From assembly GCA_029204225.1 (NCBI GenBank), contig CM055108.1, positions 12,213,955 through 12,277,954 of the forward strand: a stretch of 64,000 nt of DNA, read 5' to 3'. Below are positions 1-64,000 of this stretch, piece after piece; position 1 is the first letter of the stretch; the number at the start of each line of letters is the position of its first letter. This DNA is from Diphasiastrum complanatum. Taxonomy: Eukaryota; Streptophyta; Lycopodiopsida; Lycopodiales; Lycopodiaceae. A model generated the notes under the pieces. It ran no database searches. It was not told where the DNA came from and was given only the letters and a program-made list of their open reading frames with translations. The position numbers and the translations under genes are program-made.

Positions 1-672
1 CCTGAGTTAAAATTTGACCTGGATTGCATGTTGCTCTTTCTGCCTGAATAATCAAATTTTGTGGATTTCTTTGACTTGAACTTAGAGCCTGAGGATCCGA
101 TCCTGAGCTTGAGGATGATGCATTTCTTCTGATCTCCTCTTGTAATAACATTGAAATCAGTCGTGAGAGAATAAGTTGTTGCTGGGTTGAAATAGCCATG
201 GCCCATGTTTCATAGACATCAGGGAGACTCGATAAAAGAGTCATCACTGCATCAAAATCTTCTATGACTGAGTCGGTTGTAGTCATTTGCTCCATGAGAT
301 TTTTAAATGTATTGAGATGGCTGGAAATAGTGTCTGCATCAAACATCCTCAAGGTGAAAAATTTCTTCCTCAGATGAAGTTTGAATGTGACATCTCTGAT
401 GTCATAGAGTGTAGCTAGGATGTCCCAAGCATCCTTAGTTGTCTGAGCAGATCGAATATGACTGATCTAGGAGTCTTTGATATTCAGTGTGATTAAGACA
501 AATGCCTTGCCATCTCATTGCCTCCATTCTGCATTAGTCTCTAGCTTGATTTTAGTGCCATCAACTAAGTCCCACAATTCCTTGGCTAATAGAATGACCT
601 TCATCTTGAACTTCCAAATATAGTAGTTCTCTCCATTGAGTCAATCAGAAAAGAACTAGAAGTAGAATCCAT
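1..672 (-). pseudogene. Ty1/copia gag (UBN2-type) remnant
   Basis: Reading the minus strand from the ATG at 672, the translation starts MDSTSSS. After a frame break it gives the copia Gag signature NYYIWKFKMK, then DAWDILATLYD, LHLRKKFFTLRMFD, LMEQMTT and LLSSLP, ending in a Ser-rich stretch at the window edge. Gag of this family packages element RNA in cytoplasmic particles. The frame is interrupted by stops (for example near 620 and 490) and at least one frameshift, so it is not functional. The primer site and LTR follow at 804-1248, which gives the correct order for a minus-strand element whose pol lies off the window. A close relative sits on the plus strand at 38220-39300. Confidence 0.85.
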
Positions 673-803
673 TATGGTATAGTATCGATATTGTTGGTAG
701 AAACAACAATAGCGGAATATTGTTGGTTGTGCACTTGTTGAGATGAAGTCTTGGTAGAAACAACAGTGAATCTGCAATGAAAATGTAGATTACTAAGCCA
801 CCC

Positions 804-815
804 GCTCTGATACCA
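804..815 (-). other. Primer-binding site (initiator-Met tRNA) of the copia element
   Basis: The minus strand reads TGGTATCAGAGC, complementary to the 3' end of plant initiator-Met tRNA. It lies between the gag start (672) and the LTR end (about 830), where reverse transcription would be primed. Confidence 0.85.
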
Positions 816-829
816 ATTCGGAAATCAGT

Positions 830-1248
830 GAAAACATGGTGTGCAACGAAAGTGGAGCAGGTGGTTTATGGATCAGAAGTGTAACAGTTACCAGCAATGC
901 ATTCAAGATGAAATTGAAAATTACAAATGCGCAATAGAACAACAACGTAGACAAAAACTACACTTTGATAATTATCAAAATATGAGTACAATGCTTGAAG
1001 CTGGGCACAAATCAGTGAACGCAATCAGTATTCAGTTGAGTTTGTTGATAGCTAACTAATAAAATGACAACTATTTAGGCCCTACGACATTAAAAGTCCC
1101 GCAAAAAGGCCTATAGTCCTTTTATTGACTTTTAACTAATCAAATCTATATGTGATCATCGGGTTGGACTTACACGCGTAGGGTGCCAAATCCCTCTCAC
1201 TTATCAATTAGGGTTAGGATTGCCTTGGGATCCACAAACCCTCCAACA
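830..1248 (-). mobile_element. Copia 5' LTR (approximate bounds)
   Basis: On the minus strand the LTR would start TGTTGGAGGG at 1248 and end at a CA near 830, about 13 bases before the primer site. It contains no convincing gene; the short plus-strand frames at 841 and 1183 are noise. It interrupts the decayed coding region at 1464-2214, so the copia element probably inserted into that region. The inner boundary is uncertain by 10-15 bases, and the partner LTR is outside the window. Confidence 0.6.
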
Positions 1249-1463
1249 GTATCCCCCACCAAAACTGGTGGTGGTCCCATGACACCTGCGAGATGCAGTT
1301 ATTGGGAACTTTTATTGGCTTTGCGACGAATCTTTATTAAATGGTATTGCACCTTCTCCATAAACTCGAGACGAACAGTATTAAAATCCAAATTATGGGG
1401 CAAAAAACAATGATGGGCTCCTACAATCTACTTTGAGATTGTCCATGACATGAAGCAAGATTC

Positions 1464-2214
1464 CTAGGAGCCTCCCATCATTGCGACACGAAAATATAAA
1501 TGAGCAACCGACAACTGATCTTTGATATTCTCTAAGGCCATCGGCTTATTTGGATCGAATGCCAGAGGAGGGAGGCAATCGTCCCATTTGGTTGCCACTA
1601 ATGCCAACAGAGTTAGATCTTTTGCAAACAGTGCCGATTGTCGCACTGTCGGATCTAGAGAGTGGACATACTCTCGCTGGTACGCTTGTAAAGTCCAGTG
1701 GAAATCCACTGATATTGTCCAACTGTAGGACTGATGGATGATTGGCCAATTGGGCGTATGGATTGTGATCTTGTCCATAGCCAATCCCAAATCTTTTCAT
1801 TTATTCCTTCTCGGCATTGGCACATAATAGGGATCTACCCGCAATTGGTGAGGGCTGGCCACATAACTCCTGATTGATTTCAGAGTTTTCTCAAAAACGG
1901 TAATTCTCCATGTCGGCTGCTCTCCCAATGCAGGTATTTTGTCCACTTCTTTGTCGGCCTCTATCTGAGAGGTCTTGAAATTAAGGATCCATCCACCACA
2001 GGAGGACTCATGCGGATGTTGCTTTAAGAAATTCTGGATCAAGTCCTCGACGCTGATGGGCCTTAGGAATAACTGTGTGGTCCTTAATGAGGATGGAACC
2101 GTTGGCACTGCCTGTACAACTAGCAGTTGTTCTGGTATTTCTGGAGCTCCCCCCTGGTCCATGCCCAAATCCAACCCTCCAACCTCCCAATATGTACGTT
2201 TAGTTTCATCTTGA
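1464..2214 (-). pseudogene. Unrecognised decayed reading frame, probably gypsy gag
   Basis: Two overlapping minus-strand frames, 2174-1797 and 1800-1464, read as one broken protein of roughly 240 residues. It has a Pro-rich start, a stretch ending PYYVPMPRRNK and a segment with TKWDDCLPPLAFD. I see no zinc knuckle, protease or polymerase motif. Its place downstream of a gypsy-type leader and a tRNA-Asp primer site (3646-3663) suggests the 5' part of a gypsy gag polyprotein. That is an inference from position, not from family resemblance. Confidence 0.4.
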
Positions 2215-2219
2215 TTATA

Positions 2220-3645
2220 GTACTAGTCGTGTGATGCGTCTGTTAAGGCCATAGCCTAACAACTTAATTTTATCTTGAGCAAAAATTTTGTCATAGACTT
2301 CACAGGATTCAGCATAGATATGAAGAAATCTAACTGAATTTGTTAATACATTATATCTGGGTAGATCCAAACGGGGTGCTCTTCTAACAATAATAAGAAT
2401 GACTTCCTGAGAAGCACCTTCAGGCAGCTCCAGGGGCAGCCATCTTTACAAATTCAAATCAAGCAGACAATGAGATTGGATCTAGATTTTTCAACCAGAA
2501 CTATCTTAGATCAAATCTGCTAGATTTATTCCACTTTTCAAGAATCTGATTTCTATATCGTGAAAAAGATTTTGAAATTCAATCAATCGATACTTCTCAA
2601 AAATGAAAAATCTCTCAGAATTCAAATCGGATTGTATCATATTTGATCCAAATTTTGATAAAGACTTGATCTGGAAAATCAAAATCTAAAAATAGTACTA
2701 GCAAAGGTTGGCTCGACGAAGGTTAAACAATGCTATTTTGGAAAAAAAAAAAACTCTGATCATCTTTTCTTGATAATTTTTTGGGTAATTATCTTCGCTG
2801 AACTCTCAGATGCAAGATCTGACACAGATAAAACAAGGGTAAACCCGGCGAAGGTTTATGACACAAGAAAATACAGTTTCTATAGTTTGGCGAGGGTAAA
2901 AATCAAGATTTTTTATGATCTAGATATGAAGAATCTTCGACGAACTCAAAAAAAAATATTTTACTATAAATAGAATATTTTGAAAACTCGACAAAGGTTT
3001 TGGCGAAGGATCAAGAGTAATACTGGTATTTTTGCAAAATAGTGACTTTTTTGACAAAAATATGGCAATATGACAACTGATCTTTTGAAAACCCTTCTAT
3101 TTTTGGTATCATTCTTTGTCGACCTGGCAGTAAATAGATCTAAATCACACCTATGCACAATGAATCAGGAGAAGGTTCTTTTTTTGTATTTTTAAGGTTT
3201 TCGTGATTTTTTGGTATTTTTTGATGGTTTTTCTGATGTTTCTGGAAATCTGCTGGAAAGGATTGTTCGCCCATCAAACTGAAGGTTTTGTGATGAAAAC
3301 CAAAGGTGTCTGCAACTCGGCGAAGGTTTAGTGAAAGAGGGCAAAAAGCTATCAGCTCTGATGACGATTTTTGTCTCCTTTTGACCAAAATTTGACAAAT
3401 TTCACCAATTTTTGTTGTTTTTTCTGATATTTCAGATCCAAATGGATCTCAAGATTGGTGATCTGAATAGCTTTCTCTATTCTACAATCAAATTAGATTT
3501 CAAACAAGCAAATCCACTCAAATCAAGCAAAATCACTCCCAAACTAACCCTAAATACAAATCTAACACTATTCATGCAACGACAAGATGCCTAATGCAAG
3601 CTAACCATCCAACAAACATTCTGCAAACTGAAAAATTGGCATAGC
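2220..3645 (-). other. Probable untranslated leader of a gypsy element; no gene seen
   Basis: AT-rich sequence with repeated 'gcgaaggtt' and 'gacgaagg' phrases (for example 2714, 2848, 3322) and long T runs. The minus-strand frames at 3140-3398 are low-complexity and show no domain. Its position between a primer site and a gag-like frame fits a retrotransposon leader. Confidence 0.4.
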
Positions 3646-3663
3646 TCCCCGGCAACGGCACCA
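3646..3663 (-). other. Primer-binding site matching tRNA-Asp (gypsy)
   Basis: The plus strand reads TCCCCGGCAACGGCACCA, the 3' end of plant tRNA-Asp with one mismatch (GGCGCCA expected). On the minus strand this is the classic primer site of Tat/Athila-type gypsy elements. The neighbouring bases at 3664-3851 would be the end of the 5' LTR. Confidence 0.8.
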
Positions 3664-3665
3664 AA

Positions 3666-3851
3666 ATTTTAGTGGGTTTTTTTCCTTGCCTATCCCCAAA
3701 CCAAGATCTAGTCAATCTAGCATCAAAGAGATGAAGTTAGTTGTCACGCGTAGGTTCGTTCCCATGAGAGTGATAGTATAGTTCAGATTTCAACATGAAT
3801 GGAGAATTCACATCTAACTCTAGCATCCATTAACCCTAAACATTAACACTA
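3666..3851 (-). mobile_element. Short LTR-like segment next to the tRNA-Asp primer site
   Basis: Upstream of the primer site on the minus strand, a candidate LTR start TGTTAATG lies at about 3851. Sequence beyond it belongs to a gypsy integrase frame. An LTR of only 186 bp is short for gypsy, so this may be a truncated LTR. Confidence 0.3.
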
Positions 3852-3854
3852 CAA

Positions 3855-4281
3855 GAACAAATTCAGTAGACGGTATGGCTTCCTATCCATACACCATTTG
3901 AAATAGAGTTTGTCTAGTGCTCACCTTGAAGGTGGTCCTAAATGCCCATAAAGCTACATGAAGTTTGTGTTCCCAAAACGAGCATGACGATTCTACCATC
4001 TTCGTGATAATACCACAGAGAAGCTTGTTCGATGATTTCGCCTGTTTGTTGTAACGTGAGTAATAGGGTGTGCTCTTCCTATGGACAACTAGATACAAGG
4101 GCAATAGGTGAGTGATAGTTGTGAAAGATTTCAGATCCACAAAATGATTTTGGGTTAGAAAAACACATATCACCAATCTTGCCAATGTAGAAAAATCAGC
4201 ATCTACACTAAGAATAGGATGAAAACTCAAATAGATCTTGATCGAACATGAATCAAAACATAAATAGAAACTACTATCCAT
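3855..4281 (-). pseudogene. Gypsy integrase fragment
   Basis: The end of the frame reads ALWAFRTTFKVSTRQTLFQMVYG. This matches the conserved stretch of plant gypsy integrase cores that follows the catalytic glutamate (family pattern ALWAYRT...TPFxLVYG). A stop follows at once, and the preceding 90 residues are not recognisable, so only the last part of the core survives. It may belong to the same old minus-strand element as the protease at 5814-6607, with the copia remnant 4290-5764 inserted between. Confidence 0.75.
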
Positions 4282-4289
4282 ATAGAAAC

Positions 4290-4745
4290 AATATCCTATT
4301 GTATTTCACATGTGTGAACTTGAAAATAGCAAATATTGATCATTTTACACATTAAATTGCAAGATATCACAAGTATATTGCACCAATGGATAGAAAAACC
4401 CAAGAGAAACATGTATAAGTATGAATGAGACAAGAGAGAGACAGAGAGTATCCTCTCTATCCATGAGTTACGTTGTTTTATAGCAGGTCCAAAACCTAAA
4501 TTGCCACTTGGTTTTCCTCTAATATGAAAAACCTACTATTTGTAGGACTAGATTCAATGTACCCAGCATTCAAATTTGAATCTACTCAAACTCGACTTCT
4601 AATCTTTGCCACACTTTCCAAAAGTATTTATTCAAATACATTTAGACTAATATAACTTTGAAAAGTCAAACTCTAAGTCTAATATGAAAATTAGTCTCAA
4701 TTTCCAAATATAAAAATGTAACAAATATGATTAAACTAGTTGAAT
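4290..4745 (-). mobile_element. Probable 3' LTR/UTR of a copia element; no gene
   Basis: AT-rich stretch directly downstream of the copia RNase H end on the minus strand. It contains a short GA-rich tract near 4430-4450. The exact LTR ends could not be fixed. Confidence 0.35.
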
Positions 4746-4748
4746 TTC

Positions 4749-5764
4749 TCAATCTTCAACTAGTTTTAGCGTAGACTTTGATAACACTCCAAGTGAAGTC
4801 CTATGCTTCATGAACAAGTCCTTTCCCAATGCTTTGGTGAAGATATTAGCTACACATTCCCTTGAGGACACATGTTGAAGTTCCACCTCCTTTGCAATGA
4901 CTTGCTCCCTCACAAAATGATATGCCACCTCAATATGCTTGCTCCTAGCATGAAAGATAGGATTGGTTGCCAACCTTTGGCCTGACAGATTGTCACAAAA
5001 GATGATTGGGCTCTCTGAAAAATCCAACAAGTGAAGATCCTTGATCATCCTCTTGATCATCTTCCTTTGAGATGTAGCTCTCGGGTTTTTCCATGTACAC
5101 TTCCTCCTCAAGATCACCATTCAAAAAAGCATTTGTAATATCCAACTGCCATAGATCTCATCCATGAAGAGTAGCAAGAGAGATGATGACCCGAATGCTT
5201 ACCATCTTTGCCATGAGCGCAAAGATTTCATCATAGTCAATACCATGTTCTTGAGCATATCCTTTTTCCACCAACCTTGCCTTGTACTTGTTGATAGATC
5301 CATCTTGGTTTGTCTTCATCTTGAAGATCCATTTGCATCCAATAGCTTTCTTGTCCTTAGGTAACTCCACCAATCTCCATGTTCCATTCTTCATAAGAGA
5401 TAGACCCATTGCTTGGATTTACTCCTCTTCTTTCCTTGCTTGATCTACACTTGTAGGTTCATCAAAAGGTTAGGAAAGCAACATAATTTCCAGAAACTAC
5501 TTGCTTACCCTTTTCATCATATGTGAGCCTTGAAGGCATTTGTCTTTCTCTTGATGTTCTCCTTGGCTTTTGACTTGATGAAGGTCCATCATCATCACCA
5601 TCTAAAGTAGGATCCTTTGCATCAACATCAAGAATGTTAGATCCACCCACATCATCAATAGTACTTGGAGACACTTTTGGAACGTTCCCCTCATCAAAAA
5701 TGACATCTCTACCAACAATCACTTTGTTAGTAGAAGGAATGTAAACCGTATAGGCTTTACTCAC
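4749..5764 (-). pseudogene. Ty1/copia pol remnant (linker, RT start, RNase H end)
   Basis: Three pieces lie in order on the minus strand. 5764-5462 holds the linker after integrase (KAYTVYIPSTNKVIVGRDVIFDE). 5409-5158 holds the reverse transcriptase start (NGTWRLVELPKDKKAIGCKWIFK, then KARLVEKGYAQEHGIDYDE). 5120-4749 holds the RNase H end (FHARSKHIEVAYHFVRE, then a family-typical terminal HRTSLGVL). The central polymerase with the YVDD box and the RNase H start are missing: sequence jumps from LDITNAFLNGDLEEEV almost straight to the end of RNase H. It is an internally deleted, dead copy. The same family is at 23485-24515. Confidence 0.9.
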
Positions 5765-5813
5765 CTCACTATAAGTACATTTCCTTGAAGATGGATCCTC
5801 CTTGATCCTATTA

Positions 5814-6607
5814 TCAAGAGTAATTTAGCCAAGGTCTTCCCAATAGGACACTATAGAATTGGAAGAATTCGGACAAGTCCAAGACTACAAAATCTAGCAC
5901 AAATTGAATTTTTGCTACTTTAGTTTGCACTTCCTTGGCTATACCTAATGGTTTCACACTTGACTGATCAGCTAGTCGGATCATGAAAGGGGCTCTCATC
6001 ATATGAGTAAGTCCCCATGCGTAGTATATTCTGGAGGATATGATGTTCACTCTTGAGCATCCATCGATTATTGTTGACTCTCGTGGAAACCCCCGATGTG
6101 TGATTGGGATCGTTACATGTTTTGCATCTTTTTCCCATCCTACTCCTACTTGGTGGACAGATTGTGATCCTTCAACTGCTTCATCTGTTGACACTAGGCT
6201 GGTGGGGTGCCATCTACGTATGCTTTCAGTCCTTCCAAGAGGTTCGGATGCATTTTGAGCAAGGTGCCCAATGGTAATCGGACATCCCTTCTCAATAGAT
6301 CGATCAAGAAAAATGTATGGTCCTTTTCCATCTCCTTGATCTAGAAAGGGATCTCCATACCAAAATGCTCATGTGTATTCTGTCTAGTCTCACAGATGAG
6401 CTGCAATAACTTTGGATTCACCAGGGAATGGAGGGATGCTTTCAATCGTCGATCATTTTCACCCTCGAACTGACCCTTGTCTTGCTTTCGGGCTACCTCT
6501 CTAGCTTGATCTAGGGCTTGGGATTCTCTTACCCACTCCTTCATGCATCTAAAGTTTCCTTGCTGGGTATTCTCCAACATATAAAAAATCCAATGAGCCA
6601 CTAACAA
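5814..6607 (-). pseudogene. Gypsy gag-protease remnant
   Basis: The frame at 6194-5814 carries a retropepsin-like domain: ITHRGFPRESTIIDGCSRVNII with the active-site Asp in IIDGCS (usually IDSGSS), then QFVLDFVVLD and LLGRPWLN. Upstream, 6607-6341 shows an Arg/Lys/Glu-rich segment ending in EIPF typical of gypsy gag-pro linkers. Stops and a frameshift separate the two. The altered DGC active site would not be catalytic. Confidence 0.7.
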
Positions 6608-6609
6608 GT

Positions 6610-7185
6610 CCTATAGTAGCGTAGCTGGCCTTACGTTACCATAGTTGATTGTCATATCATTAGAGTTGGCTAAGTATATTTATAAGTAGGTGTTAGGGCA
6701 ATTCCGTGCCATGCTAATCCTTTACAACTACTAGTACTCTTTTGCATATCCATGCGATTAAAGAGTATTCAAGCCAAAACTACTAATGAGAAAACCAAAT
6801 AACTTATTATGTATTATGTAATCTGTTACTCGACAGTATTTGACCAATTTGTGTTAGGTTAAATAACTGAATTGCCACCAATTTGAAAAACACTTTTTTG
6901 GATCACAAATTGAGTAGAGATCCACTGATGGTTGCAATCCAAATGAATAGCTAAAATATTAAATCAAATAGAATTGAAATTAATAGCCAATGAATATATC
7001 TACAAAAATGATTTGCATCAGTATTTGATTGAAGTGAATAATATAGATTGGAGGTTAACCATATGAAACCAAGCAACATAAGTGCTCTTTTGAAAATACT
7101 TTCATGATACCCATATTGGTAGCTTTTGAAAAAAAAACATTGCAATCCGAAAAAAATTTGCATATTGGTCCGATCATCACTCTCT
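6610..7185. other. No gene seen
   Basis: AT-rich sequence with short meaningless frames on both strands. It separates the gypsy remnant from the copia element that follows. Confidence 0.5.
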
Positions 7186-7891
7186 CAAGCATTCTACATA
7201 AATGAACCAATTTTTGCCACAGTCTGCAGAAATACACACAAAGTTCCAACAAGCAGACAACCGTAACCGCACCACCAAGGCACCACCTAAGGCACTACAA
7301 GTTACCACCAAGGCACCGCCTAACTCACCACAAGACACCGCAAGGGTCTTGTCTTCGGTCTATATGCGGTCCAAGATACCACCGAGACACCGCTGAGGCA
7401 CTGTCCAAGCTCCACAAGAGACTTGCATGTCTCTACAATGCGATGTGGTCCGATTGAAATAACATCGCAAGTCAACCTATGCGGTCAACATGCGGAGGGA
7501 AACGAATGCCGCCCAGGCACCGCGCAAGTCCCACCAACATTCACATGCAAAGGAGACTTCACGCTCCCACAATTGTGGCTTACAATGTGGAAGGACCACA
7601 AAGGCACTGCACGAACGTAGCCTATGGTCAACATGCGGCTACATTTTCACGCTCCTACGGTCACTTGTGAAGGAGACCCTGTCAGTCCTTGCTTACATCT
7701 TCATGCTCCGCCAATAACTGATCTACGGATCTACTCTTAGAGCTGTTAATGATCTTTTGAACAGTAAAATAGAATAATATAGGATCATTTGACAACTATA
7801 TAAGCAACTGAGCGATTAGAAGATACGCATCAGAATACGATCATTTATGATATAGAGAGAGATCAAATGACCAAAAACTGGTTCCATAGTA
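7185..7891 (+). mobile_element. 5' LTR (5'-truncated) of a copia element with CACCGC-rich repeats
   Basis: The segment from 'gaaccaatttttgccacagt' (7203) is repeated at 9093, about 500 bases long with scattered differences. Within it, short degenerate units of the type 'accaaggcaccgcc' are repeated many times. The first ~110 bases present in the 3' copy (from TGTTGGAG at 9013) are missing here. A primer-site-like TAGTATCTGACTCC follows at 7892. An inverted relative of its 3' part lies at 10315-10833. Confidence 0.6.
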
Positions 7892-7929
7892 TCTGACTCC
7901 TTAGAGTTAGAGATTATCTAAGTTTAAGC

Positions 7930-8958
7930 CAGATGGAAAACTCGATTGGTGGTTAAGGGATATGAGCAAGTTTACAGAATAGATTACACTAACACTTTCA
8001 GTCCAATGGTAAAGCATCAATGTATCCAAACCTTGCTGGCTATAGCTAATGTAGAGGATCTGGACAATCATAAGATGGACATCCAGACAGCATTCCTGAT
8101 GGATATATACAAGAACATATTTTCATTTATCAACCAGAAGGTTACATCTTCAAGGCCAAGAGCATTTGGTATGTAGATTGTAGAAGGCACTTTATGGCCT
8201 CAAGCAAGCTCCTAGGGCTGTAAACCGATACACACACCCATAGATCCACGATTCAAACTATCAAAGACATATGCTTTAGGACTGAAGCAGAACAGAAAGA
8301 AATGTGCATACACCCTTATCAATCGATAATCGGGTCTATAATGTATTCTATATATGCACATGACCTGATCATCTGCGGTGAGCACACTGTCGCAATACAT
8401 GTTCAATCTAGGCTTACAACACTGGAAGGCTCTACAATGATTAATGAGGTACATCCAAGCGATGAAACACTATGCTTTGCACTATAATGGTAATACAGAA
8501 GTTGCACTTACACTAGTCACCTATTCCGATTCAGATTGGGCAAGAGACGTTAATACCAAAAAGTCCATGTATGGTTATATTTGTTTTATTTTAGGAGGAC
8601 CCATTTCATGGAACAACAAAAAGCAAAAATGCATTTTGTTGTCATCTACAGAATCCGAATATGTTGTAGCTACATTAATAGTGAAGGAGATTATTTGGCC
8701 TCAAAGGTTGCTACAAAATCTACAATTTTTCTACAAATCGGTCCAACTATACTCCAATGTGACAATCAGAGCTGCATAGCTCTATCTCTGAATCCACGAA
8801 CTCATTCAAGAACTAAACACATAGAAGTTCAGTTTCATTTTCTTAGAGAAAAGGTTCATAACAAGGATGTTGTACTAAGTTACTATCACACAGACAATAT
8901 GTTGGCTGATAATATTCTGACAAAACCATTGTCAAGGGAAAACATTTTACTTTGGTAG
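7930..8958 (+). pseudogene. Ty1/copia RT and RNase H remnant
   Basis: RT begins VVKGYEQVYRIDYTNTFSPM and continues to KMDIQTAFL, with the first catalytic Asp of RT. The YVDD region is lost. RNase H is nearly complete but split by a frameshift near 8770: YSDSDWA (Asp), STESEY (Glu) and CDNQS (Asp) are visible, then RTKHIEVQFHFLRE and a C-terminal TKPLSRE. A polypurine tract (aagggagag, 9004-9012) and the 3' LTR start follow, so strand and order are secure. The element lacks gag, protease and integrase, so it is a deletion derivative. Confidence 0.9.
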
Positions 8959-9003
8959 GTTTGTTAAGTCTCAATTTAAATTCAAATTCATAGCAGTAAG
9001 CTT

Positions 9004-9012
9004 AAGGGAGAG
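9004..9012 (+). other. Polypurine tract
   Basis: AAGGGAGAG immediately before the LTR start TGTTGGAG, the plus-strand priming site of the copia element at 7185-9567. Confidence 0.8.
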
Positions 9013-9567
9013 TGTTGGAGTTAATTTTACTTCTACTCATCCTAACCGCCCTCCTCATTACTTAAGAAAATCACTCTCTCAAGTAGATATGAACCAATTT
9101 TTGCCACAGTCTGTAGAAATACATGCAAAGTTCCAACAGGTAGATACCCGCAACTGCACTACCTAAGACACCGCAACCTTTACCGCCAAGGCACCACCTA
9201 AGGCACCGCAAGTTACCACCAAGGCGCCACCTAACTCACCGTAAGACACTGCCAAGGCACCACAAGGGTCTTGTCTTCGGTCTATATGCAGTCAAGGATA
9301 CTGCCGAGGCACTGCTGAGGCACCGCCCAGGCTCCGCAAGAGATTTGCATGTGGCTACAATGCGATGTGGTCTGACCGAAGGAACACCGCAAGTCAATCT
9401 ATGTGGTCAACATGCGGAAGAAAACAAACCGCCCAGGCACCCCACCCAGGCACCGATCAAATCCCGCCAACATTCACATGCGAAGGAGACTTCACACTCC
9501 TGCAGCTGCAGCTAATGACGTGGAAGGACCGCAAAGGCACCGCACGAATGTAGCCTACGGTCAACAT
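9013..9567 (+). mobile_element. 3' LTR of the copia element, truncated by another element
   Basis: Starts TGTTGGAGTT after the polypurine tract and repeats the 7185-7640 sequence. The match stops at 'cggtcaaca' (9567), where a different copia LTR/primer segment begins. The TGTTGGAG start and the CTACTCATCCTAACCGCCCTCC stretch also occur in reverse at 10750-10833. Confidence 0.7.
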
Positions 9568-9795
9568 TGTTAGTGAGATGTGGATGTATGCCTATCAACT
9601 CTGATACCAATATGATGGGAGAATAGAATAGACTAGGTCTAGGCCACAGCGGAAATGAAGGCCTCATCCCACCAAATGAAAACAATGAACATTGATAACT
9701 GTGATAAGGATTTGGATTACTTAGAAAGCGAAGTGATAGAACAGTTCCGTTTGTGTTGATTATGAATATCAGTGTGGGTGTCGTACACAACCATA
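9568..9795 (-). mobile_element. Copia primer site and LTR end, copy 1 of a window-internal repeat
   Basis: The minus strand has the primer site TGGTATCAGAGTT at 9597-9609, adjoining LTR sequence at 9610 upward. About 220 bases here match 17369-17590 at roughly 85-90% by eye. No gag follows on the minus side, so this copy is an LTR fragment. Confidence 0.65.
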
Positions 9796-10096
9796 GAGAG
9801 AGATTGCAGAAAGGATTAGGCTCCTAAGATAGCCATGCAATTCTCTGATATTGATATTTTGATATAAGAAAATGCGAAACAATTAGGTGCCAAGGACAAC
9901 CATACATTTATTTTTTTATGATATATGTGGAAGAAAAGTGAGAGTTAATAAACACTCAACAAGACTGCAATGAGATAGAACAATAGTGAATTTGTATATT
10001 CAATGTTGTAATAACTACTATCAAATCACAAAACAATTGCCCTGATAAGCGCATGATTCTACTCATAAAAACAAATCAATTGTTATAGTTCTGAAT
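9796..10096. other. No gene seen
   Basis: AT-rich continuation of the LTR/leader sequence before the (CT)n tract. No reading frame with recognisable content. Confidence 0.45.
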
Positions 10097-10097
10097 A

Positions 10098-10287
<190 letters not shown>

Positions 10288-10300
10288 TTTCTAACTTTGA

Positions 10301-10833
10301 GGAGTCAGATACTGTGAAGGCCTGTTTTGGTCGTTTGATCTCTGTCGTGTAGACTTATTGTAAATCTCAAGTATCAACAACTCCAATCGCTCATTTACAT
10401 ATATATAGCTGCTGGATGATCTTGTGCTATTCTAACTTTACAATTACAAGATCGTTAACAGCTATATAATTGATTAATTAGGTCAGTTATTATTGGAGCG
10501 TGAAGGCATAGACAGTCTGTACATGAAATCATGTGTCAATCTACAAAGTGTCATATTTTTCGGAAAAAAATGTCGCATTTTTTTAAGTGCAAAAAATTTC
10601 TCGAAATCCTGAGTAAACACTTTGTCGCATTTTTCACAAAATTCTATTGTACTCAGAATGGCTTGAAAGTGAGTACAAGACTTTGTGGGATTTTTTGCCT
10701 GTTGAAGTTTGCAAGTAAAAATGCAAACTGTTGCGACAAATAGTTCAAAAGTGGAGACTTCTTTGAGAGAGTGATTTATGTAGAAGAGAAGGAGGGCGGT
10801 TAGGATGAGTAGGGGTAAGATTAAACTCCAACA
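10301..10833 (-). mobile_element. Copia LTR flanked by both a polypurine tract and a primer site
   Basis: On the minus strand the LTR starts TGTTGGAG at 10833, directly after a purine tract (cttaaggggaaa, 10834-10845). It runs to about 10315 and is followed by CAGTATCTGACTCC (primer-site-like). Both ends resemble the plus-strand element at 7185-9567, in inverted orientation. Having polypurine tract, LTR and primer site in a row is expected of the middle LTR of a tandem element. Confidence 0.55.
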
Positions 10834-10845
10834 TTTCCCCTTAAG

Positions 10846-11053
10846 CTATCAATCTCATTAGCAAAATGATGATCCTTTTATGGATCAAGTACATCCACGA
10901 GTCTGGTATAGTCTAGCAGGTCTTCACACGTGTGAAGAGTGCCACATCACTCAGATCTATCCATTTGATCCATCCTTGATCCTTATCCAAAGTTGACCTT
11001 CTAGAATATGGCTAAAATCCAAAGAGCTACTATCCTAGAATATAGGAATACTT
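10846..11053. other. No gene seen; flank between a copia LTR and a gypsy LTR
   Basis: About 200 bases with no recognisable coding content. It contains a short direct repeat of 'ctagaatat' near 11003 and 11034. Confidence 0.4.
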
Positions 11054-12071
11054 TGGTGGCCTAGTCATTATAGATTTCCACAAAATCGATGAATTAAGTA
11101 GTATAAAAGGTTTGATCGTTCCCCAAGAGAGAAAATTATCTCATATTTTGCATGGTAACTGTGTATATGATGGTAAACGGACTGGGATGTGTAATATTCA
11201 CAATGAATACTACAACGACATATCTGGTTATCCAAAGATATTTGGGTAAATTGGCATCCAGGAACACCAATGATGAAACAATTTGGTCAAAGTCTGCAGT
11301 CATAAAGATTACTTTATCGTTTAGACTCTTCAGGTATCAGATAAGCAATTAGATCAAACAACAACTAGCAAACAGATTTATCAAATAGAATCACATTAGC
11401 TAAAGATTCTTCTTAATCAAACACAGAGAATTAGTTCTTATCACAGAAAGCAAACATAACAGAGCATCAAATAATCTCATTATCTGAACACATAGCTCAT
11501 TCAGTATTGAAGGAAGTTCTGCTAAAAGTTATGCTTAACAGCTTCGGCCAATTCCCTGCACACATTAGTCAAAATTGTTGCTTGTTGGTGACGCCTGAAA
11601 ATCCATGTTAGAGTAACTGAAATTCAGTAAGACGTGGGAAATATGTGTGATGCAAACAGAACATTATCACAATCATTTACAGATCATACAGAGTGTATTC
11701 GCTCAAATAATAAGAAGTAATTATGTGAAAGATAGCAAAGGGAAAGAATGCTCAAGCTACAGAAACTTGCTCTTCTCTCTCTATTGATACTCAGCTCTGT
11801 GTGAAATGTGTAAGTACAATGGCACGAAGTGTTGTCCTTATAGGAACGATCATCGGCCTCAATGTCGTTTACGAACCGTCAAAATGTCAGTTGTGGTCTG
11901 CTACTGCGTCGCTTATAGAATGTCGCAACTTCTACTCTAAATGTGAATTTACAAAGTGCAAATAGGCCTTTACATGAATTTAGGCACTATAGCACATATA
12001 CATATATAAAAATTGAAAATTGTTACAATATATAACAAAACTTGGACAATGTAGAATTATGAGGCTCCACA
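11054..12071 (-). mobile_element. 3' LTR of the gypsy element (about 1,018 bp)
   Basis: It starts TGTGGAGCC at 12071, after the purine tract GAGGAAGGGGATA. It ends in a sequence (CTATAATGACTAGGCCACC) closely matching the 5' LTR end before the primer site (CTATAACGACTAGGAAACC). The short plus-strand frame at 11152 is not a gene. The same polypurine/LTR start (gaggaaggggatatgtg) recurs at 25341-25355, marking a second member of the family. Confidence 0.7.
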
Positions 12072-12113
12072 TATCCCCTTCCTCAACTGTGCAACGGCTC
12101 GCAAACAACTTAT

Positions 12114-12775
12114 TTACATCCTTTGATGTTTCTTTTTGCTAGCTAGTTTGTTGTGGAAAATGGCCTTAGCTCGGGCTTCGTTCTCTTCATTCACTTGCTC
12201 CAATATATAGTTAGTTTGCACATTGAACTTATTATGAACAATGGCAAGGGCCAGGGTTCCTTTTTGATGCACTCTTACTTTGGCCCAAAGAGAGTTTAAG
12301 TTAGAAAAAGTCCAAGGGTTTTTTCCCATTGTTCTTTTGTGTAGCCGAAAAGTTTAGGTAAAGAAAGGTAATTCATTCTCCACTAGAGTTCTGGACTACA
12401 AAAGGGTGGAAGAAAGAATGTTAGTTCCTGCTGAAATGTCTGAAATTCTAACCTAAGTAGTGAATACACTACCTTGTTCTTCTTTACAACCGCTCCATTG
12501 TGTGACGTCTGAGCTTGATATGGAATAATGCTTAGTGTCTCAGGTTGGTCTTTGGCAGCTGCAACACAGACTCATTGTACCTTTGCAGCCTCCTCGAAAT
12601 CGGTCTGCGTCTCCTGATCCTTCTGGATTTGCTTGCTGATGGTGTCTGTTTGGATGGCCTTCTCTGATATAACCTTAGCCAGCTCATCTGTCTGCGTCTC
12701 CTGATCCTGGCACTATGCTGGTTCTTCCTCGTCACAAATCTGCATTTGGCCCAATTGAAATTTGGCCTCTTCCAA
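12114..12775 (-). pseudogene. Gypsy 3' reading frame: coiled-coil protein with repeated QTD motifs, unknown function
   Basis: Directly upstream of the polypurine tract, where gypsy elements carry an optional third frame. The minus-strand translation has a heptad-like segment (YEKLKEELEEAKFQLGQMQ) and then three short repeats: QETQTDE, KAIQTDT and QETQTDF. After stops it gives a final piece rich in Asn, Glu and Lys (EQVNEENEARAKAIFHNKLASKK). TQT is the core of dynein-light-chain (LC8) binding motifs in other proteins; any such role here is speculation. Two or more stops make it a pseudogene. I do not recognise a family. Confidence 0.5.
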
Positions 12776-13100
12776 CTCTTCTTTTAATTTTTCATAGGCA
12801 ATCATCTGCGATTGTAGATATTCATGACCAACTACCTGGTCAATAATAGTATCTGTATACGGCAGAGGATAATATCTTTTGCTGTAGCAGCATTTAGTTT
12901 CCTAAAATCTTGGCAAATTCTAATCTTGCCCGTCTTCTTCTTAGGTACTATAACTATTGGTGACACCCACTCACTGCTTAGAACAGGATATATAATACCC
13001 GCTCTAAGACATCTATTTAATTCGTCTTTTACTAACAAGGAGTACTTTGGATTCAATCTATATTGGCGCCGCCTAACATGTATTTCTGATCTCCTATGAT
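12776..13100 (-). pseudogene. Gypsy reverse transcriptase N-terminal fragment
   Basis: The frame at 13056 reads LLVKDELNRCLRAGIIYPV, then SEWVSPIVIVPKKKTGKIRICQDFRKLNAAT. This is the fingers part of gypsy RT with its conserved VxKK and CxDFRxLN motifs. A one-base frameshift near 12880 is followed by YYPLPYTDTIIDQVVGHEY. The catalytic YxDD motif is not reached: sequence joins the coiled-coil frame instead, so a deletion lies at about 12775. Confidence 0.85.
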
Positions 13101-13204
13101 AGCACTAATCTCTGGAACTCCACAATCTCCTCTATCTACATATTCTACCCTATTACTGTATGCAGGTATACTTAGTGTGACAAACCTCTCCCCTTCCTCA
13201 GTCC

Positions 13205-13386
13205 CTACTGATTGAAGCCCTTCTTCCTCTGAAGTATAGCTCGAGGAAGATGTAGGTGTCTCATCTTCATACTCAGTCCTTTTCCCATGATATGGAAATT
13301 CTTTTGTGACTTTTCTCTGTTGGTGTCTCCATATGGTTTCTGAAGGTAATCTCCTTCTTCTTCTAGTAAGTTATAACATCGGCCTG
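13205..13386 (-). pseudogene. Degraded gypsy protease-RT linker
   Basis: Region between protease and RT with frameshifts and stops (NLLEEEGDYLQKPYGD...). Recognised only by position. Confidence 0.4.
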
Positions 13387-13668
13387 CTAGAGCCATGGCC
13401 ATCCTAACAACACTTTATATGATGATTGTCTCATGGTTTTTAATATTATAAAATCCATAAGAAACTTATGGTCTCCAATATAAACTGTAACCTGAGACAA
13501 TTCTCCTATTGGTGATCTTCTAGTTGCATCAGCTAACCTTAAATGTCTTAAGGTGGGTGCTATTCTATGATGAATGCCTAATTCATATGTTGTTTCTTCA
13601 GTCATTATATTTACACTAGATCCGGAATCTGTGGGTACACTATCTAAGATACAGCCATTAATTACTAC
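13387..13668 (-). pseudogene. Gypsy aspartic protease
   Basis: Starting directly after the gag stop codon in the same frame, the translation reads INGCILDSVPTDSGSSVNIM with an intact DSG active site. It then gives the flap region and IILKTMRQSSYKVLLGWPWL (the LLGRPWL-like end of retropepsins). This domain would cleave the Gag-Pol polyprotein. It is in frame with gag and separated only by one TAG (13669-13671). Confidence 0.85.
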
Positions 13669-15916
13669 CTAAATCTCTGGTTGGCCTTCGTCACCGTAAT
13701 TAACTAATCCTATGTTGACTACTGGTAACTTTTCTTTTCTTCTCTTTTTATTTTGCAAAAATTGCTTAATTTTCTTCTTATAATATTGATTATCATCTAA
13801 TAACTGTTTAAAAGTTATATTGAGCATTCTGGAAACAAGGTCTTTCACAATATCATAAGAACAGTTTCTAAGTGTCGACAAATCTCTAGATATCTTGCTA
13901 CTTATAGCTGGATCTAAAAATGTCACTTTTTTAACTTTTCTAGTTTCTTCGTCTAAAAGCTTTTTAGCTTCTGAACTAATATCAACAGCATAATGTTTTT
14001 CACTAGACCTATCGAGGTTTAATTCTTTATTACTAGGAATTTCTACTAACTGTTCTGCCACCTTTGCTTTTTCTGTCGCATTTTTTGCGTTTTTCGCAGT
14101 TTTCACAATATTCTTCTTAGTTTTCTTCTTATCTTTAAGAGTTAAAAAATCTTTACTACTTCTTGTAGCTACTTTATTTATCTTTTTGTCTAAATCTGGC
14201 CATTGATGGTCTTGATCTAATAATTTAGACTCTACTTCTATCCTCTGAACTATCATGTCAGTGTTAGTCTTAGATGGCCGAGGGTCATCTTCCCTAGGCG
14301 AGTTTACAAACCTTGGTTTAGACCGTGGTTGTTGTGGCTGAGGACATTTAGCAGTGACATGCCCTTTGCCTTTACAATTAGTGCAGAGTGGCACATACCC
14401 TACTGACCTCCTGGGTTCAGGGCAATAAGGCGAATAGTGACCTGGGGCTCCACAATTGTAGCACGAATCCCTTACTCTGGGTGGTGGAGTGGAATCTCTT
14501 GTTCCGCCCCTTCGCAGAATAGTATATAGTGGATCAGTACGCTGTTTTGGTATGATGGTTTTTTGGTTAGTAGGAGTTGCAGTATAAGCTACCTCCTCAT
14601 GATGATTAATCGAACAGAGGAATAGTTCCTCTTCTAAATAGTTAGTCTGTAAACTGGGATAGTTGGTCTTAGAATGACTTTCCTTCCCACAAGCAGTACA
14701 CCAAACGCTGGCATTAGGTTTTGCTTTCTTTTGTTTGGATTTAACATCAAACATTTGGACCTTTAAATCACTCATTTCTTTTGATAGCAACTCAACACTT
14801 CTCCTTAATGGATCCATCTTTTTGGATTTCTCCATTCTTTTCTTCCTATCTGAGTTCCTATTCTTGGATTTCCTATAAGAAGATTCTTCTTTTGATGAAC
14901 AAGAATAAGATGAATACTCAGAAGATTCTTTCTCATCCACTGAATCAGATTCTGATTTAGACTCAGTAGATGATTCAGACTCTTCTGTACATTTCAATTT
15001 ATGCTTTTTACTACTTTTTCTTTCATTTTCCTGTCTACAAAAAATTCGAGAAGTTTCGTAATTCTCGACAGAGGCGATGACATCTTCCAAAGAAGTCATC
15101 AAACCATGTTGACAATAACGATCCATTTTCTTAGGCAACCCGCCCAAGAACCATTCATTTTGCATAGGAACTGGATACTGGGCACCTAGCTTTTCTATAA
15201 AATTCTTAACCCTATGAGTATACTTCCTAAGTGATTCCTTCGGCTTTTTCTCAACAAAGTTAAGCCGAGCCAACAATATAGTGGAATACCCTATTTCCCT
15301 AAACTGTTTAAGGAATGCTGCTTTTAAAGCATCCCAAGTATTAATTGTTTTCGGTACTAATTGATTGTACCAAATCCTAGCATGTTTTCGTAGAAGACCT
15401 GGCGAAATTCTAACTTTGTCCTCATCAGTATGTTCTTTGTTTGCTATAGTAATGGATTCAAACTGCGACAAATAACTATCCGCATCTTCAGATGATGATC
15501 CCTTAAAGAAATTATATCTGATTTTTGTAGATGTGGGTGGCGCTGGGTTAGCCATATTAACACATGGTGGTGAACTAGGTGAACTTGGAGGATCAGAATC
15601 TAGACTATGCTCCGACAATGGTTCTGAAGAAGAAGATTTTGATTCTGAACTTGGTTTGGAAGTAGAATCAGATGAATCTGATTCAGGTGAATCTGTAGAA
15701 CTTGGTGTTTCAACGGATCTTTTCTCAAACGAATCTACAAATGATGTAGTAGCATTTAGAAGATTATTAAATGCTTCAGGTGTTAATCTTGCTCTAACTG
15801 GTGAGTTTTGTAAATTATGCAAATATAAATCTCTAGATTTCCTATTTGCTTCTAATTGCTATGCACGCTCTAAATGTTTCTGTTCAATAATTTCTTGAGA
15901 ATATGTTCTTGGCATG
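13669..15916 (-). pseudogene. Gypsy Gag with two intact zinc knuckles
   Basis: An open frame of 717 codons runs from the ATG at 15822. The family start is more likely the ATG at about 15914 (MPRTYSQEII), with one in-frame TAG between the two. Residues 1-120 (from 15822) are Ser/Asp/Glu-rich. Residues about 120-250 form the retrotransposon Gag domain (WYNQLVPKTINTWDALKAAF, then EWFLGGLPKKMDRY). Residues about 270-330 are charged and Ser-rich. A degenerate CCHN knuckle lies near 373. Perfect CX2CX4HX4C knuckles lie near 454 (CYNCGAPGHYSPYC) and 477 (CTNCKGKGHVTAKC). The tail is Lys-rich. Gag forms the particle and binds RNA through the knuckles. It is the longest open frame in the window. Confidence 0.9.
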
Positions 15917-15980
15917 CATTACGTGAGAAAGACTCGTAGATGTAATACACTTAAAAATATTGCAAAAGGTGAAATTCATC

Positions 15981-15998
15981 TCCCCGGCAACGGTGCCA
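15981..15998 (-). other. Primer-binding site (tRNA-Asp) of the gypsy element
   Basis: Plus strand TCCCCGGCAACGGTGCCA, complementary on the minus strand to the tRNA-Asp 3' end with one mismatch. It lies 65 bases upstream of the first gag ATG. Confidence 0.85.
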
Positions 15999-16030
15999 AA
16001 TTATGTGGTTTCCTAGTCGTTATAGATTTC

Positions 16031-17310
16031 CACAGGATTTCATTAGAATTTCCATTAATAATAGTACATCGACTAGTAGTAAACAGAATTCTATAGCCTT
16101 GATCAGTGATCTTGCTAATAGACAGTAAATTATTTGCTAATCTGGGTAGGTAAAGTACACCGTTTAACTGTCTAGTGATGCCAACAAAGAATTGTAGCCG
16201 AATGGAGCCTTGGCCTTCGACCTTGTGTGAGCTTGAGTCTCCGAAGAAAATGTACTTTGATTCAGTTGCTGTGAGAGTTGAGAATAGATTCTCACATGGT
16301 GTCATGTGCTGTGAAGCATCTAAATCGAGATACCATTCACAGACATCTTTGCTTGGTTGATCTTGTACCATCAATGCCTTTTCATCTTCTTGGAAATTTC
16401 TAATAGAATCAGAACCTCCATCTTGGTGCAGCTGCATCTTCTTCCTTGCTTCGTTGTGCTTGAGGATATGATAATCTTTGATGTTGTGATTTAGATCTCT
16501 TGTAGTATCTACAAAAGAGCTTGGCCTTGGCTAGTTGTTGTTGTCGATTGTGTTGTTGTTGTTACATTCAATCTAGTTGCTCTGCCTTCGTTTCTTGTCC
16601 TTGAAGTTCTTCTTCTTGGATTGCTTATTATTAGAGTAAAATGGCATTGACTTGATACTCATTGTAGATAAGCTTTCTCCCCTAACTTCTTCCTGTAGTA
16701 GATATGCCGTCAGCTTCTGGAGTGATAGCGTGGGAGCATTGCTCAAAAGTAATACTAGGTTGTCGTAGGAGGATGGAAAACTGGCAAGAAGAGACATTGT
16801 TGATCTTCTTCCAAAATAGGGGAACCTATGCTAGCTAGTTGATTTAGCAACTTCTTGAACTTATTCAGATTATCACTGACTAAGGTGCCTTTGCTCATTT
16901 GAGTGTAAGGACCTTCTTTCTTAGAAAGAGACAAGTCGATACATCTGAAGTCTCATAGATACTTGTTAAGATATCCTATGCTTCTCTGGAGGTGGTAATG
17001 TTTGGTATGTGAGCAATCTGAGTGTCTTTCAAATTCAAGGATACAATGACAAGAGCTTTGCCATCCTTTTCTTCCCATGTTGGAAGTATTTCAGGTTCTG
17101 CCATCTGGCTATTGAATCGTTTACGTATCCACATAGCTCATTTTCGATCAAGATCATCTTCATTTTGATTTCCACACATGGAAATAATCTCTGTTGAACT
17201 TGTTGATCAAGTGGATCTATGAGGTTGAACCTTCCATTATGATCGATGAACAGAGATTGAACACAAACAGAATATAAACTAGCTCTGGAAGACAAGAACA
17301 TGTTAGGTTT
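16031..17310 (-). pseudogene. Ty1/copia gag-protease remnant
   Basis: Minus strand, in order. 17301-17035 gives the gag start (KMKMILIENELCGYVNDSIA). 16797-16573 gives the gag end (MSLLASFPSSYDNLVLLLSN, then LQKLTAYLLQEEVRG and a Lys-rich tail). 16437-16031 gives the protease (WYLDLDASQHMT). The active site should be DSGAS; here it is DLDAS, so it is dead. No zinc knuckle is intact. The primer site and LTR lie upstream at 17394-17600. The coding sequence is cut off at about 16031, where the gypsy LTR end begins. Confidence 0.85.
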
Positions 17311-17368
17311 CTTTTATATCCTAGACTCTAGTAAATCCAAAAACCTTGTGCTCTAATATCACTCTATT

Positions 17369-17600
17369 GGTGGGATGTGGCTGTATGCTTATCAACTCTG
17401 ATACCAATCTGATGGGAGAATAGAATAGACTAGGTCTAGGCCACATCGGAATTGAAGGTCGTTGTCCCACCAAATGAAAACAATGAACCATGATAATTGT
17501 GTTAAGGATTTGGATTACTTAGAGAATGGAGTGATAGAGTAGTTCTGTTTCTGTTGATTATGAACATCAATGTAGGATGATCACACGCTTCGTGCTATTG
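17369..17600 (-). mobile_element. Copia primer site and 5' LTR end, copy 2 of the window-internal repeat
   Basis: Primer site TGGTATCAGAGTT on the minus strand at 17394-17406, LTR from 17407 upward. Matches 9568-9795. This copy is in the correct position to drive the gag-protease remnant at 16031-17310. Confidence 0.7.
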
Positions 17601-17689
17601 TTCCGTGATCTGGTTGTTGTTATTACAACACATTTTTATATAGAAGCCCCATTTTTCATAGCAGTTGTATTCATGTTGATTGTTTAAAT

Positions 17690-17905
17690 GCCTCTCACTC
17701 TTTCTCCTCTATTATCAAAACCCATTAATGAAGAAATGTATGTCTGTCATAGATGTCTAAATGATTCACATTTCTTTGTCAGTAACAGAGAAGAGAACAT
17801 ATCGTATTGCTCCCTTCACTTTTCATACTTGATGCTTTTTGGCAATCCAGCTAAAAACCACATAATTATGGCCTGATCGGGAGTTAATTTTGGATTACAC
17901 TTTGA
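17690..17905 (-). pseudogene. Gypsy gag fragment
   Basis: The minus strand reads MWFLAGLPKSIKYEK, resembling the conserved EWFLGGLPKKMDRY of the gag at 13669-15916, followed by broken charged sequence. It is too short to place in an element. Confidence 0.45.
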
Positions 17906-18848
17906 TCAAAGTTGTTTGATTCATGATATAATCTCTAACCATTTCTTTCTTCCACATCTTGATCTTACTCAACGAAAGGAATGGATCTTCCAAAAACTTG
18001 CTCAACTTGAATAAAGTGATCAAGACAGCTTTTACTAATTCTCAATAATTGCATTCTTGTGGAGTTTGATTGAATACTAATCTAACGCTGCATGATACTT
18101 TTTCAAGTTGGCGAGAGTTTTTTCTACATAAAAATGATATTTAAGCAAAAGTAATCTTTGTAGGTCGTACTCTATGAAAACTAATCTTTGCAGATTGTAT
18201 CTCCTTCCTTGATTGACATTTGGTCCAATATGTCGAGTGTGTAATTATGATTTCTAACCTTGAGATCATTGTGTGCTTCAAGATCAAATACCCAATTTAA
18301 TAGTACCAACCATAGTATTGCTTGCATGTATGACATCGTGAAGTTATGCAAATGATATCACAAAAGCCATCCATCTTTATGTCCCAAACTATTCAACATA
18401 ACATATAGTACATGTATCTAATATGACTTCAATCAATCTTATAACTTAAAATCTTCCACAGGTTTTTTATGCAATAAATTATATTTAAAACACCGTGTTA
18501 CAATTTTAATCGAAGTTCATGCCAAGGAAAAGAATCAACTTAACATGGTTACCATGTAATAACAAGGTGGACTCTTTTTAAAGAAAGGATAACTTAAACG
18601 GTTAGTATTTATAAGAAAAAGGGCTGAAAGCATGTTGTTATGGTTAGAGCTAAGACATTACTATTGGGCTGAATCTTTATGGGAGACATGGTTGAAAGTA
18701 TCTTGTTATAGTTTAGAGATAAAAATGTTGCTATTGGTGCTATGTGCCTTTGGCTACCAAAAGGTATGTTACTAGCAAATAATCTCACTTGAACGTCAAC
18801 AATGAGACTTGATGTCGGAGACTTTTATTGAGATAATCAAATGCGTAC
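17906..18848. other. No gene seen
   Basis: AT-rich, no frames with recognisable content and no LTR ends found. It lies downstream of the EG45-like gene (3' side on the minus strand). Confidence 0.5.
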
Positions 18849-19270
18849 ATGATGAATGTTCTCCTAAGTTATGTACATGACTTTGTGAGTTTATTTGCTA
18901 CTAGAGGAACGGGCATGCTAGCCTTCTTTTTTTCAATCTTACAAACTACGTTATTAAACTTGCAAAGTTCGCAGATGTGCTCCAAATGTATATACGATCT
19001 GCGGTGGCAATTGATCATGAGTTGCAGTGGCGAGCTGATCAGATGATAACTGCAGTTTTAAGATTCACAAAATTTTTTGCTGCGAAAGACAGAACATAAC
19101 GAAACAAGTCAGACGATGCAGCCTGAATATCGCGTTAAGTGTACAACAGATTGGACAGCTAAATGCAGCGAGCTATTAAAAGATTATTCCAAGTTTATTT
19201 CTAGATTCTTTGGGCGAGAATACGTAGCACACAAAAATTGCAAGGGAAAGATTGACGGGACTGCGAGATG

Positions 19271-19993
19271 TTACTTTACGAAAGAGTAAGTGATTTTGAT
19301 AATGCCTTCTTCGGGGTTCGCGATGTACTTGAAAGCTTGAAATGAGAGATCTAATGTACCATAGCACTCGCCCGCACACTCATCTGCAACCTTCACATAG
19401 ACTCGATTATGCTGTGAGTGGCAAGGATTTCCATCACCCTGGGTGCCACCCACGCACGTCACCAGAATACATTGGCCACATTTGGAGGAATGAAAGAGAC
19501 CCGTTTTCAGTGCCACAAAGTAATAATGTGGTCCGAGCTCTTTATGGCTTGAGCCGTAGCATGCGGTTTCTGTTTTTGTTTTCGCGATCAGATGTATTAG
19601 TAGAAGGAGCGAGTCAGAAATTGAGCTTAACAACAGAAATATGCTTGAAGGAATTACAACAAAAAGGAAGGAAACCCAACAACTAGTATCATCAATATCC
19701 AAAAGGGAGAGAAAGACAGAGGAGCAGAGACCTGAATAGTCGTTGTAAAAGGTAGCTTTTGCCGAGCTGGTAAGAAGCAACCTCCGAGCCGGTGGACCTT
19801 TGGCGCTCCAAATCCTTAGGTGGGAACTAGGGTTGAAAGAAGCCGTAGCTTCTAAGCCATGCACACCGATTGTTGCTGGTGCTGCTTGTGCTTCTGCACC
19901 TAATATGAAGCTTGATGATGCTGGTAGAATTGTTGCCACCCCCGCCACCATAAGGAGAGCCACCAATAACACGGAGCGCATCGCCAAAAGCAT
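19271..19993 (-). CDS. Secreted EG45/plant-natriuretic-peptide-like protein (DPBB domain), two exons
   Basis: Exon 1 is 19993-19732 and exon 2 is 19569-19271; the intron has GT (19731) and AG (19570) ends in phase 1. The spliced product is about 186 residues. It has an N-terminal hydrophobic signal peptide (MRSVLLVALLMVAGVATIL) and a linker. A single double-psi beta-barrel domain follows: ATFYNDY, ACYGSSHKE, KCGQCILVTC, VYVKVADECAGEC, then LDLSFQAFKYIANPEEG and ITYSFV before the stop. The second, grass-pollen-allergen domain of true expansins is absent. That and the length match EG45/PNP-like apoplastic proteins rather than expansins. Six or more Cys suggest disulfides. It is the only apparently intact host gene wholly inside the window. 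A one-domain expansin-like protein is the alternative name. Confidence 0.82.
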   Translation of the reverse strand: MLLAMRSVLLVALLMVAGVATILPASSSFILGAEAQAAPATIGVHGLEATASFNPSSHLRIWSAKGPPARRLLLTSSAKATFYNDYSGLCSSVFLSLLDIDDTSCWVSFLFVVIPSSIFLLLSSISDSLLLLIHLIAKTKTETACYGSSHKELGPHYYFVALKTGLFHSSKCGQCILVTCVGGTQGDGNPCHSQHNRVYVKVADECAGECYGTLDLSFQAFKYIANPEEGIIKITYSFVK

Positions 19994-20111
19994 TGTAGCT
20001 GCAACACTCCCAATCTCTCCCTCGTTGCAATGGCTGTTTGAGCGTGAGTGTTAGTAGAGAGAAGAGATTGAGGAGTGCTGGCAACGCCTGTTATGAATAT
20101 GCTTGCTCACA

Positions 20112-20118
20112 TTATATA
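20112..20118 (-). promoter_or_regulatory. TATA box of the EG45-like gene
   Basis: The minus strand reads CTATATAATG. The TATATAA is about 120 bases upstream of the start codon, leaving a plausible 5' leader of about 90 bases that is rich in CTC repeats. Confidence 0.6.
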
Positions 20119-20129
20119 GGTACGAGGAT

Positions 20130-22320
20130 GAGAATCTTATAATGAGTAAGTAACTACACTTGTTGCAGCCTCTTTTTATTATGTGACACCACCTCCAATT
20201 TTAGATTTTGGGTCAAGACAAAGTGACCATGTCCTTGCCCAACTACAAATGCCATGGGAGTGTAAGCCCATCCCTCACCAATGGTGGAAAGAGAGCAACT
20301 TGGAGGGCTTGCTATGCTAGTAAAAAAGTTTCAAATCAACCTTTAAAAAACTCACAACATTACATGAAATTGATAAAACTTTAAGGCTATAATGAACCTT
20401 AAAACCTAAAGTCTATAACTAAAACTTACTCATTTTGAATCATTAAGAAAACCTACAAATCTAAAGTTAATAAAAACCTACAAATCTAAAGTGAAGCGGT
20501 AAAAAGTGAGTTTCAACGTTTGACTTGTTTGTATTTGTCGATTTTTTGTGAGCATTGGATTACACCTCTAAAAGACGTCGTCCACCTTGGATGAGAGTGG
20601 GTCCCCACTCCTTGTGATCTCACTAGAAAATATTCTTTCCTAGTCAATACTCAACACTATGGATCAGTCTCCTATTGTGTGGCGCTTGTCAATATTGAGG
20701 GTGGGTTGTATTTAGTTGCCCATAGGTTGGAATGTCAAAGGACTGTATTTCTAAAGTAAAACTTTTTGAATCTAAAGGTAACTTCGAATAGTGAGAAGTC
20801 CCTAATCTCGAACTTTCAAATCTAGGCTTTAGTGCAATGGTTTCAAATTTGAGAACACGAGATGTTCTACAACAAATTTGAGAACTCGATTTCTATGGCC
20901 CTACTATCATTAAGAATCTATTTTGCTCTATAATCTTATTGAAAGTATCACAAAGGAAAAGTCCCAACATGTTTTACAAAAAAGTTAAATTTCTAACCAT
21001 TTGAGGATAAAAATTCTAAAATCATATTACTAGCTCCAAAATTTTCATGACATTGTTTTGTTACAAGGTAGTCATGAAACTTACACATCAATTTAAAGGT
21101 TCAAAATAAAACAAGGCATGTCACTAAACAGACTGTCTACTCTTCAAATGCCTAGCTTGACGTCCCAACAAGTGGCACAAGTTGAACGGTGTGCAACTTG
21201 TCCTTTTACTTGTGGACAAACTACGTGCACACCTCCTATGTTCTTTTAACTATTCTATTGTCTTTTCACTAACACTAAGCTTATGAGGGTCTACTTGAGT
21301 GTTGTGGCACTCTTGGTTTTATTATAGATCGACCTTAGTATTATCACACGTACATCTAACCCAAGTTCTTCACCCCATCCAAGCAAGCTCCACTAGTATT
21401 TTTGCAATGTTAGTTGTTGTATTATACGTTGTCTTCTTCATAGACTGAAGTGATTAACATTATGAAGGTGAAGTATACAAATTTGGTGTGACCTTGTAGT
21501 GTTCATTCATAGCACTAATTATATTACACAAAGAGTGTCATCAAAAACTTATGGGCTACACTGAGGTTCAATAGATTTGGTCAATTGTTAAAAAAATAAA
21601 CTTGAGAAAACATAAGTGTCAAGAGTCTAATTCTAGCTTTGGAAGAACATTACTTGAGGACACAATTTTCACCACAGTTGAAAGCTCAACGACCACACAT
21701 AATTGAGCAATGAATGTTTTGTCACTTACAATTATAGAGTTGTCACTAAGTGTTTCTTGTGTACCAAAATTTTAAATAACAATCAATGGCCAAGCACATG
21801 CTCATATCATCCACCAAATCTTGGATACTGGATTGAATGTTTGATGAAGGAATCTCCTACCTCTATATACATAGTATAGGTAGGTTCCACATCAAGCATG
21901 GTTCATGCTTGGATCAATGAGATAAGGTATCTTGAGGTGTTGACATAAGGCACTAACAATGCTGACAATGCTAGACCAATGTTCAACTTTTTATTAAAAT
22001 CGTCACCTCAGAGCATAGCATTATTGTATATAAAAGTTCCTTTCCCTTAAAGAATTCTTCTAACGATAGAAACCCAAGAAATTTTAGTCTCAAGTCCACT
22101 TCTTTATAGTAGAAGCCCACATCATTCAGCTTATCTCAAGATGATTAGTGGATGCTAGACTTGAAGTTGTTTACATTCTTCTAAAGATCGACCGAGAAAA
22201 AATGTTGGTGAATTTGGAATCATGATCACCAACAAAATCAATCGACAAACCATTAAGCTTGAATGGTTTCTTAATAGAAAATTGAACAAAATGTTGAAAA
22301 CATTAGTCTTTTTTGAAATA
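20130..22320. other. Upstream region; no gene seen
   Basis: More than 2 kb of AT-rich sequence with no convincing frame on either strand and no LTR ends found. The first few hundred bases may hold promoter elements of the EG45-like gene. Confidence 0.5.
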
Positions 22321-22429
22321 GATTATGCCATTTTCTTTAGCCCACCAACTACCACCCAAACAACATTGTGAATAATTGATTTTTTGAATTCAATTACTAA
22401 TATAATGAATATGAAAACATTACTAGTAA

Positions 22430-22640
22430 GAAGTTGAAGGAAGGAGATCCAGCATTGATGTATAAAGACAAATTGATCATGGGGAAAGTGAAATTTACAA
22501 GTGATGGACCATACAAAGTGAAAGAAATATTGTCGTACGGAGCAATTATTTTGAAGCACCTGGATGGAAGACAGTTTGACACCCTAGTGAATGGCAGCCG
22601 AAGATCTCCTCATTTTTACTTTTTGTTGTTTTACACTTTT
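22430..22640 (+). pseudogene. Gypsy integrase C-terminal (GPY/F-like) fragment
   Basis: Translation KEGDPALMYKDKLIMGKVKF, then DGPYKVKEILSYGAIIL and LVNGSRR. The GPY motif followed by the LDGR...VNGSRLK-like end is typical of the gypsy integrase tail. Similar ends occur at 28000 and 31700. The rest of the element is not recognisable here. Confidence 0.75.
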
Positions 22641-22699
22641 TTGTTTTTCACTACTTTTTGATTCTTTTTTGAAAAAGATGACAAAATTTCCAGAATTCA

Positions 22700-23481
22700 C
22701 ATGTGTGGGGAATGTCCACAAGAGTGACTGATCTTAATTAAGCTTTGTGATTGGCACTATAACCTGATTCTAGATTGATCAGCAAAATCTAGTTTAGAAG
22801 AAATGGCTAATCCACAATCTAGCATGCTAATCAACAGAATATAATAGCAATGAATCAAAGAATGAATAAAAATACAAGGTTTCAATGTATGAGCATTAGC
22901 CTCAACAAGAGTTAGAGAGAGAGAGAGAGAGAGCTAGAGAGATAACAAGCAATATTTGTTTAGATCCAAAATGGCATGAGATAGCTACAAAACTTTGGTT
23001 CTTCATCATTGATTGTGTGGAGAGCTACACATATTTATGGAGATTGAGGTAGCTCGAGGTAGAACCATATCTATCCATTCCAAAATGACATCTAGAGTGA
23101 CATCCAGAGTATATGTGACATTTGTCACTTGTCATGCATGAAATTCTACCAACTTTTTACAAGTGTACTAGCTCTAACTAGAAATGTCCAAATCATCATG
23201 CACGTGTCCATTAAACTTCGTGCATGCCTTGCATGTCACTATGGATCACTTACAATTAATGCATGTGAGTTGCCACAAGTTTCTACAAGCATAATCATGC
23301 TAATTCTATGTCTACAAACTATATGCAAGTTGCACTTATCAAACTAGATAATACATAACCATGTAGCTCAAGTTCTATGTAGGCCAAACTTGGCATTTTG
23401 CATTAATGAGCTACATGCTTGCATGGTACAACATTTGTAGCAAGCCAAGAAATCAATATGGATTGTTTTTCAATTTTAACA
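22700..23481 (-). mobile_element. 3' LTR of the copia element at 23485-27010
   Basis: On the minus strand it starts TGTTAAAATTG at 23481, immediately after the purine tract AAGGAGGAG. The far end, near 22700, is uncertain. It includes a short (GA)n tract at 22915-22933. Confidence 0.6.
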
Positions 23482-23484
23482 CTC

Positions 23485-24515
23485 CTCCTTGAAATGATCT
23501 ATATTGATTTGAACATGGATCTTGGTATAACTCCAAGGTTGGCTCTATGCTTGTTGAAGGAACTTTTGCTCAAAGGTTTGGTGAGCATATCTGCAATGCA
23601 AGATGATGTGTCGATGTGCTCCAATTTGATTTCACCTCCAATGAGCTTCTCTCTCACGAAGTGATGTGCAACTTTGATATGCTTGCTCCTTGCATGGAAT
23701 ATTGGGTTGTTGGCAAGGGCTTGAGCTGAAATGTTGTCACACATGATCATAGGTATATTTTCTTCCATGATTATCTTTAGCTCCACTAGTAACCTCTTGA
23801 TCCAAAGCACTTCCTTTGTTGTTGTAGTGAGCGCCTTGTACTCAGCTTCACATGATGAGAGTGATACAATATCTTGCTTTTTGGAAAGCCAAGATATCAA
23901 GTTTCCTCCAAGATATATGACATAAGCACTTGTAGATTTTTGATCTGCTTTATCACTTGCAAAATTCGAGTCAGAATAACCAATAATAGAAAGATCTTCG
24001 CTTTTATATAATAAACCAAAATCAAAAGTTGAAGATATATATCTAAGCACTCTCTTGGCCTTTTTCCAATGATATATTGAAGGATTTTGCATAGCCTGGC
24101 TCAACTCATGAACACTAAAGCTTATGTCAGGTCTAGTTATTGTGAGCCAAATTAAAGTGCCTATAAGACTTCTAAAAAGTGTGATGTCCTCGAAGGATCT
24201 TTCATCACCTTTGTTAGAATCCTTTACATTTTGCTCCATAGGTGTTTCTATACTCTCACAATTCAACATATTGAACTTTTTTAACATTGAAAGAGCATAC
24301 TTAGATTGACATGTGAAAGCCTTATCTTTAAGAAAGTCAATCTCTAATCCTAGAATATAGTGTATTTTTCCAAGATCTTGCATCTTGAACTCTTTTCCAA
24401 GTGCAATCTTGGTTTCCTCAACTAACTTGATACAACTTTCTGTCAGATTGATATCATCAACATAAATAAGAAGGATGACAATATCTTTATCAAAAAACTT
24501 GACATATACGAATAG
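23485..24515 (-). pseudogene. Ty1/copia RT-RNase H, nearly intact
   Basis: RT enters with ILLIYVDDINLT (the YVDD catalytic box, at about 24450) and continues MQDLGKIHYILGLEIDF. RNase H shows YSDSNFASD, SSCEAEYKAL, MCDNISAQALANNPIFHARSKHIKVAHHFVRE and ADMLTKPLS, ending HRANLGVIPRSM. The open frame from 24383 is 294 codons, with all RNase H acidic residues present. Sequence before the YVDD box is missing because gypsy LTR sequence begins at about 24516. The integrase half of a related element resumes at 26122. Confidence 0.9.
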
Positions 24516-25341
24516 TTGAGCACGTTAGAAACTTATGTCAATCACAATCAGGATCATTGATCAAAGACTCAATTCTTCAGATAGGGACTGTCATCTCATA
24601 TGTATACATACAGTTTTATTCAATAATCGTGCTAGACTTTACCAAGGATAGTCGTTATTCGAGTGCCGAAAAGAAAGTATTCGTGATAGACGAATAAGAT
24701 GATTTTAAGACAGTTCTTTAGAGCATGCTTTATGGATACACAGCAAACGACTATAATGCACTAGAGAGTCTGTTTGATCAGAGAGTAATTCATGTAATGC
24801 ATTACAGATTGCTAGTAGACTTGAGATCACTCACACTCAACAGTGCGAAGAATAGAGATATGGGAGAATAACTCTCATCACTCTATTCACTTCTTCAACC
24901 TCTTACATAAGCATAAACTCTTCTCTCTCGATGCTCGAGACTGAAGTGTGAGATCAATATATGTTCTACGGGGCGAACAAACACACCTCTAAAACAACAG
25001 GTGCGTCGCTCCCGCGAAAGGGTCTAGTTAACAATTGGACTAAGTATACGTTCAATTATACCATAAGAGGTATATTTAACTAAGAGTTAAGATTACTCTA
25101 GTTTAACATGTCTTTCCATATCTAGTCATTTCACGTGGACGACCTAGTAAAGGTTATTCAAGGCAATGTCTTTCCTTTTAAAGGTCTTTCCCTTAATTAC
25201 AAGGCAAGTACTTAGATATATTCCCGAAAAATGACTAGGCCTCTTCATGATCTATACTTATGCAGCTCATATATTCATTTTCGAGTAAATTGTGCCATAT
25301 TTATGTTGATATTCAATTTTTAACAATAAAGTGGCATCACA
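24516..25341 (-). mobile_element. Gypsy LTR inside the copia pol
   Basis: On the minus strand it starts TGTGATGCC at 25341, after the purine tract GAGGAAGGGGATA (25342-25355). This is the same junction as in the element at 11054-12071. It runs about 826 bases to the copia RT frame. Only LTR and polypurine tract remain at this end. Confidence 0.6.
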
Positions 25342-25366
25342 TATCCCCTTCCTCAAATGTGAAACT

Positions 25367-25474
<108 letters not shown>

Positions 25475-26121
25475 AAATAAATGATAAACAAGACGCGAAC
25501 GAGAAATGAACTCGAACAAGAAACGAATGAGTAGCGAACTTGAACAGAAAATGTTCGTGCACAGCGGAATGAGTTAAATGACTCTCTCCCTAAGCATGAC
25601 TACGCCTATCAGAATGAACAGAATAGATAGTGATTGAAATCACGGTCATTCTAGATTACATAGCCAAACCTTTAATTGGATGAAACGCTAGAAGAATAAT
25701 TTGTCGTGAATTGCAAGACAAACTATTTGTCGCAAATGATTCGCGAAGAGCTAGACAGTGCTCGACTGATAATTAATCGCAAATTATTCGTGAAAGATAA
25801 GAATAAAAATTAATCGTTTATTATCATAAAGAGCCACTGGAATAATCAGACGGAAAGAAGAATAAGCATAGCAATATTGACAGATCTTAAACACAAAATA
25901 AATGAATTGTGTCAGATTAAGTATAGCAAGTATACAAATCAATAATGTGATAGAGCACAAGACAGTAGCGGATGAAACCGCGTGCCCTACGAAGCTTATT
26001 TTTGTCTGTGATGAGGAATGTAACCTCCTTTTCTTATTCTAGACTTATCTTGCTCTTCTAGCATTACACTGCTTCATCGTCGTTGTCAAATACACAGATG
26101 GTATCTACTATATACGCGATA
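25475..26121. other. LTR/leader-like spacer; no gene
   Basis: AT-rich with recurring 'gcgaac', 'cgcaaat' and 'cgtgaa' phrases. No coding content. Together with 24516-25341 it fills the gap between the integrase and RT halves of the copia element. Confidence 0.4.
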
Positions 26122-27010
26122 TTACAGGTGTGTAGATATGAAAGTACAAAGTGGATGTGTTTTTTGTAAGAGATCGTGGCTGCAATCGTTGTTCAATCTG
26201 TTAGTGCAGCTACAAAGCATGAGCGTGGAAACTTTGCATGATGTAGGATCATCCTTCTTCCTTGTTTCCAAGGGAATATGGGCAAAGCATATGCATCCAA
26301 AAACTCTAAAGTGATCAACCTTAGGCTTTTCCAAATATAAGATCTCATATGGTGACTTTCCTCCAAGAGCTATATGTGGGAGTCTATTGCAAAGATAATT
26401 TGCACAACTTATGGCTTCTCCCCAAAAGTCTTTTGGCGAAGATGCCTCAATCCTCATGGCTTTCGCACATTCACATAAGGATCTATTTTTTCTCTCGAAC
26501 ACTCCATTTTGAGATGGAGAGTAGGCTAAAGAGAACTCCCTTTTAATGCCTTCAAGCTCACAATAGTGATGGAATTTTTTGGAGATATACTCTCCACCTC
26601 CATCACATCTAAAAGCTTTAATCTTGAATGAGAATTGCTCCTCAACATAAGCTTTGAAAATAAGGAAATGATCAAATACCATAGATTTAGAAGCAAGAAG
26701 ATATATCCAAGTGAATCTTGTAAAATCATCAATAAAGGTAACAAAACAAGTGGCTCCATCATAAGGTGCAATAGAAGAGAAAGAGTCCTTGGAGCTAGAG
26801 GATGCTCCACTATCAATATACCATAATCCATCCTTCTTGAAAGGAGAGGATGAGAAGCTAGAGACCATAAGAGATCCCTCTCCATCACTTGCAACAGTGT
26901 CTTCCTTCTCATTGGTGATGTTGGCTTGCTTGAGTTGATTCTTCTTCTTGAAGCAATTGGTGGCATAATGGCCTTTCTTGCCACAATAAAAGCACTTGAT
27001 CTTCTTCTTC
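26122..27010 (-). pseudogene. Ty1/copia zinc knuckle, protease start and integrase core
   Basis: The minus strand reads a gag zinc knuckle (CGKKGHYATNC) at about 26980, then LWYIDSGASSSS (protease active site DSGA). It then jumps straight to the integrase core: FIDDFTRFTWIYLL, FRCDGGGEYISKKF and SPSQNGVFERKNRSL, giving all three DDE residues. The frame continues to SPYEILYLEKPKVDHFRVFGC. The rest of protease and the integrase zinc-binding domain are deleted (about 250 residues). The frame is open for 248 codons. The following RT of the same family is at 24515 and lower. Confidence 0.9.
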
Positions 27011-27059
27011 TTGAGCCTAATGAGAAGTAAAATGATACTATAGATCCACGAGCTAATCC

Positions 27060-27230
27060 ATGCTCAAACATGATTGGACCACCTATTTACAACCTCTTAA
27101 TCCTATTGGACCATTGATGCATCCACCTCTTGATTCTATTGGTCCATTCACAAGCATATCTCAAATCCTATTGGACCATTGATAGTTCCACCTCTAAATC
27201 CTATTGGACCTCTTGAACTTCATTAAACTA
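27060..27230. repeat. Short degenerate tandem repeat
   Basis: The phrase 'aatcctattggaccattgat' recurs with changes at about 27100, 27134, 27167 and 27199, so the period is near 33-35 bases (about 4 copies). Confidence 0.75.
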
Positions 27231-27639
27231 AATCACTACACTTGTCAACACTCTATTTAGCTCGAGTTTCTTATCCTACACTACTTTGGCTCAATAGAGA
27301 CATTACATGTGGAATTGATCAATTTGCCATCTATGCCAATTACCCTATCAACATTCTACACCAAGATGATTGACATAGAAAAGTGTAAGACCCCTACAAC
27401 TAACATAGATAACCTTTTTGCATTTTTCACAATATGAAAAAATCATCTTAATAAAATATGAAAAGTAACTTACTTGGTTGTGTATGGGATAATGAGCAGC
27501 AGAGTCCTCACAGTCTAACATACTTAAGCATATCAGCGTGCAGACTTTTAAAATCAGGGAATACAAAGGCAACCATGAATTGTAAGGGAAACAATGTGAC
27601 TTCTACAAACAATGGAGTCTGGAAAAACTTCATCCAATA

Positions 27640-28045
27640 TTGAATGCCCCCCCCCTCCTACATTGTCTTCTAACATGTTATTCCTACTTTCTTTCACCTG
27701 TATCACCACCAAGGATTCCTGATATGAAGAGTGCCACAACCTTGGACAACTATGTGGCAAGGCCCTCAAGGAAGCTGCTCAAGAAATCCATAACGAAGAC
27801 CAAAAGATGGTACGATGATCAGAAAGAGTCTGACAAATTCCGGATGACTTATAAGAAAGGAGAACGAGGGGGGCCAAAGAAAGTAATTACAGAAGAATAT
27901 TCAAAGCTCAGCAGCCTCGTGAATGCCTTACGTCCACAACCCTCCTGGAGGATCATAATGATGTTGAATAATGATTAGAGACGCTCGAAGGCATACTCCT
28001 TGACACCTTAGTCAATGGTAGTCACCTACGGTGATACTATGAAGA
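27640..28045 (+). pseudogene. Gypsy integrase tail (degraded)
   Basis: The frame holds KKSITKTKRWYDDQKESDKFRMTYKKGERG. Then, in another frame, comes LDTLVNGSHLR, the same end as at 22430-22640. It marks the 3' end of a plus-strand gypsy pol; nothing upstream is recognisable. Confidence 0.55.
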
Positions 28046-28099
28046 TACCTTTACCATCACTCTTGTTTAAGAAGGACTTCCGGGTTATTTATTTTTTCT

Positions 28100-28800
28100 G
28101 ATCGATTTTTTCCATGTATATTCCTACCTATTCTTTTGTAAAACCATATGAAGGCTCGATTTTTAAGCACGGGCTCGAAAAATATTTTTTCGATCCTTTG
28201 TAAATTTTTTGATACTTGCTGTTTTTTTGTCCCTTGTAAATTTTTAAATACTTTAGAAATTTTCGATACTCAGCTCAAATTTTTCAGATTTCTTTGAGTC
28301 CGGATCGACTCAAAGAAGCCGAGAATTTTTCCGAAGATCTCAAATTTTTCTACATTTTTTCGAGTCTGGATCAACTCGAAAAAATTGACATATTTTTGTT
28401 TGAGTGATCCAATTTTTTTAGAAACTTTACAGTTTTGCAAATTATCAGCTTTTTTAACCCATGAGTTTTTCGATCCATCGATTTTTCGCTCCATCACTTT
28501 TTCGATCTCAGATTTTTTTGAGTCATTGATAATTTTTTCAAGTCCTGGAAATTTTTTGAGTCAATAAAAAAAAAAATTCAGCATTTTTTTGAGTCATTAA
28601 TTTTTCGATCCATTATCTTTTTTCTTTTTTGATACCTGGTTTTCTCCAGTCGTTCCCATTTTTTTGAGCCTAGTTATTTTTCTTTTCATTTTTTGAGTTT
28701 GTTGGCCTTTGACTTGGTGCAATTTTTGAGTCTGAACATTTTTTCGCAATACACTACCTATTTTGAGTCTCCTCATTTTTTTGATACCTTGCATTCCTCA
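28100..28800. repeat. T-rich spacer with repeated 'ttttttcgagtc' phrases
   Basis: About 700 bases dominated by T5-T7 runs alternating with 'gatcc', 'gagtc' or 'gatac'. It looks like decayed short tandem repeats; no gene. Confidence 0.6.
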
Positions 28801-28825
28801 CCACTACAGAGACTCCAAAGCAGAA

Positions 28826-29340
28826 ATGGCAGCATCAGATTCTGATCATAATGCCGAAGTACCAAAAATGACTACGCAGTTGAAATTGGTCCCATGTGAA
28901 CATTGTGCCATGCTCCAGTGGGACACACAAGCATAGATGCTCTTCTAGATGTTTGATTTCAAAATTCCTAAGGGAAAGAGACATCAAAGCCTCTACTTGA
29001 TGTACCAAGCTCATGAAACTTTTGCAGCCAAAGTTGACCAACATGATGTAGCAATCCTATGCCAAGTTCTTTGACACCTCAGTTGACAAGTGGAAGAACA
29101 AGGATGACATCCTGCTCGAAGCCATCAAATCCAGGGAATTAGGAGCTGCTTGTGCCTACCTCATTAGGTACACATTTATACGCAAGGCACATCTGTTGCG
29201 GATTCCCCTCCAGATTTTTGTCATCCTTGGAAAATCCTATGAAGCCCGCCACAACCTATATAATTGGGCAGGATTTATCTCCAGACAGTTGATCCATATA
29301 TTACAAAAGAGGGCCCTAGTAGCATCATTGGGCTACATTT
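28826..29340 (+). pseudogene. Unrecognised broken reading frame after a gypsy pol
   Basis: From the ATG at 28826 the translation is MAASDSDHNAEVPKMTTQLK, with stops near 28935, then KGKRHQSLYLMYQAHETFAA. After a frameshift it reads SYAKFFDTSVDKWKNKDDIL and RKAHLLRIPLQIFVILGKS. About 170 residues are readable overall. I recognise no family. Its location 3' of a gypsy integrase tail suggests an additional gypsy frame, but it could equally be a captured fragment. Confidence 0.4.
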
Positions 29341-29354
29341 TTTTTCTCAAGATA

Positions 29355-29475
29355 CAAAGGAAGTAGTATGGTTGAGAAACTTATAGATCTTAGTCTGAAT
29401 CAATATGCTCCGACAACTTTATTTTGTGATGATCAAAGTGTTTTCAGTTACTCAGAGATAGCTTAGAGTACATGG
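29355..29475 (+). pseudogene. Copia RNase H fragment
   Basis: Translation TKEVVWLRNLIDLSLNQYAPTT, then LFCDDQSVFSYSEIA, matches the middle of copia RNase H (family pattern KExxWLRxLL...LxCDNQSAxxLA). It is about 40 residues with no context. Confidence 0.65.
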
Positions 29476-29900
29476 TAATCATTTATCGTTTTATCTGATT
29501 CTTTAATACTTCATTGTTTGGCTACAAAATCACAATTTAGTTGCCAAAATATTGAATGTGACTTCGGTCATTATGCTTTGTTCAATATTGATAGGCGTAG
29601 TCATGCACTAAGAAAGAAGACTTATTTTGATGCACTCGATTAGTTGCTTACAATCTTCGACTTATCGAACCAACTCACTTCACCTACCTCTTTCCAATAG
29701 ATCAAGCATCTATGATGTCTGTGTAATGCGTGTTAGAGATGGTGAACTCATGCAACCCTTCTCTAGCATTTCCCGAACGGCCGACAAATCGGTGACCATC
29801 CACAATGAATTGTCGACTTACACACAAGTGCTGAGGACGGGATGTCGAGAATGTGAATCGTCGGGGGACGAGTCGAATTATCGGGTGTGAAGCTTCCAAC

Positions 29901-30304
29901 TGTCACACTCAGTGATAAAGGAACGTTGCAAGAGAGATGTAGTTAACAAATAGTTTTGCATACTTCTCTCTTGTAACGATTAGTTAATCTATCTTTTAAT
30001 CCCATCTGGCGGGACATAAGTATAGATCAGAAATCAATAGAATATATGCAAGAAGATGAAGCATAAGTAGAATACATTATTGTAAGAAGAGCATCAGGCC
30101 GCTATGTCGCATGCATTGCCAACTCACTCTAAAAGAAAAAATATATATAAAGACATTTTTGTTCTTCCATTGTTGTTTGTGCTTGTGTGACTGATTGTTG
30201 CACTGTCTATGATCGATAGCTGCGTATCTAGGTCTTGTAATGCATTGCATGGTGTAGTGCACTTCCGCACAAAATAAGCGCACACTACGCAGCTTCCTAC
30301 ATCA
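29901..30304 (+). mobile_element. Copia 5' LTR
   Basis: Starts TGTCACACTC and ends CTACATCA, directly followed by the primer site at 30305. An internal '(ga)3tgtagttaac' and a 3'-terminal T-rich stretch suit an LTR. The exact start is tentative. Confidence 0.5.
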
Positions 30305-30316
30305 TGGTACTAGAGC
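30305..30316 (+). other. Primer-binding site, diverged
   Basis: TGGTACTAGAGC, a two-base variant of the initiator-Met primer site TGGTATCAGAGC, just before a copia gag ATG at 30335. Confidence 0.65.
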
Positions 30317-30334
30317 AAATTCATTACATACAAT

Positions 30335-31800
30335 ATGGCTACTACAATCTGCGTGAGGATTTCAATCAACCTTGATGGCGCAAATTATCATGTGTGGAAG
30401 TTCAAAATCAAGAGATATGGTCAGTGACCGATCTCACATAGCAAAAGCCTCTGGAGGAAGACCCAAGGAGAGCACAATGGATAAGGAAGGATGAATGCGC
30501 AATGGCGATCATCTATCCTCCATAAATGAAAAAATCCTCACGCAGATTGTAGATTGTCAAAGTAGTCATGAAGCGTGGGAGAAGCTAAAGGAGAAGTACA
30601 AAGTGAGATTACTTTCACGACTTAGTACGGGAAAGAGTGAAGAACTGTTGAATGATGACTTTCCAGATGAAAATTTATACGAGGTATCTTCTACGAATTC
30701 TTTATATTCTGACATTATTGTTTATCTTAAGGATCAGATATATCCTGACGAATATGATTTGGAGAAGAAGACAGTATTTCAATATAAGATTGCACCTTAT
30801 ACTATCACTAACAATGTTCTGTATAAGCTTGGTGCAAATCATCATCTAAGAAGGTGTCTTGAAGTGGAAGATATTCCAAAGGTTATTCAAGTCTTACATT
30901 CTGAAGATGTCGGTGGACATTTTGCCTTAAAGAATATTGTTAATAAGAATTTGACTGCCAAGTATTGGTGGCCTATCATGTTTAAGGATGTTCTGTTTAT
31001 ACTAGATCTTGTTATCCATGCCAAAGTTCTGGTAAACCAACCAAATCCATGAAACGGTTGCTCACGCCAATCATTCCACTTGCATCATTTGAAAAGTGGG
31101 GAATTGATTTTGTCGAACCAATCAAGCCAGTTACTTGACATACTAAGTGTCGATATATTTTGGTTGCAACGGATTATGCAACGAAGAATGTTGAAGCAAA
31201 AGTGACTAAAAGAAATGATGCAAAAATTGTCGCTGCTTTTTTATTCAAATTTATAATCACATGTTATGGGTGTCCTCTTGAATTGGTCAATGATCGTGGT
31301 ACTCATTTTCTTAATGATATGATTCGACTTCTGAAAACATATTTTCTATTCAAACACAAAAATACAACCCCTTGTAATCTGAAAGCCAATGGATTAACTG
31401 AAAGGGCCAATGGCTAACTCCTTATTTCCTTACATATGGTATGCATCCAATTCTCCCGATTGAATTCAAAGTGCCAACTTTTTGAATACAAGCAGAACGA
31501 ACAGATACAGACTGTATTAATGAAAGACTGTTAACTATTGAAGAACTATCTGAATCTTGAAACAATTCGAAGAATATTACAAAGAAAATACAGGAGGAGC
31601 GAAAGAAAAAACATGATACTCATATCAAAATTGTTAATCTTAAGGTCGGTGACTATGCTTTGATTTATGATAGTTGACATCAGAAATTTCCTAGAGATGG
31701 ATGGGACCGTACAATTATATGGAAGTATTTTAGAATGGTTCTGTCCAACTTCAGTTATTGGACAGTGAGTTATTGCCAACATGTATTAACGGTTCCAAAC
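30335..31800 (+). pseudogene. Chimera: copia gag start fused to gypsy RNase H/integrase
   Basis: 30335-30610 is a copia gag (MATTICVRISINLDGANYHVWKFK, later INEKILTQIVDCQSSHEAWEKLKEKY). Within the same open frame (30495-31052) it changes at about 30620 to the gypsy sequence LSRLSTGKSEELL, the ADALSRL end of RNase H. The integrase zinc-binding domain follows (HHLRRCLEVED, HSEDVGGHFALKN). The core is at 31090-31417: GIDFVEP and VNDRGTHFLND supply Asp and Asp, and LTERANG supplies Glu. A degraded GPY tail runs to about 31800. Several stops make it non-functional. Confidence 0.8.
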
Positions 31801-32158
31801 TGAAGAAATATTATCTCTGACGAAGAAATTCGAGGGACATCTGTGCCACTATTTCGTCATTCTGATAGAGACTGAGCAGGGTGTCTTAGCAGGACGAATG
31901 CTAATGTCAATGAACATAGCTCTATCGAGCTTCTTGTAGAGCACCCATGCACAAGACCAGCTAGTAGATTCTACTGCCATGGAGGTTGATGCAGTAGCAC
32001 CTTCGAAGGAAGCAGGAGAGGATGTTGTTGTAAAAACTTTGCCGGATCCTTCTGTTGCAGTCGACAATTTGGCTATCATCCTAGTTTCGAGTGGCTCTTC
32101 TCATAAGCCAAAGAGCACTGCATCAATGGATGACGAAGATACTACCTCTGGCACCTAG
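31801..32158 (+). pseudogene. Acidic low-complexity frame after gypsy integrase, unknown
   Basis: An ATG at 31979 opens 59 codons (MEVDAVAPSKEAGEDVV..., ending MDDEDTTSGT) before a TAG. Acidic residues continue past the stop (KDKGVDEEATEEDAEDNKEN). It sits where a gypsy third frame or pol tail would be. No family recognised. Confidence 0.3.
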
Positions 32159-32550
32159 GTGCAAGATAAAGACAAAGGGGTGGATGAGGAGGCCACGGAG
32201 GAGGATGCAGAGGACAACAAAGAAAATCTTTACAGATGGGTTGAAATCATGAGAATATAGAATATTTAGTACATATACATATTGGCAGTTTGGCACATTT
32301 GCAGCCAAGGTTTTATGTATTCAAAGTTTATTTGTAAAATGTAAATTTGTTAAGTTCTCTATTACTTTATTCAAATAGTTTTCAATTAGGAAAAACTCTG
32401 AAAAAGATTTTTAATTAGTACAAGAATTGTTCGATGGCTTTCTGCTTCTTGTAAAATTGTCACCCTATCAAAGCATATACGATCAGTGTGTCCAATGTTG
32501 GCTAGATCTTGATCTAATGGGGCCCAAGTACCATTGTGTTCTTTCCATCT

Positions 32551-32967
32551 CTAATAATGAAACACCATACTAAGCATTTGCTTTTCTATACTGTGTCTAA
32601 ATGATATGGATGAATGTTTGATTCTACAAGCAATATCTGTAGTGGATCTTATATCCCAGCCTTTGTCCATGAATTCGAATAAAAAATCATCTGATAGATT
32701 TTTGCAGACAAACAATGTGGGAGTTCGATGCACCTTTGTGTTTGAAAAAGAGCTGACAAACATTGACATTGGAACAAACCAGCTTAAGTGCACATTTCTT
32801 GATCTAGTACTAGTTTTGAGTGACTTTTGTACATCATTATAAAGCTTGGAACAAAAACATTTTATTATATTGTCATTGACTGCAATCCACCACACGTTAT
32901 CTTGAAAATTAGGTAGAGGTATACACTCTAGTTTTCCCATTCCTCCATTTGTGTCTGGAATATACAT
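32551..32967 (-). CDS. Unrecognised 138-codon open frame
   Basis: The frame runs from the ATG at 32967 (MYIPDTNGGMGKLECIPLPN) through NVWWIAVNDNIIKCF to MLSMVFHY. Composition is balanced, with four Trp, and it is not low-complexity. No domain is recognised. It begins about 25 bases downstream of the copia RT fragment at 32990-33140 on the same strand. It might be an exon of a broken host gene or part of a retroelement. Chance is also possible at this length. Confidence 0.25.
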   Translation of the reverse strand: MYIPDTNGGMGKLECIPLPNFQDNVWWIAVNDNIIKCFCSKLYNDVQKSLKTSTRSRNVHLSWFVPMSMFVSSFSNTKVHRTPTLFVCKNLSDDFLFEFMDKGWDIRSTTDIACRIKHSSISFRHSIEKQMLSMVFHY

Positions 32968-32989
32968 AGCATCATAAAAAAATATTCCA

Positions 32990-33145
32990 GAATCTGCAAG
33001 TTCTCTGAAGTGATAAGAGATATGAATTTAACCTTGCATACCAAGACCTTGGGGCTTGCTTGAGGCCATAAAGGCTTTTGAGCAATAAGCATACTTTGGA
33101 TTCATCACCATCTTTGATAAAGCCCTTGGGTTGCTCCATATAAAT
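32990..33145 (-). pseudogene. Copia RT fragment
   Basis: The minus strand reads [20 protein letters not shown], then [20 protein letters not shown], the central copia RT motif [12 protein letters not shown]. Sequence on both sides is unrelated. Confidence 0.9.
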
Positions 33146-33599
33146 CTCCAAGGTGTTAGCAGAGAATCTTTCTCAATGTTTGGTGATATTCTACTTCTCA
33201 GTAAGCAACGTTTCTGTCTGTTACAAATTCTATGTATCAACGATTCTACTTGGCAGCGGGCTCAGTCACGGATTCTCTCATCGTTAGCAGTGTTTCTGTC
33301 TGCACAGATTTTGCCTATCAACGACTTAGCCACGAGTGACATCTACTCAAGTCTCTTCGCTATATATTGGTAATGTGTCCCCGCATGTCAGTAAGGCACA
33401 CCTACAAATTGATTTCGATCCTTTATCATCTTGGATATAGGATCTATCAGGACTCGTTCATCTATGGTTCTACAGACTGTTTTAGTTCCTTCTTTGTTCT
33501 TACAGAATGAAGATTATTCCTAATCTAATCTACACAAGAAACAGGGAACTAAACTAAATCTACTCCTACTGGAATCACAAATCAACAACCCAACATCCA

Positions 33600-34180
33600 A
33601 ACTAAAGCAATGGAAATTCTACAAAGTGCTTGTTACAACTGTCACTCAATAGTTATAAGAAGAACTCCTTAGGGAGCTAGAAACCGGGAAACATCAGAAC
33701 TGAGTGGAATGGTGGATCAGTCTCCAAGTCCCGCACATCTACCTGATACTAATCCCAAACCAATCCTTAAAAGAGAATTAACAACCATCACATTCATACA
33801 TTAGTACCCAAACTAAATGCATGAAGATGGAACATGGAAGGGAATGCAGTTTGAAGGATCTTCATTAAACATTTCAACAACATTACAATACACAACACAT
33901 GCTGGGAAACTCGTGGAGGAGGCCTCTATGTATACCCACGAGCTGGTGAATTTAATTCTATCCTAATTTGGATTCCACCTCTTACAACTGAGTGAACCCC
34001 ATTCTATAAAGCTTTGGGTTCCACCTCTTACATGATAATAGGAGGTCTCTTTATTAAAAAACATAACTCAAGTTGAGAGAGTCTACATTGCTAGCCCCCA
34101 CATGGCTATCCATCTTTCGGGAATTACCATGGGGCTCACAACTGTACATTTTAGCCTAGCAATAATAATTCTCGTGCTCT
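33600..34180. other. No gene seen
   Basis: LTR-like AT-rich sequence with several 'ttccacctcttac' phrases (for example 33972 and 34019). No coding content. Confidence 0.4.
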
Positions 34181-34239
34181 CAGACTCGACTCTCAACTTC
34201 ATCTCTGCTAGAACCCCTTTTTGGGTGATGAGGACTGCA

Positions 34240-34450
34240 TCGACACGTCAGGGGCGTGGCATCAACTAACACAAGGTAGCCATTTAGGAAGGCATTAGAA
34301 ACATCAAGTTGGAATAGCACTTGAAATAGCATGCAATAGAGATAATAATCCTTATGGTGACCATCTTGGCCACGAGTGCAAAGTGTGTTCCACACGTGTG
34401 AGGTTTCCTCACATACAAGAATTTGTGAAATATTTATGAAGTCTTGCGAC
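34240..34450 (-). pseudogene. Copia RT fragment
   Basis: The minus-strand frame reads YLYCMLFQVLFQLDVSNAFLNGYL. The LDVSNAFLNG motif holds the first catalytic Asp of copia RT. About 50 residues, isolated. Confidence 0.75.
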
Positions 34451-34452
34451 AT

Positions 34453-36250
34453 GGATTTGCCATTGGCAAGAGCATGTTGCCTTGGCTTCTTAGCATGTGT
34501 TTCTGCTGACTATCATTTAGTTTTTTGATGTCTCACAGTAAATCCTTTGACAATTCTATGTTCATGATACATGATATCCAAAGTGGAAGTAGGTGGAATC
34601 CGATATTCAATATTGTTACATCTCTAGCCGATCAGGATTTTGCTAGGATTAGTTAGGACTTATTAGCCCAGGTTTAACAAAATACGGATAATAGTGGGCC
34701 ACAAGAAATACTCGTACTAGAAAAGATTTTGCCTTTCTAGGACTCAGGGATAAGTCACATGAATTGTAATAGTCGACATCGTTGAGCTAAATATTCCATG
34801 TACTAAATTATTTGACAATATACATACCCAGTGCGTTGTCAAGGAAACAAGTCTGCCAAAGAAATCCCCAGTCATGAGTGCCACAAAAGACAGATCAAAC
34901 AAAAAGATCAGCAATGGAAAAAGATTGTTCGACAAAGAAATCGAAAAATTGTGAGACTGCCATGGGAATGGTAAATGCATGTCAATGATTATATGAACAA
35001 ATGTCGAAGACCAAAGAACTTACATGAGCCAAGTCAGTGTCTTGGCAATTCAAATCAACAGTACGACGGCAACAATGGATGCACTAACTAGAAATACAGA
35101 TAACTTGTACATAAGTAAGATCTTCATCTAGAAAGATCTTAGTATCTTTTAGTTTAGGTCGGCGTCGTAGCACCTAGTGAAGTGAAGCGTAAGACGAGTA
35201 TTAACATTCTGCTTGGTACAACTGTGTCCAAACCTTTGCTATGGTGTTGGAGGTTTTCGTCCAAAAACTTTTTGGCTTCTCCAAGAGCATCCTGAGAATC
35301 AGGGATGCCTCATGGGAGGCCACAATATGACATGTTAAAAACATCCCTTACCCAAAATAGGGTTGATCTTGAATGTACATGAGGGTGCCCAAGGACCATC
35401 CACTTTTAAGCTGGCAAAATCAGTGTACCCCAACACCTTACTACATTTACACATGAAAGGTGGCTCACTCATGAGATACCCCTATACCCTTTGACCCAAG
35501 CCATCTTTTCCCAAAAGGTAAAAGTACCAATGCAAGCACAACTCAAAGTACCCCTCTCCCACCCATACTTCATTGCTTGAAGTACCTACTAAAAGCACAA
35601 GGGTACTTTGGAAGCTATGTCAAAATCAATAGGAGAGCTCCCTCATTCTCTATAATAAGGGAGCCTCCATGCTCACAAAGTGTGTGTACCATGGTGTTGG
35701 CAAAAGTTGAGAGAGTGGAGAGTTGGGAAGTTGTATGGTGAGTGTTGTTTCTTTTAATGTGAGACCTTGAGAGTTGCTTTGTGAGAGGGTTGTGAGAAGT
35801 GTTTGTAAGAATTGTTTCTTGATGGTTGGTGAGAAGATTTGGCGAGTGAGAGAACCATTCAAGATGTTGATGAGGGCTTGAGGGCTTGCTTGACTTGTGA
35901 GAGATAACGAGAATTAGAACCTTGCTGAGCGCAAATCGGATATATACCTCCGACTGCGATCACTATCTACAGCTTCTCTCCTCTGCATCATCTAGTGTTG
36001 CGAGGATTCGATCTCTATCTGTGCAATGCCTACAGTGGGTTCTGCATGTGGTCTGCTACTCTGTACCACACCTACCTGCGCCTGTCTACCATATTGTCTG
36101 GCTGTGCCTCTCTTCTGCACACTCTGTCTGCGCTTTCTGCCTATGCGACTGCTCTGAGACGTGTTTTCTACCTGTGCAACTGTTCTGAGTGTGTTTGCTG
36201 CTGACTGCTCTGCGAACAATAACTTTCTCAAGTAGCTATAGGTATATACC
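34453..36250. other. No confident gene
   Basis: Short frames on both strands (for example 35922-36188 and 35992-36231) lack domains and look like chance. 35650-35760 has a TATAATAA and a Gly-poor GA-rich segment that could be LTR promoter sequence. Confidence 0.35.
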
Positions 36251-36261
36251 TAAGGCAGCGG

Positions 36262-36490
36262 ACCCCGGACGCGCGGTCGTGTCCGTGCCCCCGGACGCGC
36301 ACGCGCCAGGGGTGCGTCCGGGGGTCCAGACGTGTCCGCTTTTTTTTTTTATAATTTTATAGTGCTAAGAAAATGAAATAAAATGTGAACGCGTCCGACC
36401 CGGCGTCCGGGGGTTGGACGCGTCGGGTCCAGATGCGGACGCGGACGCGGACGCGGATTGCCCGCGTCCGGCCCGGACGCGCATCTCTGG
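36262..36490. mobile_element. GC-rich MITE-like island (hAT type, tentative)
   Basis: About 230 bases packed with 'ggacgcg', 'cgtccg' and 'gcggac' units in both orientations, in sharp contrast to the AT-rich surroundings. The left end reads CAGCGGACCCCGGACGC. The right end, reversed, reads CAGAGATGCGCGTCCGGGC. Both start CAG, as hAT elements do. The arms can fold on each other around a central T10 and AT-rich loop. I could not find a clean 8-bp target duplication. Confidence 0.45.
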
Positions 36491-37450
36491 TACCATATAG
36501 TAACTGGTTCAATGTTAATTAATTATGCATCATCATGGACTCACAAGAATTGTGTTATGAATGTTGATTGATTATACATTGTGATGGGTTTACAAGAACA
36601 ATGTATAATTTACATTCAATCAATTAATGACAGCTTTTAAGAGAGCCATTATATTGGTAAAAACTTCAAAACCAAACTGCACATAGCACTATCACAGAGG
36701 ATTTTGAACGGATAAATAAGAGACTCATAAATAGTGGAAGCTTTCCAAACTGTAACACAACATCAAAACTTGTTTAAAATGCTCTGGGTGCACATCAACA
36801 TTAACAGCATTCAAAATTCTTTTTTTAATTTTTTTCTTCGCTCATGGGATGCTGGAAAAATAAAATTATCTTTTGGAAGAGTTCTGTCACTAGGTTTTAG
36901 CTTGCAATGTCAGAAACAATGAATCACAAATTTCATTTATGAATGTCTTAAACTATCACTAATGCATAATGAAAATCACAAATTTTGATTCTATCTGAAA
37001 CACGTACCTCCTAGATAATTCACTTGTATGTTGAATGAACAGTTCTATTGTGGGATCATAGGGTAACAACCGCTCTAGAAAGAGAGCAATTTATTTCCAA
37101 AAAGCTTGATGAGTATTTTGATGTTGATTGATAAAATAGTTGTGCTACAAAGCGGGCTGAGCCCCAAAAGAATGACAAGCTATAAATTATATACCACTAG
37201 ATTGAAGACTATCCACAACGACGCAATTCACATGCTACATCTTTGACCATCATCTTGGTCTTTCCAGCATATTTCCAGAAGGATTGCAATTTCAAATTTA
37301 TGTCTTTCACTTTCATGAAACTGGTACCCTATCAAGGAATGCCTCAAAACAGTCTGAGTATAAAAGATTGTCTGATAAATTACCATCATGTACACTCAAT
37401 ACTTGCGATACGTCTTGTTGGGAAAGCTGATTCTATAAAATACTAATTCA

Positions 37451-40400
37451 TTACAGATGTGAGCGCTTCTGAATGCTCTTGCTGAGAGAGAGGGCAACAG
37501 GATGGTGACCATCGATTGACGTTCGTGATTTCTTTCTACCAGGAATACCTCTTAAATTGGCAACACTGCAACGTGGGCAAATGTAGTCAAGACCATCGGT
37601 CTTAGCATAGTCCTGCACATTGGACATCAATTTGTAAAACAAGTTGCATGCACATTGGACATCAATTTGTAAAACAAGTGTCAAGTACATAATTAAATGG
37701 AAACAGCAGCTCCATTTTACAAACTTATATATGAAGAGCTGGAAGCAAGAGAAGAATGGAACATTGATTTATTTATTTCAAGCAAATAATTCATTACTAT
37801 TTTAAATAATCACCCTAGAGCAATCTTGATCCCAGTTCGCCTTTTGGCAGCCACACCACATAATCCTGACTATGAAGGTGCTGAGATGAGGTAAGTGCTT
37901 TATGGGTGCATCTTTGCTCCAGCTGTGGGAAACACTTGTGTGGTGAGGTAAGGGCCTCCTAACATGTCGTGATTAGTGTTCCACCAGATTCAGAATCGAA
38001 CTTCTCAAAATTGAAAAACCCAGGATTTGGCATGAATTGTGGTTTCAACGAAGGCATTATGTTGTATATAGCCAAGTTCAGTTTTGTTTTTTTTCAATCA
38101 ACGAACTCAGCTGAAGTCGTTTTTGCGCCTACTGATTTGCGCCCAGCTTCATGCATTGTACTTATGTTTCTGATATCAATCTGAGTTCATCGTTTCACTA
38201 ACTACCATCTCTGGAAGTTCACGATGAGAGTTGTTCTATTAGCCAAGGAACTGTGGGGCATTGTCGATGGTACTGAAATCAAGCCAGACGCTGATGCAGC
38301 TAGCATCACCAAATAGAGGCAACGAGATGGCAAGGCATTCGCCTTAATCACATTGAACATCAAAGACTCCCAAATCAGTCATATCCGATCTGCACAGACT
38401 ACTAAGGATGCATGGGACATCCTAGCAACTCTCTATGACATCCAAGATGTCACTTCTAAACTCCATTTGAGGAAAAAATTCTTCACTTTGAGGATGTTTG
38501 ATGCAGACACTATTTCCAGCCATCTCAATACATTCAAAAACCTTATGGAGCAGATGACTACAACAGGATCGAACATTGAAGATTCAGATGCAGTGATGAC
38601 TCTTTTATCGAGTCTCCCTGATGCCTATGAAACATGGGCCATGGCTATTTCGACCCAGTAGCAACTAATTTTATCTAAAGTCATCTCAATGTTGTTACAA
38701 GAGGAGATCAGAAGAAATGCATCATCCTCAGGCTCTATACACAAAGAAAAATCACAAGTTCAAGTCAAAGAAATCCACGAAATCTAATTATTCAGGAAAA
38801 AGGAGCAACATACAGTCAGGATCTAATTTTGGCTCAAGGTCAAATTTTGGCCCAAGGTCAAATTCTTCATCATCCCAACCTATGCAAAAACTCTTCTGCA
38901 AATACTGTAAGAGGACCTGGTCGTCTCATCATGGACTATAGAACACTCAAGTACAACAATGAAATGAAGAAGCAATTCCAACAACAAGCAAATGCTGCCT
39001 CAACCAGTCACTCGATCCAGCCTGAAGAGGAAGATGCCTTCATGACCAAGGTCGAAAATTTGCAGGATGTGAATTCCTGGTACCTGGACTCCGGAGTAAC
39101 TCAACACATGACCCATCATCGGGACTGGTTCCAAAGCTACAAGCCTTTCACCCATTCTAGAGTTGTGCAACTTGGAGACAACTCAACTCACTCGATTGAA
39201 GGTGAAGGAACAGTCAGGGTCGAATTTCAGAGAGGTGATGTTAAGTTGCTATCCAATGTTCTATATATTCCGAACCTCGGCAAATTACACAGTAATTATG
39301 CTCTTAATTAGAGCTTTCATCTGATACCCATATTGCCCCAAAAAACCCCAACAAAAAAAAAAACGTTTCTGGAATTTATTTTGAAATTTCAGAAACGCGT
39401 TTCTAAACCGCGATTCTGAAATGCGTTTCAGAAACGTTGGGCATCTATGGCTCTATTCTATCAAAGGCGCATCATCTCATATTTAACAACATGCTAAATC
39501 TGAAGATCGAAATTTTTCAGGATCCACATTAAAGGGGAGTGTTGGAATTTCATGCTCAAGCCCAATTCCATTAGGTAATGAGCATCCTGAAATCTGTTTA
39601 TACTTATTCAGAAAAACTACAACAAAAAATTAAAAGAAGGAGGAGGCTCGAATTTCCTTACAGAGTATCGAAAAATTCAGGATCGAATTTTTCCAACCCA
39701 AGCCTTTTTCGACCAGTTTTCAATGTACTGATCATCTGACTTCCAATCATCAAGGAAGATCTGCATTGGAGTCAACGCACTGATCAGGTTATCATCCTAC
39801 AGGCATTATGTTGTATATAGCCAAGTTCAGTTCTATTTTTTTTTCAATCAACGAACTCAGCTGAAGCCTTTTTGCGCCTACTGATAGTTGTTTTAAAGTA
39901 AATCAAGCTTTCCACTAGTTGACAGTAAAGAGTCTTATCTGCAAATGAAGGACCATCATTCTTTGACGGCTTGTTGCTTGCATCCATTAGTGTGCTAATT
40001 GGCTTTGCTTTTCTGCATATTAAATCTCTTCAATATTTTTTGTGCGGACTTTGCCTAAGAGATAAAAAGACGGTGCTTCCCTTTCCAAACCACAACTCTT
40101 ACGCAATAGTGTAGCAAACCCAAATCTTTCATCTCAAATTCAAAAGAAAGATTTTCCTTACAAACAATAAGTTTCTTATTGCTTCATGTAATGACCAATT
40201 CATCCACATAGAGCACAATAACGTCTTCACTACCTTTGAAGACATACAAATTGCAATCAGATTTACTCTTTTCAAAACCTTCCTTGCAAATTACTCATCA
40301 ATTCGGCTATACCAAGCCATTGGCACTTGTTTGAGTCCATGCAAGGCTTTTCTAGGCTAGATGCTTTTGCTTGGAATCACAAACTCCTACGGTTGCTCCA

Positions 40401-43400
40401 TATAAACCTCTTCTTGAAGTTGTTTTTTAAGAAAGGCACTTTCAACATCCATTTGATAGACATCCCAATCAAAGTATTAGGATAAGGCCAATATGATCCT
40501 AATAAATTTCATCTTAGTGACAGGTGCAAAGGTCTAGTCATAGTCTAACCCCTCTTATTGGGTGTAGTGTTTTGCCACCAACCTCACCATGTATTTGTCC
40601 ACAATTCCATCAGCATGGAAATTGGTCTTATAGACCCACTTGCAACTTATTGGTTGCTTCCCTTTTGGCAATGCAACGAGCTCCCATATTTCATTCTTCA
40701 CAATAGACTCATACTCCTCCATGTCTTGCGGCGATACCTTTTCCTTCACAGCATTGTCCAGAATTAGTTATATAATAAGCTATTCAAGACTATGGAAACA
40801 ATTCTCCTGTCACTTATTATCTTTCAACTAAAGCAAGCCAATCCAAAAGGTCCTTGACCTTGATTGTAGCACCTTCCTCCATCTCAGAGTATGTGACATA
40901 TCCTACGTACAAAGAAGCGTGGCTGAATCCACCATCTCGTACATAAACTTGAGAAAGCTCCAAGCTTTCACTGCATCCCCTGAATTGCAGATGTGAAGAA
41001 TAATGTTAATTTTGACAAAAATTGATAATCTTGTGTGCCTTTTTTCCTCTACTTGTGTAGTCCTTCAATTTAGGTTCAAATGTAGGTATTGGCTCTGGTA
41101 ACTATCTCTTAGCAGTTCTTGTCCATCAAGATGTTAACCATCTTGAACTTCCACACCCTATAGTTAGTGCCATCTAGTCTACTTGCCCCACTCAACAGAC
41201 TCTCTCCAAGACTAGCCATGCTAAATCTTTTACTCAAATAGAAGCTCAACTTGAAAGGGTTCAGAAAAAAACCGAAGTCCAACAACTAGGGTTCACCCCA
41301 AACTAGGGTATGTAGCCAATTCAAGGCAACACTTCAGCTCCTGCCTTTGTCTCTGCCTTTCTCATGGCCTTGATAGCACAAGTACTAGATCCACCTGGAT
41401 CAAAAAACAAATGCCCCTACAAAAAGTGTCTGCACTCTTTATGTGTAAGCTCTTCTAAAAAGCTTTTCACACTCCTTGCCTACAACTATCCAACAGCGCA
41501 AATACCATGATAAATTGCAAGACCTACCTATGGAATAGAAAGTTCCAACTGCAACTTCCTATAGGTCGCCCAATATAGGGCCTTTACAGCGAAATAGTCT
41601 TATCCACTAAAATATTCTTATCCAACATAGGGGGGGCTCAAACCTAATGAAGTAATGTCATAAAATAGTTCTAGTCCCAAAAGTAAGAGGACGATCATAG
41701 ACCTGTGTTTTAGAAGGCACGGACTGTGTCCCTGATAGGGTGGCACAAGTTCCAAGTAATTATGGGATTAAACTCTTCAAATACGACGTGGAAGTAACTA
41801 ACAAATTATAACGAGGGTCCTATAGAAGCTCCTCGAGTTTCTAAAATCAATGATTACAGAAGGGGCATGTAGAAGTTAGCATTAAAATGTACAAAGTAAA
41901 AGACTGTCCAATTCGATATTGCAGACAGTATAAGAGTGAAGTCTACAATCTGGAACATAGTAATCCTTAGCAGTTCTAAATAAATTCTAAGAGAGGATGG
42001 TTAAGCTACCTTGAATGAGCCAAGTCCCATCCGTCTGTCACAACCAAAGTGAGCCCATTCTCCACACATACCACAATTCACCCAATCTCCTTCTGCACTA
42101 CTGTCAACCAATTAGAACTTGTTAGACTACAAATGAGTTCCAAAAATGCCACTTCCTTCTGCAAAATATTGAGTAAACTAAAATAATGATAAGTAGCATA
42201 CTACAAATATTAAGTGAAGTGCAAAAACAAAAGCTACAAAATTTAGTAGCAAGCATGTCTCTCATAGCAAAACAGAAAATAATGACCTGTGGCATATGAT
42301 GCAGCAGTCACCACCAACATCGTCATGAGCCAGCTCATACTCTAGAAGGTAAGTCTCATAATGTTTTTTGAGTGTGTTTCCAACACCCTTGATAGCAACA
42401 AGCAGCAATAAGAATAATAAGTAGGAATGAGCCACTCAAGAGTCCAATCAGCTTGAAAAATTTAACACATCCTGGTAGGCTAGTGCAATCTGCCAATGTC
42501 AAACTGCGGAATACCAAAAGTGCACGTGCTAACACAGATAAATTCACAAGCTTCTGACTTTATTCAAACACTTACTGTCATTTTATTCGTCAGTGTATGA
42601 TTTCTCATCTTGGCGAAAACTTGGCCTTTCCAATTGATGCCATTTCCCACGCCAAACCCACCTCTTGACACAACCTAGGTTTCAGCCATATTATCAAGAA
42701 TAACATATTCTTTGAAAAACTATTACTAACTTTATTGTGAGCAGTGGGATCGCGATTATAGCCATGCAAGAGAACTGAAATTATACCTCTCGATACAGAT
42801 TGTACAGATCAAGTCTTTTGCCATTTAATACAGCATCAGGAAAGACCTCCAGACCCGTTGGAGGAATCAATCGACTATGCCCCCTTGACATCAGAAATTG
42901 CATGACATCCTGCAGGAAATCAGCCTGTGCAAATATTCCAGAATCAACAATTACTTGTAAAGAGTTTACACCAATACAATCTCCAAATATATTTAGCAAA
43001 TTCAGGACTTCTCTGCAGAAAATAAGATAAAACATCACCAAGTTAAGAATAGAAGTTACCTCTGAGCACTCTGAAATAGGCTCACGATGGCAATTGTGCT
43101 TTTTCACCATTGCAGGAATTGGGATGATACACGGTGCAGGAGCTGCACCGGATGGAGTTTGCTTATAAGAATTTAAAGGTAGCCATGAACTTGAATCAGC
43201 TCCAGAAAGAAATGTTCCTGATGCTGACCGGATTCTGCCTGTACCACCATTGGCATTTACCTTCATCGACCATCCACTGTGAGCTCCAGCAGAGACAACT
43301 CCTGCAAATGGCATAAGCTTACGGCGACTAGTATGTGGTATGGGCTTCATTGCTGCAAGAAGTATTACTCTCTCCTTTAATGCAATTCCTTGATCACCTA

Positions 43401-44944
43401 CATGACCTGGGAAATTTGTTAGGGGCAGCTGAGAATGGTGGGTCCCACCAATCATCCAATTATGTCCATGGAATGCACTCTGCTCAGCAGGTAACAGTTG
43501 CCTCTTCCGAATAGGTGCAACTGGAGCCAACCAAAGAGGTGGAGTAGTCACTTCAATGGATCCAGAAGAATTTGAGAAAGGGCCTTCAACCTTCGTTATT
43601 TGATCGGGCTTCAAAGAAGCCAGCCTTTCTGCGTCCTCTTTCTGAAATGCAGCAACTGGAGCCCCCTCTATACCAGCTATTCCTAATGCAACTAAGCTAC
43701 GGTAACCAAGTTCAGTAGAAAGCTGTCGCAAGGCCTGATAAGACACACAACATACACTCGAGTGAATATGAATGACTTGGGTACATTCTCCAGCAGAGCT
43801 TTCAAATGAATCAATTTACCCTAACGAAGAAATGCAACTTACCCTCAAAGAAACCATTTGAAAGTTTCCATATAATTTTACCCTAATAAGCAAAGAAAGA
43901 CACCTGCACAGCCCATGCCGAAGTCTTTAGTCGTAATTCAACAACAGCAGCACCACAAGCTACAGATACTGAACGCCTAAGCTCAGCCTGTATGATTGAT
44001 TTGTCCTCTTCACTGCCAGTAACAAGATGAATCAAGCTGCTTCTTTCAACAAGCTCTTTTCGAATGCTTGATTCCAAAAGCTGTCAGGAATACAACGTCA
44101 TCTGTCAGAATAGAAAGATTTTAGGCAGTTACTACACCGAACTCCCTTTTGCATTCAGTTAAGCTAGAAATCAAAGACGCAATGACCCAAATCCACAGAA
44201 TTTCAAAGAGATTTCTAAAGGCTATGTGAATTAACACATATGCTATCAGCTCCCAACATATTTGACTGACCTGATCATCAAAACATGTCTGAGCACTGCC
44301 TGAAACTAGAAGGGAAATGCGAGCACTACTTGAAGTGCAAAGATCACAGCGCATAGTAACAACACCACGAGCGAATGATGCTGTAGGTGGTGGTGGGGCA
44401 CTGCACATCCATCCATGTCATATATGCTACCAGCTTAGGTGCTTGTATATCGTCATGAGGAACATTGCAGGGATAGCTAGACATAGGCGTTTATTAACAA
44501 ACTTGAAAAACAACAAAACGGCTCAAAGAAAGCAAACAAAAAGGTTGTTGAGATTATTAAACATGTTCTATGTGACAAAACTACAATGCTAACAGCACGC
44601 CATGTTCTCATCATATAAAAGTCATATCAAAGGAGAGCAAAATGGTCTAATAATTCAAAAGCAAAAATTGCCATACCTGATACGATGTATCAAACGTAGA
44701 CCTCTGGCCTGTATTTTTGTACAGAACACACACCAGTACATAGACTAGTTCATAAAATCTTGACTCACAGTGAAAAGATGCATGTGGGAAAAACGGTACC
44801 TCAGAAATACATTAATAAGCCATTCAGAAAAGCACTACGACTTGGTGAATAGAAATCAAATTCAAAAACACTGCACAGAACACTTACTTCAATCGCCAAA
44901 AGTGCACCCAAGCCGTCCTCTATTGCTCTCAGTGGTTTCATATC
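37451..44944 (-). CDS. ARID4-like nuclear protein (ARID + PHD finger), 5' exons not found
   Basis: Ten exons join in phase with GT/AG ends: 44944-44888, 44708-44677, 44400-44271, 44080-43904, 43734-43060, 42924-42787, 42674-42576, 42387-42287, 42100-42010 and 37612-37451 (stop). They give about 553 residues. Recognised parts: AIEDGLGALLAIE, RGVVTMRCDLCTSSSARISL, and the ARID domain spread over exons 6-8 (FLQDVMQFLMSRGHSRLIPP, LDLYNLYRE, RGGFGVGNGINWKGQVFAKM, GVGNTLKKHYETYLLEYE). The PHD finger runs over exons 8-10 (CCIICH, DWVNCGMCGEWAHFGC, YICPRC). This order is that of plant ARID4 proteins, which bind AT-rich DNA and take part in chromatin complexes. The family is longer (roughly 700-750 residues, from memory), so 150-200 N-terminal residues lie further upstream or are lost. 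The frame is intact throughout. Confidence 0.85.
38052..39880 (+). mobile_element. Internally deleted copia element in the ARID4-like intron
   Basis: A truncated 5' LTR end (38052-38135, 'aggcattatgttgtatata...gcgcctactgat') is repeated at 39797-39880 in a 3' LTR starting TGTTGGAATTTC (39539). Between them lies a gag. 38353-38661 is an open UBN2 domain (DAWDILATLYDIQDVTSKLH, MEQMTTTGSNIEDSDAVMTL). Then come a broken knuckle (CKYCKRTW) and a protease start (SWYLDSGVTQHMTHHRDWF). Integrase, RT and RNase H are missing. Same gag family as 1-672. Confidence 0.75.
39325..39475. mobile_element. MITE-like unit with repeated 'cagaaacg' arms
   Basis: The segment 'acgtttctgg...tttcagaaacgcgtttct...atgcgtttcagaaacgt' is a set of inverted and direct copies of GTTTCAGAAACG. 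Its outer ends resemble each other (CCATATTGCCCC on the left and, reversed, CCATAGATGCCC on the right). It lies inside the copia gag-to-LTR region of the previous entry. Confidence 0.45.
40190..41225 (-). pseudogene. Copia gag start and RT fragments in the ARID4-like intron
   Basis: The minus strand gives a gag start at about 41220 (MASLGESLLSGASRLDGTNY, RVWKFKMVNILM). It then gives RT at 40749 (EYESIVKNEIWELVALPKGK, ISCKWVYKTNFHADG). 40500-40190 shows broken RT with LHGLKQVP. Frameshifts and stops are frequent, and integrase is absent. Confidence 0.8.
41230..42009. other. Intron sequence without recognisable features
   Basis: Remaining 5' part of the large intron. It probably includes LTR sequence of the minus-strand copia remnant, but no LTR ends were identified. 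Confidence 0.4.
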
Positions 44945-45700
44945 CTAAATTGAAGTACAAACAAGCACGCTAACGTGAGGGCTCATTTAAAACTTGTTTC
45001 TTGCAGAAAATAAATCCTTGTAAAGAGGTTGGAAATAAGCAAAAGTTGCATAATCAGGAGGAGAAGATGCATACCCATGAATGAACTTGACAACAATAAA
45101 TTGAGGAATAGCACTACCAAAATCAAGTTATGTGCTTCTTTTTATGTTGTGACCATCACTCTCCATAACATTGATTAGCTAGCTTTGACCAGTTCAGAGT
45201 TGGCTACCTAGGCATGATTTTTCAGACCTCACAGCTACACTTTCCAGAGATGAATCAGATGCATATTTTTTCTCATGGAGAGAAAAATTCCTATCTGATT
45301 GGGCCCAAGAAACCTGAGGATGAGGTTTCTTTTGAATTTGAACAAGGGAAAGAATGATTCCCTGCCAAAAATTCAAGAAAAGGGTTCTTAGCCACTTTTG
45401 CACATAAATAGAACCCATTCGTAAGAATGGGGAACGTAATGTTTCAAGATCAGTCTATTAGGTTCAGGCGACCGTTGGTGCAAAGTCTTTGTTTTCTGAA
45501 ATCTGTTGACGGTTAGCTTGCACAGCAAACCAGCGCTATGCCCCCTTTTCATAGTGCTTCATCTGGTTCACGAGAGAACATTCGTAACTAGGTGGTGAGC
45601 GAGTCTTCACTTCTTCTATTTTACTTCTGCATTATTCTTTACTCTCGCTATGGAGAACCAGCCTCATAAGGACTTCTGTCATAGAAACTTTCTAGACCTT
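44945..45700. other. Upstream of the resolved ARID4-like exons; no confident exon
   Basis: The minus-strand frame 45418-45194 (74 codons) has a possible donor near its end (ctag/gtagcc). Its phase does not fit exon 44944-44888, and it shows no ARID4 resemblance. The missing 5' exons may lie beyond the retroelement cluster or outside the window. Confidence 0.4.
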
Positions 45701-45704
45701 TTCA

Positions 45705-46213
45705 ACCGCTTTACAGCCGACTTGGAGGCTATTTCTTTTGCCAAAAAAAAGTTTTGATATTTTAGGACCAAGAATGAGTTTTTCTTTAGAGGTTTAACTT
45801 GTTTTTTTGTTGTTTTAAGCATCTTGCAGTAGCAAATGGCACTCTTTGGACACATTGGTGATGTTATCCGCTTGATCAAAACAACGGTTATACAAGTTTT
45901 TTCATGTAAAAACCACGTTGATCTAAGGTTTTGTAAAAATCCTTGTCGCCGACTTGTGGTGTCATGAGAGAATACCCAAATGGCACAACTTCAGCAAGAG
46001 ACCGATCTTCTTTATGAGGAGATGACAGAGATGCACTTCCTAATAATTGAGGATGGTGTGGAAGATATCAAATCCAGCATCAAGTTTTTGAAAAGGGAAC
46101 CATGTGCCAGTTGGCAAGTAGGACTCAAAGAGGGGGTGCCTATGGTTGGGAGGTTCAGTCTACACACCGGCCTTCGAGGATTCACGAGCTTGGAGAGACT
46201 TGCTTGTGACAAT
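45705..46213 (+). mobile_element. Probable 5' LTR of the old plus-strand gypsy element
   Basis: It ends ...CTTGTGACAAT directly before the primer site at 46214. The start near 45700 is a guess. The frame at 45980-46279 runs across LTR, primer site and leader and is not a gene. Confidence 0.4.
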
Positions 46214-46226
46214 TGGTATCAAAGCC
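46214..46226 (+). other. Primer-binding site of the old gypsy element
   Basis: TGGTATCAAAGCC, a one-base variant of the initiator-Met primer site TGGTATCAGAGCC. Confidence 0.75.
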
Positions 46227-46981
46227 TCGTTCTAGAGAGAGAATCGCCTGTTCTAGAGAGAAAGTGGAGACATCTTTGATTTTTGCTTGTTTTTTAAAGA
46301 TTTTGAGGGGGGGAATCGTGGAGACAGCTGTTATAGGTGTTCTTAGACCTCCATCGCTGCTGCTCCAGCCCAAGAGTTCGATTGAGTTGTTTTTCAGATC
46401 AGAATTCTTCAATACGTCGTCCTACAGGTCCATCATTGCCTAGGAAGAGGAAAAAAATCAGCGCTTCAATTGGACATAACTTCTCCTATAGATGTCAGAT
46501 TGCGATGAGATTTTGGCAGGCTATTGTTGGTGCTGGATCGCTGCTAGGGAGGCTGAAAATCTGAGAAAAATTTTTAAAATCGCTGATTCTGCTCAAAAAA
46601 CAGATTTTGGACGTTTTTTAGAGGTTTTGGAGTTGAAACGTCATAACTTCATCGCCGTATGTCCGTTTAACCTAAGATTTGGCACGACAAATTCTTACAG
46701 GAGGGCGCATTGATTTGTTGCTGTTTTTTCACCTGTTTTTGCAAAAAGTCGACAAATTTTCCGGCAACCTCTTCATCGGTCATCCATACTACGTCTTTGG
46801 GAACCAGAGAGTGATCTATCCTTGCTGATTTATTTTACTTTCTGTTTTCCCTTTTCACAAGATTTTTTTTTGTTTTTTTTTGTGTACATTCAGAAAGAGA
46901 CTTTGTTTTTATTATGGGATAAGACCGTGTCGATATACCTCTTAGACCTCCTGTTGCCCTCCAATCACCATCCCCAGTCCT
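46227..46981 (+). other. Gypsy leader; no gene
   Basis: The 755 bases between primer site and gag ATG. GC-poor, with T runs near 46865-46885. Confidence 0.55.
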
Positions 46982-47577
46982 ATGCTTAGCCCTGACTGTA
47001 ACCCGCCTACAGTGGCTGCTAGTTCGCCTGCTGGTGTTTCCTCTTCTGTGCAAGCTCGCATGGATAGTATGGAGAAGACTGTCTCAGAGATGCGAAAGAT
47101 GCTCTCCTCTGTAGCTGGTGGTTTTGCGTCCTCCTCTCAGCATGCTCTGCCTTACTCTTATGCATTTCCGTCTTCTGCGGTTCGTCCTGTGTTACCTCCA
47201 CACTACCCAGAAGACAAAGATATTAAGCTTACTCATTTCGCAGGAAACACTCCCCAGAGAACTACTGATGCAGTAGACCAGTGGTTGCATAAGTGGGACG
47301 AATATTTTGATTTGAAGCGGGCCCCAACCAATGAGGGTTGGCAAGTCTGCAAAGCTGCTTATCATTTCACTGATTATGCTGACAGGTGGTGGCGCAAGGT
47401 ATTGAAGTCCAATCAGGCTCCATCCACCCGACTTGAGTTTAAGCAAGCTTTTAGAGCTCAATTCATTCCTCCACATGAGCATGTAATATTTGTGGTTGTG
47501 TTAGGTGAATGTTGATTCCAGTTTTGATTCTCGTTTTTGTAATAATCAGCCAAGCACACTCGCTAATGAACCACAAC
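46982..47577 (+). pseudogene. Gypsy Gag N-terminal half (old plus-strand element)
   Basis: The ATG at 46982 opens 177 codons. A coiled-coil-like MDSMEKTVSEMRKMLSSV is followed by the retrotransposon Gag domain: LTHFAGNTPQRTTDAVDQWL, KWDEYFDL, AAYHFTDYADRWWRKVL and LEFKQAFRAQFIPPHEH. The frame then fails at about 47490. After about 60 further bases the inverted-LTR element (47578) interrupts it. Sequence after that insertion resumes in RT, so the gag C-terminus, protease and most of RT were already deleted. Confidence 0.85.
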
Positions 47578-48609
47578 TGTTACGAGCTCGTAACCAGTGC
47601 CGAACCCTAGAGAACACAGATAGGTCAGATACCACAGTCAGGGTCGTGTCCAGTGTACATGACCAACAGGGCAAGACAGTGTGAGTAGTGTGCCCCAGCA
47701 CGGTCCATAGCCATGGCGGGCCTAACACAGCCTAGGGACCCTGTCAGCAGGATAGGGCCCCCAGTTGGGTCCCGACGTGCAGTCGGCCACGTCAGTGCCA
47801 CGTGGCCGACACTTGGCAGTTGCATGCTACCAGTCCTCACACTGGGCTAGGAGGGGCTTACTCTATATCAGGGAGTAGGCAAGGTTGGGTGGATCAGTTA
47901 GTGTTTGCCCTACTGTGGTGTTAGGATCTATTACACTGGTATCAGAGCCATCTCCATCCTAGGGAGTTCAGGACAGCAGTAGAGAAAGCTATCAGAAGAT
48001 AGGAAAGATTTCTCAGATTCTCAGAAAAGAATTGAGGAGGAAGATCGCTGTAGGAGCAGCCTTCAAACTTCTGATTTCCACTGAGAAATCACAGTAGCAA
48101 GGAGTCAGATTCCAAGTGTAGGTAACTCGCTGAAAAAACAGCTGTTTCCCACTGAGTTGAGAGGATTCTCTATAGTTTTCCCAGCGAAATTAGAGTAGGA
48201 AGAAGCCAGCACCTCCATCGCTGTACAGTCAGAGACCTACATCCGATTTAGTGTAATAGATCCTAACACCACAGTAGGGCAAACACTAACTGATCCACCC
48301 AACCTTGCCTACTCCCTGATATAGAGTAAGCCCCTCCTAGCCCAGTGTGAGGACTGGTAGCATGCAACTGCCAAGTGTCGGCCACGTGTCACTGACGTGG
48401 CCGACTGCACGTCGGGACCCAACTGGGGGCCCTATCCTGCTGACAGGGTCCCTAGGCTGTGTTAGGCCCGCCATGGCTATGGACCGTGCTGGGGCACACT
48501 ACTCACACTGTCTTGCCCTGTTGGTCATGTACACTGGACACGACCCTGACTGTGGTATCTGACCTATCTGTGTTCTCTAGGGTTCGGCACTGGTTACGAG
48601 CTCGTAACA
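47578..48609 (+). mobile_element. Inverted-LTR retroelement: LTR - primer site - leader - inverted LTR, with target duplication
   Basis: Left LTR 47578-47935 (358 bp, TGTTACGAGC...CTATTACA), one spacer base C, primer site TGGTATCAGAGC at 47937-47948, leader to 48251. Then comes the same 358-bp LTR in inverted orientation, 48252-48609 (TGTAATAG...CGTAACA). The arms differ at one position by my reading (G in the left arm against T in the right, in 'cacgtg(g/t)cactgac'). The 5-bp duplication ACAAC flanks the unit at 47573-47577 and 48610-48614, so it integrated as one piece. It has no coding capacity. The LTR family is that of the full chromovirus at 50220-56484, which could have supplied the enzymes. 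The 71-codon frames in the LTRs are not genes. Confidence 0.88.
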
Positions 48610-48614
48610 ACAAC

Positions 48615-50219
48615 CCCCTAGTGCACATGTCGTTTCATTACAACCAAGATGTGACCCAACAAGTGAGTTGGGTCCGTCCTAGTTATTCACCTTTCACCTC
48701 TCCTATTTTGGTAAGTTTTTGCAAGTTCTACCAGTAGTTCGTTAGGAACAATTCCAGGGTAGCTACTCCTTACGGAAAAACAACACTGTAGTTCGGTGGG
48801 TTGCTAAAGCTCAGCACAAGTTTGAGAACTTGATGGAGGTGCTGGCCACGGTTCCAGTTCTCAAGATTGTTAATACCCAGAAACCATTTGATCGAGAAAC
48901 GGATGCAAGTGGCATTGTCGTAGGTGCAGTGTTGAGCCAAGATGGCAGACCAGCACAGGAGCAAGATCTGTATGCGCGCTCAAGGTGTGGAGACATTATA
49001 TATATGGCGCTGAGTTTTATGTGAACACAGATCATCATACTTTAAAGTATTTTGCACTCAGCCAGATTTGAAAGCCGCCAAGCTCGGTCGGCCGAGCTGA
49101 TGCAGGAATTTCATTTGGAAATTCGCTTCTGAAGAGGGAAGAAAAATGTGGTCGCTGATGCACTATCGTTGGTATTGCATCAGATGAGCCTTGCCTGTAG
49201 TTGACAGTGATCTCATGGAGGAGATCAATAGGGCTCAGCAAAAGGACCCACAATGTCAGTGTGTGTGGCCTATGCATGAAGTTAGTCGACCAAGCGGAAG
49301 AGTCAGCCTCGCCTATCGCTTCCGTAGAGGCACACACCAGTACTTATTTGACATACACCGTGAAGGAAGGTATATTGTTGAGAAATGGAAAAGTATTCGT
49401 GCCAAACATGAAGGATCTTCACCGTAAGATACTTCATGAATGCCATGATAGTCACTAAAAAGGGCACCCTGGTATTGATGAGACCAGTGAACTTATAAGA
49501 AGGCATTATTTCTGGCCACGACTGCAGCGAGACGTAAGAGAGTATGTCCAACGTTGCACGGCTTGTCAAGTGAACAAGGCCGAGAGAGTAAGTCCTCTGG
49601 GCTTGCTACATCCACTTGAGATACCTACAGGAAGGTGGGAAAGCATCTCTATGGATTTTTTATTGTTGGTCTACCAAGGACCCAAGCGGGGTTGAACTAC
49701 ATTAAGGTAGTGGTAGACATCTTTTCTAAGATGGCCCATTTCATCGCAACGACCAAGAAGGTCACAGCTCCGCAAGTCGCTGAATTGTTTATTCAGAATA
49801 TTGAAAAGTTGCAGGGCCTTCCGACGTCCATTGTGCTAATAGGGATCCCAAGTTTATGGGAAATTTCTGGATTGAGGTGTTCGCCAAGCTGGGAACACAG
49901 CTGCGGATGAGTAGCTTTGAGCATCCTCAGATGGATGGTCAGACAGAGCGAGTGAACTAGATCTTGGAAGATATGCTTAGGGCATATGTTAGTAGTACGC
50001 AAACAGACTGGGTAAAGCATTTACCACTATTGGAGTTCGCGTACAATGACGAGAGACATGCACCCACTGGATTGAGTCCATTTGAGCTCAAGTATGGTTT
50101 CAAGCCACTAAGTCCTGCAATCATAGGAATTCCGCATAGGGTACCTAGCGTTGTAGAGTTTTTGACTAAGATGCAACAGAAGCTAGAGATGGCACGAGAT
50201 AACTTGTCCAAGGTTGTAG
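48615..50219 (+). pseudogene. Gypsy pol remnant (RT end, RNase H, integrase) of the old element
   Basis: Starts in the RT thumb (CKFYQ, then FVRNNSRVATPY). RNase H follows (ETDASGIVVGAVLSQDGRPA), then an integrase zinc-binding domain (ILHECHDSH, HYFWPRLQRDVREYVQRC, TACQVNKAERV) and the core. The core shows SISMDFL, KVVVDIFSKMAHF and, after damage near 49850, EDMLRAYVSSTQTDWVKHLP with ELKYGFKPLSP. Stops and frameshifts are many. The frame 49964-50224 is open up to the insertion point of the chromovirus and continues at 56490. Confidence 0.88.
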
Positions 50220-50577
50220 TGTAATAGATCCTAACACCACAGTAGGGCAAACACTAACTGATCCACCCAACCTTGCCTACTCCCTGATATAAAGTAAGCC
50301 CCTCCTAGCCCAATGTGAGGACTGGTAGCATGCAACTGCCAAGTGTCGGCCACGTGTCACTAACGTGGCCAACTGCACGTCGGGACCCAACTGGGGCCCC
50401 TGTCCTGTTGACAGGGTCCCTAGACTGTGTTAGGCCCGCCATGGCTATGGACCGTGCTGGGGCACACTACTCACATTGTCTTGCCCTAATGGTCGTGTAC
50501 GCTCGAAACGACCCTGACTGTGGTATCTGACCTATCTGTGTTCTCTAGGGTTTGGCACTGGTCACGAGCTCGTAACA
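50220..50577 (-). mobile_element. 3' LTR of the chromovirus
   Basis: 358 bp, preceded on the minus strand by the polypurine tract (50578-50593). It carries 'ggccacgtgtcac' G-box-like palindromes, as do all four copies of this LTR. Confidence 0.95.
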
Positions 50578-50579
50578 CT

Positions 50580-51038
50580 CCCTCACCCTTAAGAACCGTC
50601 TTGGTCCTCTAAGACAAAGTCTGAAAAAATCTTGCGAAGGACGCTGCCTCTTTCCCACGTGGCATTCTCAACAGGCTGATCATTCCACTTAACCAGATAT
50701 TCTCAGTATAGAGTATGACGAGTCTGCGTCTCTCTACTATCAAGAATCTTCTCTAGTTCATGTGGAGGTTGCTGAGGATCCAAGGGGAGAACTAGAATAC
50801 TATCCCCTACCAGATTTTCTGATCTGGTTAAGGCTTTTCGTAACTGACTTACATGAAAGACTGAAAAAACCTTACTACTGTGTGGGAGTTCTAGTTCATA
50901 GGTGACCTCGCCTAGTCTCCTACTGATGGTAAAGGGACCACAATACCTTGGAGACAACTTAGCACGCACTCCTGATTTGAGGGTTTTAGAGTCAACTGGG
51001 ACTCTCAAGTAGACTTTCTCACCAGCGGAGAACTGCAC
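50580..51038 (-). pseudogene. Chromovirus integrase tail with chromodomain
   Basis: The frame from 51038 reads KVYLRVPVDSKTLKSGVRAK, LSPRYCGPFTISRRLGEVTY (GPY/F domain) and VFHVSQLRKAL. After one stop near 50703 it gives EYLVKWNDQPVENATWERG, a chromodomain-type end (VKW...ATWE). Chromodomains steer integration to modified chromatin. Its presence puts the element among the chromoviruses. Confidence 0.88.
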
Positions 51039-51071
51039 ATCCCGTCTGTGTGGATCTGCATAATGCCTGGC

Positions 51072-51929
51072 TCAATCCTGGGACTGCCTAATGCTACACT
51101 TAGCATGTTCTATCATCTGGTTTAGGTCCTCTAAAAAGTTTTTGGTTGCTTCAAGTTTTTCTTGTTTAAACTCTACAGCTGTGGGTGAGCGTGGCTGAAA
51201 ACCGTACATCAGCATAAATGGGCTGTATCCCGCAGCTGAATGTTTGGTACTGTTGTAAGCAAACTCTAATATCGAGAGATACTCCTCCCAATTAGTCTGC
51301 TTCTTGCTGACGTATGCAGGAAGCATATCCTCCAGCACCTGATTTACCCTCTCTGTTTGACCGTCCGTATGTGGATGGTCGGTGGTACTCATATAAAGTT
51401 TAGTATGGAGATGATGGAATACTGCCCTCCAAAAATTCCCATTAAACTTACTGTCCTGGTCGCTGACTATGCCGGAAGGTAGATCGTACAATTTAAATAG
51501 CCCGTCTACAAACAACCTCGCTAACTCTGGAGCTCTAACGGTTGTTTTGGTCGGAATAAAATGAGCCATTTTGGTCAGACGGTCAACTGTGACCCATATA
51601 GCGTCATTACCCTTTCGGGTTTTAGGCAGGCCTACTATAAAATCCATGGAGATACTCTCCCATTTACCAGCTGGTATTTCTGAGGGCTGCAACAACCCTC
51701 CTGCCTTTAAACGCTCTGCTTTGTTTACTTGACATTTCTGGCAAGTGGTTACATACTGTTGGACGTCCTTTTTCATACTGGGCCAGAAAAATTGCCTACG
51801 AAGAAGCTCATAGGTCTTCTGTATGCTTGGGTGTCCCGCACTAGGATTCTCATGACATTCATATAGGACCTGCTGCCTATAATCCTCTGAATTGGGGACA
51901 CATACTCTCTCTATAGAGCAAGCACTCAT
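51072..51929 (-). pseudogene. Chromovirus integrase (zinc-binding domain and DDE core)
   Basis: 285 open codons. The HHCC zinc site is in LYECHENPSAGH, then CQKCQVNKAERL. The core residues are D in SMDFIVGLP, D in GIVSDQDSKFNG and E in TERVNQVLEDML, so the catalytic triad is complete. It continues to YGFQPRSP. This is the best-preserved enzyme of the element. A frame break separates it from RNase H upstream (52169) and from the tail at 51038. Confidence 0.92.
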
Positions 51930-51930
51930 C

Positions 51931-52168
51931 CTAAATGGAATAATGTTTCCATTTGAATCCTTGAGTCAACTGACCCTCAACCACTGGGGTTTGCTTGGGT
52001 GATATAGGCTCAGAATCCTCAACGTCATCTGACGTATACTCGGACTCATCATCATCCTCAATGGAAGCTGCCGTATTCTTGGATGAACTGGCACCAGCCC
52101 CGGGAACTGGTTCTGGAGTCTGTAACTGTCTGCTCTGGACTGAGTTCCAGATAGTAGAGAAGAATGCA
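51931..52168 (-). pseudogene. Chromovirus RNase H-integrase linker, acidic
   Basis: The frame 52209-51931 contains a Ser/Asp/Glu-rich tether (ASIEDDDESEYTSDDVEDSE) between RNase H and integrase. Confidence 0.5.
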
Positions 52169-53300
52169 TCATGCTGGCACTTCCCTCTCAAGGACTCTGA
52201 GTAACTCATTACGAATCTGAGTAAAACTCAGCTCGTTTATCATAGGCATTCTGCTAAGGGCATCTGCTACTGTATTGAATTTCCCCCGTCTATATCTGAT
52301 AGACATATCAAACTCTTGCATCAACTCTGCCCAACGAGCTTTCCGACCTCTAAGCTCAGGTTGATTGCAAAGGTATCTGAGACTTTCATGGTCTGTCAGG
52401 ACCTCAAAGTTGGCACCATACAAATAATGCCTCCAAGACTTAAGGGCATGGACTATAGAAAAGAGTTCCTTTTCATAGGCACTGTACCTAGTCTGAGTTG
52501 GCTCGAGTTTTTTACTCTCGAACGCAATTGGTCGTCCACCCTGAGTTAGCACAACACCAACTGCAAAGTCGCTAGCATCTATTTCGACCACAAATGGCTG
52601 ATTGGGGTCGACGACTTTTAAAACTGGTGTTGTGGCTAAGGCTGTTTTGAGAGCATCAAAGCTCTCCTGCTATGCGGACTCCCAAATGAACTCTTTTCCC
52701 TTCCCCTTAAGAAAATTTGTCATGGGAACTGCTATCTGAGCATATTCCTTGACAAATCGTCTATAATATCCCGCCAAACCAAGAAAGGTCTGAAGTTCCA
52801 AAATATTCTGAGGTCTCAGCCAACTGAGTATGGCTTTAACCTTATTCGGGCCTGTTTAGCATAAAGCTTATGCTTTCTGAGCAGTCGAAACACCTTTCTG
52901 AGGTGTTTTAGATGCTCCTTCCTCGTTTTGCTATAGACGAGGATGTCATCTAAAAATACGACTACAAACTTACCCAAGTATGGTCTGAGGACACTGTTCA
53001 TCAAGGTCATAAAGGTAGCTGGAGCATTTGTGAGCCCAAATGGCATCACCTTAAACTCATAATGACCGTGACGAGTCCTGAAGCTGTTTTCGAGACATCT
53101 TCCAACTTTATACGGACTTGATGATATCCCGATCTGAGGTCTATTTTACTGAAAAATTTAGCCCCGTCGAGTTGATCAAACAACTCGTCTGCCCAAGGCA
53201 TAAAATACTTATTCTTTATTGTGACTTTATTGAGGGCTCTGTAATCTACACAAAGACGTATAGACCCCTCTTTCTTTTTCACCAAAAGGACTGGTGAGGC
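52169..53300 (-). pseudogene. Chromovirus reverse transcriptase and RNase H
   Basis: RT: 53285-53046 gives [20 protein letters not shown] and [16 protein letters not shown]. After a frameshift, 53049-52816 gives [16 protein letters not shown] and [12 protein letters not shown], an FLDD version of the catalytic box. RNase H: 52591-52169 gives EIDASDFAVGVVLTQGGRPI, YEKELFSIVHALKSWRHYL, LTDHESLRYL and RYRRGKFNTVADALSRMP, with its acidic residues present. Frameshifts at about 53045 and 52800 inactivate it. Confidence 0.93.
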
Positions 53301-53571
53301 CCATGGTGAACTATTGGTCTGAATTTGGCCTTTCCCAAGATAATCTGTTAACTACCTAGTTATTTTTTCATCCTCTGTTCGGCTGACCCGACACGGAGGT
53401 TTAGAAACAGGTGCTGTATCTGGTACTAGGTTTATTACATGATCTACCTCTCTGCTAGGTGGCAAACCATGTGGCAAATCCAGGAAAAACATCTTTAAAT
53501 TTTGACAATAAAGTTTCTAATTTACTGATTTTTTGCTGTATAGAACTAGAAATAGAAACTTCAAGAATAAA
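53301..53571 (-). pseudogene. Chromovirus protease-RT junction, degraded
   Basis: Minus-strand sequence joining protease to RT, with several stops. It includes the RT approach PPSREVDHVI and PDTAPVSKPP in broken frames. Confidence 0.5.
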
Positions 53572-54851
53572 CTAAAAGTCACATAAAAATACCTGATGGT
53601 CATCGTCTCCGATTAGCTGACAGAGCTCTGAACTGCAGACCATAGGACTGTTGGGAACATCATGCTCCCCATGCAACTGGATCTGTCGGCCTTTATGTTG
53701 AAAGCTGAGGGTATTCTCCTGATAATTTTTGTGGAGGGAAGGTCCTAAACTGTAGAGCCAATCTCTCCCGAAAACAATGTCTGTGCGATCCAGGTGCATT
53801 ATCTGAAAGTTTATTTCATCTTGATACCCCTGAATACCAAGATTTAAGTTACTTACCATAGTTTCCCAGATTTTCTTATCTTCACCCTTAGCTAATGAAA
53901 CTATGTACCTATGCTAACTAGGTATTTTTGGAAGTTTAAGTTTTTTAAGTTGATGAAATTATGGGTTGCCCCATCATCAACCATAACTCTTACTGACTGG
54001 TTACCAACTTTCTCGTGCATACGTACTAGGTCATGTGGCCCAAAGTTGAAGGGTCTCGCTAGCATTGCAGAGGTCAGTTGGCAACAGTGTTCATGATCTT
54101 CATGATACACTTTGATCTCGGAAGCTGCCGAGTCACTGGGGAAACTTACAGTCTGAACAAGATGAACTTGTTTCTTATCTTTTTTATCTTTTTTAGTGAA
54201 AGGCCCCTTGGGACACTGTCTGACTATGTGTCCTTTGCCCATACACACAAAGCACAAACGTTCTTGTTTGGCTTTCTCAAAATCTTCTGGTTTTAAGAGC
54301 TGTATGAGTGAAGGGCGTTTCTGAGGAGCTTCACCTTTAATTTTATCTTCTTTCTTTCTTTTTAAAAATTTCTTTTTAGATTGAAAGTCTTTCTGAGGAG
54401 GCTGCTCAAAAAGGGGCTGTTGTCTCGCCTTTTTTCTACCCACTGAATTATCATAGATTTGAGCATATCTGAGAGCTTGCTCAAGGGTAGTAGGCGAGTT
54501 TCTCTGGACCTCTACTTTATATTCATCTTTGAGGCCTCGGACAAACCCTCTGATTTTCTGATAATCATCCATATTTTTAATCTTTAAAATTGCTTCTCGG
54601 TACTGCGAGATATATTGGATGAGGGACTTGTCCATGACTGTTCTTTCCCAGGCTTCCCAGGCTCTATCAAGTTCATTTTCTGGTAGGAATTCTCTTAGGA
54701 AAGCTTCTTCAAAAGCTTTCCATGACCGGGGAGTCTGCCCAGTCTCCTGGAGATTTAACCACCACTTATAGGCCATGGACCCTAAGGAAAGATTGGCCTC
54801 AATTGCTTGCAAATGGTCAGGGGTCTGTTTAAAGCATGAATGTTCTTCCAT
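53572..54851 (-). pseudogene. Chromovirus Gag and protease
   Basis: Gag from 54851: AYKWWLNLQETGQTPRSWKA, FEEAFLREFLPEN, a Lys/Gln-rich stretch and a perfect zinc knuckle (CFVCMGKGHIVRQC) near residue 200. Protease follows in the same frame: NQSVRVMVDDGATHNFI with active-site DDGA (DSGA-like). After a stop near 53900 it continues at 53859 (INFQIMHLDRTDIVFGRDWL). The true gag start is upstream of 54851, in frame-broken sequence to about 55240 (note NADILQTFLNKWKN near 54880). Confidence 0.9.
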
Positions 54852-54879
54852 TTGTTGAGGAAGGTTTGTAGAATATCTG

Positions 54880-56113
54880 CATTTCTATCCTTCTCTTCCC
54901 CAATAAAAGTAGGAGGCTTTAAATCTTTAAAGACACTGGGGTGAGACCGCAAAGTCTCACCTGAATAGCGGAACTCAAAATCAAGCCTTTGAGTTCAGCG
55001 AACGAGTCATCCACACTGGACTTGAAATTGGCTAATGCCAACTTCAGTTCATCCACTTCTGTTACCAAGTGGAGAAACTGCTCCTTGGTAACTAGTTCGT
55101 CAAGTTCTTCGGCAAACTATTCATGTTCTTCCATTTCCATAGGTTCTTTCCCTTTACTGTAAGCCAAGGCTTCTGTTTCAAGTTCGTCGAAGCCTCTCTT
55201 CGGGGGTTGATCAGGTCCCTGAGGAGTGGTCATTTTCGGAACTGAAAGAGAGGTACCTTAACTTCTGAAGAAAAAAAGTCAGAAAGACTAATTTACAACT
55301 GTACAAGAAAGGGAAAGAAAACTTAGCTCTTTCTGAGAACTGTGCTTCCACAGAGAGAATCAAGAAAAGCCCTCTCAGCTCTTCCTCAACTGCTTTCAGA
55401 CCTTTTGTCCCGGAGAATCTCAGTTTGAAGCTCCAAAACGGTGCCAAATTTCCTGCTTCTTGAGTTCAGTAGCTGACTGATCTGATTTCAGGTGTGGGGC
55501 TCCAACAAACCGAGTAAAAACTGGAAAATTTACAAAAAGAAATCCGGAATTTTGATGTCCCTGCCCTCGCTGGTTGGACAGCAACCTGTCTGGCCCGATT
55601 TGTCCAATTTAAAGCTCAAAAATCCGCTTGAATCTCTGAGTTGACCTCAACTGGTAGGTCACTGGTCTGTGGCAAACAAGTTTGAAGTTCAAACCCCTGA
55701 GAAATCTCAAAAAACAGGGATGAAATTTCACCTTTTCTCTTCCCTGTCCAGCGCTGACCCTGCCACTCTATTTCAGATTAGAACTTACTCTAATATACTC
55801 AAAACTTGATACAAATTTCAGATTTGAGGGCTAGCTATACAGCGATGGATCTGCTCTTCCTTTCCCCTTGAATTTCCGCTCAAATTACACTGAACTACAC
55901 TCGAAAATCAGAGAGGGAAACTCATTCATCAGCGCTGAAGCTATTCTAAGAAATATGCTTCCAAACTACTGAGATTTCCAGCAAATTGGAGGATTAGAAA
56001 GCTGATCCTATAGCAAATTTCCTCCTCTAACTCTTTCAAAGAAACTAAGAGAATTTTCCTATCCTCTGATAGCTTTCTCTACTGCTGCTACTAAGCTCCC
56101 TAGGATGGAGATG
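54880..56113 (-). other. Chromovirus leader and broken gag start
   Basis: The region between primer site and the readable Gag. The minus-strand frame at 55447-55211 has no domain. The leader start matches the leader of the inverted-LTR unit (47937-48251) for roughly 300 bases with moderate divergence. Confidence 0.55.
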
Positions 56114-56125
56114 GCTCTGATACCA
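56114..56125 (-). other. Primer-binding site of the chromovirus
   Basis: TGGTATCAGAGC on the minus strand, one base inside the 5' LTR. Confidence 0.92.
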
Positions 56126-56126
56126 G

Positions 56127-56484
56127 TGTAATAGATCCTAACACCACAATAGGGCAAACACTAACTAATCCACCCAACCTTGCCTACTCCCTGATATAGA
56201 GTAAGCCCCTCCTAGCCCAGTGTTAGGACTGGTAGCATGCAACTGCCAAGTGTCGGCCACGTGTCACTGACGTGGCCGACTGCACGTCGGGACCCAACTG
56301 GGGGCCCTATCCTGCTGACAGGGTCCCTAGGCTGTGTTAGGCCCGCCATGGCTATGGAGCGTGCTGGGGCACACTACTCACACTGTCTTGCCCTGTTGGT
56401 CGTGTACGCTGGACATGACCCTCACTGTGGTATCTGACCTATCTGTGTTCTCTAGGGTTCGGCACTGGTCACGAGCTCGTAACA
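56127..56484 (-). mobile_element. 5' LTR of the chromovirus
   Basis: 358 bp. Partner of 50220-50577 and close relative of both arms of 47578-48609. Confidence 0.95.
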
Positions 56485-56489
56485 TGTAG

Positions 56490-56695
56490 CTAGGACTGAG
56501 AGTTATGCCCGTGAGAACCGTACCTATTGGGAATTTAAAAAAGGAGATTGGGTGTATTTACTAGTCCCTTTGAAATCGAAGGTGCTACGCACAGGAAGGT
56601 GCGCCAAGTTATCTCCTAGGTATTGTGGACCATGGTTGATTATTAAGAAGGTGAGCCAAGTAGCTTATAAGCTACAGCTACCTGTGGGATGCGAG
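56490..56695 (+). pseudogene. Integrase tail of the old gypsy element, downstream of the insertion
   Basis: The frame resumes after the TGTAG duplication with ARTESYARENRTYWEFKKGD, then VLRTGRCAKLSPRYCGPWLI (GPY/F domain) and VAYKLQLP. It is in phase with 49964-50214 once the chromovirus and one duplication copy are left out of account. It breaks off at about 56695, where the G-box repeat array begins. Confidence 0.88.
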
Positions 56696-56699
56696 CCCC

Positions 56700-58376
56700 A
56701 GCTCTCTCTCTCTAGGTCCACTCAAGCCTACATGGCAGAGCTTGGCTGGCTTGCCACACAAGCCTATGGCAAGCCTATTTGGTACTTGCAACATGTTTGC
56801 GTGGCAGACATCAAACCTATGCCATGCCTATGTGGCCTGCCACACAAGCCTATGGTAGGCCTGCATGGCTTGCCACGTGGCAACTTTCGAGCCCACCTAT
56901 ATCTCTCTCTCTCTAGGTCCACTCAAGCCTACGTGGCAGAGCCCAGTTGGCTTGCCATACAAGCCTATAGCGTGGCAGTGTGCCACAGGCTTGCCAGATA
57001 GTAGACCACATAGGCAGAGCCTAGTTGGCTGCCAGCCCATGATGGGCCTACGTGGCTTGCCACCTGGCTACCTCAAGCCTGCATGATTTGCCACGTTGAA
57101 GGCATACGTGACTTGCCATGTGGCAGCCTATGACAGGCTTGGTAGATAGCAGGCCTATGTGGCCTGACACACAAGCCTATGGTAGGCCATGTGGCAAGCC
57201 ACACAAGCCTATGGTAGGCCTACGTGGCTTGCCACATGGCATCTTTTGAGCCCCACCACTTTCTCTCTCTAGGTCCACTCAGGCCTACGTGGCAAAGCAT
57301 GTTTGACTTGCCACACAAGCCTATGTTAGACCTACGTGGTTTGCCACGTGGCAAACCCTAAGCTTGTAGGACTTGCCACGTGGTAGACCTACATGGCTTT
57401 CCACGTGGCAGCCTGCGACAAGATTGGTAGATAGTAGATCTATGACATGCCTATGTGGCCTGCTACACAAGCCTATGGTAGTCCTACTACGTGGCTTACG
57501 ACATGGGAAGTACCAACCCTACATGGCTTTCCACATGGCAAGCCCACGTGGCTTGCCACTTGGTAGCCTACGAGCCCCACCTCTTTCTCTCTCTAGGTCC
57601 ACTCAAGCCTATGTGGCAGAGTCTTGTTCGCTTGCCACACAATCCTATGGCAAGCCTACGTGGCAACCTGCAACATGCTTGCATGGCAGACATGAGACCT
57701 ATGCCATGCCTATGTGGTCTGCCATGCAAGCTTATGGTAGGCCTACATGGCTTGCCACGTGTCAGCTTTCGAGCCCACCTCTCTATCTCTCTCTCTCTCT
57801 GTGGGTCCACTTAGGCCTACATGGCAGAACTCGGTTGGCTTGACGCACGAGCCTATGATAGGCCTACATGGCTTGCCATGTGACAAACCCAAGCTTGCAT
57901 GATTTTCCATGTGGCAGGCCTATGTGGCTTGCCATGTGGCAACCTATGATAGGCTTGGTAAATAGTAGGCCTCTATGGCCTACTACACAAGCCTATGGTA
58001 GGCCATGTGGCAAGCCACACAAGCCTATGATAGGCCTACGTGGCTTGCCACATGGCCAGTCCCAAGCCAACCAGGCTCTGCCACGTAGGCCTGAGTGGAG
58101 AGAGAGAGAGAGAGAGAGAGAGAGCCTACGCAAGCCTATGTTAGAACTACGTGGTTTGCCACGTGGCAAACCCCAAACTTGCATGACTTGCCATGGCGTA
58201 GGCCTACATGGCTTGCCAAGTGGCAGTCTATGACAGGCTTGGTAAATAGCAGACCTATGAAATGCCTACGTGGCTTGCTACACAAGCCTATGGTAATCCT
58301 ACGTGACAAGTCTCAAGCCTACATGGTTTTACACGTGGCAAGCCTATGTGGCTTGCCATGTGACAACTTTCAAGCC

Positions 58377-58447
<71 letters not shown>

Positions 58448-58700
58448 CTCAAGCCTACGTGGTAGAGCCTGGTTGGTTCACGCAAGCCTATGGTATGCCT
58501 ACGTGGTTTGCCACATGGCAACCCCAAGTCTGCATAATTTGCCATGTGTCCGACCTACGTGGCTTGCCATGTCGCAGCTTGCGACAAGCTTGGCAGATAG
58601 CAGGCCTATTACATGCATATGTGGCCTGCTACACAAGCCTATGGTAGGCCTATGTGGCCTGCCACATGGTTTTCCATGTGGCAGGCCTACAGGACAGGCC
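56700..58700. repeat. Satellite-like array of CCACGTGG/GGCTTGCC units
   Basis: Two kilobases built from short phrases 'aagcctatggtaggcctacgtggcttgccacgtggca'. They are arranged in larger units that begin after a (CT)n run with 'aggtccactcaagcctacgtggcagag' (near 56714, 56916, 57269, 57593, 57803 and 58443). Spacing is about 200-640 bases. One copy near 58060-58110 is inverted (ctctgccacgtaggcctgagtgg + (GA)n). Frames here (for example 57373-57843 and 58095-58736) translate the repeats (CGLPHKPM...) and are not genes. Confidence 0.9.
58379..58444. repeat. (CT)n microsatellite within the array
   Basis: About 66 bases of CT repeat, the longest of the CT runs that head each unit of the array. 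Confidence 0.95.
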
Positions 58701-58734
58701 ACAATGAGGTCACCTCCGGCCACATTCGATCTCT

Positions 58735-59177
58735 GATTTGTGGGGGAGAGTTGTTTTCTTAAGGGGGCTCTTTATATTTATTGCACCCCTCCCCTCCCCT
58801 CCCCTCGAAAAAATAAAGAGGCCCCATCCCTGAGCCCCACAAAAAAGATTTTTTTTTTGGGGGGGGGAGGGGGAAGTGTGTGGGTGGGTGTGGGGGGAGG
58901 AAGGGGAGGATTTAGCCTCCCCACACATTCTTTTTTTTAGGCTTGGCACAACCCCCCTTTACATTTTCCACTCTCTCGGCAACATGGAGGGGCACGCGCA
59001 ATGCGTCATCTCGCAAAAAAATTTTAAAATGAAAAGAATGTTGTGCCACAGACCACAGGAAGGGGGAGGATGGCTAAGTAGATCATCAATCGCCCGCTCT
59101 GAGCATCATCCACGCATCTCGACCACAAGCCGCCACCCAAATTGTCGGCCGCCCGTCAACGATGGGCTAACCCACTA

Positions 59178-59180
<3 letters not shown>
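58735..59180. other. Purine/pyrimidine-skewed stretch; no gene
   Basis: Contains 'cccctcccctcccctc', a T9 followed by G10, and 'gtgtgggtgggtgtgggggg'. No reading frame is convincing. Confidence 0.5.

Positions 59181-59184
<4 letters not shown>

Positions 59185-59220
<36 letters not shown>
59185..59220. repeat. (TA)n microsatellite
   Basis: About 36 bases of TA repeat. Confidence 0.95.
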
Positions 59221-59223
<3 letters not shown>

Positions 59224-60470
59224 CATAATATGATATATCAACAAAGATGAATCATAATACATGTAATGTCATGACTCAGTCCCTCGAGTCTCATGTTCAC
59301 TAATGTAAGTGCTCACGAGTCATTGCTCACCGGCGAAAATAGAAAATACAAAGTTTATAGCTCACTGCTCAGTGATGTATAATGTATCATGTTACCACTG
59401 AGTACAATAACATCTAAAATCTACTTTCCACATTCAACACTCAATAATAACTATCTTATGAACCTCCTAGATTGGAGGCTTTTTTGCGAAATCCTCATAT
59501 CATAGCCTTTGCCTCATCATCTCCATCTTCATCCTCATCAACATACTCCTCTCAGAGCTCTCTGTAGTTGATGAGACCAAAGGCTCCTCATCCTCAACAG
59601 AGCAGGAGCTTGAGGCCCCACTATGTTTCAGCCTCCTCAAAGTCCTCATGGCAACTCTAGTGGTAGACTCCCCCTACACACTAGAATTGCCAATGATTAC
59701 AATTCGGCAACTTGCACAATGACGTTATCAACATTACATACACTACAAAATTTCAACAGACTGGTCACTGATTAGTAGCTAGCTGGATTCCAGAGATTTA
59801 GAGATTTGGATTCAAATTGGGATTCAGCCCACGAAACACTAACTTGCAATCAATGTAGCCTCCTCGTGGAGCAATGTATACACATCCTCCTCCACCTAGT
59901 GTCTTGGTGCAAAATCCAGAACTTTTGCCACATCAATCTCATCAAAAATGAATTGCATGAATTTAATTAAAGTTTCAGTCTGATTGATCCTTGTAGGCTA
60001 GCAGCTGCACAAAAAAACTAGTGACTAGTTTCATTTCTAAGCACAGCTACATGCAAGTGGTCATTGCATGGCTCAGCAAGAGATCCACTAAATAAGATGA
60101 CACCAAGTTGAAATTTATAGAAAGATACACAAAATTTGTTCCAAGAGATCTAATGTGCTAATCCAAATACAGGAGATACACAAAATTTGTTCCAAGTGCT
60201 CTAATGTGCTAATCCAAATACAGGAGATAGTTAACTCCTTTTGGGTTTTGTGTGTGTGTGTGCATGTGTTTCTGATGCATTTGCAAACTTAACATGTTGC
60301 ACACAACTTACAGCTTTCCAACAAATACACCCCTCCTTGAGCTTGCCAGTGCCCCATCCCTTGCAAAAATAAAAGAATTTTTTAAATGACAAAATCTATT
60401 TTTTAGCTGGTATATGCTTAATTGTATAAGTCAAGATTTGATTAGCGCACACCTTAGAAACCTGTTCTGA
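59221..60470. other. No confident gene
   Basis: The minus strand at 59500-59690 reads an acidic, Ser-rich stretch (GASSSCSVEDEEPLVSS, then DEDEDGDD) that could be the tail of a DNA-transposon protein. Frames are broken and no catalytic motif is visible. A 60-base sequence at 60110 ('gatacacaaaatttgttccaag...gctaatccaaatacag') is tandemly repeated once at 60175. Confidence 0.35.
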
Positions 60471-60475
60471 CCCTT

Positions 60476-60720
60476 TTGGGCCGGAACGTACTGGGTCGGA
60501 ACTGTATGGATGCATTGACGTATTTAATAAGCCAAGATTTTGTGCATACTTCATCATATTGCAACTTATACACTCTTGACAGGGATGGTTCTAAACTCTT
60601 GATAGTACTTTATGTTGATGATCTTATCATTGCTAGTACTGATCATTATTTGGAAAAAGAAATTAAATTAAATCTGCATATAAAATTTGGCATGATACTC
60701 TACTTCCAATTTTACTCGTC
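60476..60720 (+). pseudogene. Copia RT fragment
   Basis: The frame includes LIVLYVDDLIIASTDHYL, the YVDD catalytic box, and ends EIKLNLHIKFGM. The usual preceding and following RT parts are absent. Confidence 0.85.
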
Positions 60721-60947
60721 ATAATTTCAAGAAGGTGGGAAAGCTATTCTCAATGTAATTTGAAATACATGTGCTTCCTATATTAGGGGTTTACCAAAGT
60801 TTGATCGTTACCATTCATGTCTAGTGGTAGCCTCATTATTTCGTTACACACACCACCAATAGAAGAATTAAATCGAAGCCTTATGTGTTGCCATTCCTAA
60901 TTTTAATGGACAAATGGACTCAATTGTTGTGGTATGTACCATGAAAG

Positions 60948-61235
60948 TGTTGGAATGACAATCCAAGCTCTACAGAGAAGTACCAACATACAAGGCACAT
61001 AGCACAATGTAGACCGTGATAGGGGAAAACCTGGGGTCTAATCCCGATTGTCCACAATATTCTAACATAGTATCAAGCCAAGTCGTGGCAAGGGACCCAA
61101 CTTAAGGGGGCTATTGGAATGATAATCCACACTCTAGACAAAACCAACAAACCGGACGAAAAGCTCAGTGGTAGAGAATCTCATCCGATATCTAGATTTG
61201 TTGGAAATCAATCTGATCCTAACTTCTAAGTTGCA
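60948..61235 (+). mobile_element. Putative TRIM (miniature LTR retroelement)
   Basis: A 120-bp LTR-like unit (60948-61067, TGTTGGAATGAC...ATTCTAACA) is followed by a primer-site-like TAGTATCAAGCCA (61068-61080). Then come only about 20 internal bases, a purine tract (CTTAAGGGGG, 61101-61110) and a second LTR start TATTGGAATGATAATCCACACTCTAGAC. The second start resembles the first LTR start but has lost its TG. The far end is unclear. No coding capacity. Confidence 0.6.
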
Positions 61236-61494
61236 TTGGAATAATGTTACGAAAGCATAGTGTTTCGGAACATTGGAACGAAAACTTTAAAAAACTACAA
61301 AAAAATTATATAGAGTGATTGGAACCCTATTAGGATACACACAAACTGGAATAAATAGTAGGTTTAATAATGTAGGGAATTTTGTTGCATGCAACGTATC
61401 TATGTCAACTTAGTCACTCCTTGTATGTGTCCCACTTGCCCTACTTGTTGGATATGCATAAGAATCCCATAACTGGTGGTTCCCTTGACATACC

Positions 61495-62335
61495 TCACAA
61501 CCTCTTCGCTAAGTTCAAATGGGCTTCAATTGGATTGCAAATAAATTGGCTTGTCACTACAGCTGCATTGCCCATGTCTGGCCTAGAAGCAGTAAGATAA
61601 ATCAGGCTAGCATCAATGGGAGTGGAGATGGATTTCCATGCCTGCATGTTGAACCTATGCAAAATTTTGCATGCATACTTTGTTTGGAAAATGAAAACAC
61701 AATATTTCTTCTTCCACACTACTAACCCTAGGCAAAAGTGAATTAAACCCAAATCTTTAGGATCAAACCCATTAGACAAATGAGCTTTCACCTTTGCAAT
61801 GAGCTTCCCATTGTTACCTATGATGAAAAGGTCATCTATATAGACAACAATAATAACAATGTTCCCATCCTCCTTTACATAGAGATTGCAATCTAGCTAA
61901 CTCTTTATAACATGTTTTGCAAAAGGTATTCCTTACCTTTGGCCTCAAAGCCTTATGGCTGGTCCATGGAGACCTCCTCTGCCAAATGCCCATTTAAAAA
62001 TATGCTCTTCACGTCCATTTGATGACCCTCCTAGCTAAAGAATGCAACCAATGCCAAGACTGCCCTAATGGATGTCATCTTTGTTACAAGTGCCAAAGTC
62101 TTGCCACGATCCAAACCTTCTTGCTATGTATAACCCTTTGCACCAACCTTACCTTATGCAGCATCTATGCTCCCATCCACCCATTATTTGTTCCTATAGA
62201 CCCATTTACACCCAATGAGATGCTTTCCTCTTGGCAATTCCACAAGATCCCACATATCATTCATGAGAATAAAGTCATCCTCTTCTTGCATGGCTTGATG
62301 ACATACTTTGTCCTTTGCTGCCTCAACAAATGAAT
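61495..62335 (-). pseudogene. Copia RT fragment
   Basis: The minus strand reads RT from about 62330 (broken; CHQAMQEEDDF then GHLAEEV). It continues through VVYIDDLFI at about 61840 (a YIDD catalytic box) to 61791-61495: DPKDLGLIHFCLGLVVWKK, KYACKILHRF and STPIDASL. Frameshifts are frequent and RNase H is absent. Confidence 0.88.
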
Positions 62336-62378
62336 GTAGCTCTTGTGACCTCCCCTATCCCTCATTCTCATCTTCACA

Positions 62379-62803
62379 TGTTAGAATTGATGTTTATTTG
62401 TTACCCCTAATGTTCTCATATAGGTTTAATTAGGGTCGTCAAGGCTATGCTTGCAAGCTATTACTAGGGGCCTATATTTAGCATATTTTATGTTGACTGA
62501 AGTTAGAGGTTCTAGTGCTTGATTTAGAGCACAAGTTCTGCTATAGATAGGAGTTGGATACTTTTACCATATTTAGAGACATCACTTAGGAAATTGCTTT
62601 AAAGCTGCATTTTCATTATTACTAATTAGCATACAAACATGGATGCTAACATCTATATGATGTAGTGCGCCCTATCACATTTGCAAGGGGACATGGTTGG
62701 AGTACATATCATCACTTGTGTTCTCTCCCATGTGTTTGGCTATTGTTTAGTCACAAAAGAATCTTAACTTGGTTGCTTGTATGGGCAAGTCGGGTTTCTA
62801 ACA
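62379..62803 (+). mobile_element. LTR with perfect TGTTAGAA/TTCTAACA ends
   Basis: 425 bp from TGTTAGAATTGATG to CGGGTTTCTAACA, with 8-bp perfect inverted ends, followed immediately by a primer site. This is a 5' LTR of a plus-strand element whose remainder runs past the window end. The flank just before it is TCACA (62374-62378). Confidence 0.75.
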
Positions 62804-62815
62804 TGGTATCATAGC
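62804..62815 (+). other. Primer-binding site
   Basis: TGGTATCATAGC, a one-base variant of the initiator-Met primer site, abutting the LTR end. Confidence 0.75.
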
Positions 62816-63655
62816 TTTGGTTCAAGATTCGAGAGAATAAGGGGATTGGGATCAATCACCATATACAGATTGATTCGACCACCTCAATTTTGATCTTCAT
62901 CTACAACAGTGGCAGCTTTGTGAGGAGATTTGGTGCTGCAAGGAAAAGAGCTATGCTGCATGAGACGAAGAAGTCTACCTCAGCCACATGAGCTATAGTT
63001 GGATCATTGGAGAAGACAAGATGATTCAGCTGCCACCAGGATTCTTTATAGGTAAAAAAAATGGATGCGGAGCTAATGGAGTGGAATAGCAGACAATCTG
63101 GTTGTCCTGTGACTGCCATCCTTCCATCACTTTCTTGCGCTATGAACGTTTCAGATTTGCGCAGGTGGGTGGTGTTCAAATCTCGCCTTGTGCCCAGAAG
63201 CAAAGAGAAAGAAATCTTTTATTGTTGTTGTTGCTTGTTGTTTGGGAGGATTGCTGCAGAGATGGGGCATTCCTTTGTGCCCTCTGCAGCAGTGAGGTTC
63301 ACATTGCTGCGGTGATCTTGAGGCTGAATCGCATTTTGTGGAAGTGGGTTCTTGGTTTTGGGAGAGAAAAGCTTCATGGGTGAAGGATTTGTCGTAATGT
63401 CTGCTGGTAGAGTTGCATGCAGGTATCAAAGATGAGCACCATGCTCAGATCCTTGTGCAGGCGCGAAACAAAAGCCTCCTGAGTTGGGTTCTGCTCCAAC
63501 TATTTGTTCACAGCTCAAGAATTCAGAGACAGATGCTTTTGCAGGTAGCAAAGAAGTTCGGAATTATTCTCTAGAAGTCAAAGACTAGTTGGGTGGCACG
63601 TTGGAAACTAACTGTTTGCTTGGAGGGAGGTAGCAGGAGAAGGTGATCAGCGCTC
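62816..63655 (+). other. Internal region of the LTR element; no recognised retroelement gene
   Basis: About 840 bases that are less AT-rich than the surroundings and lack gag motifs. Frames 63061-63315 and 63102-63383 carry no domain. It leads into the RPL19-like sequence. Confidence 0.4.
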
Positions 63656-63949
63656 ATGGTGTCGCTGAAGTTGCAGAAGCGGCTAGCAGCTAGCGTGCTG
63701 CAGTGCGGGCAGTGCAAGGTGTGGCTGCATCTAAATGAAGTCAATGAGATTTTTACGGCAAATTCTCGTCAGAACATTCAGAAGTTGGTGAAGGATGGCT
63801 TTCTCATAAGAAATCCTACAAAGGTCCATTTACGGCACGTGCCTCACATGCTTTGGAGGCAGAGAGATAGGGTTGACACAGGACGACAAAAACGACGTGG
63901 AACATGGGAGGCGCAGCTACCTACGAAGGTTAAAGCTCATCAGGATTGA
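63656..63949 (+). pseudogene. Processed pseudogene of ribosomal protein L19 (eL19)
   Basis: [20 protein letters not shown], then [30 protein letters not shown] and [12 protein letters not shown] align with the N-terminal ~92 residues of eukaryotic eL19 (about 200 residues). There is no intron, although plant RPL19 genes are normally spliced. Many changes are Arg to Gln, Cys, His or Trp, as expected from CpG decay. Around codons 58-75 the basic Arg/Lys run is scrambled by small indels. After LPTKV the match stops, though a short match to the C-terminal ESIHKSK region may follow near 63950-63975. It cannot make a working ribosomal protein, which in its normal form sits in the large subunit. Confidence 0.9.
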
Positions 63950-64000
63950 ATCACACAAGCAAATCAGAAACTTTAAAATTAATCAACATTAGCATAGAAA

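Follow-up and report, generated by a model that had tools for sequence, protein, structure and literature searches.

A chromovirus insertion with opposed LTRs in Diphasiastrum complanatum, probably integrated as one unit from an aberrant cDNA

How two LTRs of one retrotransposon family came to face each other around a single primer-binding site (PBS), and whether they entered the chromosome together, is the question raised by a locus in the lycopod Diphasiastrum complanatum. The window, i.e. the whole stretch of DNA that was analyzed, comprises 64,000 nucleotides of contig CM055108.1. An earlier note on this DNA had described an integrated retroelement with inverted instead of direct LTRs, and the anatomy that it gave was confirmed (Table 1). 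The two opposed 358-bp LTRs have the claimed orientation and lengths, a single primer site lies in the interval of 316 bp between them (47936-48251), and both copies of the 5-bp target-site duplication (TSD) ACAAC are present at the ends of the whole unit. The outer ends do represent the same LTR terminus, as both are U3 tips. Alignment of the left and right LTRs yielded 357 identical positions out of 358, in agreement with the one difference counted previously; the sole mismatch is a C at 47798 versus an A, read in the sense of the LTR, at 48389. The complementary arms extend to 360 bp with this one mismatch when CT at 47936-47937 is included, which pairs with AG at 48250-48251. The outer edges of the unit coincide exactly with the U3 termini, and its inner edge is located at the U5/PBS junction plus 2 nt. 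The primer-binding site presumably corresponds to the 3' end of initiator tRNA-Met from plants. Compared with a complete LTR retrotransposon, the unit shares the 5-bp TSD at its outer ends. However, its LTRs are not in direct orientation, a U5 tip does not face outward at either end, and the bases preceding the right arm are leader sequence instead of a polypurine tract (PPT).

Table 1. Positions of the inverted-LTR unit, its parts and the neighboring elements in the window
Feature	Position	Strand	Description
Whole unit	47573-48614		1.03-kb linear insertion, plus both ACAAC
Target-site duplication, left copy	47573..47577	.	ACAAC
Left LTR	47578..47935	+	358 bp, TGTTAC...ATTACA, U3 tip outward
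Spacer base	47936..47936	+	C, boundary of U5 end and primer-binding site
Primer-binding site	47937..47949	+	TGGTATCAGAGCC
Primer site and 5' leader	47937..48249	+	Cut off at the inner junction
AG	48250..48251	-	Complement of PBS base 1 and spacer
Right LTR	48252..48609	-	Inverted, 358 bp, U3 tip outward
Target-site duplication, right copy	48610..48614	.	ACAAC
Ordinary element F	50220..56484	-	Same family, separate from the unit; direct LTRs 56484-56127 and 50577-50220
Older decayed Ty3/gypsy element	46946..50219	+	Apparent host of the unit and F; gag match below Pfam's cut-off

The family to which the unit belongs was identified by means of the ordinary element F. This element is flanked by the TSD TGTAG, 20 of 358 positions distinguish one of its LTRs from the other (5.6% divergence), and the purine-rich sequence GGGTGAGGGAG precedes its 3' LTR. 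Pfam matches were obtained for gag, RNase H and the zinc-binding domain of integrase, while the integrase core remained below its cut-off; in addition, F carries a piece of a chromodomain (PF00385, E 3.6e-06). Stops break its frames in the parts that were read. The gag, RNase H, integrase and chromodomain matches identify the family as a Ty3/gypsy chromovirus. The left LTR of the unit is 97.2% and 95.0% identical to the LTRs of this coding member, and an adjoining primer site and a collinear leader are present in both. The identity of the LTRs to those of an element with chromoviral domains bears out the earlier assignment of the unit to a chromovirus. Thus the unit resembles F in LTR family, primer site, leader and a TSD of 5 bp, whereas F has direct LTRs, a full-length internal region and one U3 and one U5 end tip. 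Among the best 120 of 2,173 integrase relatives, the best match bearing an organism name, from the fern Ceratopteris, reached 60% and other contigs up to 71%; lower among these 120 were Adiantum ferns (42-63%), beside a grass and pine-coded names. One older decayed gypsy element seems to have received both insertions, first the unit and, further along its length, F. The RNase H and integrase of this host element and its apparent continuation past F at 56485 were recognized by eye. As a separate detail, the U3 tip of the unit contains a perfect 16-bp palindrome, GTTACGAGCTCGTAAC (47579-47594), and the F copy of this palindrome has one mismatch.

Both the duplication and the similarity of the arms bear on whether the unit was inserted as a whole. 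A 5-bp match at the spacing of the unit occurs at 80 of 62,900 positions in the window (1 in 786), and a frequency of 1 in 960 is expected from the local composition. Between separate insertions of this family, 9-43 of 356-358 positions differ, and at a divergence of 2.8% the probability of finding at most one difference in 358 is 4e-4. Two independent insertions were rejected on the basis of these divergences between insertions together with the odds of the TSD. More generally, the arms could have been brought together by a chromosomal rearrangement, either through two insertions in opposite orientation and loss of the DNA that separated them, or through a fold-back template switch in which an inverted 5' LTR copy took the place of the 3' part of a normal element. 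Plant LTR elements are commonly nested and rearranged, and the unit and F seemingly lie in one old element. However, after two insertions neither a TSD match with odds of about 1/786 nor arms so nearly identical would be expected, nor a breakpoint that falls at the U5 tip, and the fold-back variant requires two template switches, each within 2-3 nt of LTR termini. Rearrangement is thus regarded as quite improbable.

An artefact of assembly or library preparation was weighed on the basis of the assembled sequence. A fold-back artefact would be expected to mirror the flanks, but in an ungapped inverted comparison beyond the arms 73 of 300 positions are identical, and blastn between the 1-kb flanks in the inverted sense gave no match at E <= 1. 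Since the flanks lack inverted similarity, a fold-back origin is unlikely and was rejected; the assembly palindrome, which the earlier note had named as a possible refutation, is thereby made unlikely. An erroneous join between repeats would match the TSD by chance only, and an artefact of either kind is considered extremely improbable. The joined flanks (200 + 200 bp) contain no frame open across the insertion site, as the old gag frame already ends some 60 bp short of it; this observation is neutral with regard to an empty site. Taken together, the anatomy supports the earlier proposal of one integrated unit with two U3 tips, and we hold with good confidence that it was integrated as one unit from an aberrant cDNA.

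The part of a normal element that such a cDNA would represent can be read from the leader. The 314 nt of the unit from the spacer to the junction align with the first 314 nt of the F leader without a large gap in a pairwise alignment with free ends, and local alignment of the last 154 leader nt to F exceeded 500 of 500 shuffles. In a MAFFT alignment the last ~25 leader bases were scattered over distant gaps. A leader with a large internal deletion was rejected owing to the collinearity of the pairwise alignment, which indicates that the unit represents the 5' portion of a normal element, truncated about 312 nt past the start of the primer site.

The inner junction provides information on how the inverted LTR was attached. 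It had been claimed that the right arm begins by mirroring the spacer base; this is correct, except that the claimed extent is one base too short, the first primer-site base being mirrored as well. A spacer C between the LTR and the TGG of the primer site is found in the three elements seen, i.e. the unit, F and a further family copy from the same assembly (L013). In the general scheme of reverse transcription, and in HIV-1, the U5 end of linear cDNA bears the spacer and often a further base, which lies opposite the last tRNA nucleotide, and integrase removes both bases. An unprocessed U5 cDNA end in the chromovirus family would read ...ATTACACT, and its complement AGTGTAAT is the exact start of the right arm. 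Judged from this sequence, AG is probably part of an unprocessed U5 cDNA end, and the match favors such an end over an inner join made by integrase. It also agrees with the proposal that the inner edge lies at the primer-defined U5 end, for which the anatomy argues. As AG also precedes the U3 tip of F, both cDNA ends plausibly bore two removable bases in a symmetrical manner.

At the position corresponding to AG, F has GT after TTT in the pairwise alignment, while the same two columns of a three-way alignment contain TG in F and GC in L013, with the G column shared between the unit and F. The alignment around the inner junction is loose, and the evidence on AG depends on it. That neither F nor L013 harbors AG at this position is modest evidence suggesting that AG arrived with the inverted LTR. 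Because the closest parent copy was not found, AG may instead consist of native leader bases, for which the probability is 1/16 by chance alone.

With moderate confidence, the unit as a whole is interpreted as an integrated truncated chromovirus cDNA that was capped by U3 at both ends and most likely arose via a template switch; the template-switch route taken by itself is proposed tentatively, at somewhat less than even chances. This cDNA would have been a linear duplex in which U3-R-U5 and the primer site were followed by ~312 nt from the start of the leader and by an inverted LTR. After the second strand transfer, the plus strand would copy ~312 nt of leader and then change to a new template, plus-strand LTR DNA of its own or of a sister molecule, at the U5 end, which would still bear the spacer C and the first T of the primer site. 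The switched strand would copy back U5, R and U3 and run off at the 5' end defined by the polypurine tract. This would account for the exact second U3 tip, because the outer edges lie where the plus strand of the family would start after the tract. Once the complementary strand had been completed, integrase would pair both U3 tips, and concerted insertion with the usual 5-bp stagger would give rise to the ACAAC duplication. A point that counts against this scheme is that the switched strand would at first be a one-ended hairpin and would need conversion to a two-ended duplex. The earlier claim that integrase joined two identical ends stands as far as the two outward U3 tips are concerned; the use of both tips by integrase we infer from their position.

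Other routes to the same aberrant cDNA fall within the confident conclusion of a single-unit insertion. In a one-ended autointegration, the right LTR, once its U5 end had been processed, would use the 3'-OH of this end to attack a leader on its bottom strand, either within the same cDNA or in a sister cDNA. At the nick thus made, the 3'-OH of the leader would prime DNA synthesis, which would proceed through the attached plus-strand LTR as far as the 5' end set by the PPT, and integrase would insert the resulting duplex with two U3 tips. This route is neater than a template switch in that a single extension yields a two-ended duplex with exact U3 tips, and it agrees with the start of the right-arm LTR exactly at TGTAATAG. 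In addition, inverted two-LTR structures are stated for Ty in the relevant passages of PMC4751563, and inverted circles for HIV-1 in those of PMC2644782. However, integrase joins after CA, so that native leader is expected before TGTAATAG; what precedes it is AG, which in a loose alignment is present in neither F nor L013. Moreover, the yeast data as presented in the relevant part of PMC4751563 show no signs of autointegration junctions. One-ended autointegration is accordingly viewed as possible but rather unlikely.

Full autointegration into an inverted-LTR circle, from which integrase later cuts at both U3 tips and inserts the small arc, would include the required order of LTR, leader and inverted LTR in its geometry (relevant passages of PMC4751563). 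It is also in line with the internal cleavage of a palindromic LTR-LTR junction by HIV-1 integrase in vitro, as given in the corresponding part of PMC1905944. That cleavage is not applicable to the unit, as the U3 tips of such a circle are flanked by the PPT and the leader and do not form a palindromic junction. Two integrase events would be required, the objection concerning AG applies here as well, and the circle is thus considered highly improbable. End joining would explain AG as an intact U5 end without any need for homology, if the broken end of an LTR-leader cDNA was fused, prior to integration, to an LTR-sized cDNA fragment at the unprocessed U5 end of the latter. Two separate fragments are required for this, and one of them must be a duplex of the LTR alone whose U3 end is free; none was observed, which makes end joining improbable.

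At two assumed plant rates, one difference in 358 positions corresponds to about 0.1-0.2 million years, and the insertion is likely recent, as far as can be judged from the sequence. The recent date given in the earlier note is plausible in view of this value; against it stands that gene conversion can even out the arms and that the differing base varies in the family. At the position of the mismatch (47798/48389), A is found in both LTRs of F and in the right arm, whereas C is found in the left arm and in the relative represented by L013/L022. As both bases occur among family copies, the mismatch cannot be polarized. The variation of this base within the family makes a two-template origin conceivable, and the arms might be derived from two different templates.

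Comparison with known element types delimits the structure further. TRIM and LARD elements are non-autonomous and non-coding, with direct LTRs and with PBS and PPT retained. The unit is likewise non-coding, but its LTRs are inverted and no PPT lies at the right arm. Multiple copies of one structure are expected of these groups; a second copy of the unit was absent from 27 sampled loci, which form a very small sample. DIRS elements possess inverted terminal repeats, encode a tyrosine recombinase and generate no TSD. The unit shares inverted terminal repeats with them, but has a TSD of 5 bp and belongs to a family with an integrase. According to older work cited in the relevant passages of PMC4751563, Ty autointegration can yield an inverted two-LTR circle, and inverted circles are named for HIV-1 in the corresponding part of PMC2644782. 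The yeast data, as described in these passages of PMC4751563, show no sign of autointegration junctions, apart from one mosaic read that fits a truncated circle; none fits an inverted circle. Cleavage of the palindromic LTR-LTR junction by HIV-1 integrase was obtained in vitro (relevant part of PMC1905944). Like the autointegration circles of Ty1 and retroviruses, with the geometry worked out here from the same passages of PMC4751563, the unit contains an LTR and a partial leader, to which an inverted LTR is attached by its U5 end. It differs from these unintegrated, full-length circles in being a linear insertion with a TSD and with both U3 tips outward, and probably in two additional bases at the point where U5 is joined.

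Pairs of opposed LTRs have been mentioned for TRIMs of grape (passages of PMC7166211), for two cases in cucumber that were set aside (passages of PMC4600303) and for Gypsy-25 of locust (passages of PMC8786324). The LTRs of these pairs are said to be inverted or to run in opposite directions, and the pairs may or may not be of the same kind as the unit; in the passages concerned they are described without a TSD, a leader junction or a mechanism. A rearrangement of XMRV with a deletion at the U3 end and a duplication of 273 bp, described in the relevant part of PMC2857682, differs in structure from the unit. In the part of the open-licence literature that was covered, no description was found of a chromosomal insertion that combines a TSD with inverted LTRs capped by U3.

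The frequency of such units was assessed in 27 loci on one contig of the same assembly, 26 of which are spread along the contig while one extends L013. The sample amounts to 268,200 bases with an overlap of 1,200 bases and contains 12,298 N within the first 210,000. No second inverted unit was present in these 27 loci (268,200 bases), a sample far too small to indicate uniqueness. One further full family LTR was located (91%), seen in L013 and L022, which represent the same copy. In L013 the LTR is followed by the leader and then by gag-pol sequence, and a 3' LTR was not found within 7.4 kb downstream. A match of 63 bp to the LTR occurs in L006 together with related internal sequence (74-83%), and L018 contains an internal match of 149 bp. 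A pattern scan of viral contigs resulted in 0 matches. The unit retains LTR tips, primer site and leader, so that it could be a member of a non-autonomous family of this shape amplified in trans. However, the inverted right LTR leaves no downstream R in sense orientation, and ordinary first-strand transfer is consequently impossible; moreover, there is no second copy in the 27 sampled loci, although this is a very small sample. A non-autonomous family of this kind is little to be expected.

If confirmed as an integrated, U3-capped cDNA, the unit would provide a natural record of a reverse transcription error that was still accepted by integrase, and of the joint use of two identical U3 tips in a living plant. 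As a rule, programs that find LTRs search for direct repeats, and inverted-LTR units would therefore be missed. A genome-wide count would tell how often aberrant cDNA reaches the chromosome. The transcript of the unit is predicted to form a near-perfect hairpin of ~360 bp with a computed energy of -897 kcal/mol, which follows from the inverted arms and does not represent independent evidence. Owing to its hairpin arms each such copy would be a candidate silencing locus, the transcript of which could feed small-RNA silencing of the family. It is conceivable, though unlikely, that chromovirus reverse transcriptase regularly makes U3-capped palindromic cDNAs that integrase inserts. This would result in an overlooked class of scattered units with variable leader breakpoints, whose ~360-bp hairpins would feed small-RNA silencing of the parent family.

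Several further repeats and one open frame were observed. The only inverted repeat of at least 150 bp at E 1e-20 in the sampled loci is located at L023:3667-4484, with arms of about 349 bp that are 69% identical and about 170 bp apart. Within the window, an inverted pair at 3-628 / 38836-38200 (638 bp, 82% identity, 38 kb apart) is perhaps another dispersed repeat. Directly past the remnant of the host gypsy element, positions 56692-58700 consist of degenerate tandem repeats with units around 25-33 bp and longer, among which GA and TC microsatellites occur, and an AT tract is located at 59184-59220. An open frame on the minus strand (19271-20050) shows a match to the double-psi beta-barrel domain (PF03330), and may encode an expansin-like or plant natriuretic peptide-like protein.
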